Assembly: GCF_000521505.1 (NCBI RefSeq)
Contig: NZ_CP003915.1
Location: 2,480,001 to 2,544,000, forward strand
Reading direction: 5' to 3'
DNA: 64,000 nt
Origin: Advenella mimigardefordensis DPN7
GTDB lineage: Bacteria > Pseudomonadota > Gammaproteobacteria > Burkholderiales > Burkholderiaceae_B
Shown piece by piece: positions 1 to 64,000 of the stretch; within the stretch, counting starts at the first letter, position 1, and every line of letters begins with the position of its first letter. The position numbers and the translations under genes are program-made. The notes under the pieces are model-generated. The model was not told where the DNA came from and did no database searches. It worked only from the letters and a program-made list of their open reading frames with translations.

Positions 1-37
1 CCCCGGCTAATATTTCTCGCTTCTGGAAAATTCGAAC

Positions 38-454
38 ATGCATTCAATAATCAAAAAAACCACTGTTATCACATCGCTGATTTTGTTGGCCGCCTGCTCC
101 TTCGGCCGGACTGACCCCTACGCCGAATTCACCGCGCAGGAACAGGAATCAGACAAAGCGGAAACCGCAACCGCCGCCGACTTCGCCAATAAATATCCGC
201 CCGCCTCGGTAAGCCGCTGTGAAGCCATGACGCAGGAATCCTATGAAAAAGGAACGCGATGCTACCGGGTCATTAATCGCAACTGGGAACGCGACTATAA
301 ACAGGCTTATGATAATGCAGACAAACGCACTCGCCCCGTGTTAAAACGGTACTACTCCAGTTTTTCCTCGTATTATCTGGCCCCAACAACGCCAGCAAAA
401 CAAAAGGCTGCTGAACGTGCCTATGTGCAACTGCAACGCCGCATAGGCTCCTGA
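38..454 (+). CDS. Small predicted lipoprotein, function unknown
   Basis: The 138-residue product begins with a basic stretch, a hydrophobic segment and the lipobox LLAAC, with the lipidated cysteine at residue 20. It is therefore probably exported and anchored to a membrane, leaving about 118 mature residues. The mature part is polar, rich in Ala, Tyr and Arg, contains two further cysteines near the middle, and matches no family I recognise. The ribosome binding site is weak (GGAAAA about 9 bases upstream). The gene stands alone ahead of a GFA-family gene. The coding call rests on the clean signal peptide; no function is proposed. Confidence 0.7.
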   Translation: MHSIIKKTTVITSLILLAACSFGRTDPYAEFTAQEQESDKAETATAADFANKYPPASVSRCEAMTQESYEKGTRCYRVINRNWERDYKQAYDNADKRTRPVLKRYYSSFSSYYLAPTTPAKQKAAERAYVQLQRRIGS

Positions 455-535
455 TCACGCAGACCAGGCGGGCTGTACGATCCAGATCGGGCCGCCTGCC
501 CATATCGAGCGTTGCTATTTAAAAGGAGCGGTGCA

Positions 536-886
536 ATGTCATATCAGGGAAGCTGCCACTGCGGGGCAGTCACTTTTACAGTTAATGCAGAATTACCAAC
601 GCAGGCGCTCAGTTGCAACTGCTCCATATGCAGACGCAACGGCTCTCTCCTGACCTTTGTTTCCGCCGATCAGTTTCAATTGCACAGCGGCAGTGATCAG
701 CTAACAACGTACGCGTTCAATAAACACAAAGTCCAGCATCAATTCTGTAAAATTTGCGGCGTTCAATCCTTTTCGTCCGGCCAAAAACAGGATGGCACAG
801 TCGCTTATGCGGTCAATTTGCGCAGCGTACCCGAGGCAGACCTTGACGCACTGGTGCTGAAAAAACACGACGGCGCTGCGGCTTAG
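536..886 (+). CDS. GFA-family zinc-binding protein (CENP-V/GFA domain)
   Basis: This 116-residue protein has the family's zinc-binding pattern: CHC at residues 7-9, CNCSIC at 27-32, and a later CKIC. Such proteins resemble glutathione-dependent formaldehyde-activating enzyme, but most members have no proven reaction, so no substrate is assigned. The start at 536 is chosen over an in-frame alternative 24 bases upstream because AAGGAG lies just before it and the family begins close to the SCHCG motif. The gene is a single unit in front of a tRNA gene. Confidence 0.85.
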   Translation: MSYQGSCHCGAVTFTVNAELPTQALSCNCSICRRNGSLLTFVSADQFQLHSGSDQLTTYAFNKHKVQHQFCKICGVQSFSSGQKQDGTVAYAVNLRSVPEADLDALVLKKHDGAAA

Positions 887-951
887 CGTTACTACGTTGC
901 ACTCACCCATCAATCATTGGTCAGCTTTTTAACGAAACCGGCCACATAAGA

Positions 952-980
952 TTGAAAAAAATTCGTCACAATGCTATGAT
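952..980 (+). promoter_or_regulatory. Sigma-70 promoter of the tRNA-Pro gene
   Basis: TTGAAA at 952-957 and TATGAT at 975-980 are separated by exactly 17 bases. Both hexamers match the consensus at five of six positions. The tRNA begins about 90 bases downstream, which fits a short 5' leader removed during maturation. Confidence 0.6.
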
Positions 981-1071
981 GCACGACTTAGCTGAATCGT
1001 ATTACTAATCAACCTCTTCCCCAAAGATTAGCCAGATGTGATTTTCCGAAAATAGCTAAATGACAACATCG

Positions 1072-1149
<78 letters not shown>

Positions 1150-1157
1150 ACAAAATC

Positions 1158-1195
1158 AAGGACTTACGAGAAATCGCTAAGTCCTTTTTTGTTTT
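1158..1195 (+). terminator. Intrinsic terminator after tRNA-Pro
   Basis: A 9-bp perfect stem (AAGGACTTA / TAAGTCCTT) with an 11-base loop is followed by a run of T. It ends the tRNA transcript and abuts the 3' end of the convergent sigma-factor gene. Confidence 0.85.
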
Positions 1196-1880
1196 ACTGC
1201 ACCAATTTCACCCGCTGCAGCACCGTGGCAACAGTGCGGTCGCAGTTATCGCCGTCAAATTCAAACATATCACGCGCGCTCAGATCCAGGTCACGGGCCA
1301 GCAACTTGCGCAACATCGCGTTGGCGCGATGATGGCGGCTGCGTACCGTCGCTTCAGGAATCCCCAGGCACAACGCCGTCTCCTCTACCGACATTTCTTC
1401 TACCGACCTCAGGACAAATACGATACGAAACGATTCCGGCAACTGATCCAATCGCGCCTCCAGCAGTGCACGCAACTGCCCGCGCGTTGCTTCATGGTAC
1501 GGTGGGTTGCTATCGTTGATTAACATGGCATGTGTCTCGTTTTCGATATTGTCAGCCACGGAAAACAGCCTGCCACGTCGTTGCGTCTTTCGCTGGCGAG
1601 CAAAACACTCATTGAGCAGCATCCGGGAAAGCCAGGTGAAAAGTGAGGCATCGCCGCGGAAATGGTTTATTCCGCGATATGCAGCAAAATAGGTATCCTG
1701 CAAAACCTCTTCAGCCTCTGCATCGTTACGCAATATCGCTCGGGCCAGCCTGTACAGACGCCGGTTATGGCGACGCATCATCAACTCCAGTGCCGCCATG
1801 TCGCCTGCTGCGATTCGCTGTGCCAACACGATGTCCGTATTTTCGTCCGGATCGCCCGGTGCCAATGCTTCTCGTGCCAT
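1194..1880 (-). CDS. ECF-family RNA polymerase sigma factor
   Basis: The 228-residue protein has the two conserved blocks of ECF sigma factors. Region 2 is at about residues 38-105 (RRLYRLARAIL, EAEEVLQDTYFAAY, WLSRMLLNE). Region 4 is at about 145-200 (LPESFRIVFVLR, EEMSVEETALCLGIPEATVRSRHHRA). The C-terminal stretch FDGDNCDRTVATVL resembles a tail seen in many RpoE-like factors of this class. It is the last gene of a three-gene minus-strand operon, behind a DUF4142 lipoprotein and a cupredoxin. No recognisable anti-sigma factor is adjacent. The partners suggest an envelope or metal/oxidative stress regulon, which is an inference from context. Confidence 0.9.
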   Translation of the reverse strand: MAREALAPGDPDENTDIVLAQRIAAGDMAALELMMRRHNRRLYRLARAILRNDAEAEEVLQDTYFAAYRGINHFRGDASLFTWLSRMLLNECFARQRKTQRRGRLFSVADNIENETHAMLINDSNPPYHEATRGQLRALLEARLDQLPESFRIVFVLRSVEEMSVEETALCLGIPEATVRSRHHRANAMLRKLLARDLDLSARDMFEFDGDNCDRTVATVLQRVKLVQ

Positions 1881-1899
1881 TTCGCCACTCCCCGAATAC

Positions 1900-2292
1900 C
1901 TATTGCACCTTCAGTGTCGCCTGCATGCCAGGATGGTATCGGCACGCATAGCCGAGTGCTCCCTCCTCTTTGGCAGTATATGTCCAGGATCCACCGACCG
2001 GGATATTGCCCGAATCAAACTGCGAATCGCTAGCGCTTGCCGTATGTCGCACCAGATCATTATTAACCCACGTGACCTTATCACCCAATTGGATCGTCAG
2101 CACGGCCGGCACAAACTGCATATTCTGAATCGAGACGATATGTACTGTTGATGCCACCACTTTACTTGCGCCATGCGCCAGCGGCATCTGCAACAACCAT
2201 ACCGCCAGCAATGCAATGATCCATCCAATCGATCGTCGAAAGCCGACTCCCCCGATTAGGCCGGCTTCGCTCAGAGCTGGCTGGCCGTTCAT
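1900..2292 (-). CDS. Periplasmic cupredoxin-domain protein
   Basis: An N-terminal hydrophobic segment (about residues 23-42, ending AHGA) is a signal peptide or anchor, followed by a single plastocyanin-like beta-barrel. The type 1 copper ligands are visible: His83 in VRHTA, then Cys117, His120 and Met123 in the C-terminal CRYHPGM loop. It should carry copper and transfer electrons or buffer copper in the periplasm; its partner is unknown. Its start overlaps the stop of the DUF4142 gene by one base (TAATG), indicating translational coupling, and the ECF sigma gene follows 19 bases later. Confidence 0.85.
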   Translation of the reverse strand: MNGQPALSEAGLIGGVGFRRSIGWIIALLAVWLLQMPLAHGASKVVASTVHIVSIQNMQFVPAVLTIQLGDKVTWVNNDLVRHTASASDSQFDSGNIPVGGSWTYTAKEEGALGYACRYHPGMQATLKVQ

Positions 2293-2813
2293 TATTTCAA
2301 TTGTCCCTGAAGATGTTTTGCGTGCGCCAGATGCGCAACAAAGGCTGGCCGCACTTTGATCAACAGCGCTTTCAGCTCTGCATTGTCTGCGTCGGGAATC
2401 AGGGTTTTATCCAGCGCATCAAGCACCGCTTCATGATAGGTTACTTCGTTATCAATATAAGCCTTGTCAAATGCCGCCCCTTTCAACAATTTAAGCTTTG
2501 CCAGATTACCGTCCCCAGCCGCCTGCAGCTCGCTGCTGGTTTGACTGGGCTGAGGCTTCACGTTTAATTTCTGCACAAGCTCAGTCGCCGAACGATTCAC
2601 CGCGCTGTGATCAGCAACCATCAAATTGGCAAATGACCGCACATCCTTCGACGCAGATGTCGATGCCGCCAGCTTGCCCGCATCCACGTCTACCTGGTTA
2701 GCGGTGACAACAATCGCAGCAATTTGCGCGTCAGTAGGCCCGCTGTCTGTTGCTGCCGACGCACAACCTGAAAGGGCCGTAACCAGAATCCATCCCATAT
2801 ATAGTGATTTCAT
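2292..2813 (-). CDS. DUF4142 lipoprotein
   Basis: The 173-residue product has a lipoprotein signal with lipobox LSGC (Cys17). The mature part is helical and matches the DUF4142 pattern: an alternating NQVDVDAGKLA helix, VRSFANLMVADHSAVN, and a C-terminal HAKHLQ. Family members have a ferritin-like four-helix appearance, but their biochemical role is not established. It is the first gene of the operon with the cupredoxin and the ECF sigma factor. The ribosome binding site AAAGGATG lies just upstream of the start. Confidence 0.85.
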   Translation of the reverse strand: MKSLYMGWILVTALSGCASAATDSGPTDAQIAAIVVTANQVDVDAGKLAASTSASKDVRSFANLMVADHSAVNRSATELVQKLNVKPQPSQTSSELQAAGDGNLAKLKLLKGAAFDKAYIDNEVTYHEAVLDALDKTLIPDADNAELKALLIKVRPAFVAHLAHAKHLQGQLK

Positions 2814-3062
2814 TTTGCATCCTTTAGTATATATTTATGACAAAACGAATTGGCAGCCTAGCCGGCCGCAATAACGCCGTTCATTACATTGGATGTCACC
2901 AGAATCGCTGGCGTTCCGGATATTAAAAAAATCCAGAAATATTTCAGCCCGCATCAAAACGGCTTTTGCTGCGGCTTTTATGTTTACACTGACTTGGCTG
3001 TTCGGGATTGATATATGCATGAAAGTAAATGCGCCCGAATCAGTTTATTAAGGAGTATCAGA

Positions 3063-3503
3063 ATGAACACACAGTTTTCCATCCGTCACATTCAAACGTT
3101 TCTGGCCACCTCTGCCCTGGCTCTGGGCCTGACTATCGGCTGCGCCAATGCCGTATTCGCACAGGTACAGCCGCAAAGTTTCGAGTCGATCCAGTACATT
3201 ACGGGTGGCATCGGTAACGCTGAACAGAATGAAATGAAAAGCGCCGAGAAAGACTATAACCTGCTGATGACATTTTCGGCAGTGAAAGATCAGGCATTCC
3301 TGTCCGACGTTGCCGTGCAGATTGTTGATAAGGACAACAAAAAAGTATTTGATGTGACCAACACCGGGCCTTATCTCAATGTGAAGCTGCCCGATGGCAA
3401 GTATGAATTGACCGCCACCTATAAGGGCGAAACGCGCAAACATGCCTTCACGTTGACCAAAGGTAAAACCGAAACGGCGGTATTGCGCTGGCCAGCTGAA
3501 TAA
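3063..3503 (+). CDS. Secreted protein with a carboxypeptidase-regulatory-like beta fold
   Basis: The 146-residue protein has a signal peptide (cleavage probably after ANAVFA, about residue 34). The following domain contains DVAVQIVDKDNKKVFDV and LPDGKYELTATYKGE, the pattern of small Ig/transthyretin-like domains found in carboxypeptidase-regulatory-like proteins. The start at 3063 is chosen because AAGGAG lies 9 bases upstream; an in-frame ATG at 3015 would add a polar extension before the signal peptide. No enzyme motif is seen, so a periplasmic binding or accessory role is all that can be suggested. A 13-bp hairpin follows the gene. Confidence 0.75.
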   Translation: MNTQFSIRHIQTFLATSALALGLTIGCANAVFAQVQPQSFESIQYITGGIGNAEQNEMKSAEKDYNLLMTFSAVKDQAFLSDVAVQIVDKDNKKVFDVTNTGPYLNVKLPDGKYELTATYKGETRKHAFTLTKGKTETAVLRWPAE

Positions 3504-3529
3504 CGCCACCCGCTTCCTTTATTTTAATT

Positions 3530-3566
3530 TTAAGGGTGAAGAGACAGTGGTTTCTTCACCCTTAAT
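3530..3566 (+). terminator. Hairpin terminator after the secreted-protein gene
   Basis: A perfect 13-bp inverted repeat (TTAAGGGTGAAGA / TCTTCACCCTTAA) with a 10-base loop starts 26 bases after the stop. It lacks a strong T tract, so it may be an inefficient terminator or an mRNA-stabilising hairpin. Confidence 0.55.
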
Positions 3567-3609
3567 CCGTATAATTGACGCTATTGTTTGTATTCATGGA
3601 AATGAAATA

Positions 3610-4767
3610 ATGGCTGATCTGACCAAAATCACCTGCCTGGACGACTTGCAACGCATCGCGCGGCGTAAAGTGCCGAAGATGTTTTATGACTATGCGGACT
3701 CGGGCGCATGGACTGAATCCACTTACCGCGCCAATCAGGAAGATTTTCAAAAGATCAAGTTCCGCCAGCGTGTCGCTGTTGACATTGAAAACCGCAATTT
3801 GCGCAGCAAAATGCTGGGGCACGATGTGACCATGCCCGTGGCGCTGGCGCCCACCGGCTCAACTGGCATGCAGCATCCCGACGGGGAAATTCTTGCTGCG
3901 CGCGCTGCAGAAAAATTCGGTGTGCCCTTTTGCCTGTCTACCATGAGCATCTGCTCCATTGAGGACATTGCCGCCCATACCTCTGCTCCCTTCTGGTTCC
4001 AGCAATACATCATGCGTGATCGCGACTTCAACGAACGCCTGATTGATCGCGCCAAGGCAGCCAACTGCTCGGCTCTGGTGGTGACGCTGGATCTGCAGGT
4101 ACTCGGACAACGCCACAAAGATATCAAAAACGGCCTTTCTGCGCCGCCTAAACCAACCATCCCGAATCTGCTCAATCTGGCGTTAAAACCGGAATGGGTA
4201 TGGAAAATGTCCAGGACGCAGCGCCGCACTTTCGGCAATATTGTCGGCCATGCCAAGGGGGTGGATGATTTATCCTCGCTATCTTCATGGACGGCCCAGC
4301 AGTTTGACCCCAGCCTGAACTGGAATGATATTGAGTGGATCAAAAACCGCTGGGGCGGCAAACTGGTGCTCAAGGGCATCCTGGATCCGGAAGATGCACG
4401 CCTGGCCAAAGAAACCGGCGCCGATGCCATTGTTGTGTCAAATCACGGTGGTCGCCAGCTTGATGGTGCTTCTTCGTCCATCGCCATGCTCCCGTCCATT
4501 ATCGACGCGATCGGCACGGAGGGCCCGGAAGTGTGGCTCGACAGCGGCATTCGTTCCGGTCAGGATGTACTGCGGGCGATTGCGTTGGGCGCCAAAGGCA
4601 CCATGATCGGACGCGCCTTCCTGTATGCGCTGGGTGCCTACGGCGAACAAGGCGTAACCAAAATCCTTGAGATTATTCGCAATGAGCTGGATATTACGCT
4701 GGGGTTCTGCGGGCAGACCGATATTAATAAAGTCACTGCCGATATCTTGTTGCCTGCGCAGCGGTAA
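3610..4767 (+). CDS. FMN-dependent alpha-hydroxyacid oxidase/dehydrogenase (LldD family)
   Basis: The 385-residue TIM-barrel flavoprotein spans a complete family member. It begins with the typical YDYADSGAWTESTY segment and contains ALAPTGSTGM for FMN contacts. It also has the catalytic block SNHGGRQLDGA with the expected active-site His279 and substrate-binding Arg282, then WLDSGIRSGQDVLRA and GRAFLYAL for the FMN phosphate. The family oxidises L-lactate, glycolate or other L-2-hydroxyacids at the inner membrane. Substrate cannot be fixed from sequence alone; L-lactate dehydrogenase is likeliest. The start at 3610 is chosen because homology begins there; the 21 upstream codons overlap the preceding hairpin. 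Confidence 0.9.
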   Translation: MADLTKITCLDDLQRIARRKVPKMFYDYADSGAWTESTYRANQEDFQKIKFRQRVAVDIENRNLRSKMLGHDVTMPVALAPTGSTGMQHPDGEILAARAAEKFGVPFCLSTMSICSIEDIAAHTSAPFWFQQYIMRDRDFNERLIDRAKAANCSALVVTLDLQVLGQRHKDIKNGLSAPPKPTIPNLLNLALKPEWVWKMSRTQRRTFGNIVGHAKGVDDLSSLSSWTAQQFDPSLNWNDIEWIKNRWGGKLVLKGILDPEDARLAKETGADAIVVSNHGGRQLDGASSSIAMLPSIIDAIGTEGPEVWLDSGIRSGQDVLRAIALGAKGTMIGRAFLYALGAYGEQGVTKILEIIRNELDITLGFCGQTDINKVTADILLPAQR

Positions 4768-4829
4768 TCTGCAAGTACACGCTTTGGGCAGCCGGGTTGC
4801 CTAAAGGCAAAAAAAAAGCAAAAAAAGGC

Positions 4830-4869
4830 AAAAAGCCGTGATTGACGTTAAGTGAATCACGGCTTTTTT
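4830..4869. terminator. Bidirectional intrinsic terminator
   Basis: The stem AAAAGCCGTGATT / AATCACGGCTTTT has an 11-base loop and is flanked by A-rich sequence on the left and T-rich on the right. It can therefore serve both the plus-strand oxidase gene and the minus-strand MerR-type gene that converges on it. Confidence 0.85.
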
Positions 4870-4929
4870 GTGTGGCTCTTATTCGTGCGGCTCTTATTCG
4901 TGGGAGGCTTTTTCGTGGGAGGCTTTTTC
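4870..4929. repeat. Four adjacent 15-bp tandem repeat units in two flavours
   Basis: Units at 4870-4884 and 4885-4899 differ by one base (GTGTGGCTCTTATTC / GTGCGGCTCTTATTC). Units at 4900-4914 and 4915-4929 are identical (GTGGGAGGCTTTTTC). The array lies directly downstream of the bidirectional terminator, in a non-coding gap between convergent genes. No function is evident; slippage or duplication is the simplest origin. Confidence 0.8.
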
Positions 4930-5035
4930 GTAAGCAGAATGGGTGGCATTCGCCAGAACAGCGCAATGCTGCTCTGGGCAGTGATCACACTGCAACGGTG
5001 TAATCGAGCCAGAACCCACCACGGCAAAGAAGCAA

Positions 5036-5425
5036 TCAGGGCGCGACCATTTGGTCGAAAATTTTCATGACGCTATTGAGTTCTGAGCGGATGTATTGCA
5101 GATCCTGCGCAGACAAACGAACCGCAGCGTCTTGATCGTGCTGGGCATCGCGGCCGTCGCTCAGGCGATTGCGTGCCCCGCTGATGGTAAATCCCTGTTC
5201 ATACAGCAGATCACGAATTTTGCGGATGAGCAGTACTTCATGATGCTGATAATAACGGCGGTTACCGCGGCGTTTAACCGGGTTCAGCTGCGTAAACTCC
5301 TGTTCCCAGTAACGCAGAACGTGAGGCTTGACGCAGCACAGCTCGGATACCTCACCGATGGTGAAATATCGCTTTGCCGGAATCGGTGGCAACGCAGTGA
5401 TGGAAGGTATTTCAGTCTGATTCAT
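5036..5425 (-). CDS. MerR-family transcriptional regulator linked to ihfA
   Basis: The 129-residue protein has an N-terminal winged-helix MerR domain (about residues 18-90): YFTIGEVSELCCVKPHVLRYWEQEF, then GNRRYYQHHEVLLIRKIRDLLYEQGFTISGAR. The short C-terminal tail lacks an obvious effector-binding domain. The combination pheT-ihfA-merR is widespread in Proteobacteria, and this is the usual small MerR-like protein of that locus, whose targets are not well defined. It follows ihfA by 40 bases and is probably in the same transcript; the bidirectional terminator at 4830-4869 closes the operon. Confidence 0.9.
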   Translation of the reverse strand: MNQTEIPSITALPPIPAKRYFTIGEVSELCCVKPHVLRYWEQEFTQLNPVKRRGNRRYYQHHEVLLIRKIRDLLYEQGFTISGARNRLSDGRDAQHDQDAAVRLSAQDLQYIRSELNSVMKIFDQMVAP

Positions 5426-5465
5426 GCGCAGATTGTAAACCCAAACCGTCTTTTAAGGAACTACT

Positions 5466-5798
5466 TTAATCGATGAGCGTAAGATCCGGATTATATTCAT
5501 CCCCCTGCTCCACGATTCCCTTGAGCTTCTGACTCGCGTGGAAGGTAACGACCCGGCGCGCAGAGATAGGGATGACCTCGCCGGTCTTGGGATTGCGACC
5601 CGGTCTGGCGGGTTTGTCGCGCACCTGAAAGTTGCCGAAACCAGACAGTTTTACTGAATCGCCCTTGGCGAGCGACTCGCGGATTTCCTCAAAAAAGGTA
5701 TCCACAATATCCTTGGCTTCCCGTTTGTTCAATCCAACGCGCTCAAACAGCAACTCTGCCAATTCTGCCTTGGTTAAGGTATTGTTTTCTTCCAACAT
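5466..5798 (-). CDS. ihfA: Integration host factor alpha subunit
   Basis: The 110-residue HU/IHF-family protein contains the core ([30 protein letters not shown]) and the beta-arm signature [20 protein letters not shown]. Together with the beta subunit it bends DNA sharply at specific sites and assists sigma-54 promoters and recombination. Location directly downstream of pheT is the classical position for ihfA and separates it from HU genes. It is slightly longer than the E. coli protein (99 residues), the extra residues being a C-terminal tail after LKGIVEQG. Confidence 0.95.
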
Positions 5799-5816
5799 GC
5801 TCTTTCCCTTCCTGTT

Positions 5817-8222
5817 CTATCTTTTACGAACGCCATGCTTTTGAACCAGCAATTCAAGTACTGCATTCATGCACTGGTCTACTCGTGTGTCTTCCAAGGT
5901 TGCCACCGGGTCCTGCAGCGTAAACCGCAAGGCCAGACTACGCTCCTGCTGCGCTGACTGAGGATCCTTCCAGACATCAAATAATGCAATATCCTTAATA
6001 ATATCAAGGAATTGCCCATCTTGCTGATTATTCTCCAATGTGTCAAGCAAGTCCTGCAATTTCACGGTCACCGGTGCCCAAATCGCCAGATCCCGGAACA
6101 CGGCAGGCTGTTTTGCCACTTCCGTATAGTGGGCGAACCGCATTTTCTGCAATGCTGCAACATCCATTTCGAATACCACCGGCGCGTGAACCAGCTCATT
6201 GTCCTGTACCCATTGTGGATGCAATTCGCCCACAAAACCAATCAGCTCGCCGTTAAGGAGGATACTGGCACTGCGCCCCGGATGCAGGGCGGGATGGCTG
6301 ACCGGCTCAAAACGCAGGTGCTGCAGCTGCTGGCTGCACAGGCGCTCGATATCGTTCTTGACGTCGAAGAAATCGGTCTGACGCACGGGCAGGCCCCACT
6401 GCTCCGGCTCTGCCGGACCCCAGGCCGCTCCGGCCAGATGTAACGGCTGGCGTACCCCTGCCACGCTCAGATCACCATCGGTGACGGCGCTATCACGAAC
6501 AAAGATACGTCCCAGCTCAAAGACCCGAACCCGGCTTTGCTGGCGCTTCTGGTTATATTGAATATTGGCTATCAGTCCACCGATCAGGCCCGAACGCATC
6601 ACTTCCAGCTGGCTGGCAATGGGATTGAGCAGTACGATCGGATCGCTGTTACCCATGTAATTGCTTTCCCAGTCTTTCTGCACGAAGCTGAAGTTCACCA
6701 CTTCCTGGTAGTCCAGCGCAGCCATAAGATGGCGCAACTGGTGCTGGGAGCGGCGGGTTTCGTTCGTGGACAGCATCGTGGCGGATGTTTTCGGCGGAAT
6801 ACTGGGGATATTCTCGAATCCGTAAATACGGGCAACCTCTTCGATCAGGTCTTCCTCTATTTCCAGGTCAAAACGGAATGACGGAGGAATCACGGAAAAT
6901 ACACCGTCCTGCTCAGTAAACTGAAAATTCAACTTGGTAAAGACATCACGCACCTGCTCCTCGGTGACGTTCACACCCAGCACCTTGCGGCATCGGGCCA
7001 GGCGCATAGACACGGCAGGCCGCGGCGGCAATGCGATCGTTTGATCGCTGACAGGACCTGCCTGCCCACCACAGATTTCGAGAATCAGACTGGAAATATA
7101 CTCGATGTGCTCAACCACGTTCTGGAAATCAACACCACGCTCGAAGCGATGGCTGGCTTCGGAACTGAACTTGTAGCGACGAGCGCGACCGGCAATAGCA
7201 TCAGGAAACCAGAAGGCGGCTTCCAGGTAAATATCCGTTGTATCCAGAGAGACGGCTGTTGCCGCCCCGCCCATGATGCCGGCCAGGCTTTCGATCGTCT
7301 CACCCGCAGCGATCACGCCCACATCGGGCGCCAGCTGCACTGTCTGATCATTCAGCAAAGTCAGGCTTTCCCCTTCTTTTGCCCAGCGCACGGTAAGCCC
7401 GCCATTGATTCTGGTCAGATCAAATACATGACTGGGCCGGCCCAGTTCCAGCATGACGTAATTGGAAATATCCACCAATGCCGAGACCGAACGCTGGCCT
7501 GCACGCTCCAGCCGGCTTTTCATCCAGTCAGGCGTGGCCGCTCTGGCATTCACACCACGGATGATCCGGCCCGCAAAGCGACCGCACAGATCCGGTGCGT
7601 CGACCGTGACCGGCAATACGTCCTGATGCGTCACGGCCACTGGTGCGCAGACGGGCTCGGTCAACGATGCGCCAGTGAGCGCACGCACTTCGCGCGCCAC
7701 CCCCAGAATGGACAGGCAATCGGCACGATTAGGCGTGAGCTTTATTTCGAAAATAGTGTCGTTCAGATCCAGCGCGCTACGGATATCCTGGCCGATTTTG
7801 GCATTGGCGTCCAGCTCCAGCAATCCGCCATGATCCTGGGACAGCCCCAGTTCACGCGCAGAACACAGCATACCGAAAGAATCTTCGCCGCGCATGCGCG
7901 CCTTGCTGATCTTGAAATCGCCTGGCAGCACTGCGCCGATCCGCGCCAGAGGCACTTTCAGTCCTTCAGCAGCATTCGGCGCACCGCAGACGATCTGCAG
8001 GGGCTCGCCAGAGCCATCATCTACGGTACAAATGCGCAGTTTATCTGCATTGGGATGGGGCCTAACCGCCATGATATGCGCGACCACGATCCCCGAAAAT
8101 GGCGGCGCGACAGGTGCGGTCCCTTCGATTTCCAGACCCGCCATCGTTAACGTATGGGACAGCTCGTCGGTGGAAATCGATGGATTAACGAAAGATCTTA
8201 ACCAGGATTCAGGAAATAACAT
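5817..8222 (-). CDS. pheT: Phenylalanyl-tRNA synthetase beta subunit
   Basis: The 801-residue protein is full length. In order: an N-terminal tRNA-binding (EMAP-like) domain at about 40-150 (VDDGSGEPLQIVCGAPNAAEG), the B3/B4 editing domain, B5, the inactive synthetase core, and a C-terminal ferredoxin-fold anticodon-binding domain (FRDLAIWAPVTV...VDQCMNAVLELL). It forms an alpha2-beta2 enzyme with PheS that charges tRNA-Phe and edits mischarged Tyr. It lies 44 bases after pheS and 18 bases before ihfA. A long antisense ORF across 7041-8150 is a shadow. Confidence 0.97.
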   Translation of the reverse strand: MLFPESWLRSFVNPSISTDELSHTLTMAGLEIEGTAPVAPPFSGIVVAHIMAVRPHPNADKLRICTVDDGSGEPLQIVCGAPNAAEGLKVPLARIGAVLPGDFKISKARMRGEDSFGMLCSARELGLSQDHGGLLELDANAKIGQDIRSALDLNDTIFEIKLTPNRADCLSILGVAREVRALTGASLTEPVCAPVAVTHQDVLPVTVDAPDLCGRFAGRIIRGVNARAATPDWMKSRLERAGQRSVSALVDISNYVMLELGRPSHVFDLTRINGGLTVRWAKEGESLTLLNDQTVQLAPDVGVIAAGETIESLAGIMGGAATAVSLDTTDIYLEAAFWFPDAIAGRARRYKFSSEASHRFERGVDFQNVVEHIEYISSLILEICGGQAGPVSDQTIALPPRPAVSMRLARCRKVLGVNVTEEQVRDVFTKLNFQFTEQDGVFSVIPPSFRFDLEIEEDLIEEVARIYGFENIPSIPPKTSATMLSTNETRRSQHQLRHLMAALDYQEVVNFSFVQKDWESNYMGNSDPIVLLNPIASQLEVMRSGLIGGLIANIQYNQKRQQSRVRVFELGRIFVRDSAVTDGDLSVAGVRQPLHLAGAAWGPAEPEQWGLPVRQTDFFDVKNDIERLCSQQLQHLRFEPVSHPALHPGRSASILLNGELIGFVGELHPQWVQDNELVHAPVVFEMDVAALQKMRFAHYTEVAKQPAVFRDLAIWAPVTVKLQDLLDTLENNQQDGQFLDIIKDIALFDVWKDPQSAQQERSLALRFTLQDPVATLEDTRVDQCMNAVLELLVQKHGVRKR

Positions 8223-8266
8223 GATGTCTTTTTTCTAGGTTCAAAGAGAGAGTAAAAGCGTAGGGA

Positions 8267-9289
8267 TCAGCGATTGAACTGACGCAGGAAGCGCAGGTCT
8301 CCCTCGTAGAACTGCCGCAGATCATTCACGCCATAGCGCAACATAGTCAGACGCTCAATGCCTGACCCGAACGCGAATCCGATGTATTTTTCCGGATCCA
8401 GACCGAAATTGCGCACCACCTCCGGATGCACCTGACCTGAACCGGAAATTTCCAGCCAGCGGCCCTGGTTGGGGCCGGAGGTGAACATCATGTCGATTTC
8501 AGCAGACGGCTCGGTAAATGGGAAAAAAGAAGGTCGAAACCGCACGCTCAGGTCGTCGGTTTCAAAAAAAGCTTTCAGAAAATTCGTATACACCCCTTTG
8601 AGGTCAGCGAAAGAGATGTCTTCCGCGATCCACAGGCCCTCGACCTGATGAAACATGGGTGAATGCGTTGCATCGCTGTCCACACGATAGGTACGGCCGG
8701 GCGCGATTACTTTGATCGGCGGCTTGTTCATGCGGGCGTAACGCACCTGCATGGGACTGGTGTGCGTGCGCAGCAGAAAAGGCAGGCCCCCGGCATCATT
8801 CATGTCCACGTAGAACGTATCCTGCATGGAACGCGCGGGATGGTTCTCCGGATTATTCAGAGCAGTAAAGTTGGTCCAGTCATTTTCGATTTCGGGGCCA
8901 TCTGCCACATCAAAACCGATACTGTGGAAAATTTCTTCGATACGCTGCCACGACTGGATGACCGGATGGACGCCACCCATGGCACGCCCCCTGCCGGGCA
9001 GCGTCACGTCAATGGTTTCCGCAGCAAGACGCTGGTTCAATTGATCCCGTGCGAACTGTTCGCGACGCGCAGTGAGCATTAATTCAATTTGCTGCTTGAC
9101 GCGATTGATGCGGGCGCCTTCGGCCTTCTTCTGATCAGGCGGCAGCTGTGCCAGCCCTTTCATGAAACCGGTAATAACCCCGTTTTTCCCAAGAAATTTT
9201 GCTTTTTCATTTTCAAGCGAAGCCGAATCGGCTGCCTGCTCGAATTTGTCTTTAGCCTGAAGAATCAGATCGTCCAGCGATTGCGTCAT
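8267..9289 (-). CDS. pheS: Phenylalanyl-tRNA synthetase alpha subunit
   Basis: The 340-residue protein is of normal length for the family. An N-terminal coiled coil that grips tRNA is followed by the class II catalytic core: motif 1 region ([16 protein letters not shown]), motif 2 ([17 protein letters not shown]) and motif 3 ([17 protein letters not shown]). It forms phenylalanyl-adenylate and charges tRNA-Phe with PheT. It is preceded by a gap of 82 bases from rplT that contains a strong hairpin. No phenylalanine-rich leader ORF of the pheM type is visible in that gap. Confidence 0.97.
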
Positions 9290-9310
9290 GAAATGTCCAT
9301 TCTTGAAATA

Positions 9311-9341
9311 ACAAACGGGACCCGAAACGAGCCCCGTTTGT
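9311..9341 (-). promoter_or_regulatory. Hairpin between rplT and pheS
   Basis: A 9-bp perfect stem (ACAAACGGG / CCCGTTTGT) with a 13-base loop lies 22 bases before the pheS start. On the minus strand it is followed by TATTTC rather than a T tract. It could partially terminate, be an RNA-processing site, or tune pheST relative to the ribosomal protein genes; the sequence does not decide. Confidence 0.45.
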
Positions 9342-9371
9342 AATACAGCACAAATTTAAATCGTCAGTGGA

Positions 9372-9731
9372 TCAGGCGCCCAGGGCAGATTTGGCCTGTT
9401 TGACAACAGCGGCAAAACCCGCTTTGTCGTGGACAGCCATATCAGCCAGAACCTTGCGGTCCAGTTCAATAGCGGCCTTTTTCAGTCCGGCGATAAATAC
9501 ACTGTAAGTCATGCCGTTTTCACGGACTGCCGCGTTGATACGGGTAATCCAGAGAGCACGGAATGTACGTTTCTTATTGCGACGGTCACGATATGCATAC
9601 TGACCAGCACGCATGACTGCCTGTTTGGCAATACGGAACACATTGCCGCGGCGGCCACGATAGCCTTTAGCTGCAGCAATAACTTTTTTGTGACGAGCAC
9701 GTGCGGTAACACCGCGTTTTACGCGAGGCAT
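9372..9731 (-). CDS. rplT: 50S ribosomal protein L20
   Basis: The 119-residue basic protein matches L20 end to end ([62 protein letters not shown]). It binds 23S rRNA early in large-subunit assembly, and in many bacteria it represses its own operon. It follows rpmI by 13 bases, the normal arrangement. Confidence 0.98.
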
Positions 9732-9744
9732 AATTTAACTCCTA

Positions 9745-9942
9745 TCAAGCAAAAGGCATCATGGCTCGTACAGAAGCCACATCAGAATCATGGACGGCTG
9801 TTGAACCGCGCAGATGACGTTTGTTTTTCGTGGTTTTCTTTGTCAGAATGTGGCGTTTGAAAGCCTGACCACGCTTGATAGAACCGCTACCGCGTACGAT
9901 AAAGCGCTTGGAAGCACTTTTCTTGGTTTTCATTTTGGGCAT
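9745..9942 (-). CDS. rpmI: 50S ribosomal protein L35
   Basis: The 65-residue product starts [14 protein letters not shown], the standard L35 N-terminus, so the start is placed at 9942 rather than the in-frame codon five positions upstream. It is a large-subunit protein co-transcribed with L20. Here it is the first gene of its unit: infC, its usual upstream neighbour, lies about 9 kb away, and a separate promoter precedes rpmI. Confidence 0.97.
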
Positions 9943-10270
9943 AACTAATACCTGCAAATGTGGATAAAAGGTGCCTAATAACCGTTTATTAAGACTTTGC
10001 TAACCCGTATCCTTCTTTCCCGTCACGATCCGCTCGAACCCCCTGGCTCACTGCCACGCTTCCGGATACCCGAAAAGCAGTTAATCCATGGCGCCTACGG
10101 TCTGCGGGAAACCATTGATTATACGATGATTTTTTCTCCACCGCCAGCAGTTCAGCCTACCAGAGCTGATAGAAATGCCGAATAGGCAATAAATGTGGTC
10201 GTCAGGCGACGGATTCCCGGAAAAGCCACGCTACCCTCCTGCGTTTGCTCCCTCCCCTGTTGATTGCCTG
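9943..10270 (-). promoter_or_regulatory. rpmI upstream region with candidate promoter
   Basis: This 328-base gap holds no gene. On the minus strand a perfect TATAAT lies at 10118-10123, with a poor -35 (CTGGCG) 18 bases upstream. This would give a leader of roughly 165 bases before rpmI, long enough for the L20-type autoregulatory RNA known in other bacteria, though I cannot confirm such a fold. The leader contains a small palindrome (TAATAA-ACGG-TTATTA) near the start codon. The rest shows nothing recognisable. Confidence 0.4.
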
Positions 10271-11830
10271 TTAGCGGGCCAGCTGCTGGCGAAACGACAT
10301 CGCTTCGGTCAGATCGGCCGCACGAATCTGCTCTGCCCCCGCCATATCCGCGATCGTGCGGGCAACGCGTAACACCCGATGCATCGCTCTGGCCGACCAC
10401 CCCCAATGCACCCCTGCCCTGGCCAGCAGTTGCGCAGCCTCGGCGTCGGTGACACAAAACGTATCCATCCGATCCGGCGTGAGTTGGGCATTCAACCGCC
10501 CCTGGCGCTTCAACTGCCGCTCACGACACTGTATGACACGCTGCCGCACGATGCCTGATGACTCGGCAGGCGGCAACTGCTGCCAGCCCTGCGGCGGTGG
10601 TGATAACTGTAACAACATATCCAGACGATCCAGAAACGGCCCCGACAGGCGAGCCCGGTAACGTTCAATTTGCTCCGGTGTACAGCGGCAGGTCTGGTGG
10701 GTACTCCCCAGATACCCGCAAGGACAGGGATTCATGGCGGCCACCAACTGGAAACGGCAGGGATAGCTCACCGAACGATTGGCACGGGCAATATGGATTT
10801 CTCCTGTTTCCATGGGTTCGCGTAACGCCTCCAGTACATGCCGCTGAAACTCGGGCAGTTCGTCCAGAAACAAGACCCCATGATGGGCCAGGCTGATCTG
10901 GCCTGGCCGTGGATTGCTCCCGCCACCAATCAACGCAGCCGCAGTGCTGGAATGATGCGGCGCCTGTATCGGAACGCTCCGGGAAAATCGCAGCGTACGT
11001 TGCCGCAAGCTATGAATCGCTGCCACTTCTATGGCTGCATTTTCATCCAGGGGCGGCAATAGGCCCGGCAGCCGCTGCGCCAGCATGCTTTTGCCGATAC
11101 CCGGCGACCCGGACATCAACAATCCATGACTGCCGCTGGCAGCCACCTCCAGCGCGCGGCAGGCCACCTGCTGTCCCCGCACATCGGATAAACAAAGCGC
11201 TGGCGCTTCTGTGCCGGCAGCCCCGTCCTGGTATTCCGGCGTTGACTGGGTTGATGCTATCACGGGTGCCAGCTCCGCCGTCTCGTCCAGATGGCCTGCC
11301 GCCTCTCGCAGCGTACGCGCGCCGATCACCTTCAGTCCTGGTACAGCGGCAGCCATACAGGCACTCTCAATCGGCAGCATAAGGATGGGACCGCTGCCTG
11401 CCCCGCCCGAATCACCAGTCCTGGCAGCGGCAAGGGCAATCACCAGCGGCGCCGCAACCGGCACGAGTGCGCCAGTGAGAGACAGCTCGCCTGCGAAGAT
11501 AATGCCGGGCAAGGTTTGCCGGGACATTTTCTCGGATAAGACCAATTGCCCCGATGCCAGCAAAACGCCGAGCGCAATCGGCAGATCAAATCTGCCTGAT
11601 TCTTTTGGGATATCGGCCGGTGCAAGATTGGCCGTCAGCCGCCCGGCAGGAAAAGTATAGCCACTACTTAATATAGCGGAACGTACCCGCTCCCTGCTCT
11701 CTCTGACGCCCGCATCCGGCAGCCCGACAATGGTGAAGGACGGCAACCCCTGGGCGAGATGGACCTCAACCAATACTTCTGGCGCATGCATACCGCAAAG
11801 CGCTCTGCTGGCCAACACCGCTAAACTCAT
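10271..11830 (-). CDS. comM: ComM/YifB-family Mg-chelatase-like AAA ATPase
   Basis: The 519-residue protein has the N-terminal ChlI-like/Lon-S5-like domain (about 1-165: SLAVLASRALCGMHAPEVLVEVHLA, GLPDAGVRESRERVRSAI). It is followed by a Mg-chelatase AAA+ module with Walker A GSPGIGKSMLAQ, Walker B LFLDELPEF and a C-terminal helical domain. A Cys pair CPCGYLGSTHQTCRC sits in the ATPase. ComM helicases promote branch migration during natural transformation. The start at 11830 is supported by AGGAGGAA 5 bases upstream, better than the in-frame codon nine positions earlier. Confidence 0.93.
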   Translation of the reverse strand: MSLAVLASRALCGMHAPEVLVEVHLAQGLPSFTIVGLPDAGVRESRERVRSAILSSGYTFPAGRLTANLAPADIPKESGRFDLPIALGVLLASGQLVLSEKMSRQTLPGIIFAGELSLTGALVPVAAPLVIALAAARTGDSGGAGSGPILMLPIESACMAAAVPGLKVIGARTLREAAGHLDETAELAPVIASTQSTPEYQDGAAGTEAPALCLSDVRGQQVACRALEVAASGSHGLLMSGSPGIGKSMLAQRLPGLLPPLDENAAIEVAAIHSLRQRTLRFSRSVPIQAPHHSSTAAALIGGGSNPRPGQISLAHHGVLFLDELPEFQRHVLEALREPMETGEIHIARANRSVSYPCRFQLVAAMNPCPCGYLGSTHQTCRCTPEQIERYRARLSGPFLDRLDMLLQLSPPPQGWQQLPPAESSGIVRQRVIQCRERQLKRQGRLNAQLTPDRMDTFCVTDAEAAQLLARAGVHWGWSARAMHRVLRVARTIADMAGAEQIRAADLTEAMSFRQQLAR

Positions 11831-12060
11831 CTGTTCCTCCTGAATGCACAGAGGCATTCTGGCAGAAAGCAGATACGGCTACCGTCATTGCGGGACAGAT
11901 TGATCTATGGTGAGTAGCGACAACGGCCGCCAGGCGCATTCACGCCACCCCGCGTTTTTCCCGAGGCGTCTTATCGCGAAAAGCCAGACACGATGCACGC
12001 ACATGCCAGTCGCTGTGAAAGGACTGCGTACCCGGCGGGCAATGAGCGTATTCTATTGAC

Positions 12061-12345
12061 TCAGTCGACAACCGGACCCGTAGGTGTCGTGTCTGCAGAC
12101 GAAGGGGTGATGCCCGCCTTTTCTTCCAGCGCACGAACGCGCGATTCCAGCTCGAACAAACGTTCGCGCAGCTTTGCCGACAAGGCAACCTGGACGTCAA
12201 ACTCGTCCCGCGTGACCAGATCCAGCCTGGAAAAACCCTGGGCCATGAATGCTTTCACATTCTTTTCTATATCGGCCGCCGGGCTGTTCTTGATCAATTC
12301 CTGAATATTCTTCTGAAAATCTTCAAACAACTGGTTAGATTTCAT
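12061..12345 (-). CDS. ubiK: Ubiquinone biosynthesis accessory factor UbiK (BMFP family)
   Basis: The 94-residue protein begins MKSNQLFEDFQKNIQELI. It shows an N-terminal amphipathic region followed by a C-terminal coiled coil (LSAKLRERLFELESRVRALEEKAG), the YqiC/UbiK pattern. The family assists the soluble ubiquinone biosynthesis complex under aerobic conditions. The start at 12345 is chosen because homology starts there; 39 upstream in-frame codons look non-coding. The Pro/Thr-rich tail after LEEKAG is variable in the family. It lies between comM and an Ala-rich lipoprotein gene, all on the minus strand. Confidence 0.85.
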   Translation of the reverse strand: MKSNQLFEDFQKNIQELIKNSPAADIEKNVKAFMAQGFSRLDLVTRDEFDVQVALSAKLRERLFELESRVRALEEKAGITPSSADTTPTGPVVD

Positions 12346-12430
12346 GATGGTGATTCCTGTTTGTGTACGCGGGCACCAGTGCCACGTTCTGTTCTTCATA
12401 TTGTACACATTCGCGCATGCCCCTATAGCA

Positions 12431-12454
12431 TCAACCCGCCGTTTGGCGGGTTGA
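12431..12454 (-). terminator. Hairpin after the Ala-rich lipoprotein gene
   Basis: A perfect 10-bp GC-rich stem (TCAACCCGCC / GGCGGGTTGA) with a 4-base loop lies 12 bases past the stop of the minus-strand gene. No T tract follows, so termination would be weak or factor-assisted. Confidence 0.55.
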
Positions 12455-12465
12455 CAGACCATTGC

Positions 12466-13107
12466 TTATTGCGGTTTTGACTCACTTTCAGGCTCAGTTG
12501 CGGCCGGAGCACTTTCTGCCGGCGCAGTCTCAGTTGGAGCAGTCTCTGCGGGCGCACTTTCAGTTGGCGCGTTTGCAGCTGGCGCCGTTTCAGCCGGAGC
12601 GCTCTCGGCTGGTGCAGACGCAGACGTATCACCAGCCGGCTGAGTCACTTCAGCTGTTTTCTCTTTGACCGATTCCACGACGTCAGAAACCGCCTGCTTG
12701 CCTGACTCTGTCGCTTCTTTGACGGACTCCATGGCGCTGTGAGCGTGTTCCCGGACCGTTTCAGCGGCATTTGAACCCGCCTCTTTAGCTGACTCCAGCG
12801 CATTACCGGCCGATTCTTTAACAGACTCCATCACGTTACCGGCTGATTCGCCCGCCTTATCTGCTGCCTCCTGAGTCGCATCGCCGGCTTTATTGGCTGC
12901 CTCTGAGGCAGCTTCAGCTGCTTTCTCTCCCGCCACTTTTGTCTCGTCCACTGCCTTATCGACAGCCTGCTGGGTTTGTTCCGCAGCCGAATTGCTTGTT
13001 TCAGGCGCCGACGTGGTCTCTGCAGTATCAGAACTATTATCACATCCGGCAATAAAGGCGGCGGCAGATAACATGGCTACCAGACTGATTTTGGATACAT
13101 TCTTCAA
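12466..13107 (-). CDS. Ala-rich repeat lipoprotein with LEA-like helices
   Basis: The 213-residue product has a lipoprotein signal (lipobox IAGC, Cys22). A long stretch of 11-residue-type helical repeats follows at about residues 45-155, built around variants of AxESxKEAxxNA and AADKAGES. The C-terminal tail (about 160-213) is a low-complexity run of SAPAETAP units. Such LEA/apolipoprotein-like repeats form amphipathic helices; the tail is probably disordered. No enzyme motif is present. An envelope-stabilising or stress role is possible but unproven. The long repeats make the gene prone to length variation. Confidence 0.75.
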   Translation of the reverse strand: MKNVSKISLVAMLSAAAFIAGCDNSSDTAETTSAPETSNSAAEQTQQAVDKAVDETKVAGEKAAEAASEAANKAGDATQEAADKAGESAGNVMESVKESAGNALESAKEAGSNAAETVREHAHSAMESVKEATESGKQAVSDVVESVKEKTAEVTQPAGDTSASAPAESAPAETAPAANAPTESAPAETAPTETAPAESAPAATEPESESKPQ

Positions 13108-13298
13108 AACTTCACCTCATCAAATGAAAATGGAATTTGTTTCACGATTTTACTTTAATTTAACGGCCCGGATAAGCTGAACATCATCTGAACCGTCCCG
13201 GGTGAGCCTTCCCTGTTGCAGACGCGTGCACTAACTGAATGAATAACAGCACCGCCCCGGACACTTCATGCAAGCCAATCAAACAAAATTCCGATCAT

Positions 13299-13315
13299 TG
13301 CACCAATATAGCGCA
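13299..13315 (+). promoter_or_regulatory. Candidate NtrC-binding site upstream of glnK
   Basis: The sequence TGCACC-AATAT-AGCGCA fits the NtrC dyad (GCACY-N5-RGTGC) at nearly all positions, differing mainly at one base of the right arm. It lies about 70 bases upstream of the sigma-54 promoter, a usual activator distance. The core GCACCAATATAG recurs upstream of urtA. Confidence 0.55.
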
Positions 13316-13385
13316 TGTGGTTTTGGTCTTCTGGATTTATGCATCATTTGTGTGCCTGGGCATACATTTATTCGCCAATAAAAAC

Positions 13386-13402
13386 TGGCACGACTATTGC
13401 TT
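13386..13402 (+). promoter_or_regulatory. Sigma-54 promoter of glnK-amtB
   Basis: TGGCACGACTATTGCTT has the invariant GG (13387-13388) and GC (13399-13400) with the required 10-base spacing and matches the consensus TGGCACG-N4-TTGCW almost perfectly. Transcription would start about 12 bases downstream, 45 bases before glnK. The rest of the 13108-13458 gap holds the NtrC-like site and the divergent promoter region of the lipoprotein gene. Confidence 0.85.
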
Positions 13403-13431
13403 TTACAAGGCCATGGACAACCGGTCCTTAA

Positions 13432-13797
<366 letters not shown>

Positions 13798-13836
13798 GCT
13801 CGTCGCCCCTATCACCCGTATTGAAAGGAAATTAAA

Positions 13837-15063
13837 ATGCAAAGCGCCGATTTAGTCTGGGTAAGCGTGTCCACCATTCTCGTACTGTTTATGGTTGTCC
13901 CTGGTCTTGCCATGTTTTACGGTGGTCTGGTTCGCAGCAAGAACATTCTCTCGCTCATGAGCCAGGTTCTGGTTACCTTCGCCCTGATCGCCATTCTGTG
14001 GTTTGTCTACGGCTATTCTCTCGCCTTCTCCGGCGGAAATGCGCTCTTTGGCGATCTGTCCAAGGCTTTTCTTTCGGGCGTACTTGACCTGCCAACCGAC
14101 ACCTATGCGTTGTCTGGCACCATCCCCGAACTGACTTTTGTTGCCTTTCAGGCCACCTTCGCCGGTATTACCTGCGCCCTGATTGTGGGTGGCTTTGCCG
14201 AGCGCATCAAGTTCTCTGCCGTACTTATTTTCATGGCTATCTGGTTCACCTTTTCCTACATCCCCATTGCTCACATGATCTGGGCCGAGAAAGGTCTGCT
14301 GTTTGGTGACGCACTGGATTTTGCGGGCGGTACCGTGGTTCATATCAACGCCGGTGTAGCCGCACTCGTCGCTGCCTATGTCGTCGGACCACGCATCGGT
14401 TATGGCAAGGAAGCCATGCAGCCGCATAACCTGCCGATGACCATGATCGGTGCGGCCATGCTGTGGGTAGGCTGGTTCGGTTTCAACGGCGGCTCATCGC
14501 TGGGCGCCAACAACCAGGCCGCGCTGGCAGTATTCAACACCCTGCTTGCTACTGCGGCCGCCATTGTCGTGTGGGTGCTGGTTGAGTGGAAATTCAAGGG
14601 TCAGCCTTCCCTGCTGGGTGGTGCCTCTGGTGCCGTTGCCGGTCTGGTCGGTATCACACCTGCTGCCGGCCTGGTCGATCCGATGGGCGCGCTGATCATC
14701 GGCGCCATTACCAGCCTGTTCTGCGTCTGGGGTGTAAACGGCCTGAAACGCCTGCTTAAAGCTGATGATTCACTGGACGTTTTTGGTGTACACGGTGTCG
14801 GCGGTATCGTTGGTGGTATCCTGACTGGCTTCTTCAACGCTAAAGCAATGGGCGGTCCCGGCCTGGATTCAGCCGGTATGATTCCCGGACAACTGTTCAA
14901 TCAGATCGAAGGTATTGTCATTGCGATTATCTGGAGTGCCGTTGTCAGCTTCATCGCGCTCAAGATAGCAGGTCTGGTTACTGGTGGCTTGCGTGTCGAT
15001 AAAGACGAAGAACGCCAGGGTCTGGATATCAGCTCTCACGGCGAACAGGGCTATCACAACTGA
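13837..15063 (+). CDS. amtB: Ammonium transporter
   Basis: The 408-residue membrane protein shows the Amt family's eleven-helix pattern. Signatures are VPGLAMFYGGLVRSKN near the N-terminus, the first pore histidine in GGTVVHINAGVAALVAA, and the second in DVFGVHGVGGIVGG. It conducts ammonia/ammonium across the inner membrane and is gated by GlnK, encoded 39 bases upstream. There is no long N-terminal signal peptide extension: the first helix begins almost at the start. An intrinsic terminator follows 29 bases after the stop. Confidence 0.96.
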   Translation: MQSADLVWVSVSTILVLFMVVPGLAMFYGGLVRSKNILSLMSQVLVTFALIAILWFVYGYSLAFSGGNALFGDLSKAFLSGVLDLPTDTYALSGTIPELTFVAFQATFAGITCALIVGGFAERIKFSAVLIFMAIWFTFSYIPIAHMIWAEKGLLFGDALDFAGGTVVHINAGVAALVAAYVVGPRIGYGKEAMQPHNLPMTMIGAAMLWVGWFGFNGGSSLGANNQAALAVFNTLLATAAAIVVWVLVEWKFKGQPSLLGGASGAVAGLVGITPAAGLVDPMGALIIGAITSLFCVWGVNGLKRLLKADDSLDVFGVHGVGGIVGGILTGFFNAKAMGGPGLDSAGMIPGQLFNQIEGIVIAIIWSAVVSFIALKIAGLVTGGLRVDKDEERQGLDISSHGEQGYHN

Positions 15064-15092
15064 ATTAACGGATGATCCCTACTGAGCAATTT

Positions 15093-15120
15093 GAAAAAGG
15101 ACACGACGGTGTCCTTTTTC
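15093..15120 (+). terminator. Intrinsic terminator of glnK-amtB
   Basis: A 12-bp perfect stem (GAAAAAGGACAC / GTGTCCTTTTTC) with a 4-base loop and T-rich right arm lies 29 bases after the amtB stop. Confidence 0.9.
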
Positions 15121-15222
15121 TTTGCATCAATGGCGCCGTGTATTGTTGAAAAACGATACCTGAATGATTACAGGCGCAACGACAATATGCTGTTCGATTT
15201 ATTTACCGGAGCAGGCAATGCG

Positions 15223-15290
15223 GACATGCGCTATGGAGATGCGCTATGGACACGCGATATAGACATGCGCTATGGACTTACGATATGCAG
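15223..15290. repeat. Short imperfect direct repeats
   Basis: GACATGCGCTATGGA occurs perfectly at 15223-15237 and 15262-15276, with degenerate copies between (GATGCGCTATGGA at 15238-15250, then CACGCGATATA) and after. The array sits in the gap between amtB and the convergent ptsI gene. No coding or regulatory role is apparent. Confidence 0.7.
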
Positions 15291-15310
15291 GAGCGGCCAG
15301 CACCGGCCTG

Positions 15311-17068
15311 TCAAATACCGAGGCTGTTCAAATCGATCGACTCGGCACGATTGAGCGCAGATGCGATCTTGGTGCGCAAGGCATTGGTGTGCGAGGTTCT
15401 GACCAGTTTTTTAACATCCAGCAATTGCTGCGGGTGCATGGAAAATTCATTCAGACCCAGACCCAGCAGCAGTTTGGTATAGCGCGCGTCGCCAGCCATT
15501 TCACCGCATATGGCCACGCACTTGCCCACGCGTTCGCCCGCCTGGATGGTCTGCGAAATTAACCGCAACACAGCGGGGTGCAAAGGATCATACAGATCAG
15601 ACACCTCATTATCAACGCGATCTATCGCCAGGGTGTACTGAATCAGGTCATTGGTACCAATGGAAACAAAATCCAGCGCTTTAAGAAACGGTTCGATCGC
15701 AATGGCAATGGCCGGAATTTCAACCATGGCCCCCAGTTCAATATTGTCGCTATAGGGCATGCCGGCCGCATCCAGCTCTTTTTTTGCCGACTCAAGCGCA
15801 TCGCGTACAGCCAGCAGCTCGTGCATATGCGATAACATGGGAATCAGAATTCTGAGGCGGCCATACACCGACGCGCGCAACAGCGCACGCAACTGGGTTG
15901 CAAAAAGGTCCGGACGCGACAGGCAATAACGCACCGCACGCAGGCCCAGCGCCGGATTGACCGCTACTGTTGCCTCGCCATCCAGGGTTTTGTCTGACCC
16001 CAGATCCAGGGTGCGAATGGTCACAGGCTTATCGGGCATGGCACGCAACACATGCGCATAGGCCTCGAACTGCTCTTCTTCGCTTGGCAAAATTTGCCGA
16101 CCCATAAACAGAAACTCACTGCGAAACAGCCCGATTCCATCGGCGCCCATATCCAGCGCCTGGGACACTTCATGCGGCAGTTCGATATTCGCTTCCAGAC
16201 GAACGCGTTTACCATCCAGCGTAATGGCAGGCTCGTCCTTGGACAGAATCAGCTCTGCCCGTTCCTGAATAAAGGCTTCCTGCTTACGCTGATAGAAATC
16301 CAGAATCTCCGGTGTCGGATTAACGTACACCAACCCGTTCTCGCCATCCACAATCAGCATATCCCGATCATGTACAAGACTGCGCACATTGCCCAGACCA
16401 ACAACAGCGGGCACATTCATGCTGCGTGCGACGATGGCCGTATGCGATGTTGGGCCGCCCAGATCGGTCACAAAGGCTGCAAACCGTCCGCCACGCAACT
16501 TCAGCATGTCTCCCGGAGAAATATCATGAGCAACCACAATCAGCGAGTTGATGTCCATTTCGCTTGACATATCAGGCAGCATAAACTCACCTGATCCGGC
16601 CAGAATGCGGATCACCCGTTCGATGACCTGATGAACATCGGCAACGCGCTCACGGATATAGTCGTCATCCATGACCGCAAACTGCTCGGCCACAATCTGA
16701 CCCTGGGTGCTCAGCGCCCACTCGGCGTTATATTGACGGGTTGCTATTAATTCCTTGGTTTGTGCAGCCAGTTCCGGGTCAGACACCAGCAGACTGTGAA
16801 CCGTGAGTAGCGGAACCAGTTCCTTTGGTGCATCGGCAGGCAGTGTGTCTATCGTGTGCTGAAGCATGTCGTAGACAATCTTCAGCGCATGATCCAGCCG
16901 GGCACATTCAGCCGGCACATCTTCAGATGCAATGCGGTAATGGCTCACTTCCAGCGTCGCTGCGCCCATCACCACCGCGCGACCTATTGCAAATCCGCGC
17001 ACAACACCTTTTCCCTGAAGGGTAAAAACAGTACTGGGTTTTATTGGTGTGTGCTCGGTATTTGTCAT
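15311..17068 (-). CDS. ptsI: PTS enzyme I (phosphoenolpyruvate-protein phosphotransferase)
   Basis: The 585-residue enzyme takes phosphate from phosphoenolpyruvate and passes it to HPr. The phosphohistidine His209 sits in GGPTSHTAIVARSMNVPAVVG. The C-terminal PEP-binding barrel carries GIGLFRSEFLFMGR, PVTIRTLDLGSDK and FVSIGTNDLIQYTLA, with the active cysteine in the later KCVAICGEMAGD. The ATG at 17068 is preferred over a GTG eight codons upstream, although the nearest Shine-Dalgarno (AAGGGA) is rather distant from it. It is the third PTS gene in the row IIA-HPr-EI; no sugar permease is nearby, so the chain is probably regulatory. Confidence 0.95.
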   Translation of the reverse strand: MTNTEHTPIKPSTVFTLQGKGVVRGFAIGRAVVMGAATLEVSHYRIASEDVPAECARLDHALKIVYDMLQHTIDTLPADAPKELVPLLTVHSLLVSDPELAAQTKELIATRQYNAEWALSTQGQIVAEQFAVMDDDYIRERVADVHQVIERVIRILAGSGEFMLPDMSSEMDINSLIVVAHDISPGDMLKLRGGRFAAFVTDLGGPTSHTAIVARSMNVPAVVGLGNVRSLVHDRDMLIVDGENGLVYVNPTPEILDFYQRKQEAFIQERAELILSKDEPAITLDGKRVRLEANIELPHEVSQALDMGADGIGLFRSEFLFMGRQILPSEEEQFEAYAHVLRAMPDKPVTIRTLDLGSDKTLDGEATVAVNPALGLRAVRYCLSRPDLFATQLRALLRASVYGRLRILIPMLSHMHELLAVRDALESAKKELDAAGMPYSDNIELGAMVEIPAIAIAIEPFLKALDFVSIGTNDLIQYTLAIDRVDNEVSDLYDPLHPAVLRLISQTIQAGERVGKCVAICGEMAGDARYTKLLLGLGLNEFSMHPQQLLDVKKLVRTSHTNALRTKIASALNRAESIDLNSLGI

Positions 17069-17155
17069 CGCGTATGGTCTTGTCCCTTGCACTTTTTAAG
17101 TGCCTGTTTTTAGGTGCTACAGCTACTCATTGCCGGAATGGCCGGTAGCCTGTGC

Positions 17156-17425
17156 TTATTCGGGTTCGCCGAACTTATTTTCAAACAGCGCCTGAATCTG
17201 CTCAAGCGACTGATCAGCATCATCGCCTTCGGCTTCAATGTTGACGGTAATACCTTTGCCAGCAGCCAGCATCATGACGCCCATGATGCTTTTGGCATTA
17301 ACCCGCTGGGAGGCACGGGTGATAAAGATTTCGCTTTTGAACTTGCTGGCCAGCTGGGTAAGCTTGGCGGCAGCGCGGGCATGCAGCCCTAATTTATTAC
17401 TTATTACTATATCAACTGAAGGCAT
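17156..17425 (-). CDS. ptsH: Phosphocarrier protein HPr
   Basis: The 89-residue protein has His15 in NKLGLHARAAAKL, the residue phosphorylated by enzyme I, and Ser46 in AKSIMGVMMLAAGKG, the site used by HPr kinase in bacteria that have it. Numbering from the ATG at 17425 puts both residues at their canonical positions, which decides the start over a longer reading frame overlapping the IIA gene. It lies 25 bases after the IIA gene and 87 bases before ptsI. Confidence 0.96.
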   Translation of the reverse strand: MPSVDIVISNKLGLHARAAAKLTQLASKFKSEIFITRASQRVNAKSIMGVMMLAAGKGITVNIEAEGDDADQSLEQIQALFENKFGEPE

Positions 17426-17450
17426 ATGAGCGCGGTCTTTATCAGAAGGG

Positions 17451-17864
17451 TTAATCGTTAGGAGCCAGGTCGACACATTTCATGCCTTTCTTGCCCCCCT
17501 CAAAAATGGATTGACATAGCTGCTCCATCGGCTGATCCCGATATCGAACCGCATTGAGCAACATACAGGCATTAGTGCCCGAAAGAATATGGGCCCTGAC
17601 CCCGGCATCCTGCAACTGGCGCACCACACGAGCGCCAATATTGGCCGGTGTCGCGCCGCCCAGATCCGATAAAATCAGCACTTGCTGGTCCGGACCGAGC
17701 ATCGCCTTCAATTTATCGATCAGTTCATCCGCTTTCGATTCAGGATCGACATCAGGCTCGATGTCGAAAAATACGTAATTATCTATTTCTCCCAAAACAT
17801 GCTGAGCACATTCGGACAAAGCCGAAGCCAGGGGCGTATGCGCTATTAGTGCAAGGGTGGTCAT
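17451..17864 (-). CDS. PTS IIA component, mannose (EIIA-Man) family
   Basis: The 137-residue protein is a stand-alone EIIA-Man domain with phosphorylatable His9 in LIAHTPLAS and the family block VLILSDLGGATPANIGARV. It would receive phosphate from HPr. With no IIB, IIC or IID genes here, it is likely part of the sensory PTS typical of betaproteobacteria rather than a mannose transporter. The ATG at 17864 aligns with family starts and lies 11 bases past the gshB stop; an in-frame TTG five codons earlier overlaps gshB. Confidence 0.9.
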   Translation of the reverse strand: MTTLALIAHTPLASALSECAQHVLGEIDNYVFFDIEPDVDPESKADELIDKLKAMLGPDQQVLILSDLGGATPANIGARVVRQLQDAGVRAHILSGTNACMLLNAVRYRDQPMEQLCQSIFEGGKKGMKCVDLAPND

Positions 17865-17875
17865 TTTTTGTACCT

Positions 17876-18835
17876 TCAAACTGCGGCAGCTTTTTCGAGC
17901 GCAGCAGCAAAATGGTCAGCAACATCAAAATCTGTCTGTTCTGTAATTTCAACAAAGCAGGTCGGGCTGGTTACGTTGATTTCGGTGACATAGTCTCCGA
18001 TCACGTCCAGGCCAACCAGCAACAGCCCACGTTCCCTCAGTATAGGACCAATCCGGTTGGCGATGGCAAAATCGTGCTCGGAAAGCTTGCGAGCGACACC
18101 ACGCCCGCCAGCGGCCAGATTACCCCGGGTTTCGCCGGCCAGCGGTATACGGGCCAGCGCATAAGGAACAGGCGTTCCGTCAATCAGCAGAATACGCTTG
18201 TCGCCCTGCACGATTTCAGGAATATACTTTTGGGCCATGATGGTTTGCGTCTGATCTACCGTCAGGGTTTCCAGAATGGCATTCACATTCGGGTCGTTTT
18301 CCGTGATTCGGAAAATACCGGTACCGCCCATGCCGTCCAGCGGCTTGACGATGATATCGCCATGCAATGCATGAAACGCCTTCAGACGGGACATGGTGCT
18401 GGTAATAAGCGTGGGTGCGGTAAATTCAGCAAACTCGGTAATTGCCAATTTCTCGGGATGATTGCGTATGGCACTGCCCGAATTGAATACCCGTGCCCCC
18501 TGCCTTTGCGCCGTCTCCAGCAAATGCGTGGAATACAGATACTCCATATCGAACGGTGGATCCTTACGCATCAGCACCGCATCGAAATGGTTCACTTCGG
18601 TTTCGACCGCATTCTCTTCCTGCGTCCACCAGCTGTGGGCATGCAAATCCGCCTCCATATCCAGCTGGATAGGCTGCGCACGTACTTTTACCCGACCCAG
18701 CTCAACATACAGGTCAGACTGGAGCGCAACGCTGATAACATGGCCACGTTTATGCAAGGCCCGCATCATCGCTACCGAACTGTCCTTATATGCCTTCAGC
18801 AAAGGCAGCGGATCAATAATAAAAAGTACATGCAT
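17876..18835 (-). CDS. gshB: Glutathione synthetase
   Basis: The 319-residue ATP-grasp enzyme joins gamma-glutamylcysteine and glycine. It begins MHVLFIIDPLPLLKAYKDSS, the family N-terminus, and contains the ATP-binding DIIVKPLDGMGGTGIFR and the C-terminal GLLLVGLDVIGDYVTEINVTSPTC. The start at 18835 follows this homology; the longer in-frame upstream stretch overlaps infC and reads as non-coding. The partner gshA is not in this window. It sits between infC (49-base gap) and the PTS genes, probably co-transcribed with both. Confidence 0.95.
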   Translation of the reverse strand: MHVLFIIDPLPLLKAYKDSSVAMMRALHKRGHVISVALQSDLYVELGRVKVRAQPIQLDMEADLHAHSWWTQEENAVETEVNHFDAVLMRKDPPFDMEYLYSTHLLETAQRQGARVFNSGSAIRNHPEKLAITEFAEFTAPTLITSTMSRLKAFHALHGDIIVKPLDGMGGTGIFRITENDPNVNAILETLTVDQTQTIMAQKYIPEIVQGDKRILLIDGTPVPYALARIPLAGETRGNLAAGGRGVARKLSEHDFAIANRIGPILRERGLLLVGLDVIGDYVTEINVTSPTCFVEITEQTDFDVADHFAAALEKAAAV

Positions 18836-18884
18836 CTGATTTACATCCCACATTGACGACGGAAGCGTATTGGCAGTCCGCGTG

Positions 18885-19433
18885 TTATTTATCGTCGGCT
18901 TTGCCGGTAGTAACAGCCTTGCGCTTAGGCGCCAGGACCATAACCATCTGCCGGCCTTCCAGCTTGGGCATGGCTTCAACCTGCACCAGCTCTGCCATAT
19001 CGTCACGAACCCGTTCCAGAACACGCATACCCAGTTCCTGGTGTGCCATTTCACGTCCACGGAAGCGCAGGGTTACCTTGGCCTTATCGCCATCCTCAAT
19101 AAAACGCTTCAGGTTACGCAGCTTAACCTGATAGTCGCCTTCATCGGTCGCCGGGCGGAATTTAACTTCCTTAACCTGAATAATTTTCTGTTTGGCCTTG
19201 GCTTCCTGCTGACGCTTTTGTTCCTGATACTTGAACTTGCCGTAATCCATGATACGGCATACGGGCGGTTCCGCGTTCGGCGCGATTTCAACTAAATCAA
19301 CGCCTTCCTGCTCAGCCAGACGCAAGGCTTCTACTGTTTTAACAATACCCAGTTGTTCGCCGTCTACGCCGATCAGTCGGATTTCCGGAATACGGATTTC
19401 GGCGTTGATACGATTGGTTTTTTCGGTTGCGAT
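18885..19433 (-). CDS. infC: Translation initiation factor IF-3 (AUC start)
   Basis: The 182-residue protein has both IF-3 domains: the N-terminal block [23 protein letters not shown] and the C-terminal block [24 protein letters not shown]...[14 protein letters not shown]. The family's N-terminus (ATEKTNRIN) is preceded by an ATC codon at 19433-19431, with AGGAG 8 bases upstream, and no ATG, GTG or TTG fits. An AUC start is consistent with the unusual AUU/AUC/AUA starts of infC, which let IF-3 repress its own translation. thrS ends 25 bases upstream. Confidence 0.93.
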
Positions 19434-19458
19434 GTTAAGATCTCCTGAAATGAATAAA

Positions 19459-21393
19459 CTACGCCGAGACATCCTGACGTGTAGCAACGTCATGACGCAG
19501 GCGTTCTATAAATGCGTCTACAGACATGGTTCCCAGATCCAGGTTACCGCGGGCACGAACCGCGACAGCACCGCTGTCACGCTCTTTTTCGCCAACAACC
19601 AGAATGTAAGGAACCTTCTGCATACTGTTTTCCCTGATTTTACGGGTGATTTTTTCACCGCGCAAATCAGATGAAGCACGGAAACCGTGTTTTTTCAATG
19701 TGTCGACCACTTCGGTGGCGTAATCCGAGAAGGATTCGGATATGGTGCACACCACCACCTGCTCGGGAGCCAGCCAGGGAGGCATGGCACCGGCATGGTT
19801 CTCGATGAGCATACCAATGAAGCGCTCCAGCGAGCCCAGAATGGCACGATGCAACATGACCGGGGTTTTGCGCTGATCGTGAGCATCGACATACTCCGCG
19901 CCAAGCCGCACAGGCATTGAGAAATCGACCTGGATGGTGCCGCATTGCCAGTGACGGCCGATGGCGTCCTTAAGCGTATATTCCACTTTGGGACCGTAAA
20001 ACGCGCCCTCTCCCGGCGAGATTTCAAACTCACACCCGGAGCTGCGCAGACTTTCCATCAGGGCATGCTCTGCCTTGTCCCAAACCGCATCTTCGCCGAT
20101 ACGCTTTTCAGGGCGGGTAGCCACTTTGTAGAGGACTTCAGTAAAGCCAAAATCCTTGTACACTTTTTGCAACAGTGTTGTGAATTGGGCACACTCGGCC
20201 AGCAATTGGTCTTCGGTACAGAAAATATGTCCGTCGTCCTGGGTAAAGCCACGCACCCGCATCATGCCATGCAGGGAACCGGAGGGCTCATTGCGATGAC
20301 ACTGGCCGAACTCCCCATAGCGAATCGGCAATTCCCTGTAGGAATGCAACCCGGCATTATAAATTTGCACGTGTCCGGGGCAGTTCATGGGCTTGAGCCC
20401 ATAAATGCGGTTCTCGGACTCTGTTGTGAACATATTCTCTTTGTAATTGTCCCAGTGGCCGGTTTTTTTCCACAGGCTCAGGTCCAGAATTTGCGGCGCT
20501 TTCACTTCCTGATAGCCGTTATCTCGGTACACGTCGCGCATATACTGCTCGACCTGTTGCCAGATCTGCCAGCCTTTGGGGTGCCAGAAAATCAGCCCCG
20601 GCGCCTCGTCCTGAAAGTGGAACAGATCCAGTTCCCGACCCAGCTTGCGGTGGTCACGTTTTTCTGCTTCCTCCAGCATAGTCAGGTATGCGGCCTGCTC
20701 ATCCTTGGTTGCCCAGGCGGTGCCATAAACACGCTGCAGCATTTCGTTCTTGCTGTCACCGCGCCAGTAGGCGCCGGCGACTTTCATCAGCTTGAATACC
20801 CGGAGCTTGCCGGTAGAGGGCACATGCGGGCCACGACAGAGGTCGACAAAGTCCCCTTCCCGGTACAGAGATATTTTCTGATCCTGCGGGATTGAAGCAA
20901 TGATTTCGGCTTTATAGGCTTCGCCCTGCGCCTTGAAAAAGGCCACCGCATCGTCGCGTGCCCACTCTTCCCGAACCACTTTTTCGTCTTTCCTGGCCAG
21001 CTCAGCCATCTTTTTCTCGATTTTTTCCAGATCTTCGGGCGTGAACGGACGTTTGTAGGAAAAGTCGTAATAAAAGCCATTGTCAATAACCGGACCAATG
21101 GTGACCTGCGCATCAGGAAACAGGGATTTGACAGCATAGGCCAGCAAGTGAGCGGTCGAATGACGGATAATATCCAGACCGTCTGCGTCTTTGGCCGTCA
21201 CAATGGCAAGGTCGGCATCCTGGTCGATCACAAAGGAGGTATCCACCAGTTGCGGCTCGTTCCCATTGATTGTCACCTTACCAGCCAGCGCCGCCTTACC
21301 CAGGCTGGGCGCGATAGTCGTCGCAATCTCTCCTACCTGAATCGGTTGGGAAAATTCACGCTTGGAACCATCGGGTAAAGTAATTTGAAACAT
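19459..21393 (-). CDS. thrS: Threonyl-tRNA synthetase
   Basis: The 644-residue protein is complete. It has the N-terminal TGS domain ([14 protein letters not shown]), the HxxxH editing domain ([20 protein letters not shown]) and the class II catalytic core. The zinc cysteine lies in [10 protein letters not shown], motif 2 in [25 protein letters not shown], and a C-terminal anticodon-binding domain ([21 protein letters not shown]) ends the protein. The ATG at 21393 is preceded by AAGG and matches the family start; the longer frame reads through a terminator. Upstream is a probable threonine attenuator. It leads the thrS-infC-gshB-PTS row. Confidence 0.97.
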
Positions 21394-21412
21394 GCTGTTG
21401 CCTTGAGTTGAA

Positions 21413-21441
21413 TAAAAAAACGCGACTTCACAAGTCGCGTT
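21413..21441 (-). terminator. Intrinsic terminator/attenuator stem in the thrS leader
   Basis: On the minus strand the 10-bp perfect stem AACGCGACTT / AAGTCGCGTT with a 3-base loop is followed by seven T, only about 20 bases before the thrS start and its AAGG. A terminator here would shut off thrS, so it makes sense only as a conditional one. Its 5' arm (CGAACGCG at 21443-21436) can pair instead with CGCGCTCG at 21485-21478. Confidence 0.8.
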
Positions 21442-21474
21442 CGCTGTTCTTTTAAAAATTACGTTTGGCAAGAA

Positions 21475-21549
21475 TCACGAGCGCGCTGGTAGACCGATAC
21501 ACGTATCGGTGGTTGTCAGGCTCTGGGTTCGTGAAGCGTCGGACATCAT
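21475..21549 (-). CDS. Threonine-rich leader peptide of thrS (attenuation)
   Basis: A 24-codon ORF on the minus strand starts ATG-ATG and encodes MMSDASRTQS followed by LTTTDTCIGLPARS. Four of the five codons ACA-ACC-ACC-GAT-ACG (21516-21502) specify threonine. GGTGAG lies 9 bases upstream. An 8-bp hairpin (ACCGATAC / GTATCGGT, 21510-21493) overlaps the Thr codons. The last sense codons GCG-CGC-TCG overlap the candidate antiterminator strand, and the thrS-proximal terminator follows. This is the layout of ribosome-mediated attenuation leaders such as thrL. Confidence 0.7.
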   Translation of the reverse strand: MMSDASRTQSLTTTDTCIGLPARS

Positions 21550-21584
21550 CAAAACAGTCTCACCATTTCGTAAAATACCTCGTG

Positions 21585-21614
21585 ATTTTACACCAGCCCC
21601 GAGCCTATAGCCAA
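21585..21614 (-). promoter_or_regulatory. Candidate promoter of the thrS leader
   Basis: On the minus strand TTGGCT (21614-21609) and TAAAAT (21590-21585) are separated by 18 bases. Transcription would begin about 30 bases before the leader peptide and give a leader RNA of roughly 185 bases. An overlapping alternative (TTGCGA with CTATAG further upstream) cannot be excluded. Confidence 0.4.
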
Positions 21615-21798
21615 TAAATGGCTACAATTCGCAAAAAATCAAGAGATATCGTACCCTTAAAAGCACAACTGTCGCCCGGCTGACGGTGCAATGATGGCCG
21701 GTTTCATTGAAAATGACCTGTTGCAGTATATTAATCTTCACCCTTTTTCGCCTGAGCCATGCTAGGCTTGTGGCCAGATTTCACTATCCGGAGTACCT

Positions 21799-22341
21799 AT
21801 GCCTCAATTACGCTGGTTGCGCAACGCATTTGCTTTGCTTGCCTTCATGCTGCTTACCGCCTGCGCCTCACTGGGCGGCAACGACCGCAGCGGACTGGAA
21901 ATAAGCCAGGATCCGCGGGGCGTGGCAATCGCATCAAAAGACAGCAACCTGTTTTTGCCAGGCTCAGCCACACTGCAGCCGGAATCGGCCCCGTTCTTCG
22001 ATCGCGTCAGCCAGCTGCTGCGCGACCGCCCGGAACGCAAGGCACTGGTAGACAGCGTATCGGACAATACCGGTTCAGCTGAATACAACCAGGAGTTACA
22101 GGAAGTACGCGCCCTGTCTATCATGAAGGCGCTCACCACCCGCGGCATTGATCGCTCCCGCCTGGCATATGTGACCGGCTCCTCTGCAGCACCCACGCCC
22201 GGAACCATGCAGCCAGTCGGCGGCGCGGCTCAGCAATCCAAGATCATCATTCTGGGGGCCAGCACGGCAGACATGAATGTGAGCACCATAGAACGGTTTT
22301 TCGACGATATTTCCAATTTCGGCAAAAGTCTGTTCAATTGA
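21799..22341 (+). CDS. OmpA-like lipoprotein
   Basis: The 180-residue product has a lipoprotein signal (lipobox LTAC, Cys24) and a C-terminal region resembling an OmpA/peptidoglycan-associated domain. Visible are SNLFLPGSATLQPESAPFFDRVSQLL, SDNTGSAEYNQELQEVRALSIMKALTTRGIDRSRL and a final IIILGA strand. The peptidoglycan-binding residues appear degenerate, so binding is uncertain. It is probably outer-membrane anchored in the periplasm. It is transcribed away from thrS and precedes a low-complexity membrane protein by about 110 bases. Confidence 0.8.
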   Translation: MPQLRWLRNAFALLAFMLLTACASLGGNDRSGLEISQDPRGVAIASKDSNLFLPGSATLQPESAPFFDRVSQLLRDRPERKALVDSVSDNTGSAEYNQELQEVRALSIMKALTTRGIDRSRLAYVTGSSAAPTPGTMQPVGGAAQQSKIIILGASTADMNVSTIERFFDDISNFGKSLFN

Positions 22342-22450
22342 TTCGCACCCTGGCCAGCCACGATATACTTATGCTGTAGCCGCAAGCTGACGGTAACCGA
22401 ATTGGAGCGGCAGGCATTCTGCCCGGCCTGAAACTGATAACGCCAAATTT

Positions 22451-23278
22451 ATGTCAAAGTCCTTTATCTACAATCTGATCCTGGCCGTTGTCGCGGTCAT
22501 TGTATTCGTCTTCATTGGTGCTTCCGTCTACGACGCGTTCACACGCAGCCCTGTCAATCGCTCCGCAGACGATGGCGGCACCAGCAGCGTCAGCGGACAG
22601 ATCGAAACTGCAACGCCCAATGCAACCCAGCCTGCACAACCCACTGCCGCCGGCGACACACCGCCCGCAGCACAGACTCAGCAGCAGGCAGAGGCTGCTT
22701 ACAACCAGACGAATGATCCGGCCAGCAGCAGCGCAACGCAAAACAGCAGCGGCACAGCCAGCACGACCAACGGCGATTCCACCGGCACCGGTCCCAGTTC
22801 GGGTTCCGGTACCGGCACAGCCCAACAGACAGCACCAGCCGCTACCAGCCCCGAATCAGACACAAGCCCAAGAACGACCCGGAACAGCACAAGTCAGCCA
22901 GGTGCACCCGCCAACACAGCAGGCGCAGCCAATTCGTCCGGCGCGACTCCCTCAACGGACTTCTCCAATTCAGCCAAGCCGGCAATACGCAGCAACCCGG
23001 ATCTGCGCGCCGTTATTCCGCCAGTGCCCACTGCACCGCCACGGGCAGAAGGTACGGCACCACCAAATACAACCGACCAGGACATGTATAACGCCACGGA
23101 TTCGGGTGCAGACGATGGCAGTATTTCCGATAGTTTCCCTGCCCCGGTCTCGAACTTTCCGGCACCCGTAGCACCAGGCGCCTCTGATAACGCACCAAGC
23201 GTCAATAGCGACGAGCAGCAACGCCTTCAGCAATTGCGCAATCAGAAAGAACAGTTGCGCCGGGATCTGGGATTCTGA
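22451..23278 (+). CDS. Membrane-anchored low-complexity protein, function unknown
   Basis: The 275-residue protein begins with one strongly hydrophobic helix (about residues 7-27, YNLILAVVAVIVFVFIGASVY). A long Thr/Ser/Pro/Ala/Gln-rich region follows, with repeats such as TGTGPSSGSGTGT, then a short C-terminal helical stretch (DEQQRLQQLRNQKEQLRRDLGF). This is consistent with a single-span inner-membrane protein with a disordered periplasmic tail and a terminal coiled coil. No enzymatic motif is present, and I do not recognise the family. It is the last gene before the group II intron. Confidence 0.65.
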   Translation: MSKSFIYNLILAVVAVIVFVFIGASVYDAFTRSPVNRSADDGGTSSVSGQIETATPNATQPAQPTAAGDTPPAAQTQQQAEAAYNQTNDPASSSATQNSSGTASTTNGDSTGTGPSSGSGTGTAQQTAPAATSPESDTSPRTTRNSTSQPGAPANTAGAANSSGATPSTDFSNSAKPAIRSNPDLRAVIPPVPTAPPRAEGTAPPNTTDQDMYNATDSGADDGSISDSFPAPVSNFPAPVAPGASDNAPSVNSDEQQRLQQLRNQKEQLRRDLGF

Positions 23279-23411
23279 TTTGTCAGCGGCAATGTCTACG
23301 TTTCGGCACTGCCCGTCAAACAAGGAAAGCAGACAACTGCCACCTGCATACAAAACCCGTTTAATCAGCCCGGCCTGGCCAACAACGTCACCCAGAAACC
23401 TCAGAATCGGC

Positions 23412-23442
23412 ATAGGGGGCAGTCATCAGACTGCACCCCTGC
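23412..23442 (-). other. Group II intron domain VI hairpin
   Basis: On the minus strand, GGGG-T-GCAGTC and GACTGC-CCCC form a hairpin with a small TGAT loop. It is followed by the intron's terminal TAT, which gives the expected AY ending. The branch-point adenosine cannot be fixed by eye. Confidence 0.6.
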
Positions 23443-23480
23443 CACACCACCCGGCATGCGGGTCCGCACCGGGCGGTTCG
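23443..23480 (-). other. Group II intron domain V (catalytic hairpin)
   Basis: On the minus strand ACCGCCCGG pairs with CCGGGTGGT (one G-U), with a distal stem TGCG / CGCA around a four-base loop. Size, bulge position and location between maturase ORF and domain VI fit domain V, the catalytic core of group II introns. Confidence 0.75.
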
Positions 23481-23491
23481 AGAAGTTGAGG

Positions 23492-24862
23492 TCATGAGAG
23501 ACGAGGCAGACCCAGGTTATCGAACCACGCGATCGTCAGCACACTATTGAGCAGCTTGCCACTGTTGCGCCACCAGCGACGGCTGTTGGCCGCCACGCGG
23601 TGTGCTACTGTCACACTAGCACCTAGAGTGCGTAGCTCACGGAACATCGTTTTACCGCGTTTCCACTGTTTGAGCTGGATTGCCCGTAACCGGTGACGTA
23701 TCCATTCCTCCAGTGTTTGCCAGAGTTTTTGGGATTGCGCCAGCCGGAAGTAGCCCTTCCAACCCAGCATGTAGGCACGCAACCTGTCCACCACATCCTG
23801 CATACTGCGTCCGCCCAAGCGGCGCGTCAATTGTCGCACGCGTTGCTTGAACGCCATCACGGCCTTGGTCGCCACTCGGCGCTTGACCACGCCCTTGGGG
23901 GCCATCCAGAAGCTGTAACCCAGGAATTTGCGACCCGTAAATACACTGGCAACCGCGCTTTTGGTTTCATTGACCTTCAGGCGTAGTCTAGCGTATAACT
24001 GTCGCAGCAGGTTCATTACCCGTTCACCGGCACGGCGACTGCGAACGTAGACGTTGCAATCGTCAGCGTAGCGAACGAAGCAATGACCCCTGCGTTCCAG
24101 CTCCTTGTCCACCTCATCGAGCATCACGTTGGCCAGCAACGGCGAGAGCGGTCCGCCTTGCGGCGTGCCCTCGTGCCGCTCGATCACCACACCGCTATCC
24201 ATAATGCCGCTATTCAGATACGCACGGATCAGCCGGATCACGCCGGCATCAGCAATGCGTTTCTGTAAGCGATTAATCAGGATGTCGTGGTTGACCCGGT
24301 CGAAGAACTTCTCCAGATCCACGTCCACCACGATACGGCGGCCGGACTGCACATACGACTGAGCGGCAAGCACCGCATCATGCGCCCGCCTGCCCGGTCT
24401 GAAGCCGTAGCTGTGTTCGCTGAAGGTGGGGTCAAGGATGGGTTGCAGCACTTGCAGTAGTGCTTGCTGGATCAGGCGATCCGTTACCGTCGGAATACCC
24501 AGCTCGCGCTGGCTACCGTCAGGCTTGGGTATCATTACCCGTCGTACCGGGCTGGGCCGGTACTTACCTGTCAGCAACGCCTCCCGGATGGCAGGCCAGG
24601 CGCTCACCAGGTGGTGGGCAGTCTGATCAATGTCCAGACCATCCACCCCGGCTGCTCCTTTATTGGCTCGCACCCGCTTGAACGCGGCTTGCAGGTTCTC
24701 TCTTGTCAGCGCCGCTTGCAGCAGCGCTGACCCCGTATCCTCATTGCCATATCGCGGACTCCTTGTTTCCTCGCTGACAGGATCACCGGCGGCTTCACCG
24801 CCAACTACACCCGTCCGCTCCGCTGGGGCAGTCATCTGAGGCACTACAAGTTGTATCGACAT
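23492..24862 (-). CDS. ltrA: Group II intron reverse transcriptase/maturase
   Basis: The 456-residue protein has the reverse transcriptase domain (about 75-310) with RT motifs including SYGFRPGRRAHDAV, GTPQGGPLSPLLANVMLDE and the catalytic RYADD. The maturase X region follows (SMQDVVDRLRAYMLGWKGYFRLAQ), then a C-terminal GIM-type segment ending AWFDNLGLPRLS. No HNH endonuclease domain is present, as expected for class C introns. The enzyme splices the intron RNA and primes its insertion into DNA. The reading frame is uninterrupted and the active site intact, so the element may still be mobile. Confidence 0.95.
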   Translation of the reverse strand: MSIQLVVPQMTAPAERTGVVGGEAAGDPVSEETRSPRYGNEDTGSALLQAALTRENLQAAFKRVRANKGAAGVDGLDIDQTAHHLVSAWPAIREALLTGKYRPSPVRRVMIPKPDGSQRELGIPTVTDRLIQQALLQVLQPILDPTFSEHSYGFRPGRRAHDAVLAAQSYVQSGRRIVVDVDLEKFFDRVNHDILINRLQKRIADAGVIRLIRAYLNSGIMDSGVVIERHEGTPQGGPLSPLLANVMLDEVDKELERRGHCFVRYADDCNVYVRSRRAGERVMNLLRQLYARLRLKVNETKSAVASVFTGRKFLGYSFWMAPKGVVKRRVATKAVMAFKQRVRQLTRRLGGRSMQDVVDRLRAYMLGWKGYFRLAQSQKLWQTLEEWIRHRLRAIQLKQWKRGKTMFRELRTLGASVTVAHRVAANSRRWWRNSGKLLNSVLTIAWFDNLGLPRLS

Positions 24863-25267
24863 GTCGAGTAATACTCCTTCTCGTTCGGTCCTTCGTCGCT
24901 TCGACTCCGAACCTCCCCGATTCGGCTACCACGACTACTATGACCTCTGCTGAGTCCTCGCTCCGGTTCGACACCGTTACCCTTTCAGGATCAAGGCGAG
25001 GCTTCCCCAGATAAGAACGCACTCCTTCATCGCACAACCGCTGCATCTACGCCACTTCGCCTTGGTCACGAGAGCTTTGCGGTTTATGGCCCGCTCGCCC
25101 TGCTTGGCAGCGCCTTCTATGCAGTTCTTGTCCATCGGCTCGCGATTTACGCTTCACGCTTCCTTCCCACGCTCGGTCACCCTCACGCAGTTGCGCTTCA
25201 CTTCGCTCGTTGTGACCAACTCGCGGCGGGACTCGCACCCGCAGGAGTACGCCCATGCTGGGCGTAC
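24863..25267 (-). other. 5' structured region of the group II intron (domains I-IV)
   Basis: These 405 bases between the intron 5' end and the maturase start hold no separate gene. They are rich in complementary segments (GTACGCCCA / TGGGCGTAC; CTGCGGG / CCCGCCG region), as expected for domains I to III and the start of IV. Short ORFs here are incidental. Confidence 0.7.
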
Positions 25268-25271
25268 AATA

Positions 25272-25302
25272 TAGAAAGCCCGGTACATCACCGGGCTTTT
25301 TG
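25272..25302 (-). terminator. Intrinsic terminator of lon, target of the intron
   Basis: On the minus strand the 10-bp stem AAAGCCCGGT / ACCGGGCTTT with a 5-base loop is followed by CTATATT, after which the intron begins. The T tract is short because the intron interrupts the original sequence there. Confidence 0.85.
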
Positions 25303-25369
25303 CTTCTGTGCCGTTTCCCTTGCTGAACAAAGCCGCTCAGCCAGGGAAACAGTTTATCAGTGGGTATGA

Positions 25370-27838
25370 TCAGTGTTTTACCGATTTAACCGTATCCACT
25401 GCCGGCTTGGCCGCTGCAACGGCTGCCTCTTCTGCCAGTTTGGCGATTTCCGCCTCCGACAATGGCGTAAGCGGTCGTTCCAATGCAACTTCCAGCACCC
25501 GATCAATCCATTTTACCGGAATGATTTCCAGGTGGTTTTTCACATTATCGGGAATTTCCGTCAGATCCTTGACGTTCTCTTCAGGGATCAGCACGGTTTT
25601 AATTCCACCCCGGTGAGCGGCCAGCAGCTTTTCTTTCAGACCACCAATCGCCAGGACCTCGCCTCGCAGGGTAATTTCCCCTGTCATGGCTACATCTGCC
25701 CTTACCGGGATACCCGATAGCGCTGAAACCAATGCCGTCGTAATGGCAATACCGGCAGACGGACCGTCTTTAGGTGTTGCACCTTCAGGAACGTGGATGT
25801 GGATATCCTTTTTCTCGAAGATACTATCGGCAAAGCCCAGTGCATGTGCTCTTGAACGCACCACGGTGCGTGCGGCCTGCATGGACTCTTTCATCACATC
25901 GCCCAGCAGCCCGGTGTGCTGAATATTGCCCTTACCGGAAACCACAGCCACCTCAATGGTCAGCAAATCGCCACCCACTTCGGTCCAGGCCAGCCCTGTT
26001 ACCTGACCAACCTGATTGTCTTTTTCAGCCATACCGAAAGAGTACTTGCGCACGCCCAGATAGTGACTCAGGTTGTCGGCCGTCACGTGAATCGCTTCAG
26101 CCGCAGCCGCTTTGCCTTTGCCGGCCGGCTTGGCTGCCGCGGTGGTATTGCTCAGCAGTTCCTTGATGACTTTGCGACAAATTTTGCTGACTTCGCGCTC
26201 CAATGCCCGCACCCCGGCTTCCCGGGTGTAATAGCGCACGATATCGCGCAACGCAGACTCTTCGACTACCAATTCGCCATCACGCACGCCATTGTTCTTC
26301 ATGAGCTTGGGCAGCAAGTGGTCCATGGCAATATGCACTTTTTCGTCTTCGGTGTAACCCGACAGGCGAATCACTTCCATCCGGTCCAGCAATGCTGGTG
26401 GGATATTCAGTGTATTGCTGGTAGCCACGAACATCACATCGGACAAATCGTAGTCAACCTCAACGTAATGATCCTGGAACGTGTGGTTTTGCTCGGGATC
26501 AAGCACCTCGAGTAACGCGGAAGCCGGATCGCCACGGAAATCCATGCCCAGCTTGTCGATTTCGTCAAGCAGGAACAAGGGGTTCCGTACCGCCACGCGA
26601 TTCATGTTCTGCAGAATTTTGCCTGGCAATGCACCGATATACGTGCGCCGGTGACCACGAATTTCAGCTTCATCACGCACGCCGCCCAGCGCCATGCGCG
26701 TGAACTTACGATTGGTTGCCCGTGCAATGGATTGCCCCAGCGAGGTTTTACCCACCCCTGGAGGCCCGACCAGGCACAGAATAGGCGCCTTGACCTTATC
26801 CACGCGCTGTTGCACAGCCAGATACTCAAGGATACGTTCCTTGACCTTTTCCAGGCCATAGTGATCGTTATCCAGCACTTTCTGCGCGTTGATCAGCGAA
26901 TTGTTGATCCGGCTTTTTTTCTTCCATGGCAGGCCGATGACCGTGTCGATATAGTTGCGGACCACGGTCGCCTCGGCAGACATGGGCGACATCAGTTTGA
27001 GCTTCTTAAGCTCACTGTCGACCTTCTTGCGGGCTTCCTTGGGCAGTTGCGCCGCTTCGATTTTCTTTTCGAGCTCTTCAATATCCGCGCCCTCTTCGCC
27101 TTCGCCCAGTTCTTTCTGAATCGCTTTGACCTGCTCGTTCAGATAGTAATCGCGCTGGCTTTTCTCCATTTGTTTCTTAACACGGCCGCGAATGCGCTTT
27201 TCGACCTGGAGAATATCGATTTCAGTTTCGATCTGGGCCAGCAAGGCTTCCAGACGACCTGACGCGTCCAGCTCCTCGAGCAGTTTCTGTTTCTGTTCGA
27301 GCTTGAGCGGCAAATGGGAGGAGATCGTATCGGCAAGACGACTGACTTCTTCAATACCATTAAGGGAACTGAGGATTTCAGGCGGAATTTTCTTGTTCAG
27401 TTTGACGTACTGGTCGAACTGGGCAATGATGGTGCGACGCAGAGCCTCGACTTCCGAGTTGCGCGTATCGCTCTGTTCAATCGGCAGAATCTGCGCTGAA
27501 AAATGCGACTCGGTTTCGATAATGCTTTCTACGCGCGCGCGCTGCTGCCCTTCAACCAGCACTTTGACCGTACCGTCAGGCAGTTTGAGCATTTGCAAAA
27601 TAGACGCTACGCAGCCGATTTCGTACATATCATCGGGACCGGGCTCGTCCTTGCTGGCGGATTTTTGTGCAACAAGCATAATCTGCTTGTCACTTTCCAT
27701 CGCCAGCTCCAGCGCACGAATGGAGCGGTGCCTGCCGACGAATAGCGGAATGACCATATGTGGGAACACGACCACGTCGCGCAGGGGCAACAATGGCAAT
27801 TGTGTTGATTCTGCCGGCAAAATCTGACTCGCTGACAT
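25370..27838 (-). CDS. lon: ATP-dependent protease Lon
   Basis: The 822-residue protein has the N-terminal substrate-binding LON domain (about 15-210: LPLLPLRDVVVFPHMVIPLFVGR), a coiled coil, an AAA+ module and a C-terminal serine protease domain. The AAA+ module has Walker A GPPGVGKTSLGQ and Walker B PLFLLDEIDK. The catalytic Ser is in PKDGPSAGIAITTAL, with the partner Lys further on. It degrades damaged and regulatory proteins as a hexamer. A sigma-32-like promoter lies 48-75 bases upstream. An Ala/Lys-rich insert around residues 575-590 and a short Ala-rich tail are the only atypical parts. Confidence 0.97.
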   Translation of the reverse strand: MSASQILPAESTQLPLLPLRDVVVFPHMVIPLFVGRHRSIRALELAMESDKQIMLVAQKSASKDEPGPDDMYEIGCVASILQMLKLPDGTVKVLVEGQQRARVESIIETESHFSAQILPIEQSDTRNSEVEALRRTIIAQFDQYVKLNKKIPPEILSSLNGIEEVSRLADTISSHLPLKLEQKQKLLEELDASGRLEALLAQIETEIDILQVEKRIRGRVKKQMEKSQRDYYLNEQVKAIQKELGEGEEGADIEELEKKIEAAQLPKEARKKVDSELKKLKLMSPMSAEATVVRNYIDTVIGLPWKKKSRINNSLINAQKVLDNDHYGLEKVKERILEYLAVQQRVDKVKAPILCLVGPPGVGKTSLGQSIARATNRKFTRMALGGVRDEAEIRGHRRTYIGALPGKILQNMNRVAVRNPLFLLDEIDKLGMDFRGDPASALLEVLDPEQNHTFQDHYVEVDYDLSDVMFVATSNTLNIPPALLDRMEVIRLSGYTEDEKVHIAMDHLLPKLMKNNGVRDGELVVEESALRDIVRYYTREAGVRALEREVSKICRKVIKELLSNTTAAAKPAGKGKAAAAEAIHVTADNLSHYLGVRKYSFGMAEKDNQVGQVTGLAWTEVGGDLLTIEVAVVSGKGNIQHTGLLGDVMKESMQAARTVVRSRAHALGFADSIFEKKDIHIHVPEGATPKDGPSAGIAITTALVSALSGIPVRADVAMTGEITLRGEVLAIGGLKEKLLAAHRGGIKTVLIPEENVKDLTEIPDNVKNHLEIIPVKWIDRVLEVALERPLTPLSEAEIAKLAEEAAVAAAKPAVDTVKSVKH

Positions 27839-27885
27839 AAGCTGATTCCTTGAAAAACGTTGTACTTCTACAGTAATTATGCTGT

Positions 27886-27913
27886 AGATGGAGCCTCTGG
27901 GGGCAATTTCAAG
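27886..27913 (-). promoter_or_regulatory. Sigma-32 heat-shock promoter of lon
   Basis: On the minus strand CTTGAAA (27913-27907) and CTCCATCT (27893-27886) are separated by 13 bases. The -35 matches the sigma-32 consensus fully and the -10 differs from CCCCATNT at one position. lon is a classical heat-shock gene. Confidence 0.7.
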
Positions 27914-27964
27914 GTCGCCTGGATTAAATACCGGCGGTTTTTATGCAAGTCGCGCTGTGATTGC

Positions 27965-27990
27965 TGCAGAGGGAAACAAATCCCTCTGCA
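27965..27990 (-). terminator. Hairpin after clpX
   Basis: A 10-bp perfect stem (TGCAGAGGGA / TCCCTCTGCA) with a 6-base loop lies about 40 bases past the clpX stop. It has no T tract, so it may be a weak terminator or a 3'-end stabiliser. Confidence 0.5.
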
Positions 27991-28029
27991 CGCATTCAGG
28001 CACGGCCTGTCCAGGCTAACCTGACCCCG

Positions 28030-29337
28030 TCAGGCAGCAGCATCTTTGAGCTTTTTCTCTTTGGTTTCCGTTGCCGTGCTTTCTTTGTCTTCAGCAAAAA
28101 CCAGCATCGGGGAACCGGATCCTTCAATAGCAGATTCGTCCAGCACCACTTTCACGACGTTGCTCTGAGACGGCAAATCGAACATGGTGTCCATCAGCGA
28201 TGCCTCGATAATGGAACGCAGGCCACGCGCACCGGTTTTGCGTTTCAGGGCCCGGTGAGCAATGGCTGACAATGCGGCCGGACGGACTTCCAGCTCCACA
28301 TCTTCCATGGCAAACAGCTTTTGATACTGTTTGACCAGCGCATTCTTCGGTTCGGTCAGAATCGTTACCAGCGCGGCTTCATCCAGTTCTTCCAGTGTCG
28401 CTACAACCGGCAGGCGGCCTACCAGCTCAGGAATCAGACCGAACTTGATAATGTCTTCAGGTTCGACTTCAGAAAAGACTTCGCCCACGCCTCTGGCGGA
28501 TTTACCCTGTACCGAAGCACCAAAGCCAATGCCGGATTTCTCGGTACGATTGCGAATGACTTTATCCAGACCATCGAATGCGCCACCGACGATAAACAGA
28601 ATGTTGGTGGTATCGACTTGTACAAAATCCTGATTCGGGTGCTTGCGTCCGCCCTGCGGGGGCACCGACGCAACTGTACCTTCGATCAGCTTGAGCAAAG
28701 CCTGCTGCACGCCCTCGCCCGATACGTCGCGTGTAATGGAGGGATTATCGGACTTGCGTGAAATTTTGTCGATTTCGTCAATATAAACAATGGCGCGCTG
28801 TGCCTTGTCCACATCGTAATTGCAATTTTGCAGCAGCTTTTGCACGATGTTTTCAACGTCTTCACCCACATAGCCGGCTTCGGTCAGGGTGGTTGCGTCT
28901 GCCATGACAAACGGTACATCCAGCATACGGGCCAGCGTCTGGGCAAGAAGCGTTTTGCCCGATCCGGTGGGTCCGATCAGCAAAATATTGCTTTTGGCAA
29001 GTTCAATATCGTCTTTCTTGTTCAGGTCACTGTGACGTATACGTTTGTAATGGTTGTACACGGCGACCGCCAGGTTGCGTTTGGGCTGATCCTGGCCAAT
29101 GACATATTGATCAAGAAAAGACTTGATTTCGGCAGGTGAAGGCAATTCGGTCTTGATGGCTTCACGCGCTTCATCCTGAGCACTGTCATGAATGATTTCG
29201 TTGCACAGCTCGATACATTCATCACAAATGAATATATTTCCAGGACCCGAGATCAGCTTCTTGACCTCGTTCTGATGCTTGTTGCAGAACGAGCAATGCA
29301 GGTTTTTGCCGTCGGTAGAACTTGGTTTATCTGCCAT
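28030..29337 (-). CDS. clpX: ClpX ATPase, specificity subunit of ClpXP
   Basis: The 435-residue protein begins with a C4 zinc-binding domain ([15 protein letters not shown] ... CDECIELC). The AAA+ module has Walker [13 protein letters not shown] and Walker B YIDEIDKI. The ClpP-contacting IGF loop lies in [11 protein letters not shown]. It unfolds tagged substrates and feeds them to ClpP. It lies 89 bases after clpP, with a terminator-like hairpin between them, so the clpX level may be set partly by read-through. The charged C-terminal tail is slightly longer than in E. coli (424 residues). Confidence 0.97.
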
Positions 29338-29359
29338 ATCTGTAATTTGAGTAATCTGA

Positions 29360-29396
29360 TAAAAACAGGTCGACCCTCGTTAAAAGGTCGACCTGC
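29360..29396 (-). terminator. Terminator-like hairpin between clpP and clpX
   Basis: On the minus strand CAGGTCGACC and GGTCGACCTG form a 10-bp perfect stem followed by TTTTT. It lies in the 89-base gap between clpP and clpX and would reduce clpX transcription from upstream promoters. Confidence 0.65.
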
Positions 29397-29426
29397 ACGA
29401 AACCTTTGAAAACAGTATATCAAATA

Positions 29427-30086
29427 CTATGCAACGTCTGCCCGCGTAGCCAGAACTTTGTCAATTAATCCGTAAGTCTGGGCATCTTCGGGCGCCATAT
29501 AATTATCACGCTCGGTATGCTCGCGGATCCGTTCAATAGGCTGACCAGTATTTTTCGCAAGAATCTGATTGAGCCGCTCGCGCAGGCTCAGAATTTCCTT
29601 GGCCTGAATTTCAATATCAGTAGCCTGGCCCTGCGCACCACCCAGTGGCTGGTGAATCATGATGCGCGAATTGGGCAGACTGAAGCGTTTGCCCTTGGCA
29701 CCTGAGCTGAGCAGGAAAGCACCCATGCTGGCAGCAAAACCGGTACACATCGTAGATACGTCGGGTTTGATGAACTGCATGGTGTCATAAATGCCCAGCC
29801 CGGCATAAACGCCGCCGCCTGGCGAATTGATATACAGGGAAATATCCTTGTCCGGATTTTCCGATTCAAGGAACAACATTTGTGCCACGATAAGGTTGGC
29901 TGTCTGGTCGTTTACCTGCCCGACCAGAAAGACAACCCGCTCCTTGAGCAGGCGCGAGTATATGTCGTAAGACCGCTCTCCGCGCCCGGATTGTTCAATA
30001 ACCATTGGAATATAGCCCAGTGCGGAGGGGCGCACTGAGTCGTCTCCGTGGACAGACGCGTAAAAGTCGGTAAAACGATTCATCAT
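29427..30086 (-). CDS. clpP: ClpP protease catalytic subunit
   Basis: The 219-residue serine protease contains the nucleophile in [15 protein letters not shown] and the catalytic His in [14 protein letters not shown], with the conserved Asp further downstream. Fourteen subunits form the degradation chamber, used with ClpX or ClpA. A propeptide of about 15-20 residues precedes the mature start, as in E. coli. The start codon overlaps the tig stop (ATGATGA), so translation is coupled; a second in-frame ATG at 30083 is equally possible. Confidence 0.97.
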
Positions 30087-31393
30087 ACAGTTCCCATTAA
30101 TTCTTCAAAAGGCACTTTTTCTTCAGTAACCTTGGCTTTTGACAAGATATGGTCAACAACGTTATCTTCAAGTACCACAGATTCAATTTCTGCACGACGC
30201 TCACGGTCAGTCAGATAGTACGTAACAACCTGTTCAGGTTTTTCGTAGTTCTGTGCAAACTCTTCAATACGTGCACGCACCTGCTCCGGTGTAACCTGCA
30301 GCTTGGCGCTGTCAACCAGTTCGGCTACCAGCAGGCCCAGACGCACCCGGCGCTCTGAATCGGATTTGAACGCATCGGCAGGAATATCCATTGTATCGGC
30401 ATTGGGCATACCGCGCTGCTTCAGATCTTCACGGGCAGCCGCAATACGTGCCTGCACATCGTTATCGACCAGAGATGTAGGTACGTCGAAGCTGGCGGAT
30501 TTGGCCAGCGCGTCCATGACACTGTTTTTTGTGCGGGCTTGCGTGCGGTTTTTTACTTCGCGCTCGATATTGCTGCGCACTTCAGACAGTAGTTTCTCTG
30601 TGTCGCCTTCAGGCTGACCCAGTGACTTGGCAAATTCGCTATCCACTTCAGGCAGTACGGGCACGGCTACTTCTTTTACTGTAATCGTAAATTCAGCGGT
30701 TTTGCCGGCTACATCCTTACCAGGATAGTCTTCAGGGAATGTCAGTGAGAATGTTTTTTCTTCGCCTGCTTTCAGACCACTGGCAGCCTCTTCGAACTCG
30801 GGCAGCATACGGCCCTGGCCCAGCTGGAACGGGAAGTCTTCAGCCTTGCCACCCTCGAACTCTACACCGTCGATCTTGCCGACAAAATCAACCGTAACAC
30901 GATCGTCTTTAGCCGCAGCGCGTTCTGCATCGGCGGTGAATGTGGCGCGTTGCTTGCGCAGAATATCGATGGTGTTATTTACTTCCTGCTCGCCTACTTC
31001 CGCATTGAAACGCGTGACTTCCAGGGCAGACAGATCGGGAACGGAGACTTCCGGATAAACTTCAAATTTTGCAGCAAAGCTTAACTGACCTTCTGCAGAA
31101 TTGTCTTCTGCCGGTTCGATCGACGGCGCGCCGGCAACGCGCAGTTTGGCTTCACGAATGGCTTCGTCAAACAACTGACCTACTTTCTGATTGATCACGT
31201 CGTAACGAACGCCGGGACCGTGGCTGCGTTCAATGACAGAAATCGGTGCTTTCCCGGGACGAAAACCCTGCACTTTGGCAGTGCGGGCAACGCGAGCGAG
31301 TTGGGTTTTGACTTCTTTTTCGACGTCGTCAATGGAAATAACCAGATTAACCTTACGTTCCAGACCTTCTAGAGTTTCAACCGTTGGCTGCAT
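30083..31393 (-). CDS. tig: Trigger factor
   Basis: The 436-residue ribosome-associated chaperone has the three expected domains. The N-terminal ribosome-binding domain carries the signature around [13 protein letters not shown]. The FKBP-type prolyl isomerase domain is at about 155-245 ([27 protein letters not shown]). A C-terminal helical cradle follows. It binds nascent chains at the ribosome exit. tig-clpP-clpX-lon is the standard order for proteobacterial quality-control genes. Confidence 0.97.
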
Positions 31394-31652
31394 TCGTGGA
31401 CCTTACTTATGAAATAATTTAAGAATAACCTCGTATTCTACCCAAAAAACCAAAAAACATGCTTTGCGGCCAGCGTTTGAAAAAATTATGGACGCCATGT
31501 AGGCCGCTTTTTTGGTATATTTTAATTTAGCCCGATACCCGTTTATCCGAATGAGAAACCAAACTGGTGTAATTTAGTAAGCCTTGGTAAAACGAGTGCA
31601 GCTGCATCCGTTGCATTTGGTGTGTTATTTCAGTATATCGAAGGAGTTTACG

Positions 31653-32138
31653 ATGTCCGACCCAATTCAAGCGCCTGACAGTGACCGTCAAGCCCCCCCT
31701 GTGTCCGAGCCCGCGCAGGCCACCCATAGCGATACCCCGGCTGGCAAGCCTCCCGGCAAGTCATTGTTCAGCAACGGCGGATTTGTCATTGGCCTGATTA
31801 TTTTCGGCCTATTCACGGCGCTCATTACCTGGTCAGTCAGTTTTTCTGCCATGTTTTTTGGCGCTATCGGCTCCATGCTGTCAGTGGCAACCTGCTTTCT
31901 GGACCACGAACACCTGCGCTTTTCCCGTGCCGATCGCAATTGCAAGCTGGACGATGAAAACTGGGCCTATCTGGTCATCCGCGCAGTATTCGGCATGATT
32001 TTTGGTACGGCAGCCTACGTCTTCACCTTTCAAAGCGTGCTGGCCGATACCCACTGGGCTGCGGTCGCGACCATCGCAGCATTCTCTGGTTTTGTGTTCG
32101 ATTACCTGCTGTTCAAACTCGGCAAATCGCGGAAATAA
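31653..32138 (+). CDS. Small integral membrane protein, function unknown
   Basis: The 161-residue protein has a Pro/Ala-rich polar N-terminus (residues 1-40). Three to four hydrophobic segments follow: FVIGLIIFGLFTALITW, FFGAIGSMLSVATCF, AYLVIRAVFGMIFGTAAYVF and the last AAVATIAAFSGFVFDYLLF. A cytoplasmic or periplasmic loop with DHEHLRFSRADRNCKLDDENW lies between the second and third. I do not recognise the family. The start at 31653 is set by AAGGAG 7 bases upstream. It is transcribed away from tig and ends with a clear terminator. Confidence 0.75.
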   Translation: MSDPIQAPDSDRQAPPVSEPAQATHSDTPAGKPPGKSLFSNGGFVIGLIIFGLFTALITWSVSFSAMFFGAIGSMLSVATCFLDHEHLRFSRADRNCKLDDENWAYLVIRAVFGMIFGTAAYVFTFQSVLADTHWAAVATIAAFSGFVFDYLLFKLGKSRK

Positions 32139-32208
32139 TCCGCCTGGCCTGTTAATACCCTGAGCGGTTAACAAACGACTCAGGCACACAATCCCAGCTA
32201 TATACATG

Positions 32209-32245
32209 AAGGTTCACGGTCTGGTTTCCACCGTGAACCTTTTTC
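32209..32245 (+). terminator. Intrinsic terminator after the membrane protein gene
   Basis: A 12-bp perfect stem (AAGGTTCACGGT / ACCGTGAACCTT) with a 9-base loop and trailing T run separates this gene from the urea operon. Confidence 0.85.
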
Positions 32246-32318
32246 ATTGGCGGTCCTGCCCTTGCACGGCATGTGGCCACTGAACCATCTTTCATGACAT
32301 CCCATGTCGATGCACCAA

Positions 32319-32376
32319 CGCACCGATATCATGCATTTGCGTCCTTCTTTGGTTTTTCACGCACCAATATAGACAA
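32319..32376 (+). promoter_or_regulatory. Candidate NtrC-binding sites upstream of urtA
   Basis: Two partial NtrC dyads are seen: GCACC-GATAT-CATGC at 32320-32334 and GCACC-AATAT-AGACA at 32361-32375. The second shares the 12-base core GCACCAATATAG with the site ahead of glnK. They lie about 180-240 bases upstream of the sigma-54 promoter, within enhancer range. The right arms are degenerate, so the call is tentative. Confidence 0.4.
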
Positions 32377-32553
32377 TTTACAAACCAGGTTCAGGCAGCA
32401 CCCTGAACAAACCGCCGCCCCTGCACCTTTTTATTCTCCACCATGCTCCGTGAATGTGCCTGCCCGCCGTGATCCACACCGGGACGCGCAATCTGCCATG
32501 CCCGTTGCCGCCAACCGGCTTGTGTGCACTGCTATACCACGGCCTGCGCATAT

Positions 32554-32570
32554 TGGCACAACTATTGCTT
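32554..32570 (+). promoter_or_regulatory. Sigma-54 promoter of the urea transport/urease operon
   Basis: TGGCACAACTATTGCTT carries GG (32555-32556) and GC (32567-32568) with correct spacing and differs from the glnK promoter at one base. It is about 57 bases before urtA and points to nitrogen-limitation control of the 13 genes downstream. The remainder of the 32246-32627 gap holds the NtrC-like sites and nothing else I recognise. Confidence 0.85.
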
Positions 32571-32627
32571 AAGCCCTATCGCTTACTCACAAATGCAATT
32601 TGCCTTTATTCATTCCGGAGCTGATAA

Positions 32628-33905
32628 ATGAAACGTCGCAATGTTCTTAAAACCATGGTGTGCAGTCTTGCTTTAGCATTTGGCTCTGGCGCGCTCAACA
32701 GCAGTTGGGCCCAGGGTCAGATTGATCCATCCAAACCACCCATCAAAGTTGGCATCCTGCATTCGTTGTCCGGCACGATGGCCATTTCTGAAACAGTACT
32801 GAAAAACGTCGCGCTGATGGAAATCGACGCGATCAATAAAGAAGGCGGTATTCTTGGCCGCAAGGTAGAGGCTGTAGTTGTTGACCCCGCTTCTAACTGG
32901 CCGCTGTTCGCAGAAAAAGCGCGTGAACTGCTCAGTCAGGAAAAAGTAGCTGCGGTCTTCGGTTGCTGGACATCGGTCTCGCGCAAGTCGGTGCTGCCGG
33001 TTTTTGAAGAGCTGAACGGCCTGTTGTTCTACCCGGTACAGTATGAAGGCGAAGAGATGTCGCGCAATATCTTCTATACCGGCGCGGCGCCCAACCAGCA
33101 GGCCATTCCCGCTGTTGAGTATTTGATGAGTGAAGAAGGCGGTGGCTACACGCGTTTCTTCCTGCTTGGCACAGACTATGTATACCCACGCACCACCAAC
33201 AAAATTCTGCGTGGCTTCCTGCATAGCAAAGGCGTCGCGGACAGTGACATACAAGAGGTGTACACACCTTTCGGGCACAGCGATTATCAGACCATCGTAA
33301 ATGATATCAAGCGTTTCTCTGCCGGCGGCAAAGCGGCAGTGATCTCCACCATCAACGGCGACTCCAATGTGCCATTCTATAAAGAGCTCGGCAACGCCGG
33401 CATCAAGGCAATTGATACGCCTGTCGTCGCCTTCTCCGTTGGCGAAGAGGAACTGCGTGGCATTGACACCAAGCCTCTGGTCGGTCATCTGGCAGCCTGG
33501 AATTACTTTATGTCTCTGGACAATCCGGTGAATGCCGCCTTCAAAAAGCAATGGGCTGATTACGCGGCAGCAAACAAGCTGCCGGGTGCAGACAAGCCGC
33601 TGACCAACGATCCGATGGAAGCCACTGTCGTGGGATTGAAAATGTGGAAAGCCGCTGTTGAAAAAGCCGGCAAAACAGACGTTGACGCGGTACGCGCCGC
33701 CATGATTGGGCAGAAAGTGGCCGCCCCGGACGGCTTTGAGATGGAAATGGGCAGCAATCATCATTTATACAAACCGGTCATGGTGGGTGAAATCCGCCCT
33801 GATGGCCAGTTTGACATTGTCTGGCATACCGAAAAGCCAGTGCGTGCACAGCCGTGGAGTCCGTTTATTGCCGGCAACGAAAAAAAGCCGGATGAAGTGA
33901 AATAA
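32628..33905 (+). CDS. urtA: Urea ABC transporter, substrate-binding protein
   Basis: The 425-residue periplasmic binding protein is of the Leu/Ile/Val type, with a signal peptide (cleavage near WAQG, about residue 29). The signal starts MKRRNVLKTM, which could be read by the Tat or Sec route. Family features include PPIKVGILHSLSGTMAISE, FGCWTSVSRKSVLPVFEE, LLFYPVQYEGEE and the closing ALR-free C-terminus with HHLYKPVMVGEI. It captures urea for UrtBCDE. It is the first gene of the operon, 57 bases behind a sigma-54 promoter. Confidence 0.95.
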   Translation: MKRRNVLKTMVCSLALAFGSGALNSSWAQGQIDPSKPPIKVGILHSLSGTMAISETVLKNVALMEIDAINKEGGILGRKVEAVVVDPASNWPLFAEKARELLSQEKVAAVFGCWTSVSRKSVLPVFEELNGLLFYPVQYEGEEMSRNIFYTGAAPNQQAIPAVEYLMSEEGGGYTRFFLLGTDYVYPRTTNKILRGFLHSKGVADSDIQEVYTPFGHSDYQTIVNDIKRFSAGGKAAVISTINGDSNVPFYKELGNAGIKAIDTPVVAFSVGEEELRGIDTKPLVGHLAAWNYFMSLDNPVNAAFKKQWADYAAANKLPGADKPLTNDPMEATVVGLKMWKAAVEKAGKTDVDAVRAAMIGQKVAAPDGFEMEMGSNHHLYKPVMVGEIRPDGQFDIVWHTEKPVRAQPWSPFIAGNEKKPDEVK

Positions 33906-33972
33906 ATGCGTGGAACGACCGTGCCCAACGGGCCGGTCATGCAATCTGCAGCAAAAAAATGGAAAGATACGC

Positions 33973-35619
33973 ATGAGAATTACCCCTTCCCTCGTTAAGG
34001 ACTGGATTGCGCAACTGGCCCTGATAGCCGGCGTTCTGCTTCTGTCTGTCGCTCCGGCCCATGCGGGCCCGTTAACACCTGCAGATTTGAGTCCGCTTAT
34101 TTCCGGCGCCTATGGGGAGCGCAAAGAAGCCATTGAAAAACTGGTGAATGCCGATCCTGCCATTGCGCAGCCGCTGCTGCAAAGCCTGTCGCAAGGCACC
34201 TTATTGGGCCTTCCCGATGGTCGGGTCGTGATCAAGTCCGATCAGGGGTACACCGACCCCTTAACGGGCGATGCCGTGGCGGCCCCCACGGGTCCCACTC
34301 GTCAACCCGTACTGAACAATGCGCTGCGTCGCGTGATCCAGAATGCACTGGCTTCAATGAGTCTGTTTGCCGAGGATAAAGCTACCCGCCGCATGGCCAT
34401 TGATAACATGTTGAGTCGCCCGGACAGCCTGTCGGCGCAGCAACTGGAACAGGCCATCAAGACAGAAACCGATACAGCACTGAAACAAAAACTCGATACC
34501 CTGCATGCCTTTGCAGTGGCTGCCGATAGCAAGGCGACGCCCGAACAGCGACTGCCGGCCGTGCAATTGCTGGCATCGGTGAATCTGTCTTATGCACGCA
34601 CCGTATTAAACAACATTATTTCCGAAGACAATGATCCCGCAAATGCGCTCTCCGTCGCTGCCACTGAGTCGCTATCGCAAATTGATGCACGGGCACGCAA
34701 TTCGGCGCTTGCCAACAATGCCTTCACAGGCCTGAGCCTGGGTAGTGTCCTGGTGCTGGCGGCACTGGGACTGGCGGTGATCTACGGCCTGATCGGTGTT
34801 ATCAATATGGCGCATGGCGAATTTCTCATGCTTGGTGCCTACGCCACCTATTTAACGCAACGCGCCTTTCAGACGTGGATGCCCCAGTGGTTTGACTACT
34901 ACCTGCTTGCCGCCCTGCCCGTTGCGTTTCTGACGGCCGCAGCGGTGGGCATCGTGATCGAATGGCTGATTATTCGTCATCTGTATGGGCGGCCGCTGGA
35001 AAGCCTGCTGGCCACCTTCGGCGTGAGCCTGCTGATGATGCAGACTGTACGACTGATCTTTGGCGCACAAAATGTAGACGTGACCAACCCCGGCTGGATG
35101 AGTGGTTCCTTTGCGCCGCTTGCAGCGTGGCTGCCGGCTTTCGTGGTGCCTTACAACCGACTCATTATTCTCGCGTTCTCAATTGCAGTTGTGATTTGCC
35201 TGTATCTGGTCCTGAATCGCACACGACTGGGATTGTTTATCCGGGCATGTACCCAGAATCGCACGATGGCTGCTTGCGTAGGCATCCGGACCCGCAAAGT
35301 TGATGCCAGTGCCTTCGCGCTGGGAACAGGTATCGCCGGCCTGGGCGGTGTTGCATTATCACAGATCGGCAATGTGGGACCAGATCTGGGCCAGGCCTAT
35401 GTAATCGACTCATTTATGGCTGTCGTGCTCGGTGGTGTCGGCCAGCTTATCGGCACCGTACTGGGCGCTTTCGGCCTGGGCGTGCTAAGCAAGCTCGGGG
35501 AGCCTTTGCTTGGGCCGGTGCTGGTGAAGATTGTCATCCTGCTGCTGATTGTCGCCTTTATTCAAAAACGTCCCCAGGGCCTGTTTGCCCAGAAAGGCCG
35601 CAGCGCGGTGGAGGCTTAA
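33973..35619 (+). CDS. urtB: Urea ABC transporter, permease UrtB
   Basis: The 548-residue protein combines a signal-like first helix, an N-terminal soluble domain of about 230 residues (GPLTPADLSPLISGAYGERKEAIEKL...) and a branched-chain-type permease domain. The permease part begins around LSLGSVLVLAALGLAVIYGLIGVINMAHGEFLMLGAYATY and includes the EAA-like loop GRPLESLLATFGVSL and FIRACTQNRTMAACVGI. The extra N-terminal domain is usual for proteobacterial UrtB. The ATG at 33973 has GGAAAG just upstream; the longer frame back to 33910 begins in the intergenic gap after urtA. Confidence 0.95.
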   Translation: MRITPSLVKDWIAQLALIAGVLLLSVAPAHAGPLTPADLSPLISGAYGERKEAIEKLVNADPAIAQPLLQSLSQGTLLGLPDGRVVIKSDQGYTDPLTGDAVAAPTGPTRQPVLNNALRRVIQNALASMSLFAEDKATRRMAIDNMLSRPDSLSAQQLEQAIKTETDTALKQKLDTLHAFAVAADSKATPEQRLPAVQLLASVNLSYARTVLNNIISEDNDPANALSVAATESLSQIDARARNSALANNAFTGLSLGSVLVLAALGLAVIYGLIGVINMAHGEFLMLGAYATYLTQRAFQTWMPQWFDYYLLAALPVAFLTAAAVGIVIEWLIIRHLYGRPLESLLATFGVSLLMMQTVRLIFGAQNVDVTNPGWMSGSFAPLAAWLPAFVVPYNRLIILAFSIAVVICLYLVLNRTRLGLFIRACTQNRTMAACVGIRTRKVDASAFALGTGIAGLGGVALSQIGNVGPDLGQAYVIDSFMAVVLGGVGQLIGTVLGAFGLGVLSKLGEPLLGPVLVKIVILLLIVAFIQKRPQGLFAQKGRSAVEA

Positions 35620-35624
35620 CGATC

Positions 35625-36770
35625 ATGACACAATCATTCCAATTAACGATTCCTGAACGGGCGCCGCTATTTTCGCGCGTCGGCTGGCTGACATTATGCG
35701 CAGTCGTGATCGGTGTATTCCTGTTCACTCTGCTAGGCACCCAATGGGCTGCCCCCGACAGTGCCCTGCATATCAGCGACTATACCCTCACACTGGTTGG
35801 CAAGATGCTTTGCTATGCCATCGTAGCGATGTCCCTGAATCTCGTTTGGGGTTACTGCGGTATCCTCAGTCTGGGGCATGGCCTGTATTTTGCGCTGGGA
35901 GGCTACGCCATGGGCATGTATCTGGTGCAGGCGCCCGTACCCGGCCAGGAAACAGCAGGGATGCCCGCCTTTACCTTTCTGCTTAACTGGACCGAACTGC
36001 CCTGGTACTGGACTGGTACCCAGAATCTGTTCTGGGTCATTGCGCTGGCGGCGCTGGTGCCCGGCATTGTGGCCTTCATCTTTGGTTATTTCGCCTTCCG
36101 GTCTCGCATCAAGGGCGTGTATCTGTCCATCATGACGCAGGCGGTAACCTACGCAGCCATGCTCCTGTTCTTTCGCAACGAAACCGGATTCGGTGGCAAC
36201 AACGGCTTTACCGATTTCAAGTCTATTGCCGGCTATTCCATCACCTCCACAGACACACGTACCGTGCTTTTTCTCATCAGTTTTGTCATGCTCATCCTGG
36301 TATTTGTGCTGGTCCAATGGATCATGAAATCCCGCTTCGGTAAAGTGATCACAGCGATCCGCGATAGTGAAAGCCGCGTCATGTTCATCGGATTCAATCC
36401 CTTGCAATACAAACTGGCGATCTGGACACTATCGGCCGCCCTATGCGGGATTGCAGGCGCCTTATATGCGCCGCTGGTGGGTATTATCAATCCGGGTGAA
36501 ATGTCGCCAGTCAATTCAATTGAAATGGTGATCTGGGTAGCCGTCGGCGGTCGCGGGTCACTGGTCGGCAGCATCCTGGGCGTATTCACGGTCAATGGCG
36601 CAAAAACGTTTTTTACCGCCTTCCTGCCGGAATACTGGCTATACATTCTGGGTGGGCTGTTTGTTGTGGTAACCCTGTTTATGCCCAAAGGACTGATCGG
36701 CCTGTTTGCACGCCGCCCACGGTCGCCAAAAGCAGAGTCGACCCCTGCGACTGCCTCGGATGCCATATGA
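35625..36770 (+). CDS. urtC: Urea ABC transporter, permease UrtC
   Basis: The 381-residue membrane protein is the second permease, of LivM type. It has AMSLNLVWGYCGILSLGHGLYFALGGYAMGMY, FFRNETGFGGNNGFTDF and the cytoplasmic loop VITAIRDSESRVMFIGFNPLQYKLAIW followed by WVAVGGRGSLVGSILG. It forms the urea channel with UrtB. It starts 5 bases after urtB and overlaps urtD by 4 bases (ATGA), so the genes are translationally coupled. Confidence 0.95.
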   Translation: MTQSFQLTIPERAPLFSRVGWLTLCAVVIGVFLFTLLGTQWAAPDSALHISDYTLTLVGKMLCYAIVAMSLNLVWGYCGILSLGHGLYFALGGYAMGMYLVQAPVPGQETAGMPAFTFLLNWTELPWYWTGTQNLFWVIALAALVPGIVAFIFGYFAFRSRIKGVYLSIMTQAVTYAAMLLFFRNETGFGGNNGFTDFKSIAGYSITSTDTRTVLFLISFVMLILVFVLVQWIMKSRFGKVITAIRDSESRVMFIGFNPLQYKLAIWTLSAALCGIAGALYAPLVGIINPGEMSPVNSIEMVIWVAVGGRGSLVGSILGVFTVNGAKTFFTAFLPEYWLYILGGLFVVVTLFMPKGLIGLFARRPRSPKAESTPATASDAI

Positions 36771-37615
36771 CTGATATTCATGCTGATACCGCCGGCGCGG
36801 GCGGTCCAATCACCCATCTGGCACATTTTGCCGAGCCCGGAAAAATCGATACCACTCACGGCGTTGTGCTCTATGTCGAAAACCTGACAGTGAGATTTGA
36901 TGCTTTTCGCGCCATCAATGACTTGTCCCTGTACATCAGGGAAGGTGAATTGCGTTGCATTATCGGCCCCAATGGCGCCGGGAAAACCACCTTGATGGAT
37001 GTCATTACCGGCAAGACCGGTCATCGTAACGCCACGATAGAAGGTGAAGTCTATTTGGGCCAGACGCTGAATTTGCTGACCATGCAGGAACCGCAGATTG
37101 CACAATTGGGCATAGGCAGAAAATTCCAGAAGCCGTCGGTGTTCGAGAGCCAGCCCGTATGGGAAAACCTGTATCTGGCCGATGCCGGTGACCGGCGCTG
37201 GCACGCGGCATTAAATGCACGCATCACTGCAGATGTACGTGAGCGTATTGAAAATACGCTAAGCACGATGAAGCTGGAAAGTGTTGCCTATCGTGCTGCG
37301 GGCGAGCTATCACACGGCCAGAAACAGCGCCTGGAGATTGGCATGCTGCTGATGCAAAAACCGGCATTACTGTTGCTGGATGAACCGGTAGCCGGTATGA
37401 CAGATCGGGAAACTGCTGAGCTTGCGGAAATCCTGCAGGGCATTCGCGGCACCTGCTCCATTGTCGTGGTGGAACATGATATGGGCTTTGTTTCAAGCCT
37501 GGCTGGCGATCAGGGTACTGTGACCGTCCTGGCTGCCGGCACCGTACTGGCTCAGGGCACCATGCAGCAGGTACAGCAGGATCCGCAAGTTATTGAATCC
37601 TATCTCGGCCGCTAA
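36767..37615 (+). CDS. urtD: Urea ABC transporter, ATPase UrtD
   Basis: The 282-residue ATPase is of the LivG type: Walker A GPNGAGKTTLMDVITGKTG, signature ELSHGQKQRLEIGMLLMQ and Walker B PALLLLDEPVAGMTD. It powers urea uptake together with UrtE. The N-terminal 40 residues before the ABC domain are a variable extension. It overlaps urtC by 4 bases and is 16 bases from urtE. Confidence 0.95.
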   Translation: MTDIHADTAGAGGPITHLAHFAEPGKIDTTHGVVLYVENLTVRFDAFRAINDLSLYIREGELRCIIGPNGAGKTTLMDVITGKTGHRNATIEGEVYLGQTLNLLTMQEPQIAQLGIGRKFQKPSVFESQPVWENLYLADAGDRRWHAALNARITADVRERIENTLSTMKLESVAYRAAGELSHGQKQRLEIGMLLMQKPALLLLDEPVAGMTDRETAELAEILQGIRGTCSIVVVEHDMGFVSSLAGDQGTVTVLAAGTVLAQGTMQQVQQDPQVIESYLGR

Positions 37616-37631
37616 TCAAGGAACACGCATC

Positions 37632-38327
37632 ATGCAGCTCAGCGTACAAAACGTCAATCAATACTATGGCGGCAGCCATATTCTCCGTGATATTTCATTT
37701 GAAATAAAGGCCAATGCCCTGACCGCCCTGCTCGGTCGCAACGGCGCCGGCAAAACCACTTTGTTGCGTAGTCTGCTTGGCGTTGTACCTATTCGTGACG
37801 GACAGATTCGCTATGCCGGCAAGGATATCAGTCAAATGGGAACAGCCAGCCGGATTGCACAAGGCATCGGCTATGTGCCCCAGGGTCGTGAGATTTTTCC
37901 ACGCCTAAGTGTTAAAGAAAACCTGCTGGTCGGCGCCGCTACACTCAAACAGCCCAAAGGCATTCCGGCATATATCTATCAACTTTTCCCTGTGCTTAAG
38001 GAAATGGAACACCGTAACGGCGGCGATCTTTCGGGTGGGCAGCAACAACAGCTGGCCATTGGCCGCGCACTCATGGGGCAGCCAAAGTTGCTGATTCTGG
38101 ATGAACCCACTGAAGGGATCCAGCCCAATATCATCCAGCATATCGGACGCACCCTCAAATCGCTGGTGACCGATCATGGCATCACTGTGCTGCTGGTTGA
38201 ACAATATCTTGATTTCGTCAAAAGCATCGCCGACGACTACCTGGTCATGAACCGAGGCGTCATTATTGCCAGCGGCAAAGGCGCCAATATCGATGCTGAT
38301 GGCATCGAACGCCACATCAGCGTGTAG
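37632..38327 (+). CDS. urtE: Urea ABC transporter, ATPase UrtE
   Basis: The 231-residue ATPase is of the LivF type: Walker A GRNGAGKTTLLRSLLG, GYVPQGREIFPRLSVKENL, signature LSGGQQQQLAIGRALMG and Walker B LLILDEPTEGIQPN. The ATG at 37632 begins MQLSVQNVNQYYGGSHIL, the family N-terminus; an in-frame start 39 bases earlier would overlap urtD. The ureD gene follows after 8 bases, joining transport and urease in one transcript. Confidence 0.95.
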   Translation: MQLSVQNVNQYYGGSHILRDISFEIKANALTALLGRNGAGKTTLLRSLLGVVPIRDGQIRYAGKDISQMGTASRIAQGIGYVPQGREIFPRLSVKENLLVGAATLKQPKGIPAYIYQLFPVLKEMEHRNGGDLSGGQQQQLAIGRALMGQPKLLILDEPTEGIQPNIIQHIGRTLKSLVTDHGITVLLVEQYLDFVKSIADDYLVMNRGVIIASGKGANIDADGIERHISV

Positions 38328-38335
38328 CCTGCGTT

Positions 38336-39196
38336 ATGTCAGTTGTTATGGAAACGGAACAGTGGACGGCAGATCTGGCGCTGGCATTTTCGCGCCAGTC
38401 CACCGGGCGCAGTGCCCTGACCCGCAATATTCACAGCGGCCCATTGCTGGTGCAGAAACCGCTGTACCCGGAAGGGCCGGCAGTGTGCCATGCGACGCTA
38501 TTGCATCCGCCATCAGGTATTGCCGGTGGCGACGAGCTGAACATTGCCGTCACCGTCCATGAAGCGGCCCATGCGGTACTCACAACGCCCGGCGCGACGC
38601 GCTGGTACAAAGCCAACGGCAAACCGGCAAACCAGACGGTAACACTAAGCGTGGAAGCGACGGCCAGACTGGATTGGCTGCCACTGGAAAATCTGATCTT
38701 TGAACAGGCTCAGGCCAGCAACGACACCCATATCCACCTCTCCGCCGGGGCGCAGGCTATCGGCTGGGACAGCTACCAGCTGGGCAGCGTCGCGGCGCAG
38801 GGACACTGGCTGGCGGGCAGAATAAGCATTCACTCCAGCCTGCACTACGATGGCAAACTGGTCTGGACAGAAGCGGGCCAGGTTGACGCACAGCATCCCA
38901 TTCGGCATCGAGGCCCCGGTCTTGCCGGTTTTCCGATCATGGCCACTGTCTGGAGCGTGGGTCCCGCTATTGGTACCGATCACATGGAGCGACTCACCGG
39001 CAGTCTGCCGTGGACCGACAGCCTGCGCGCGGGCGCCAGCCAGATGTCACTCGACGCAAGCACCAGCCTGATTGTGGTGCGCCTGCTGGGTACGCATGCT
39101 GAAGCAGTCAGACATTTAATGATTGCGTGCTGGCAGCAGTTGCGCCCCCTGCATCTGGGCGTTGCTGCACGCCCTCTAAGGCTCTGGTCCACCTGA
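38336..39196 (+). CDS. ureD: Urease accessory protein UreD (UreH)
   Basis: The 286-residue protein is a scaffold that binds apo-urease and, with UreF and UreG, delivers nickel. Visible family features are LHPPSGIAGGDELNIAVTVHEAAHAVLTTPGATRWYK and DWLPLENLIFEQA. It starts 8 bases after urtE; a second ATG four codons in (38348) is also possible. UreD is normally the first urease gene in betaproteobacteria, as here. Confidence 0.93.
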   Translation: MSVVMETEQWTADLALAFSRQSTGRSALTRNIHSGPLLVQKPLYPEGPAVCHATLLHPPSGIAGGDELNIAVTVHEAAHAVLTTPGATRWYKANGKPANQTVTLSVEATARLDWLPLENLIFEQAQASNDTHIHLSAGAQAIGWDSYQLGSVAAQGHWLAGRISIHSSLHYDGKLVWTEAGQVDAQHPIRHRGPGLAGFPIMATVWSVGPAIGTDHMERLTGSLPWTDSLRAGASQMSLDASTSLIVVRLLGTHAEAVRHLMIACWQQLRPLHLGVAARPLRLWST

Positions 39197-39244
39197 CCGG
39201 ATCAGCCGACACGACTATTTCACAATGCAATTGCGGAGAACAAC

Positions 39245-39547
39245 ATGGATCTGACCCCAAGAGAAAAAGACAAGCTGCTGGTCTTTACCGCAGCGCTGCT
39301 GGCAGAGCGCCGTCGCAGCCGGGGCCTCAAACTCAATTACCCCGAATCGGTCGCCCTCATCAGCGCCACACTGCTGGAAGGCGCCCGCGACGGTAAGACC
39401 GTTGCACAACTTATGTATGAAGGCACGCAAGTGCTGACACGCGACGAAGTGATGGAAGGTGTGCCGGAAATGATTCCGGACATCCAGATTGAAGCCACTT
39501 TCGAGGACGGCACCAAACTGGTCACTGTCCATCATCCCATTGTCTGA
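39245..39547 (+). CDS. ureA: Urease gamma subunit
   Basis: The 100-residue structural subunit matches UreA along its whole length: [40 protein letters not shown] and [27 protein letters not shown]. It forms the (alpha-beta-gamma)3 enzyme with UreB and UreC. It is preceded by GGAGAA 7 bases before the start. Confidence 0.97.
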
Positions 39548-39614
39548 ATACGAACCGCAGCACTCTGTCACGAGCCTGCCCCTGAACCTGATTTTTGATA
39601 CGAAGGAAAACGCC

Positions 39615-40232
39615 ATGTTTCATCTCCCTACCCTCCCTCAGCACAAAAAGTGGGCAGCGCTTGCGTTGCTGAGTCTGGCGCAGCCGGTGCTGGCTCATCC
39701 AGGCCATCCTGAACACACCGATACTCTGTCCATGCTGGCAGACGGGCTGCTGCATCCGCTCACCGGTCCCGATCATCTGCTGGCCATGCTCGCCGTGGGC
39801 GTCTGGAGTGCCCTGGTGTACCCGTCTATCAAGCGCGCCACTGCCCTCCCTCTGGCGTTTTCAACCATCCTTCTGCTCGGTGCACTGCTGGGCATGGCGG
39901 GCCTATCCATTCCGCTGGTTGAACCGCTGATTATGGCTTCGCTACTGGTGCTGGGCCTGATGCTCGCCGGCATGGCCAAACTGCCGCTTCCCCTGGGTGC
40001 CGCACTGGTCGCAGTCTTTGCTTTCTTTCACGGTGCCGCACATGGAATGGAACTGCCCGAGGGCGGAGCGGCCTTTCTGTTTGTTCTGGGCTTTATGGTG
40101 TCCACCCTGCTGATTCACTGCATCGGTATGGTTGCCGGCGCGATACTGACTCAGCGTCATGCCTGGCCGGCCAGGCTGGCCGGTGCGGGTATTGCTTCAT
40201 ACGGAGCGATATTGATGCTGGCCGGTCACTAA
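39615..40232 (+). CDS. ureJ: HupE/UreJ family nickel permease
   Basis: The 205-residue membrane protein has a signal-like first segment (ending VLAHPGHPEH), then about six hydrophobic helices. The HupE/UreJ hallmarks are LLHPLTGPDHLLAMLAVGVW and AFFHGAAHGMELP, whose histidines and Asp probably bind nickel. It is placed between ureA and ureB. The ATG at 39615 is preceded by AAGGAAA and gives the signal peptide; the longer frame back to 39489 overlaps ureA out of frame. Confidence 0.92.
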   Translation: MFHLPTLPQHKKWAALALLSLAQPVLAHPGHPEHTDTLSMLADGLLHPLTGPDHLLAMLAVGVWSALVYPSIKRATALPLAFSTILLLGALLGMAGLSIPLVEPLIMASLLVLGLMLAGMAKLPLPLGAALVAVFAFFHGAAHGMELPEGGAAFLFVLGFMVSTLLIHCIGMVAGAILTQRHAWPARLAGAGIASYGAILMLAGH

Positions 40233-40247
40233 GCGTGGAGATACATC

Positions 40248-40556
40248 ATGATTCCTGGTGAAATTATCGCCGCTGATGGCGACATAGAAATCAACACGGG
40301 ACGCGCCACCCTTGTTCTGGAAGTAACCAACACCGGCGATCGCCCGGTTCAGGTTGGATCACATTACCATTTTGCCGAAACCAATGCGGCGCTGCTGTTT
40401 GACCGCCAGCGGGCCCGGGGGTATCGCTTAAATATTGTTGCCGGAACTGCCGTGCGCTTCGAGCCGGGTCAGGTCCGTACCGTGCAACTGGTTGCCCTGG
40501 CGGGTGACCGGCGCGTCTTCGGCTTTACGGGTAGCGTCATGGGAGCGCTGGAATGA
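40248..40556 (+). CDS. ureB: Urease beta subunit
   Basis: The 102-residue structural subunit has the family core [40 protein letters not shown] and [27 protein letters not shown]. It is separate from UreA, unlike the fused forms in Helicobacter. It overlaps ureC by 4 bases (ATGA). Confidence 0.97.
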
Positions 40557-42268
40557 CAAGCATATCAAGACAGGCCTATGCCGAAATTTTTGGTCCTACG
40601 GTTGCCAACGACGTGGCCGATCGCGTCCGGCTTGCAGATACAGGGCTGATTGTGGAAGTGGAACAGGACTTCACCATCTTCGGTGAAGAAGTCAAATTTG
40701 GTGGTGGTAAAGTCATTCGCGACGGCATGGGACAAAGCCAGCGCTGTACGGCAGACTGCGCCGATACCGTCATCACCAACGCACTGATCATTGATGCTGT
40801 CACCGGTATTGTCAAAGCGGATATCGGCATCAAAAACGGCCATATCACGGGTATCGGCAAAGCCGGCAACCCTGACATCCAGCCCGGCGTTACCATCGTT
40901 ATCGGCCCCGGTACCGAAATTATTGCTGCCGAAGGCTTTATCGTTACCGCTGGCGGCATCGATACCCACATTCACTTTATCTGCCCGCAACAGATCGAAG
41001 AGGCAATCTCGTCGGGTATCACAACCATGATTGGCGGCGGCACCGGCCCCGCTACCGGCACGTTCGCGACCACCTGCACCCCGGGACCGTGGCATATCCA
41101 TGCCATGCTTGGCGCCACCGATGCCTTTGCGATGAATATCGGGCTGCTTGGCAAAGGCAATGCCAGCGCTGCAGAACCGCTACTGGAACAGATACAGGCC
41201 GGTGCGCTTGGCCTGAAACTGCATGAAGACTGGGGCACCACCCCACAAGCCATTGATACGTGTCTGAGTGTGGCCGACCAAACCGATACGCAAGTAGCCA
41301 TTCACAGCGATACCCTGAACGAATCGGGGTTTGTCGAAGCAACTCTGGCTGCCTTCAAGGGACGCACCATCCATACCTTCCATACCGAAGGCGCGGGCGG
41401 CGGTCATGCGCCCGATATTATTCGCGCCGCTGGCATACCCAATGTGCTGCCCGCCTCTACCAACCCCACCATGCCGTTCACCCATAATACGATTGACGAG
41501 CATCTGGACATGCTGATGGTTTGCCATCATCTGGATGCATCCATCGCCGAAGATCTGGCCTTTGCCGAAAGCCGCATTCGTCGGGAAACCATCGCGGCAG
41601 AAGACATTCTGCACGACCTTGGCGCCTTTTCGATCATGAGTTCCGACTCACAGGCCATGGGACGGGTGGGCGAAGTGATTCTGCGTACCTGGCAGACCGC
41701 CGACAAAATGAAGCAACAGCGCGGCAGCCTGGAGCAAGACTCCAGCCGTTCCGACAATAACCGCGTCAAACGCTTCATCGCCAAATACACCATCAATCCG
41801 GCGATTGCACATGGCATCGCCCATAAGGTCGGCTCCCTACAAAGCGGCAAACTGGCCGATCTTGTTTTGTGGCGACCCGCATTCTTTGGCGTCAAGCCCA
41901 GCCTGATTGTGAAAGGCGGCATGATTGCTCACGCCGTCATGGGCGATCCGAATGCGTCCATCCCTACGCCACAACCGGTGCACTATCGGAAAATGTTCGG
42001 CTCCTTCGGACGCGCGCTGAATACATCGCTGGCCTTTGTGTCCCAGGCCGGGCTGGACAACCCGGCCGTGCATGCCCTGGGCCTGCAAAAAACGCTCTGT
42101 GCCGTCAGCGGCTGCCGCAATATTGGCAAGCGCGATATGGTGCGCAATGACTGGCTACCCGATATCCGGGTTGATCCGCAAACCTATCAGGTGTTTGCCG
42201 ATGGCCAGCTCCTGCGTTGCGAACCGGCAAAAACCTTGCCCATGTCGCAGCGCTACTTTCTATTCTGA
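40553..42268 (+). CDS. ureC: Urease alpha subunit (catalytic)
   Basis: The 571-residue nickel amidohydrolase splits urea into ammonia and carbamate. All active-site residues are visible. His139 and His141 are in DTHIHFICP, and the carbamylated Lys222 with His224 in [10 protein letters not shown]. The next nickel His is in [12 protein letters not shown], then [16 protein letters not shown], the flap MVCHHLD and the nickel Asp in [14 protein letters not shown]. Numbering is offset by about five from Klebsiella UreC. The enzyme should be functional once nickel is inserted by UreDEFG. Confidence 0.98.
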
Positions 42269-42300
42269 TATTTCACTCATGATCCTGGAGCCTCTTTGAG

Positions 42301-43086
42301 ATGACGCGTACTGTACAGAAAATCCTGCGCCACAGCGGCCTTTCGGGCACGCTGCTCGCCCGTGCACCCGTAGCGCACATGACATTTGAACAGCGACGCC
42401 GCAGTCGCCAGCTAGTGACACTGGAAAATGGCGAGCCAATCCGCCTGATCATCACCCGAGGTGAAGTCCTGCAACCGGGTGACGCGCTCGTTGCTGACGA
42501 TGGCGGCATTATTGCGGTGCAGGCTCAACCGGAGCAACTACTGCGGGTACAGGCCGATACTCCAATAGATCTGGCACGCGCCGCCTATCATCTGGGCAAT
42601 CGCCATGTCATGCTTGAAGTTGGCGCAGACTATCTGCAATTGGCATACGATCCGGTTCTGGCGCAAATGCTCGATCGCCTGGGTGTTCACACATCCATAG
42701 TTGAACAGCCTTTCAATCCGGAAACCGGCGCGTATGGCGGTGGCCATAAACACGGCCATGATGAAACGTTTGAAGAGGACTATTCACTGGCACAGGCCGC
42801 ATATCATGCTCATGATCTCGACGCTGCGAGTGACCATGATCATCGTCATCATAACCCTCATGATCATCCCCATGATCATCCTGATGCTCATGGCCATGCT
42901 CATCAGCTTGCAACCGGTGACCGGCCAGACCATACGCACTCGCCTCACTCGAAACAAGGCCATCACAAACATGTTCACGGTCACATCGACAGTACGCAGA
43001 AATCGCAACACAACGATCACAACTGTGAAGAAGGCAGCGCATTGCATCCGTCCCTGAACCCGACGCCTGCACATCCGGGCCGATAA
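42301..43086 (+). CDS. ureE: Urease accessory protein UreE with long His-rich tail
   Basis: The 261-residue nickel metallochaperone has the standard two domains (residues 1-145: peptide-binding part, then LARAAYHLGNRHVMLEVGADYLQLAYDPVL and the dimer-site MLDRLGVHTSIVEQPFNPETGAYGGG). The C-terminal extension of about 110 residues contains roughly 28 histidines, arranged as HDHP and HGHAH units. Klebsiella UreE is about 158 residues with a far shorter His tail. The extension probably stores nickel. Its CAT-GAT codon repeats are prone to slippage. Confidence 0.95.
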   Translation: MTRTVQKILRHSGLSGTLLARAPVAHMTFEQRRRSRQLVTLENGEPIRLIITRGEVLQPGDALVADDGGIIAVQAQPEQLLRVQADTPIDLARAAYHLGNRHVMLEVGADYLQLAYDPVLAQMLDRLGVHTSIVEQPFNPETGAYGGGHKHGHDETFEEDYSLAQAAYHAHDLDAASDHDHRHHNPHDHPHDHPDAHGHAHQLATGDRPDHTHSPHSKQGHHKHVHGHIDSTQKSQHNDHNCEEGSALHPSLNPTPAHPGR

Positions 43087-43096
43087 CCCATCCATC

Positions 43097-43786
43097 ATGA
43101 CACCTGCCCAATACGCACAATTGATGCGTCTGTCTTCCCCTGCTCTGCCTGTCGGTGGCTTCAGCTATTCTCAGGGGCTGGAGTCCGCCGTCGAGCTGGG
43201 CATCGTAAAAAATGAGGCTGATGCCGGTCAGTGGATCGAAGAGACGCTGCACACGGTGATGACTGGCTGCGACGCTGTTATCTGGATAGTGCTGTCCCGT
43301 GCGTGGCGCCTGCAGGATTTCAATGTCATCCGCCAGTGGAACCAGTGGTATTACGCCAGTCGCGAAACGGCCGAAGCCCGCGCCGAAACCACTCAGATGG
43401 GTATTTCGCTGATCAACCTAATCGGTGCCCTGCAATGGGCCTCCGGAAACGAATATACCCTGCTCACGAAACTGGACGCCCCCTGCTTTCCGACTGTCCA
43501 CGCCTGTGCCGTCGCCGCCCTGAAGCTGCCTGAAGAAGCCGGCGTCACTGCTCTGTTATTTGCCTGGGTGGAAAATCAGGTGATGGCAGCAATCAGAACC
43601 ATTCCACTGGGCCAGACGGCAGGACAACGCCTGCTCTCGGCGCTGATTCCTCAACTGGATCTCGCGGTACGCGCCGCCCAAAACATGGCGAGCCAAACGC
43701 CACCCGCCATCCGTACCCTTGCCCCACAGTATGCCGTGGTGGCAGCTCGCCACGAAAGCCAGTTCTCCAGGCTGTTCCGATCATGA
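43097..43786 (+). CDS. ureF: Urease accessory protein UreF
   Basis: The 229-residue all-helical protein has the family block [43 protein letters not shown]. It also has the later [11 protein letters not shown] and [28 protein letters not shown]. UreF bridges UreD and UreG and controls GTP hydrolysis during nickel insertion. It lies 10 bases after ureE; the two are separate genes, not the ureEF fusion seen in some Bordetella. Confidence 0.95.
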
Positions 43787-43892
43787 GACGCCCGCGCGAT
43801 GTCTGTTCTTTGTCGACGGTCAAAAACCATGGTTACATGACAGCCAACCCTTCAAACAATCAATCCTGGATCAGGATAAAAGGATATACCCG

Positions 43893-44522
43893 ATGAACAC
43901 TCCCAACAGAACCAAAACACTGCCGGCACTGCGCGTTGGCATCGGTGGACCCGTGGGGTCGGGCAAAACCACGCTGCTCGAAGTGTTGTGCAAGAAGATG
44001 GGCGCAAGTTATGATCTTGTCGCGATTACCAACGACATCTATACCAAGGAAGATCAACGCCTGCTGACCGTATCGGGTGCCCTGCCCCCGGAACGCATTA
44101 TGGGTGTCGAAACCGGCGGCTGTCCGCATACAGCGATCCGTGAAGATGCCTCTATTAATCTGCGTGCGATTGATCAGATGCTGCAGCGTTTTCCGCAGGC
44201 CGACATCGTGTTTATCGAATCCGGTGGAGACAATCTGGCAGCCACCTTCAGCCCGGAACTCTCGGATTTAACGATTTATGTGATTGATGTTGCGGGCGGA
44301 GAAAAAATCCCCCGCAAGGGCGGCCCCGGCATCACCAAATCTGATCTGCTGATTATCAACAAAACCGACCTGGCGCCGTATGTGGGTGCCTCGCTTGACA
44401 TCATGCGTCAGGACACCGAACGCATGCGCCAGAATCGGCCATTTGTGATGTGCAATATGAAAACCGGCGATGGAATCGATGCCATCATTCAATTTATTGA
44501 AAAAGCCGGCATGCTGGTCTGA
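43893..44522 (+). CDS. ureG: Urease accessory GTPase UreG
   Basis: The 209-residue SIMIBI GTPase has the P-loop [19 protein letters not shown], the nickel-binding CPH in [13 protein letters not shown], the switch [17 protein letters not shown] and the base-recognition [11 protein letters not shown]. It couples GTP hydrolysis to nickel delivery. The ATG at 43893 follows AAAGGATA; the longer frame back into ureF is out of register with the family. The gap from ureF is 106 bases, the largest between ureA and ureG in the operon. Confidence 0.97.
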
Positions 44523-44551
44523 ATGTCTGCCGGCAAAAACCTGGCGACATA

Positions 44552-44588
44552 GCCGGCGTGCTGCCTGCATGCCGGCCATTTTCCTGTG
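44552..44588. terminator. Hairpin between convergent ureG and the glycosyltransferase gene
   Basis: GCCGGC-G-TGC and GCA-T-GCCGGC form a mismatched 9-bp stem, followed by CATTTTCC on the plus strand. It probably ends the urt-ure transcript. Confidence 0.5.
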
Positions 44589-44601
44589 CAGCAACGGCTG
44601 T

Positions 44602-46290
44602 CTATTGCGCAGACGGAACCGGGCGTGATGCGCAAAAAGGCAAGACCTGTCCGGCAGGCACCAGATACACGCGCCGCCTGTCCTCCTCGAAATAAGGGGT
44701 CAGTTTTTTCAGTTCGGGATAATTATCCATCTGTTTGGCATCAGCCAGCAGCCAGCGCCGATAATCTACAGGCACACATACGGAACGTAAGAAATCAGCG
44801 GGCAACAGCAGGTGGCTGGCGCTACCGGGCGCGCCAAAATTGTTGGCATCCCAGAGTTCTTTCTGCCAGTTGTCCTTGGTAGACAGTGCAGGATCATTCC
44901 AGTCGCTGACCACGTACAAATCAGGATTGTGACCTGTATAAAATCGAAAATCGAATGGGTAATTATCAAGACTGTAATAGCGATCGTGCGCACCCACCAT
45001 CGTTTGCGGCGCGCGGTCCATGGCCGTTACGAGGCGACTGCTGCCGGGAAGATGCGCCACAGACAAATAGACCAGTCCCGCAATGCCCAGGGCAACACAC
45101 GCCAACACTCGCCCCAGAAAATAACGCTGTTGCGCCCTGCCCGCCACATCAGGCTCGGCCAGATTGGTATTTTGCGCTGCTGCGGTAGTTCTATCGCCCG
45201 TAAAGATGCCGCGATAAAATTCGGCAAAAAGGAAAGCCAGAGGCGGTAGCACAGGCAGTATATATCCGACCAGCTTGGATTGCGGAATAGAAAAAAAAGC
45301 CAGAATCAGCAGGAGCCATACCCACATCAGGCGGCGAACGCCGGCGTCACGCTCCGGCCTCCAGTAATGGCGTGTAAAGATGGCAGACAGCCCTGACCGA
45401 TACCAGGGAAGCATGCTCGCCAGCAGTACTGCCACATAAAACCAGACGGGCATGACATTGTTGAAGCCGCCTTGGGAAAAACGTTCAAACTGCTGATAGA
45501 CCAGATAATAATGGAGGAACCCCGGATACCGGCTTTGCATCAAGAACAGCCATGGCAACACCACCAGCAGAAACAGCAGGATGCCCGAAAGGCGCAATAG
45601 CACAGGAATCGCCGAAAATCTGCGCTCTGCAAGAAGCCAGATCAGCAATACGCCACCTGGCAGAACAAATCCGATCAGCCCCTTGGCCAGAAAACCCAAA
45701 CCGGCGAACAGATACATCGCCAGTACCCATTTGGTAGGTGATTCGCCTTGCTGCAGCAGCAGGACAGCGGTGGCACCACACAGAATCGTGCTGGTAATCA
45801 TGGCCGCCACCAGTAAATCCAGATTGGCATAATGGGCTGCACCGAACATCAGCGGTGTCGCAGCTAAAATAACGGCTGCCACCAGCGCACGCGATGGCAG
45901 CACAAACCGCCGCACAAAAACAAAAAGACCGCCAACCATCAACAGCCCCGCCAGGGCGGGTGCCAGCCTGACCGCAAATTCGTTTTCACCAAAGACCGCC
46001 ATGCTCGCGGCGGTCAGCCAGTAGAACAGGGGCGGCTTGTGAAAATAAGGCATGCCGTTAAGCAGCGGCGTTCCCCACTCGTGGGCATGCAGCATTTCCA
46101 GCGCAACGCCAACATAACGTCCTTCGTCGGGGTTAAGCAGCGGCCAAAACCAGTTCCCCAGCACGAACCAGGCCGTCGTGCTCAGCAGCAGCAACGGAAG
46201 AACGAAAGGGCTGAGCGCCAGACGCGATAGCCAGTCTGGTGCCCCAATACGAGACAAGGGATCAGGTGTGGCAGCTGTAGTAGAAAACAT
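44602..46290 (-). CDS. GT-C glycosyltransferase of the ArnT/PMT family
   Basis: The 562-residue membrane protein has about twelve hydrophobic helices. The first periplasmic loop carries the acidic metal site in PLLNPDEGRYVGVALEM, followed by GTPLLNGMPYFHKPPLFYWL. This identifies a lipid-phosphate-sugar-dependent glycosyltransferase of the PMT/ArnT group. ArnT adds aminoarabinose to lipid A, but no arn genes are nearby, so the sugar and acceptor are open. A C-terminal soluble region of about 150 residues follows the last helix. It is convergent with ureG and 80 bases downstream of sdaA. Confidence 0.85.
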   Translation of the reverse strand: MFSTTAATPDPLSRIGAPDWLSRLALSPFVLPLLLLSTTAWFVLGNWFWPLLNPDEGRYVGVALEMLHAHEWGTPLLNGMPYFHKPPLFYWLTAASMAVFGENEFAVRLAPALAGLLMVGGLFVFVRRFVLPSRALVAAVILAATPLMFGAAHYANLDLLVAAMITSTILCGATAVLLLQQGESPTKWVLAMYLFAGLGFLAKGLIGFVLPGGVLLIWLLAERRFSAIPVLLRLSGILLFLLVVLPWLFLMQSRYPGFLHYYLVYQQFERFSQGGFNNVMPVWFYVAVLLASMLPWYRSGLSAIFTRHYWRPERDAGVRRLMWVWLLLILAFFSIPQSKLVGYILPVLPPLAFLFAEFYRGIFTGDRTTAAAQNTNLAEPDVAGRAQQRYFLGRVLACVALGIAGLVYLSVAHLPGSSRLVTAMDRAPQTMVGAHDRYYSLDNYPFDFRFYTGHNPDLYVVSDWNDPALSTKDNWQKELWDANNFGAPGSASHLLLPADFLRSVCVPVDYRRWLLADAKQMDNYPELKKLTPYFEEDRRRVYLVPAGQVLPFCASRPVPSAQ

Positions 46291-46370
46291 GAATGCGAAC
46301 GTAAAGATGAATTGTCACCATGTTACCGATGGAGATATCAAATATTCATCAAATAACGGCACGCGTTTTT

Positions 46371-47744
46371 TCAACATTCAATAATATTGACTGCCAGCCC
46401 GCCTCGCGATGTTTCCTTGTATTTCGACTGCATATCCGCCCCGGTCTGCATCATGGTCCGGATGACTTTATCCAGCGACACATAATGCGTCCCGTCACCC
46501 CGCAATGCCATGCGGGCGGCATTGATGGCTTTCACTGCTCCCATCGCATTGCGCTCGATGCAGGGAATCTGCACCATGCCACCCACCGGATCGCACGTCA
46601 TGCCCAGATTATGCTCCATACCAATTTCAGCGGCATTTTCGGCCTGCGGCACAGTGCCGCCCAATACCGCAGCCAATGCGCCTGCGGCCATGGAACACGC
46701 AACGCCCACCTCCCCCTGGCAACCAACCTCGGCCCCGGAAATGGAGGCATTTTCCTTATAAAGAATACCAATGGCGGCTGCGGTGAGCAGAAAATCGATC
46801 ACCCCCTGCTCATTGGCGCCAGGCACGAAATTCACGTAATAATGCAGAACAGCGGGTATCACCCCTGCTGCTCCATTGGTTGGCGCCGTTACCACCTTGC
46901 CGCTGGCTGCATTCTCTTCATTCACGGCCAGGGCATATAAACTCACCCAGTCGAGCATGGCCAGCGGGTCTTTCAGCGCTTCATAAGGCCGGCTGCATAA
47001 CTGTTCGTGCAACTGTCTGGCGCGCCGCCGTACATTGAGAAACCCCGGCAGATTGCCGGTGGCCGAACAGCCCCGCGTGACACAGGCCTGCATCACTGAC
47101 CACAAATCCAGGATCTTCTGCCGAACTTCTGCCTCTGGCCGATAATGCTTTTCGTTCTCCATCATCAACTGAGCAATGGTTAACTGATGTCTCTGACATA
47201 AATCGAGCAATTGCTGGCCGCAGTTGAAGGGATAGGGAATCGCGATGTCCGGCGTCAGATTCACCCGAACCCGATCGCAATTCATCACGAAGCCGCCGCC
47301 AATGGAATAGTATTCTTTCTTCAGGAGCAATTGGCCGGTGGCATCAAAAGCCTTGAAACGCATCCCGTTCGAATGCTGGGGCAATGTTTCGCGCCGATTG
47401 AACTTGATATCGGTGCTTACATCAAAGGCAATATCGTGGCGACGAAGCAGCCCGACCGTGCCGCTGGCGCGCACCTGCCCGATCAGGCCCGGCACAATGT
47501 CCGGGTCCAGGGGCTCGGGCTGGTAACCATGTAGCCCGATGACCACGGCCATATCACTTTTATGCCCCTTGCCGGTCGCGCCCAAAGACCCGAACATCTC
47601 AATATGAAGCCGCCGCGCCTTTTCCAGCAGCCCGCCTTCGTCCAGACGGTTCACAAAACGCAATGCGGCAATCATGGGGCCGACGGTATGGGAACTGGAA
47701 GGCCCGATACCCACCTTGAAAATATCAAATACACTCAAGGCCAT
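46371..47744 (-). CDS. sdaA: L-serine dehydratase (iron-sulfur type)
   Basis: The 457-residue enzyme deaminates L-serine to pyruvate. The beta domain begins [22 protein letters not shown]. The alpha domain carries cysteines for the 4Fe-4S cluster in [16 protein letters not shown] and [20 protein letters not shown]. Length and single-chain layout match SdaA/SdaB, not the split Gram-positive form. It lies between the glycosyltransferase and yhdP genes on the same strand, with gaps of 80 and 29 bases. No riboswitch is seen in front of it. Confidence 0.96.
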
Positions 47745-47773
47745 TTTTTACCTCAACAATATTGGTGAACCAA

Positions 47774-50700
47774 TTAATGGGTCCGATACAACTCATCCAC
47801 CTTTCTTTCGGATTCACGACTTTTCAATTCTTCCTCGCTGGGCAGCGCCACGTCGTTCAGCAATGGCTTGCCCCAGCTTCCGGTGACATGATAGTTTACC
47901 GTGAGTGCACGCTGCAGTGGTGCCTGCAATAGCCATTGCGTGAGGAAAGCACCCACGCCAACTGCCGGATTCACGATGGTTCCTGCCAGTACCGAAGCGC
48001 CGCTCACATCCAGCTTAGGCACCACCACCGCCTGAAAATCCAGGCTTTCGGATTTCAGGTCTGTCATTCCCGAGGCCACAATGGCCGATGACGGCCCGTT
48101 CAGGCGAAAATCCTCTACAAACAGGCGACCGGCATCCATGCGCATGCGGCTGCGGATCGTGTCAAATGTCAGTCCCGACTGTACCGAGTTGCCCAATGTC
48201 GAGCCAAATTTCGGCAACCGTCGAAACGATTGCAAAGATAACAATTCCAGCGCCTTGACCGCGGACGATTGCACACTTTCCAGACGACCCTGCTGCAGGC
48301 TGCCGTCAAGCGACCCATTCAGCGTGGCCAGATCCAGATTCTGAATATTTTTCCAGTCAATGGCCGCGTCCATCTGGCCACTGCCATTTTTGATGACGCC
48401 GCCCAACTGATAGGTTTCCAGAAACCGGCCCAGATCCGACACAACGATTTTTCCCTTCAGTTGCAGATCCTTTGCCGTACCCTGTTCATGGACAGACCCC
48501 TCCGCTGCCAGCGACCCACCCTCATTGACCAGACTGAAGTAATCCACCTTCCAGTCGTCCGAGGCGGGCTGCTGGTAGCCTTTGAGTATCAACTGTCCCA
48601 TTTGCTTACCATACACGGTCAGATTCTTCACCGCCAGATCCAGACGCGGTAACGACTGCTTCGCACTCTTGCGCGCCTTTGCCGTATCCCGTTCCTTTTG
48701 CGATAACGTACGGGTATCGGCAGACGTCTGCGCCGGTTCGATGATGTTCAGCGTGTCCAGCTTAACCGTCAGATTGCCCGGGTTGCTTGACCGCGAACCG
48801 GGTAGCCACGTACCGCTACCCTGTGCCTGATCAGACTTCAGTTGCAGGTTCCACTGATTGCCCGATTTGGTGGCCGCCAGTGTTGCGTTCGTCAACGTTT
48901 GGTTTTTAATCAGAAAAGACGGGGTTTCTATGTCCACTTGTGAAACATCCGGCAGGATCTGGCGTTCGCTTTCCCCTTTGGCGCTATCGGAAAACTCACT
49001 AACAATATCGTCCCATGCCTGTGCATCCAGCGCGGGATTCTGTGCCAGCACCGTCAGCCCGGGACGGCCCAGTGCAACCGTCCGATTCACACCAATGGTG
49101 CCGCGGCTGAAATAAGGCCCCTTGCGGCTGTTAACGTCATGTTCAAAAATCGCCTGCGTCCGGTTGCCGTCCATGCGGATGTCCAGATACCGCTTGCCAT
49201 TATCCCTGGCGCCCTCGTCTGCACGCCAGACAATCGTGGTTGGCCAGCGTGCCGCCGCGGGCTTGGACAGCCCATCGGGAAATTGCGTGGTCAAACCTGC
49301 CAGATCGGATTTGAATTCAACCTTTACCCTGCCGCCCGGTGAAAAATGAACCTGGCTGGCATAACTGGTGCTGCCGCCGATACGCCGCATACCGGGCACT
49401 GAAATCAATTCGCGCAAACCGGCAGCCGTCAGTGTCCCCTTGATCGATAGCGGCTTACCTACTGTGCCAATGGGTCCATCAAGAACAACCGGCCCACCCA
49501 GCATCGTGCCCTTAACGCTATTGGCCTGCAATTGCGTTTCGGTAAAAGCCATGTCGCCTTTGAGTTGCGTGGCCCACGGGAAATCGGGTGTGAGCCGGAA
49601 CCGGCCGTCATCCAGATGAATCGAACCGGAAATCGTCGAATTGTCCGCATCCAGCACCGGAATATGCAGCTCTATGGGTATGGTCCACTGCCCACTGCCC
49701 TGCGCTTCATCCAGTACATTATTGATCAGATTGCCCAGCGGGCTGATTTTGGTGAAGGTCAGAAAATCCTCGGCACGCCCGCTGGCCCTGGCCTGCAAAT
49801 CTACCGTGGTACCTTTCTCCAGGCTGGATACCACACCGTGAAACGTGTTCAGATCCAGTCGCTGCCCTTCAGGCATGGCATAGAAAGCCTGCATCGAATC
49901 AATAATGATCTGGTCATTCTGGAAATGGATGGTACCACGATCGGAATTAACAACCGGCCAGCGTTTACCGCGGATATCTTTCTGATGGTAATTAAGCAAC
50001 AGATTAGCGTAAGTACCACGCAGCAAAAAACTCCCTGAATCCGCAGACACACCGAAAGGAAAATCGTCCACTATACCCTTGAGTTTGAACTCGGCGGCCG
50101 ATAACTCCCCCTTCTGGAAAGCATGCTTGAGCCATTCACGCGCATCCGGGTCCATCACGTTAGGCAGGTAATTGTGCAACTGCGGCAGTGACACCGCAAG
50201 CAGGGATCCGCTCAGATCCACTATACCGTTGTCGCTATTGGCATCGAAACGCCAGGTGCCGCTGGCTTCCATCTGCAAATCACTGTTGTGAACCGTGGCC
50301 TTGGTAAACTTAACTTGCGGTTCCTGTACCGTATTACGACTGAAATCGCCACGAACGCTTGCTTCGTTTATCGACAGCGGGTTTTCGAACACCACCGGAT
50401 CCTTATAATAGAAGCCTTTAACCGTGGATTCGAACTGCACCGGCGGATAGCTGATGCCATCGCCCACGCCTAGCTCGTGCAGCGACAGACGCCAGCGATT
50501 GAACTCATTGATTACACTTTTGAAAGACGAGCTTAACCGGGAGTTCAGACTGTCTGCTGCGATAACAAACTCGTGATTGCGAATGTGATCTTCAATCCGA
50601 AGTTTTTCCAGCCCGTAGGCGACCGTCATATTCCTGGGCATATTGCCGGCAACCTGCAGATCAACCACCACATGCGAAACAACACCCGACTTCACTTTTG

Positions 50701-51487
50701 GCGGTATATCAAACCATGGTGCGGCCGCCAGCGCATCCAGATTGAGTATTGACACACGCATATTGCCTGACCAGGCCGGCACCGGTTTGCCGGTACCGCT
50801 GTCCTGTTGCAGGTTGCTTAATAGCTGAATCGAATGGCCGACCTGCGCCGGCAGCCGAGCGCTGGCGCTAAGCACGCGCTTGCCGCCATTTTTGGTCAGT
50901 TGCAGGGTAAAATCGGAGAGCGTAAACGGACCCGACTGTGGCCGTGTCTGATCAATCCAGCTAAAACTGCCATTGAGGACGGTCACTTCAGGCAAGGCCT
51001 GCAGCAAATCAGACACGGGTGCCAGCGTTACGTTGCCTGCATCCACCGCCTCGGGCGTGGAATGCACCTTATCACTATCCAGGCGCCTGCCAAGAAGCCA
51101 AATCCGACTCTCCCTGTCGCGCGTCATATTCAGGTGAATCTGCCGAATCTCTACCGCCGAAACCTCCAGTTGCAGTTGCGCCGCGCGCGCCCAGTCCAGG
51201 CTGGCGACCGCCTCACCAATGCTTAACATCGGTGTATCGGCTTGATCGGCAATCTGCAAGGCCCGTAGCCGTAGCCGCGGCACAATGCCGGTCCAGTCAA
51301 TTGCCAGCTTTTCGATCGAAACATGCTGACCAGTCTCGGCACTCAGGCGTTGCTCAACCTGTTCACGAAAATGGTCAATATTGGGAGCAAGCAGAAAACG
51401 GACAGCCAGCGCTGCCGCTATGGCCAGGACGATAAGTGCGATCAGGATAGTGCCGGTGTATTTCAGCAGTCGGTACGGCAAATTCAC
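47774..51487 (-). CDS. yhdP: YhdP-family AsmA-like phospholipid transport protein
   Basis: The 1237-residue protein starts with one transmembrane helix (about 11-31, [23 protein letters not shown]). A very long beta-rich periplasmic region follows with the family's repeated LKGxLxVxxxGRFLE-type strands, ending with an AsmA-like C-terminal block ([40 protein letters not shown]). YhdP and relatives bridge inner and outer membranes and carry phospholipids outward. It is divergent from glnE across a 107-base gap, a pairing common in Burkholderiales. Confidence 0.93.
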
Positions 51488-51594
51488 TCAGTGATTCTCA
51501 TTGGACAGCAGTCTGTTCATGGGTCGGTCGGGTTCGGGTATTATTATATACAGCAACCCGTATATGCAGCATCCCGTCATCACATTGGCAACTC

Positions 51595-54402
51595 ATGAAT
51601 TGTATCCATTCCCTGCAAAGCGCCTTTTCCTGGTCCGGCTATCTGCGCCGCCGCCTGAACGCCCGGCCCGAGATCCGGCAGCAAATCCTGGCAGACGCGG
51701 CCGAACCCGTCACCTCGGCACGAATTATGCAATGGTCGCAGGAGCTGGCGGTCAGCCTAGGTGCCCCCGCCACGCAGGTGTGGGACATCGCGCAATGCCG
51801 GGTCATCCTGCGTAAATTGCGCAGCCGCCTGTTCGACACACTGGTGGTACGGGATACGGGCGGCGACGCAACGCTCGAAGAGGTAACGCATGCTATCTCC
51901 TTTCTGGCCGACTTCGCGGTTGGCCAGGCCTACCGCAGTGTGATGCACGATATGGTCGATGTTCATGGTACGCCCATCGACCCCGCCACCGGCAAGCCCA
52001 TGGAAATGATTATTCTGGGTATGGGTAAACTGGGTGGCTACGAACTGAATGTTTCGTCGGACATAGATCTGATCATGCTGTACCCCGAAGAAGGCGAAAC
52101 CACCGGCCGGCGACCACTGAGCCACCACGAATTCTATGGTCGCCTTACCCGGCGCATGATGCCGATCCTGTCCGATCAGGATGCCGACGGCCAGGTATTT
52201 CGTACCGATCTGCGCCTGCGCCCGGATGGCGATGCCGGTCCTCTGGCCTGGAGCCTGGATGCCCTGGAAAATTATCTGATTGCCCAGGGGCGCGAATGGG
52301 AGCGCTACGCCTGGCTCAAAGCGCGCATTATTCACGTGCAGGCACTGGAGGGCAGCGCACCGGCGCCGTACGAACAGCAACTGGAAAGCCTGCGACTACC
52401 GTTTATTTACCGCAAATATTTCGACTTCGATACGCTGGCTTCGCTGCGCCAGTTGCGTGAACGCATTCGTCAGGACTGGCAGCGACGCGCCCTGGCCAAA
52501 AATGGCGTGGACACGGTTCACAATATCAAGCTGGGTGAAGGCGGGATTCGCGAAATTGAGTTTGTGGTGCAGCTATCGCAACTGATCAAGGGCGGCCGCC
52601 TGCCCACCATTCAGGAACAATGCCTGATCAAGGCACTGCACGCAGAAGTGAATGCCGGGCTGATCTCGCCGGAAACCGGTAACAGGCTTGAAGAGGCCTA
52701 TCGATTTTTACGACGGGTTGAACATTTCCTGCAATACCGGGAAGACGAACAAACCCATCTGTTGCCCAACGACCCGGACCGCATGGCGGCACTGGCCACC
52801 GTACTGGGTTTCACCGCAGCCGATTTCACCGCCAGGCTGACCGCCCATCGGCAATTTGTTGCGGATACGTTTCGCGATGCCTTCCGCATTGCCGGCCTGA
52901 ATGACGATCAGAGCAATGGCCAGCAACCGCAAGCCTGCGACACGGAACACCGCGACGAGAGAAATCTGGAAGACATCATCAAACAGCAATTTGCCGATCA
53001 TGATCCGGATGATGTTGAACATCGGCTGGAGGCATTGCTCAACAATTCCCGCATACGCGGCTTATCCAACAGCAGTCGCGCCCGTCTCGAAAAACTGCTG
53101 CCGGCGGTCATCCAGGCCGCAGCACGCACGCCATTGCCCAATACCGCCTGCGCACGCTTATTCGACCTGATTGAAACCATCGCACAACGCAGCGCTTACA
53201 TCGCCCTGCTTGCCGAATTTCCCGATACGTTGGCCCGGGTGGCACGTATCATGGCGGCCAGCCCCTGGGCGGCAAGCTATCTGACGGCCAATCCGATTCT
53301 GCTCGATAGTCTGATCGAATGGAACAGCCTGATGGAACCGGTCAACATCGCAATGACGGCTGAACTGCTGAACAAAGAACTGGACGCCTGCGTACTGCAT
53401 GACGGTACCCCCGACGTTGAGCAACAAATGAATGTCATGCGTGATGTGCAGAAGCAGGTGAGTTTCCAGTTACTGGCGCAGGATCTTGAAGGTGTGCTAA
53501 CGGTAGAGAAACTGGCTGACCAGCTCTCCGGCCTGGCCGATGCGCTGCTACAGGAAAGCCTGCAACGCGTCTGGCCACTGGTGCGGCCTAAGCAAATACC
53601 GGCGGACGATGCCCTTTACCATATGCCGAAATTTGCCGTGATCGCCTACGGCAAGCTGGGTGGCAAGGAACTGGGTTACGCGTCTGACCTTGACTTGGTG
53701 CTGCTGTTTGACGACCCCGGCGACTATGCGCTCGAAGTCTATGCCAAACTTGGACGCCGGCTAAGTACCTGGCTGTCCAGCATGACCTCATCGGGCAGGC
53801 TTTATGAAATTGATTTGCGCCTGCGCCCCGACGGCGACGCCGGCCTGCTGGCCGTGTCGGTTGATACCTTTGAAAAATATCAGCGGGAACATGCCTGGGT
53901 GTGGGAGCACCAGGCCCTCACGCGGGCACGTTTTTCAGCCGGCGATCCCGAGATTGGGAAAACATTTGAGCGTATCCGCCGCGACATCCTTTTACAACAA
54001 CGCGATCCGGACAAACTCAAACAGGAAGTGATCGAGATGCGTGCCCGAATTCGTGCCGGACATCCGAATAAAACCGAGTTGTTCGATGTGAAACACGACC
54101 ACGGAGGGATGGTCGATATTGAATTCATTACCCAGTATTGTGTGCTTGCCCATGCGCATCAGCACAAGCAACTGCTGGAAAACCTGGGCAACATCGCCCT
54201 GCTTAACATTGCCGGTGCTGCGGGCATTCTGAACGCTGAGCATGCCGGCAAAACGGCAGACAGCTATCGCATCCTGCGACGCATGCAGCACGCCGTCAGG
54301 CTCAAGGGTGACGAGAAGGCCAGGATTGACCCTTCACTGTTAACCGAAGAACGGGCCGCAGTATGCACGCTTTGGGAAGAGGTTTTTGGAGAAAATGCTT
54401 GA
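51595..54402 (+). CDS. glnE: Glutamine synthetase adenylyltransferase/adenylyl-removing enzyme
   Basis: The 935-residue protein has two nucleotidyltransferase domains joined by a helical regulatory region. The N-terminal adenylyl-removing domain has [21 protein letters not shown], and the C-terminal adenylyltransferase has [24 protein letters not shown]. Each keeps its metal-binding aspartates, and both regulatory blocks ([31 protein letters not shown]) are present. PII proteins such as the GlnK encoded upstream control its two activities and thereby glutamine synthetase. Confidence 0.97.
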
Positions 54403-54490
54403 AAATAAAGAGCATTTTTCAAAAAGCCGTCAATTTTCCAGGGAAATAACCTAAAATGATGAATTAAGCAAAGAATGATTTTTGATCGCC

Positions 54491-55162
54491 ATGGTTACTG
54501 TTACCGATATTGAACGCCCTATCCTTGACCTGCCCGAGGGCCACGGCAAAGTGCTGCTGCATTCGTGCTGTGCCCCGTGTTCCGGCGAAGTCATGGAAGC
54601 CATGCTGGCATCGGGCATCAACTATTCCATCTTTTTTTATAATCCGAACATTCATCCGGTGCGTGAATATGAAATTCGCAAGGAAGAGAATATTCGCTTT
54701 GCGCAGCAGCACGGCATTGAATTTATTGATGCCGATTACGACGTAGATAACTGGTTCGATCGTGTCAAGGGCATGGAAAACGAACCAGAAAGAGGTATCC
54801 GCTGCACCGCCTGTTTTGATATGCGGTTTGAACGTACGGCACTCTATGCGCACGAACATGGCTTCGATACCATTACCAGCTCGCTTGGCATTTCACGCTG
54901 GAAGGACATGAAGCAGATTAACGGCTGTGGTGAACGCGCGGCCGCACGCTATCCCGAATTGGTGTACTGGACTTACAACTGGCGCAAAGGCGGCGGTTCT
55001 GCACGCATGATTGAAATCAGCAAGCGCGAGGAGTTCTATCAGCAGGAGTATTGCGGTTGTGTTTATTCACTGCGCGACACTAACCGCCATCGTCGTTCAC
55101 AGGGGCGTGAACGCATCACCATCGGCGTAAAATTCTACGGTCGGCAGGAAGAAACGCTTTAA
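54491..55162 (+). CDS. queH: Epoxyqueuosine reductase QueH
   Basis: The 223-residue protein has the QueH (DUF208) cysteine pattern: [18 protein letters not shown] near the N-terminus, [16 protein letters not shown], and [15 protein letters not shown] near the C-terminus. These bind an iron-sulfur cluster and a second metal site. It performs the last step of queuosine synthesis in tRNA and replaces the unrelated QueG where present. The ATG at 54491 is preferred to a TTG three codons earlier. It follows glnE by 88 bases and ends before a bidirectional terminator. Confidence 0.92.
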
Positions 55163-55198
55163 CACACGCATGAAGCGCTAACACACGCAAAAGTGCGC

Positions 55199-55242
55199 TA
55201 AAAAATGAACCCCGTGCATTGATTGTACGGGGTTCATTCTTT
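55199..55242. terminator. Bidirectional terminator between queH and exbD
   Basis: A 12-bp perfect stem (AATGAACCCCGT / ACGGGGTTCATT) with an 11-base loop has A-rich sequence on the left and CTTTG on the right. It is a strong terminator for the minus-strand exb genes (TTTTTT) and a plausible one for queH. Confidence 0.85.
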
Positions 55243-55301
55243 GAGTCGGGAAGCACCTGCTAACGGTACCCCATCCCTCATTTCTATAGACGCGAGCGCC
55301 T

Positions 55302-55880
55302 TTACTGAGCCGGCGCTGGTGTTGCACCTGACGCAGCAGGTGCGGCCGCTGGCGCATTTGCGGGCGGTGTACCTGCCGCACCCGCATTGCCCGGGGCACC
55401 TGCATTGCCCGGGGCACCTGCATTGCCCGGGGCACCTGCATTGCCCGGAGCAGCCGCATTCTCGCTGCCCGGCTGGGTAATAAAGCCCAGCTTTTTCAGA
55501 CCTGAGCCTTTTGCCATAGACAATATCTGTGCCAGTTCTTCGTAGCGCGTATCGGCATCTGCACGGATCCGTAACTCGGGCTGCGGGTCCTGCTTGCCTT
55601 CGTTAACGAACATTTCCCTCAGGTCACTCTGTTCCACCGGCTCATCATTCCAGTAAATAGTACCTGATTTGTCCATTGCCAGATCAATAACAACAGGTTC
55701 CTGCTCTACCGGCTTACTGCTGACCTGGGGCAGGTCGATCTTGATCGAATGCGCCATCAGCGGGGCTGTAATAATAAAGATCACCAGCAGCACCAGCATC
55801 ACGTCGATCAGCGGCACCATATTGATTTCGGTCATCGCATGCGATGTCCCGTTTTTCTGGTCAAAACTTCCAAAAGCCAT
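55302..55880 (-). CDS. exbD: Biopolymer transport protein ExbD with repeat tail
   Basis: The 192-residue protein has the ExbD layout: a short cytoplasmic N-terminus, one helix with the essential Asp (MVPLIDVMLVLLVIFIITAPLM) and a periplasmic domain ending KKLGFITQP. The last 50 residues are unusual: four tandem GNAGAP units (18-bp DNA repeat) and an Ala/Pro-rich tail, absent from standard ExbD (about 140 residues). It forms the proton-driven motor with ExbB and TonB. It follows exbB by 16 bases. Confidence 0.93.
   Translation of the reverse strand: MAFGSFDQKNGTSHAMTEINMVPLIDVMLVLLVIFIITAPLMAHSIKIDLPQVSSKPVEQEPVVIDLAMDKSGTIYWNDEPVEQSDLREMFVNEGKQDPQPELRIRADADTRYEELAQILSMAKGSGLKKLGFITQPGSENAAAPGNAGAPGNAGAPGNAGAPGNAGAAGTPPANAPAAAPAASGATPAPAQ
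55384..55455 (-). repeat. 18-bp tandem repeat within exbD (four copies)
   Basis: On the plus strand GCATTGCCCGGGGCACCT occurs perfectly three times (55384-55401, 55402-55419, 55420-55437), with a fourth degenerate copy (55438-55455). It encodes GNAGAP units in frame on the minus strand. As a perfect in-frame repeat it can vary in copy number without disrupting the gene. Confidence 0.9.
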
Positions 55881-55896
55881 GACTATCTCCTAGTGA

Positions 55897-56688
55897 CTAA
55901 CGGCCACCGCCGCCACGCAAACTGCGCACTTTGGGATTCTGGTTCTCAAATTGCTGGCCGGTAGTCACAAACGCATACAGATCGTGGGCAAACGCGTCCA
56001 GACGGGCAAGCACTACGCGGTTACGGCGCACAAAAGCGTTATAGGCCAGCACCGCCGGAATGGCGACAGCCAGACCAAGACCGGTCATGATCAGCGCCTC
56101 ACCTACCGGCCCGGCAATTTTGTTGATGGTCACGCCGGCTTCTGCCATCCCGATACCGATCAGGGCGTGATAAACACCCCAGACGGTACCGAACAGGCCG
56201 ACAAACGGTGCGGTGGAACCAATGGAACCCAGCACAGACAACCCATTTTCGGCCTGCGCGGTTTCTTCATCAATCACTTTTTTCATACGGCGTGCCACAA
56301 ATTCCGCATTACTGCCCGTTTCGGACAGATTGCTGGCGCCATAACGACTGTGATGATCCCTTGCGTGCAGCGCCTGATCGGCAAGGCGTGAGAACGGATC
56401 ACGGGCACCGTATTTGTGCAGTTCCTGATCAACCTGCTCCAAAGACTGCGAGCTCCAGAAACGCTGCAGAAACTTATTTCCTCGGCGTGTACCGCTGATA
56501 TTCAATAATACTTTGACGAAGATCAGGTACCAGGTAACCAGCGCCATCAAAACAAGAATGCCGAACAGGGCTTTGCCGACAATATCGCTCTGCATTAAAA
56601 AGTCCATAATGCCAGGGTTATGCGGCACAGCGTCCGTTGTCGCCTGAGCAAGGGCGACCCATGTGGATGACAGCCAGGGGGTAGTCAT
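55897..56688 (-). CDS. exbB: Biopolymer transport protein ExbB (MotA/TolQ family)
   Basis: The 263-residue membrane protein has three helices: an N-terminal one (LFGILVLMALVTWYLIFVKVLL) and two in the MotA/TolQ domain. The latter show LGSIGSTAPFVGLFGTVWGVYHALIGIG and GPVGEALIMTGLGLAVAIPAVLAYN. It is the stator ring for ExbD and energises TonB using the proton gradient. The order tonB-exbB-exbD places it second; gaps are 15 and 16 bases. Confidence 0.95.
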   Translation of the reverse strand: MTTPWLSSTWVALAQATTDAVPHNPGIMDFLMQSDIVGKALFGILVLMALVTWYLIFVKVLLNISGTRRGNKFLQRFWSSQSLEQVDQELHKYGARDPFSRLADQALHARDHHSRYGASNLSETGSNAEFVARRMKKVIDEETAQAENGLSVLGSIGSTAPFVGLFGTVWGVYHALIGIGMAEAGVTINKIAGPVGEALIMTGLGLAVAIPAVLAYNAFVRRNRVVLARLDAFAHDLYAFVTTGQQFENQNPKVRSLRGGGGR

Positions 56689-56703
56689 GATGAATAAATT
56701 CCT

Positions 56704-57564
56704 TTATTGAAAAACAATAGGTATATCGGCAATGGAGTCCCGGGGAACACCATTTTCTGTATAGGGTTTGAAACGCGCGCGTCGTACCGCACTCAGCGCA
56801 GATTCATTCAGCGAATCATAGGGCAGCGCCTGACGCAGGCTCACGCTTTTAACCGTACCCGCAGTAGAGATATGCACCCGGACGATAACCGTACCCGCTT
56901 CACCGCGCATTTTTGCCGCGCGCGGATAGGTTGGCTTAGGCTTGACCAGATAACTGACCGAAGACACCACCTTCGGCGCCAGATTGGTCTGGCCGCCCGA
57001 CGGCTTGGTGCTCGCACCATTACTGACGCCTACCGGCTTGAGCGAAATATTGCGATCAATCTTGATATCGGACAGATTGGGCGCTGGCTTTACCTTCGGC
57101 TTCGGCTCAGGTTTAGGTTTCGGTTTGGGCTTAGGCTTTGGTTTTGGCTTGGGTTCGGGTTTTGGTTCAGGCTTCGGCTCGGGCTTAGGCTCAACTACCG
57201 GTTTGGGTTCCGGTTTGAGCTCGTATACCGGATCCGGCACTGGTTCCGGAGGCGGAATAATCTCTTCCGGTACAGGTTCAGGTTGTGGTTCCGGCTCGGG
57301 CTGGGGTTCTGGCTCCGGCTCCGGTTGTACTTCAGGCTCCGGAGGGGGGGCCAGCTCCTCTCCTTTCGGAGGGGGACGTACCGGTTCGTCGATAATCGTT
57401 ACCATAACCGGGGCATCCGTCGCTTTGACGATAGGGGGCGTCAGATCCAGTGTACTCAGCCAGCCAACGCCTGACACTAATGCCAGCGTTGCAGCCAGGC
57501 CGGTGAGCCGAAAGCCCAGAGGAACCGCCGCGGGAGAATTTGATCCGTTAAACATGCTCAACAT
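56704..57564 (-). CDS. tonB: Energy transducer TonB
   Basis: The 286-residue protein has one N-terminal helix, a periplasmic spacer of Pro-Glu and Pro-Lys repeats and the C-terminal TonB domain. The spacer covers about residues 70-165 and includes a run of KPKP units. The C-terminal domain has [59 protein letters not shown]. The long charged spacer spans the periplasm. AAGG 5 bases before 57564 supports that start; an ATG three codons later is possible. It transfers motor energy to siderophore and other TonB-dependent receptors. A Fur box lies upstream. Confidence 0.93.
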
Positions 57565-57686
57565 ACGTGCCTTGTGCAGGCAATTACAGCAGATAGCGCC
57601 TGGAACGGGAACCGCACCCAGCCCAAATACATTAGGCACATTGAATCACGCTAATGAATATCTGCAGGTCAGCCTATTATTGTAAT

Positions 57687-57705
57687 AATAACTATTCTCA
57701 TTTTC
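57687..57705 (-). promoter_or_regulatory. Probable Fur box upstream of tonB
   Basis: On the minus strand the sequence GAAAATGAGAATAGTTATT matches the 19-base Fur consensus at 14 positions. It is 123 bases before the tonB start, in the 57565-58006 gap, which is otherwise AT-rich with no gene. This fits iron-repressed expression of tonB-exbB-exbD. Confidence 0.6.
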
Positions 57706-57960
57706 AATGCATTTTTTGAAATTTGTGCATGGATTCACGGTCAATACATCACAAGGCATTTGCAGTTTGGCGCAATCGCCCTCTTTTCGCGTCTGCAAAA
57801 GAGTCGATAATTTTTTTTGCTGATACGCCTGCTCCCTCCGCCTTGATGTTTATTATTTTTTTTGTATCTTTATGTAAAAATAACTGAAACGAGCATGAAT
57901 ACACCTGCAATTTGTTGTGATTCATCCACAGCCTAATCGAAAGCCTGTTTCCAACAGACG

Positions 57961-57990
57961 AAAAAATACCGCCCGTAGGCGGTATTTTCT
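57961..57990 (-). terminator. Intrinsic terminator after the cold-shock gene
   Basis: On the minus strand AAAATACCGCC / GGCGGTATTTT forms an 11-bp stem with a 4-base loop, followed by T residues. It lies 17 bases past the stop of the csp gene. Confidence 0.88.
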
Positions 57991-58006
57991 TTACAGCGCA
58001 AATAAA

Positions 58007-58216
58007 TTATTTGGCTGAAACTTCTTTAGCCTGAGGACCTTTAGGGCCTTCAGCAACCACGAATGTTACTTCCTGGTTTTCCTGCAGTGATTTGTAGCCT
58101 GTACCGATGATGTCTGTGTGGTGCACAAACAGATCTTTACCACCAGAGGCGGGCTTGATGAAACCAAAGCCTTTCTCGTTGTTAAACCACTTTACAATTC
58201 CTGATTCTGTCGACAT
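58007..58216 (-). CDS. Cold-shock domain protein (CspA family)
   Basis: The 69-residue protein is one cold-shock domain with both RNA-binding motifs: KGFGFIKP (RNP1) and LFVHHTDI (RNP2). It binds single-stranded RNA or DNA. Several paralogues are usual in betaproteobacteria, and whether this one is cold-induced cannot be told from the protein. Its 5' leader of about 150 bases, typical for cold-shock genes, lies between the promoter at 58373-58401 and the start; AGGAAA lies 7 bases before the ATG. Confidence 0.95.
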
Positions 58217-58372
58217 GTCGATTTCCTGATATATATAAAAACAGAGATAAAGCCTATCTCTTGGGACAAGACTTCAAGGAGACGACACATGCAAACAGTA
58301 CCGCTGTAACCAGAAGCCTATTTCGTTCAACCGAAACAAGACTTCCTTTAACTTGAATATCTTATGTGTGAC

Positions 58373-58401
58373 ACTATGTCGGTAAAAGGAATCCGTGTCA
58401 A
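58373..58401 (-). promoter_or_regulatory. Promoter of the cold-shock gene
   Basis: On the minus strand TTGACA (58401-58396) is a perfect -35 and CATAGT (58378-58373) a fair -10 with 17 bases between. The resulting untranslated leader is about 150 bases, similar to leaders that control cspA-type mRNAs. The rest of the 58217-58503 gap holds only this leader and the clpB terminator. Confidence 0.6.
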
Positions 58402-58455
58402 TGAATATTTGTACCCGAGCATCAATACAACTGTCATTAAATTTTAATTAAGATC

Positions 58456-58486
58456 AAAAAAGCCCGGGAAATACCCGGGCTTTTTT
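58456..58486 (-). terminator. Intrinsic terminator of clpB
   Basis: A 13-bp stem (AAAAAAGCCCGGG / CCCGGGCTTTTTT) with a 5-base loop lies 18 bases after the clpB stop and has T runs in both orientations. Confidence 0.92.
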
Positions 58487-58503
58487 ATGGCAAAGCAACA
58501 GTC

Positions 58504-61101
58504 TTAACCCGCTATATCACTGTTTTCGCGGCTGAACACAAAAGCATCGTCTTTTACGTCAACCAGAACAGTGTCGCCAGGACCGAACTCCCCTTCCAGT
58601 ATTTTTCTGGCCATGCCATTTTCCACATGTTGCTGAATTGCACGTTTCAGTGGCCTTGCGCCGAATACCGGATCGAACCCACCTTTGGCCAACAGGGCCA
58701 ATGCGGCGTCGGAAATATGCAAATGCATATCCTGACCTGCCAGCCGCGCTCCCAGACGATCCAGCTGAATCCGCGCAATAGAGGAAATCTGCGCGCTATC
58801 GAGCGAATGAAATACCACCACTTCGTCAATACGATTCAGAAACTCTGGGCGGAACGCCTGTTTCACGTCTTCCCAGACCACTTCCTTGATCGCCTCGTAA
58901 GACTCCCCAGCCATACTCTGGATATGATGGGAGCCCAGATTCGACGTCATCACAATCACGGTATTGCGAAAATCGACTGTTCGTCCCTGCCCATCGGTCA
59001 AACGACCATCATCAAGCACCTGCAGCAGAATATTGAATACGTCCGGATGGGCTTTTTCCACTTCATCCAGCAGGATCACACTATAAGGCTTACGGCGAAC
59101 CGCTTCGGTCAGGTAACCACCCTCTTCGTAGCCCACATAGCCCGGAGGCGCTCCGATGAGACGCGCTACGGAATGTTTCTCCATAAACTCGCTCATGTCG
59201 ATACGTACCAGATGCTCTTCTGAATCGAACAGAAATCCGGCCAGCGCCTTGGTCAGCTCGGTTTTACCGACGCCCGTTGGCCCAAGAAACAGAAAGGAAC
59301 CATAAGGCCGTGACGGATCGGACAAGCCGGCGCGTGAACGACGGATCGCATCAGAAACCAGGGTGACCGCTTCGTCCTGGCCAACTACGCGTTTGTGCAG
59401 GAAGTTTTCCATGCCCAGCAGTTTTTCCCGCTCGCCCTGCATCATTTTGGAGACTGGGATACCGGTAGCGCGAGACACCACTTCGGCAATTTCTTCGGCC
59501 CCAACCTCAGTGCGCAGCAGGCGAGGTTTAGCCTTGCTGGTTTCTTCCGATTCAGCCACTTTCAGGCGACCTTCGAGTTCAGGCAAACGGCTGTACTGCA
59601 ACTCAGCCAGTTGCTCGTACTGCCCCTTGCGCTGAAATTCAGCCATTTGCGCCCGAACTTTCTCGATTTCTTCCTTGATCGACTGTGCACCCTGCACCGC
59701 CGCTTTCTCGGTTTTCCAGATCTCTTCGTAGTCGTTGTACTCGCGCTGCAGCTTTTCCAGCTCGTCTTCGATCGCTTTCAGGCGACGGGCAGAGGCATCA
59801 TCGGTTTCCTTACGCACCGCTTCGCGTTCAATTTTCAGTTGAATGATGCGACGATCCAGACGGTCCATCACTTCGGGTTTCGAATCGATTTCCATGCGGA
59901 TACGCGCCGCCGCCTCGTCGATCAGGTCAATCGCCTTGTCCGGTAGAAAACGGTCGGTGATATAGCGATTGGACAGCTCGGCGGCGGCTACAATGGCCGG
60001 GTCGGTAATATCAACACCGTGATGCAGCTCATAGCGTTCCTGAAGGCCGCGCAATATCGCAATGGTGCTTTCTACGTCGGGTTCATTAACCAGCACTTTC
60101 TGAAAGCGCCGTTCCAGCGCAGCATCTTTCTCAATGTACTTACGGTATTCATCAAGCGTGGTTGCGCCGATACAATGCAATTCACCGCGCGACAATGCCG
60201 GCTTGAGCATATTACCGGCATCCATGGCACCCTCGGCCTTGCCGGCCCCCACCATGGTGTGGATTTCGTCAATAAAGACGATATTGCTGCCGTCATCCTG
60301 CGCCAGTTCCTTGAGCACTGCCTTGAGACGTTCCTCGAACTCGCCGCGATACTTGGCGCCTGCCAGCAATGCAGCCAGGTCCAGCGACAGCACGCGTTTG
60401 CCGCGCAGGGTTTCCGGCACTTCATCATTGATAATGCGCTGCGCCAGCCCTTCAACAATGGCTGTCTTACCTACGCCCGGTTCACCGATAAGCACCGGAT
60501 TGTTTTTGGTACGGCGTTGCAGAATCTGAATGGCCCGGCGGATTTCATCATCGCGACCGATAACCGGATCCAGTTTGCCCAGGCGGGCTCGTTCGGTCAG
60601 ATCGGTCGTGTATTTTTTCAGCGCCTGGCGATTGCTTTCGCCTTCCTGGTCCTCAACGGCTGCGCCGCCACGAACCGCTTCAATCGCGGCTTCCAGTGCC
60701 TTTTTCTGCAGACCGGAGTCACGCAGGATACGACCGGCTTCGCCCTTGTCATCTGCTACAGCCAGCAGGAACAATTCACTTGCAATATAAGCATCACCCC
60801 GCCGGGCCGCTTCCTTATCGGTCGCGGTGAGCAGTGCATTCAGTTCACGGCTGATCTGCACATTCCCTTCGGCACCCTGCACCTGAGGCAGCGATTTGAT
60901 CGCGTTGTCCAGGGCCGGACCGACGCGATTGACCGCAACACCGGCACGCGCCAGCAGGCTGCCGGCGCCGCTGTCTGCGTCGCTCAGCAAGGCGGACAGA
61001 ACGTGTACCGGTTCAATGTATTGATTGTCATTACGGCCGGCAAGACTTTGGGCGTCGGCCAGCGCCTGTTGAAATTTTGTGGTTAATTTGTCAAATCTCA
61101 T
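58504..61101 (-). CDS. clpB: ClpB disaggregase
   Basis: The 865-residue chaperone has the N-terminal Clp domain ([23 protein letters not shown]). The first AAA+ module has [14 protein letters not shown], a coiled-coil M domain follows at about 400-530, and the second AAA+ module has [16 protein letters not shown] and the sensor region. It refolds aggregated proteins with DnaK and is heat-induced. The ATG at 61101 matches the family start; the longer frame upstream overlaps the promoter. No ClpP-binding loop is present, as expected. A sigma-32-like promoter precedes it. Confidence 0.97.
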
Positions 61102-61155
61102 GATTCTTCCCATGTCATTCATTACGGCCATATCTATATGGCCTGGTTGCTTAAT

Positions 61156-61183
61156 ACATAATGGCAACTACCCACATTTCAAG
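61156..61183 (-). promoter_or_regulatory. Sigma-32-like promoter of clpB
   Basis: On the minus strand CTTGAAA (61183-61177) is a perfect heat-shock -35. The -10 element is CATTATGT (61163-61156) at 13 bases, keeping only half of CCCCATNT. The spacing equals that of the lon promoter. The downstream gene strengthens the call. Confidence 0.5.
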
Positions 61184-61284
61184 ATGTGATAAACACAGTT
61201 TTTGGCTGAGGATGAAGACGGCTGACCAAAGAACGGAACCACAGCCGGTACAATCGAATTTTAACTGTTCCGGTTGACCTTTCG

Positions 61285-61929
61285 ATGAATTCAGGCTATT
61301 CCGACACCGCTGCCGCGCACGATCCTGACAGTGCCAGCTCTATCCTGCCCCAGCGTGTCGTGCTGGATACCTGTGTGCTGATGTCCACGATTCTCAAGAA
61401 CCTGCTGCTACGTCTGGCGCAATCGGGCATGTTCGAACCGGTCTGGGCCGACTATATCGGCCAGGAGTGGCGTCGCAATGCCAGCCGTGTCTGGGAGGTG
61501 TCCGAAGAAGACATTACCACTCAATGGCAGGACATGCAGCTGGCCTTCCCCCGCGCCGACATGGGTATTGTCACTGAATTCGAAAAGGGGCTGAACAAAA
61601 GCGACCCCAAGGACTGGCACGTGATTGCAGCCGGCCGCGCCGCCCTTGCCCGCTACCCCGGTCAGTCTGTTTGTATTCTGACGCGCAACCTGCGCGATTT
61701 CAACCGCAGTGAACTACGCCAGCTGGGCTTGTCGCTATCAGACCCTGACGCGTTTCTGGCCAAATGCTATGAATTGAATGCCGATTTGCTGATGCAACTG
61801 CTGGCGATGATTCCCGACGATGCCATTACTATCGGCCGGCCACGCGAGCCCCTGGAAACCGTCCTCAGGCGGGAACGCCTGTTTCGCCTGAACAACCTGA
61901 TTGCCCAGGACGAAAATGCGGCGGCGTAA
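61285..61929 (+). CDS. PIN-domain protein
   Basis: The 214-residue protein has a PIN-like ribonuclease fold: VVLDTCVLMSTILKNLLLRLA with the first Asp near residue 28, DPKDWHVIAAGRAALA, and a final acidic/Asn motif ILTRNLRDFN. A C-terminal helical extension (about 150-214) follows. PIN domains cut RNA, many as toxins, but no antitoxin gene is adjacent, so a toxin role is not supported. It starts 183 bases upstream-divergent from clpB and precedes the NRDE gene by 50 bases. Confidence 0.8.
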   Translation: MNSGYSDTAAAHDPDSASSILPQRVVLDTCVLMSTILKNLLLRLAQSGMFEPVWADYIGQEWRRNASRVWEVSEEDITTQWQDMQLAFPRADMGIVTEFEKGLNKSDPKDWHVIAAGRAALARYPGQSVCILTRNLRDFNRSELRQLGLSLSDPDAFLAKCYELNADLLMQLLAMIPDDAITIGRPREPLETVLRRERLFRLNNLIAQDENAAA

Positions 61930-61979
61930 TCCAGCCGCGAGGGCTTCTCGTTTCATGAAGAAAATGAAGGACGCTTCCC

Positions 61980-62765
61980 ATGTGCATTATCTATTTGTCG
62001 ATTGCCAAAGATCCCGACTGGCCCCTGTATATTGCCGCCAATCGCGATGAGTTTCACGCCAGGCCAGCCTTGCCTGCCGCACCGTGGGACGCCAATCCGG
62101 ACATTTTCTCCGGCCTGGATCTGAGCGGTGGCGGCACCTGGCTGGCGATTAACAGAAATGGCCGTTTTGCCATGCTGACCAATTACCGTGACCCCGCCGG
62201 CTTTATCCCCCAGGCTCCCACACGCGGCCTGCTGGTGAGCGATTTTGTGGACGGCACGATGACCGCCGGCGACTACATTACGCAGGCGTGGGAAACCGGC
62301 AATCACTACAATGGCTTCAATCTGATCGTGGGAGATGCTCGCGAGGTGTACTACACTGGTAACCGGCAAGCCGCAGCGCCGCAAAAGCTCGGGCAAGGCA
62401 GTTATATTCTGTCCAATCACCTGCTGGATACGCCCTGGCCCAAAGCCGAACGCCTGCGCCGTGGCCTGGATGCCCTCACGCCCGATAGCGGCCCCGATGC
62501 GCTACAACAAGTCTATACCCTGCTTAAAGACACCACGCCCGCACCCGATGACGCATTACCAGATACCGGCATTCCACTGGATCGCGAACGCCTCCTGAGC
62601 AGCCCTTTTATCATTAGCGAAAACTACGGCACCCGCTGCTCCACCATTGTTGCGGTCAATCGCGACGGTAACGCCACCCTCAGCGAATTGAGCTACGCGC
62701 CGGACGGCAGCGAAACAGGGCGCCGTGACTGGACCTTCACCATGCACAGCCCCTATCGCTATTGA
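61980..62765 (+). CDS. NRDE-family protein (TANGO2-like)
   Basis: The 261-residue protein begins MCIIYLSIAKDPDWPLYIAANRDEFHARPALPA, the defining NRDE block with Cys2 as the conserved second residue, a feature of Ntn-type hydrolase folds. Further family features are GGGTWLAINRNGRFAMLTNYRDP and YGTRCSTIVAVNRDG near the C-terminus. The bacterial role is unclear; relatives have been linked to heme handling. It is probably co-transcribed with the PIN gene. Confidence 0.85.
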   Translation: MCIIYLSIAKDPDWPLYIAANRDEFHARPALPAAPWDANPDIFSGLDLSGGGTWLAINRNGRFAMLTNYRDPAGFIPQAPTRGLLVSDFVDGTMTAGDYITQAWETGNHYNGFNLIVGDAREVYYTGNRQAAAPQKLGQGSYILSNHLLDTPWPKAERLRRGLDALTPDSGPDALQQVYTLLKDTTPAPDDALPDTGIPLDRERLLSSPFIISENYGTRCSTIVAVNRDGNATLSELSYAPDGSETGRRDWTFTMHSPYRY

Positions 62766-62838
62766 TTGAGCAGTGCTTTGCCTTTCAAAGGTACAATGAG
62801 CCGATTGCTCATTCAACCAGACTCAAGATACTCAAGCC

Positions 62839-63771
62839 ATGGATCGCTTCACCCAACTGGAAAGTTTTGTCGCCGTCGCGACGCTTGGCACCCTGTCGGC
62901 TGCAGCCAAGCAACACGGCATTGCTCCTGCCATGATGGGGCGGCGGATCGATGCGCTGGAAGAACGCCTTGGCGTTAAGCTGCTCATTCGCTCTACCCGC
63001 AAGCTCACCCTTACACCCGAAGGGCATGCTTTTGTGGAAGAAGCCCAGCGCATTCTCAAGGATCTGGCCGAAACCGAGAGCCAGATCACCCAGGGCAAGG
63101 TAAAAATTGCCGGGCCCTTGCGGCTGACCGCGCCAGCCGGTTTCGGACGCCAGCATGTTGCACCACATATTCCGGATTTCTGCCGCCGGCATCCCGACAT
63201 CCGCGTGACGCTGGATCTGACAGACAGAATCATCGATATGTTCGAAGAACAATACGACTGCGCCATTCGCATCGGCGACTTACCGGACTCGCAGCTGGTC
63301 GCTTTAAAACTGGCGGAAAACCGCCGGGTCGTGGTCGCCTCGCCTGCCTATATCAAACGTCATGGTACGCCTAAGGTGCCCGCTGATCTGGTCAAACACG
63401 AATGCCTGTCTTTCGGGCCGCAAGGCAGCCAGAGCAAAGGCTGGCTGTTTCAGGAAAAAGGCGGAACGCGGGCTTTCAAACCTACCGGCAGGCTCGCCTG
63501 CTCGGACGGCAGCGTTCTGCACGAATGGGCGCTGCATGGCTTTGGCTTATCCTGGCGTTCCCTGTGGGAAGTACAGGCCGACCTGAATGCAGGTCGCCTG
63601 GTTACGGTTCTGGATGATTACGCAACCCAGCCCAATGGCATTTATGCCGTCCTGCCCAACCGCAAGCACCTGCCCCAGCGTACCCGCAGTTTTATTGATA
63701 TGCTCAAGCGGCACTATGCTACAGACGGCTACTGGGACGCTGTGCACATGCCGCCTGTCGCGGTACAGTGA
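62839..63771 (+). CDS. LysR-family transcriptional regulator
   Basis: The 310-residue regulator has an N-terminal winged helix (about 1-60: FTQLESFVAVATLGTLSAAAKQHGIAPAMMGRRIDALEERLGVKLLIRSTRKLTLT). A periplasmic-binding-like effector domain follows (IRVTLDLTDRIIDMFEEQYDCAIRIGDLPDSQLVAL). It is close to the CrgA/YafC subgroup. The target is unknown; it is not divergent from a neighbouring operon as many LysR genes are, but follows the NRDE gene by 73 bases. A convergent solute-binding protein gene lies downstream. Confidence 0.9.
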   Translation: MDRFTQLESFVAVATLGTLSAAAKQHGIAPAMMGRRIDALEERLGVKLLIRSTRKLTLTPEGHAFVEEAQRILKDLAETESQITQGKVKIAGPLRLTAPAGFGRQHVAPHIPDFCRRHPDIRVTLDLTDRIIDMFEEQYDCAIRIGDLPDSQLVALKLAENRRVVVASPAYIKRHGTPKVPADLVKHECLSFGPQGSQSKGWLFQEKGGTRAFKPTGRLACSDGSVLHEWALHGFGLSWRSLWEVQADLNAGRLVTVLDDYATQPNGIYAVLPNRKHLPQRTRSFIDMLKRHYATDGYWDAVHMPPVAVQ

Positions 63772-63780
63772 TGAAGGGAT

Positions 63781-63798
63781 GGGCGCCAGCGCCCCTTT
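63781..63798. terminator. Short GC hairpin between convergent genes
   Basis: GGGCGC / GCGCCC with a 2-base apparent loop is followed by CTTT on the plus strand. It may end the LysR transcript; the stem is short, so the call is weak. Confidence 0.35.
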
Positions 63799-63800
63799 GA

Positions 63801-64000
63801 TTATTTGCCTTCAGCCAACACGTCTGCGGGCAGATCGGTCGCGTGATATTTCTTGAAAATGGTATTTAACTCACCATTTTTCAGATTCTGGCGTACCAGC
63901 TCATTGATTTTCTCTTTCAGTTCTGAATTGTTCTTCGCGACGCCAATTCCCATTTTCGACGTCGACATCACAACCTTGATATCCAGGGCCTTGGCCGGAT
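63801..64000 (-). CDS. Extracellular solute-binding protein, family 3 (3' end only)
   Basis: The minus-strand frame open from the window edge to the stop at 63801 encodes the last 65 residues of a periplasmic binding protein. It contains LDIKVVMSTSKMGIGVAKNN, then ELKEKINELVRQNLKNGELNTIFKKYHATDLP and a short tail ADVLAEGK. The GIGVAKNN...L..KIN..L....NGELN.I..KY order is the C-terminal pattern of amino-acid-type (family 3) ABC solute-binding proteins. The substrate and the rest of the gene lie outside the window. Confidence 0.8.
   Translation of the reverse strand, partial: PAKALDIKVVMSTSKMGIGVAKNNSELKEKINELVRQNLKNGELNTIFKKYHATDLPADVLAEGK

Follow-up and report, generated by a model that had tools for sequence, protein, structure and literature searches.

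Judging from leader sequences and modelled RNA pairing, the thrS gene of Advenella mimigardefordensis DPN7 is very probably controlled by a ribosome-mediated transcription attenuator. The initial annotation had proposed such control, and the proposal is supported by the conservation of the leaders and by a pairing that, in the model, depends on the position of the ribosome. All features of the leader region described here are on the minus strand of the window, the whole stretch of 64,000 nucleotides that was analyzed. The gene encodes threonine--tRNA ligase (19459-21393; TIGR00418, 722.6 bits, cut-off 383.65), starts with the ATG at 21393, and occurs once at full length in the 4.76 Mb genome. 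The TTG at 21471 was set aside as its start, because the open frame has just 644 residues in four genus relatives (86% identity).

An ORF of 24 codons and a TGA, encoding the peptide MMSDASRTQSLTTTDTCIGLPARS, is present at 21549-21475, as annotated initially. A Shine-Dalgarno-like GGTGAG (21564-21559) lies 9 nt 5′ of the first leader ATG, in agreement with the ribosome binding site thought plausible there. The Thr cluster is found as described, with Thr at codons 12, 13, 14, and 16 in the run ACA ACC ACC GAT ACG (codons 12-16, 21516-21502), and an additional Thr at codon 8 gives five in the window leader. The position of codon 8 should be noted, since it follows the rare Arg codon CGA, and this CGA-ACC pair (21531-21526) is the conserved core of the leader family. 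The hairpin that had been seen across the Thr codons, ACCGATAC GT GTATCGGT (21510-21493), appears in the computed fold and is nearly invariant among the six nearest genomes. A consensus scan places a probable promoter, TTGGCT-18-TAAAAT (9/12 matches), at 21614-21585.

Between the leader and thrS, an intrinsic terminator is formed by an 11-pair stem (21442-21418; hairpin −14.4 kcal/mol) and a T run to about 21412, which matches the strong terminator reported some 20 bases ahead of the ATG at 21393. The claimed pairing of CGCGCTCG in the last leader codons with CGAACGCG in the terminator 5′ arm holds (7 of 8), and the optimal antiterminator duplex is longer than claimed, joining 21491-21470 to 21451-21429 at −20.1 kcal/mol as a duplex, compared with −14.4 kcal/mol for the terminator hairpin. 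By duplex energy, the 5′ strand of the antiterminator (region 2, 21491-21470) holds the leader stop codon, and the 3′ strand (region 3, 21451-21429) overlaps the terminator 5′ arm. Region 1, TCACGA (21534-21529), can pair with TCGTGA at 21480-21475 in the full-length fold, though its pairing probability without a ribosome is 0.0 once region 3 is present. Taken singly, the window sequence gives weak evidence. The whole-leader fold has z = −0.37, with 73 of 200 shuffles equally good, and 27 of 100 shuffled spacers equal the window antiterminator (L081) in pairing with the terminator arm. Neither is better than shuffles; the case rests on comparison, where its strength lies.

In the proposed mechanism, RNA polymerase would start near 21578, and a ribosome would trail it on the leader ORF. 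When charged tRNA-Thr is scarce, the ribosome would slow at the Thr codons (21528-21502) and leave region 2 available for pairing with region 3; the terminator would then be blocked, and transcription would run into thrS. When charged tRNA-Thr is plentiful, the ribosome would reach the stop codon and cover region 2, the terminator would form, and transcription would end about 20 nt ahead of thrS. The gene would in this way respond to threonine starvation. As a refinement, the rare CGA beside the core Thr codon may slow the ribosome and sharpen the response of the sensor.

We compared 313 thrS upstream regions, comprising 10 from the genus, 108 from the family, 80 named, 66 from the order, and 49 from the class; the sets overlap partly (for example, L001 is the L089 genome, and L002 the L099 genome), so that totals such as 158 and 108 given below count some genomes twice. 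L093 was left out as the same genome as L092, and one class region shorter than 150 nt was omitted from the leader count, leaving 48. A thrS match was absent from 1 of 121 family, 2 of 110 order, and 8 of 104 class genomes, and 7, 38, and 46 matched genomes, respectively, are outside the comparison. In the genus relative G004, thrS appears as two overlapping matches with an internal TGA (G004:C1:2205562-2207492; L092 and L093), which is either a frame break or an assembly error.

A Thr-rich leader, defined as a short ORF with at least three Thr in five codons, precedes thrS in 10/10 genus, 69/108 family, 44/80 named, 17/66 order, and 3/48 class regions, where the maxima of ten shuffles are 2, 10, 6, 5, and 5, respectively. 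The class sample outside the order is thus at chance, and one or two of the 17 order matches, which extend across a tRNA gene, seem accidental (L125 and L263). Within the family, three in five is less frequent for other residues (A 21, V 13, P 7, G 15, and R 25 of 108). Genera with Thr-rich leaders include Achromobacter, Bordetella, Pusillimonas, Massilia, Janthinobacterium, Ralstonia, Roseateles, and Leptothrix. Alignment of the relatives' upstream regions, the check suggested initially, shows Thr-rich leaders and the alternative pairing to be conserved well beyond the genus. From these sequences, we read a Thr attenuator before thrS as widespread in Betaproteobacteria.

Within the genus, the Thr codons 8, 12, 13, and 16 are kept in all six nearest genomes, and codon 14 is kept in five, with Ser in one. 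Synonymous changes occur at leader codons 9, 12, 13, and 21, among them third-base changes inside the conserved Thr codons 12 and 13, and residue changes occur at codons 4, 10, 14, 17, 20, and 22. The sister clade (G001, G002, G006, and G009; G006 is A. mandrilli) has a shorter leader with ...LTARTT... and pairs TAGTCGCG with CGCGACTA, L088 having CGCGGCTA instead. The window clade keeps CGA-ACC, has Gln in place of the second core Thr, carries the LTTTDT run and the hairpin downstream, and ends its leader at a TGA within region 2; its Thr run, stop codon, and antiterminator all differ from those of the sister clade. The sister clade and other genera share the core CGA-ACT-ACG, so the window-clade leader looks rebuilt by sequence, with CGA-ACT-ACG as the older arrangement. 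The Thr run picked out initially is conserved among the nearest genomes but looks like a clade-specific relocation.

The core is more widely kept. An ATG ORF with an in-frame CGA-Thr precedes thrS in 10/10 genus, 73/108 family, 54/80 named, 21/66 order, and 0/48 class regions (shuffle maxima 1, 10, 7, 3, and 3), and every other Arg codon in this position gives at most 6 in any set, although some CGA-Thr matches look accidental, for example L146, whose ORF starts in a tRNA. At all 108 of its places, duplicates included, the 8-mer CGAACTAC shares its frame with a short ORF that starts at ATG or GTG. Among 107 strict leaders, 101 remain after identical ones are dropped, and Arg precedes a Thr in 100 of these (CGA 96, CGG 4), with ACT as the following Thr codon in 84. 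Because selection of the strict set gave preference to R or K ahead of Thr, the Arg frequency in it is biased, while the codon choice is not. Without the R/K rule, 38 of 123 distinct clusters have Arg immediately ahead of their first Thr (CGA 36, CGG 2), a lower figure because many leaders have Thr flanking the Arg on both sides. For comparison, CGA makes up 3.8% of 5863 Arg codons and ACT 9.2% of 3837 Thr codons in the thrS genes of the longer loci, where CGC and CGT together reach 79% of the Arg codons, and CGA accounts for 4 of 148 Arg codons in five longer window genes. CGA is also raised at the other Arg positions of these leaders, though far less (21 of 126; CGC 47, CGT 25, CGG 23, AGG 6, and AGA 4). 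A Cys follows soon after the core, as RTC or RTTTCC, in L262, L267, L274, L276, L200, L185, and L210.

The CGA codon might be kept for RNA pairing or for decoding. Pairing with region 2 is not favoured as its cause, since CGA-ACT ranks only 12th of 16 synonymous choices by mean spacer duplex energy and the A of CGA is often unpaired in the model. In CGAACTA, bases A2-A6 are strongly conserved with a modelled pairing of just 0.41-0.52, compared with 0.79 for C0 and 0.87 for G1. The A is unpaired (below 0.1 in two contexts) in 39 leaders, all 39 with CGA, and paired above 0.7 in 36, of which 32 have CGA and 4 CGG. Other Arg codons barely alter the predicted switch in most of nine genus leaders, the largest shifts being those at the stop position with CGC (window, 0.07 to 0.33; L088, 0.04 to 0.27). 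An RNA constraint nevertheless keeps some weight, as the core forms a stronger duplex with its own spacer (−8.76) than with shuffled spacers (−7.09). TAGTCG occurs in 22 of 100 spacers (shuffles 1.5) and GTCG in 63 of 100 (shuffles 23.7).

A decoding role for CGA is plausible. Among the 39 tRNA genes found in the genome, all typed, the Arg anticodons are ACG, CCG, UCU, and CCU; since tRNA-Arg(UCG) is absent from these, CGA should be read by an inosine-34 tRNA-Arg, which is given as the general rule in the accessible part of PMC10454642. Through the I·A wobble, CGA would slow or distort the ribosome as the next Thr codon comes up, so that a few Thr codons could do the job of the seven His codons in the his leader. 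That leader works by alternative pairing that depends on ribosome position, and in Salmonella CGA in it strongly stalls the ribosome and raises readthrough, CGU and CGC being translated significantly faster (PMC4046918, in the portion available). CGA-CGA has been employed as a slow pair (PMC11805395, accessible sections), whereas B. subtilis lacZ translation is described as not impeded by CGA codons (PMC10454642, same part). Tentatively, and with considerable doubt, the CGA-ACN pair can be regarded as the most constant element of the attenuator, above the Thr run, and its CGA as a built-in sensitizer; the raised share of CGA at the other Arg positions of the leaders (21 of 126) and the possible RNA constraint count against this.

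The same conservation bears on an alternative in which the leader senses generally slow translation or the supply of arginine through CGA, and not threonine. In 158 leaders with CGA-Thr, the next five codons contain one Thr in 12, two in 45, and at least three in 101. The pair is thus kept even in the 12 leaders with a single Thr there, as this alternative would have it, and the readthrough raised by CGA in the Salmonella his leader (PMC4046918, available portion) points the same way. Against it, 101 of the 158 leaders retain at least three Thr in these five codons, and the controlled gene is thrS itself. We consider arginine or general sensing unlikely, and threonine sensing remains our preferred reading.

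The dependence on ribosome position was evaluated with a switch model, in which the transcript was folded to the terminator loop and the pairing of the terminator 5′ arm with upstream RNA was scored for three situations, namely no ribosome, a ribosome at each of the core Thr codons, and a ribosome at the leader stop. Over the 101 leaders, mean antiterminator pairing is 0.590 at the Thr codons, 0.148 at the stop, and 0.267 without a ribosome, compared with 0.466, 0.389, and 0.426 with shuffled spacers. Pairing at the Thr codons exceeds that at the stop in 93/101 leaders and that without a ribosome in 83/101. The difference between Thr and stop is 0.442 in real leaders and 0.055-0.116 across ten shuffles. 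Both contrasts are larger than 0.3 in 49/101 leaders (1-9 in shuffles), and the other 52 do not have both. The best helix with the terminator arm begins −14 to +8 nt from the end of the stop codon in 84/101 leaders, whereas shuffles place it there in 42 on average and 51 at most, and its mean score is 17.05 in contrast to at most 13.22 in any shuffle replicate. The paired letters near the leader stop codon differ on both sides between lineages, and the perfect helix is short in several of them (4 bp in the window). In the model, a ribosome at the stop codon accordingly shuts out the antiterminator, and one at a Thr codon lets it form.

The window leader gives 0.69 at the Thr codons and 0.07 at the stop. 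Codon by codon, the values are 0.77 at codons 12-14 and 0.13, 0.11, 0.42, 0.15, and 0.16 at codons 21-25. The state without a ribosome should be noted, since pairing is then also high (0.71-0.78), and the window clade as a whole gives 0.54-0.71 with no protector stem predicted. Contrarily, all three states are predicted in the sister-clade leaders L089, L090, and L091, where a predicted protector stem (1:2), which would allow termination when the leader is not translated, reduces the pairing without a ribosome to 0.01-0.04; L088 lacks three-state behaviour, at 0.98. The attenuation reading thus stands for the contrast between Thr and stop, while the window clade is predicted to be antiterminated even without a ribosome, suggesting that an untranslated leader may read through in this clade.

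The upstream context is consistent with transcription of the leader from its own promoter. Of the 118 genomes of the genus and family, 92 have the motif TGnTAn[AC][AC]T, an extended −10, within 300 nt, compared with 3-8 in shuffles. Among the 58 strict leaders of these groups, 51 have it ahead of the leader ATG, at a median of 35 nt; one of the 58 has it inside the leader or spacer as well, and none has it solely there. The seven of 58 without it include the window and its clade, which have a different −10 at the aligned place, the window promoter aligning with the extended −10 of the sister clade. A transcription start below the leader ORF, named at the outset as evidence against attenuation, is disfavoured by these motifs at the level of sequence.

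Another explanation is that the terminator acts simply as a fixed brake or is part of a different transcript, and that the Thr-rich ORF arose by chance or is a relict, and is not sensed. A terminator precedes thrS in 10/10 genus and 98/108 family regions, and 22 of the 118 keep it without a detectable leader, as expected of a fixed brake; a further 7 of the 118 have only a weak RT leader, and 10 have neither terminator nor leader. Those with a terminator and no detectable leader include L010, L194, L203, L215, L217, L221, and L228, and in some a promoter-like motif stands just before it. Likewise, a tRNA-Val(GAC) gene that could own the terminator is found on the same strand within 450 nt upstream in many more distant genomes (46 genes in 66 order regions; 31 genes in 49 class regions). 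However, no same-strand tRNA lies within 450 nt upstream in any of the 10 genus genomes, and the next upstream genes in the window are on the opposite strand. Thr-rich leaders are several-fold above shuffles in four of the five sets, and the modelled pairing varies with ribosome position, both of which speak against this explanation. We judge this explanation to be quite improbable, and attenuation remains preferred. Outside the family, the leader may be read from the tRNA-Val transcript.

The trp, thrABC, and pheST leaders are ribosome-mediated attenuators of enteric bacteria, and pheST exemplifies the principle for a synthetase gene. The present element resembles these and his in its leader ORF with sensed codons, its terminator, and its alternative pairing by ribosome position. 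It differs in the gene controlled, in having five Thr codons in the window compared with seven consecutive His codons in his, in the conserved non-cognate CGA beside the core Thr codon, and in the window clade lacking a predicted protector stem. We therefore read the mechanism as being of a known kind, the new features being thrS as the gene and the conserved CGA beside Thr.

Control of thrS is known in two other forms. In E. coli, ThrS represses translation of its own mRNA at an operator, and in Firmicutes, the thrS T-box is a terminator/antiterminator switch that answers tRNA charging by reading the tRNA directly. The present element has the controlled gene in common with the former and the switch in common with the latter. 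Although both forms are established elsewhere, either is most improbable here, since the thrS ATG follows the T run by roughly 20 nt, which leaves no room past the terminator for the multi-domain E. coli operator, and no T-box match is found up to E = 10 in 21350-21700. Autoregulation of E. coli ThrRS is also mentioned in the accessible part of PMC2965389.

Searches with the amino-acid leader families of Rfam gave no match at the gathering score in the window or in 19 relatives, and none up to E = 10 in 21350-21700; the leader also has no Pfam or NCBIfam match. Any earlier prediction of a thrS leader would be likeliest in Vitreschak 2004 and Lopatovskaya 2010. No description of a thrS leader in Betaproteobacteria was found in the partial literature covered, most subscription papers lying outside it, so priority is not established; the accessible parts of PMC2965389 and PMC4833913 name none. 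In B. cenocepacia, 82 attenuated or processed 5′ UTRs are reported in the available part of PMC5688073, and thrS may be among them. A match of the leader to ncS025 (RF02869), a family whose NcS25 is reportedly a regulator of a porin (PMC10117139), was dismissed as chance, as it reaches 14.1 bits against a gathering score of 46 and 12 further relatives gave nothing up to E = 1.

Several neighbouring features of the window were also observed. Behind a reverse transcriptase/maturase-like ORF at 23492-25186 on the minus strand lie matches to group II introns (RF02001 and RF01998). At 40714-41003 (minus strand), a 117-bit match to the 5′ ureB sRNA family (RF02514) probably reflects conservation of the coding sequence of ureB and not an sRNA. 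Next to thrS, a gshB-like gene comes directly after infC (17876-19493, minus strand), as in A. mandrilli (L001) and Achromobacter (L003), and rplT stands apart from infC at about 9390-9731.

If infC is co-transcribed with the adjoining thrS, IF3 would share the same control. If the CGA reading is true, these leaders hold a natural, widely retained, non-cognate slow codon in an attenuator, and codon-context tuning of sensing becomes testable. The window clade would exemplify the rebuilding of a sensor of this type. If the attenuator itself is right, it would add a third kind of thrS control to the E. coli operator and the T-box, one absent from the family libraries searched and present across many Betaproteobacteria.
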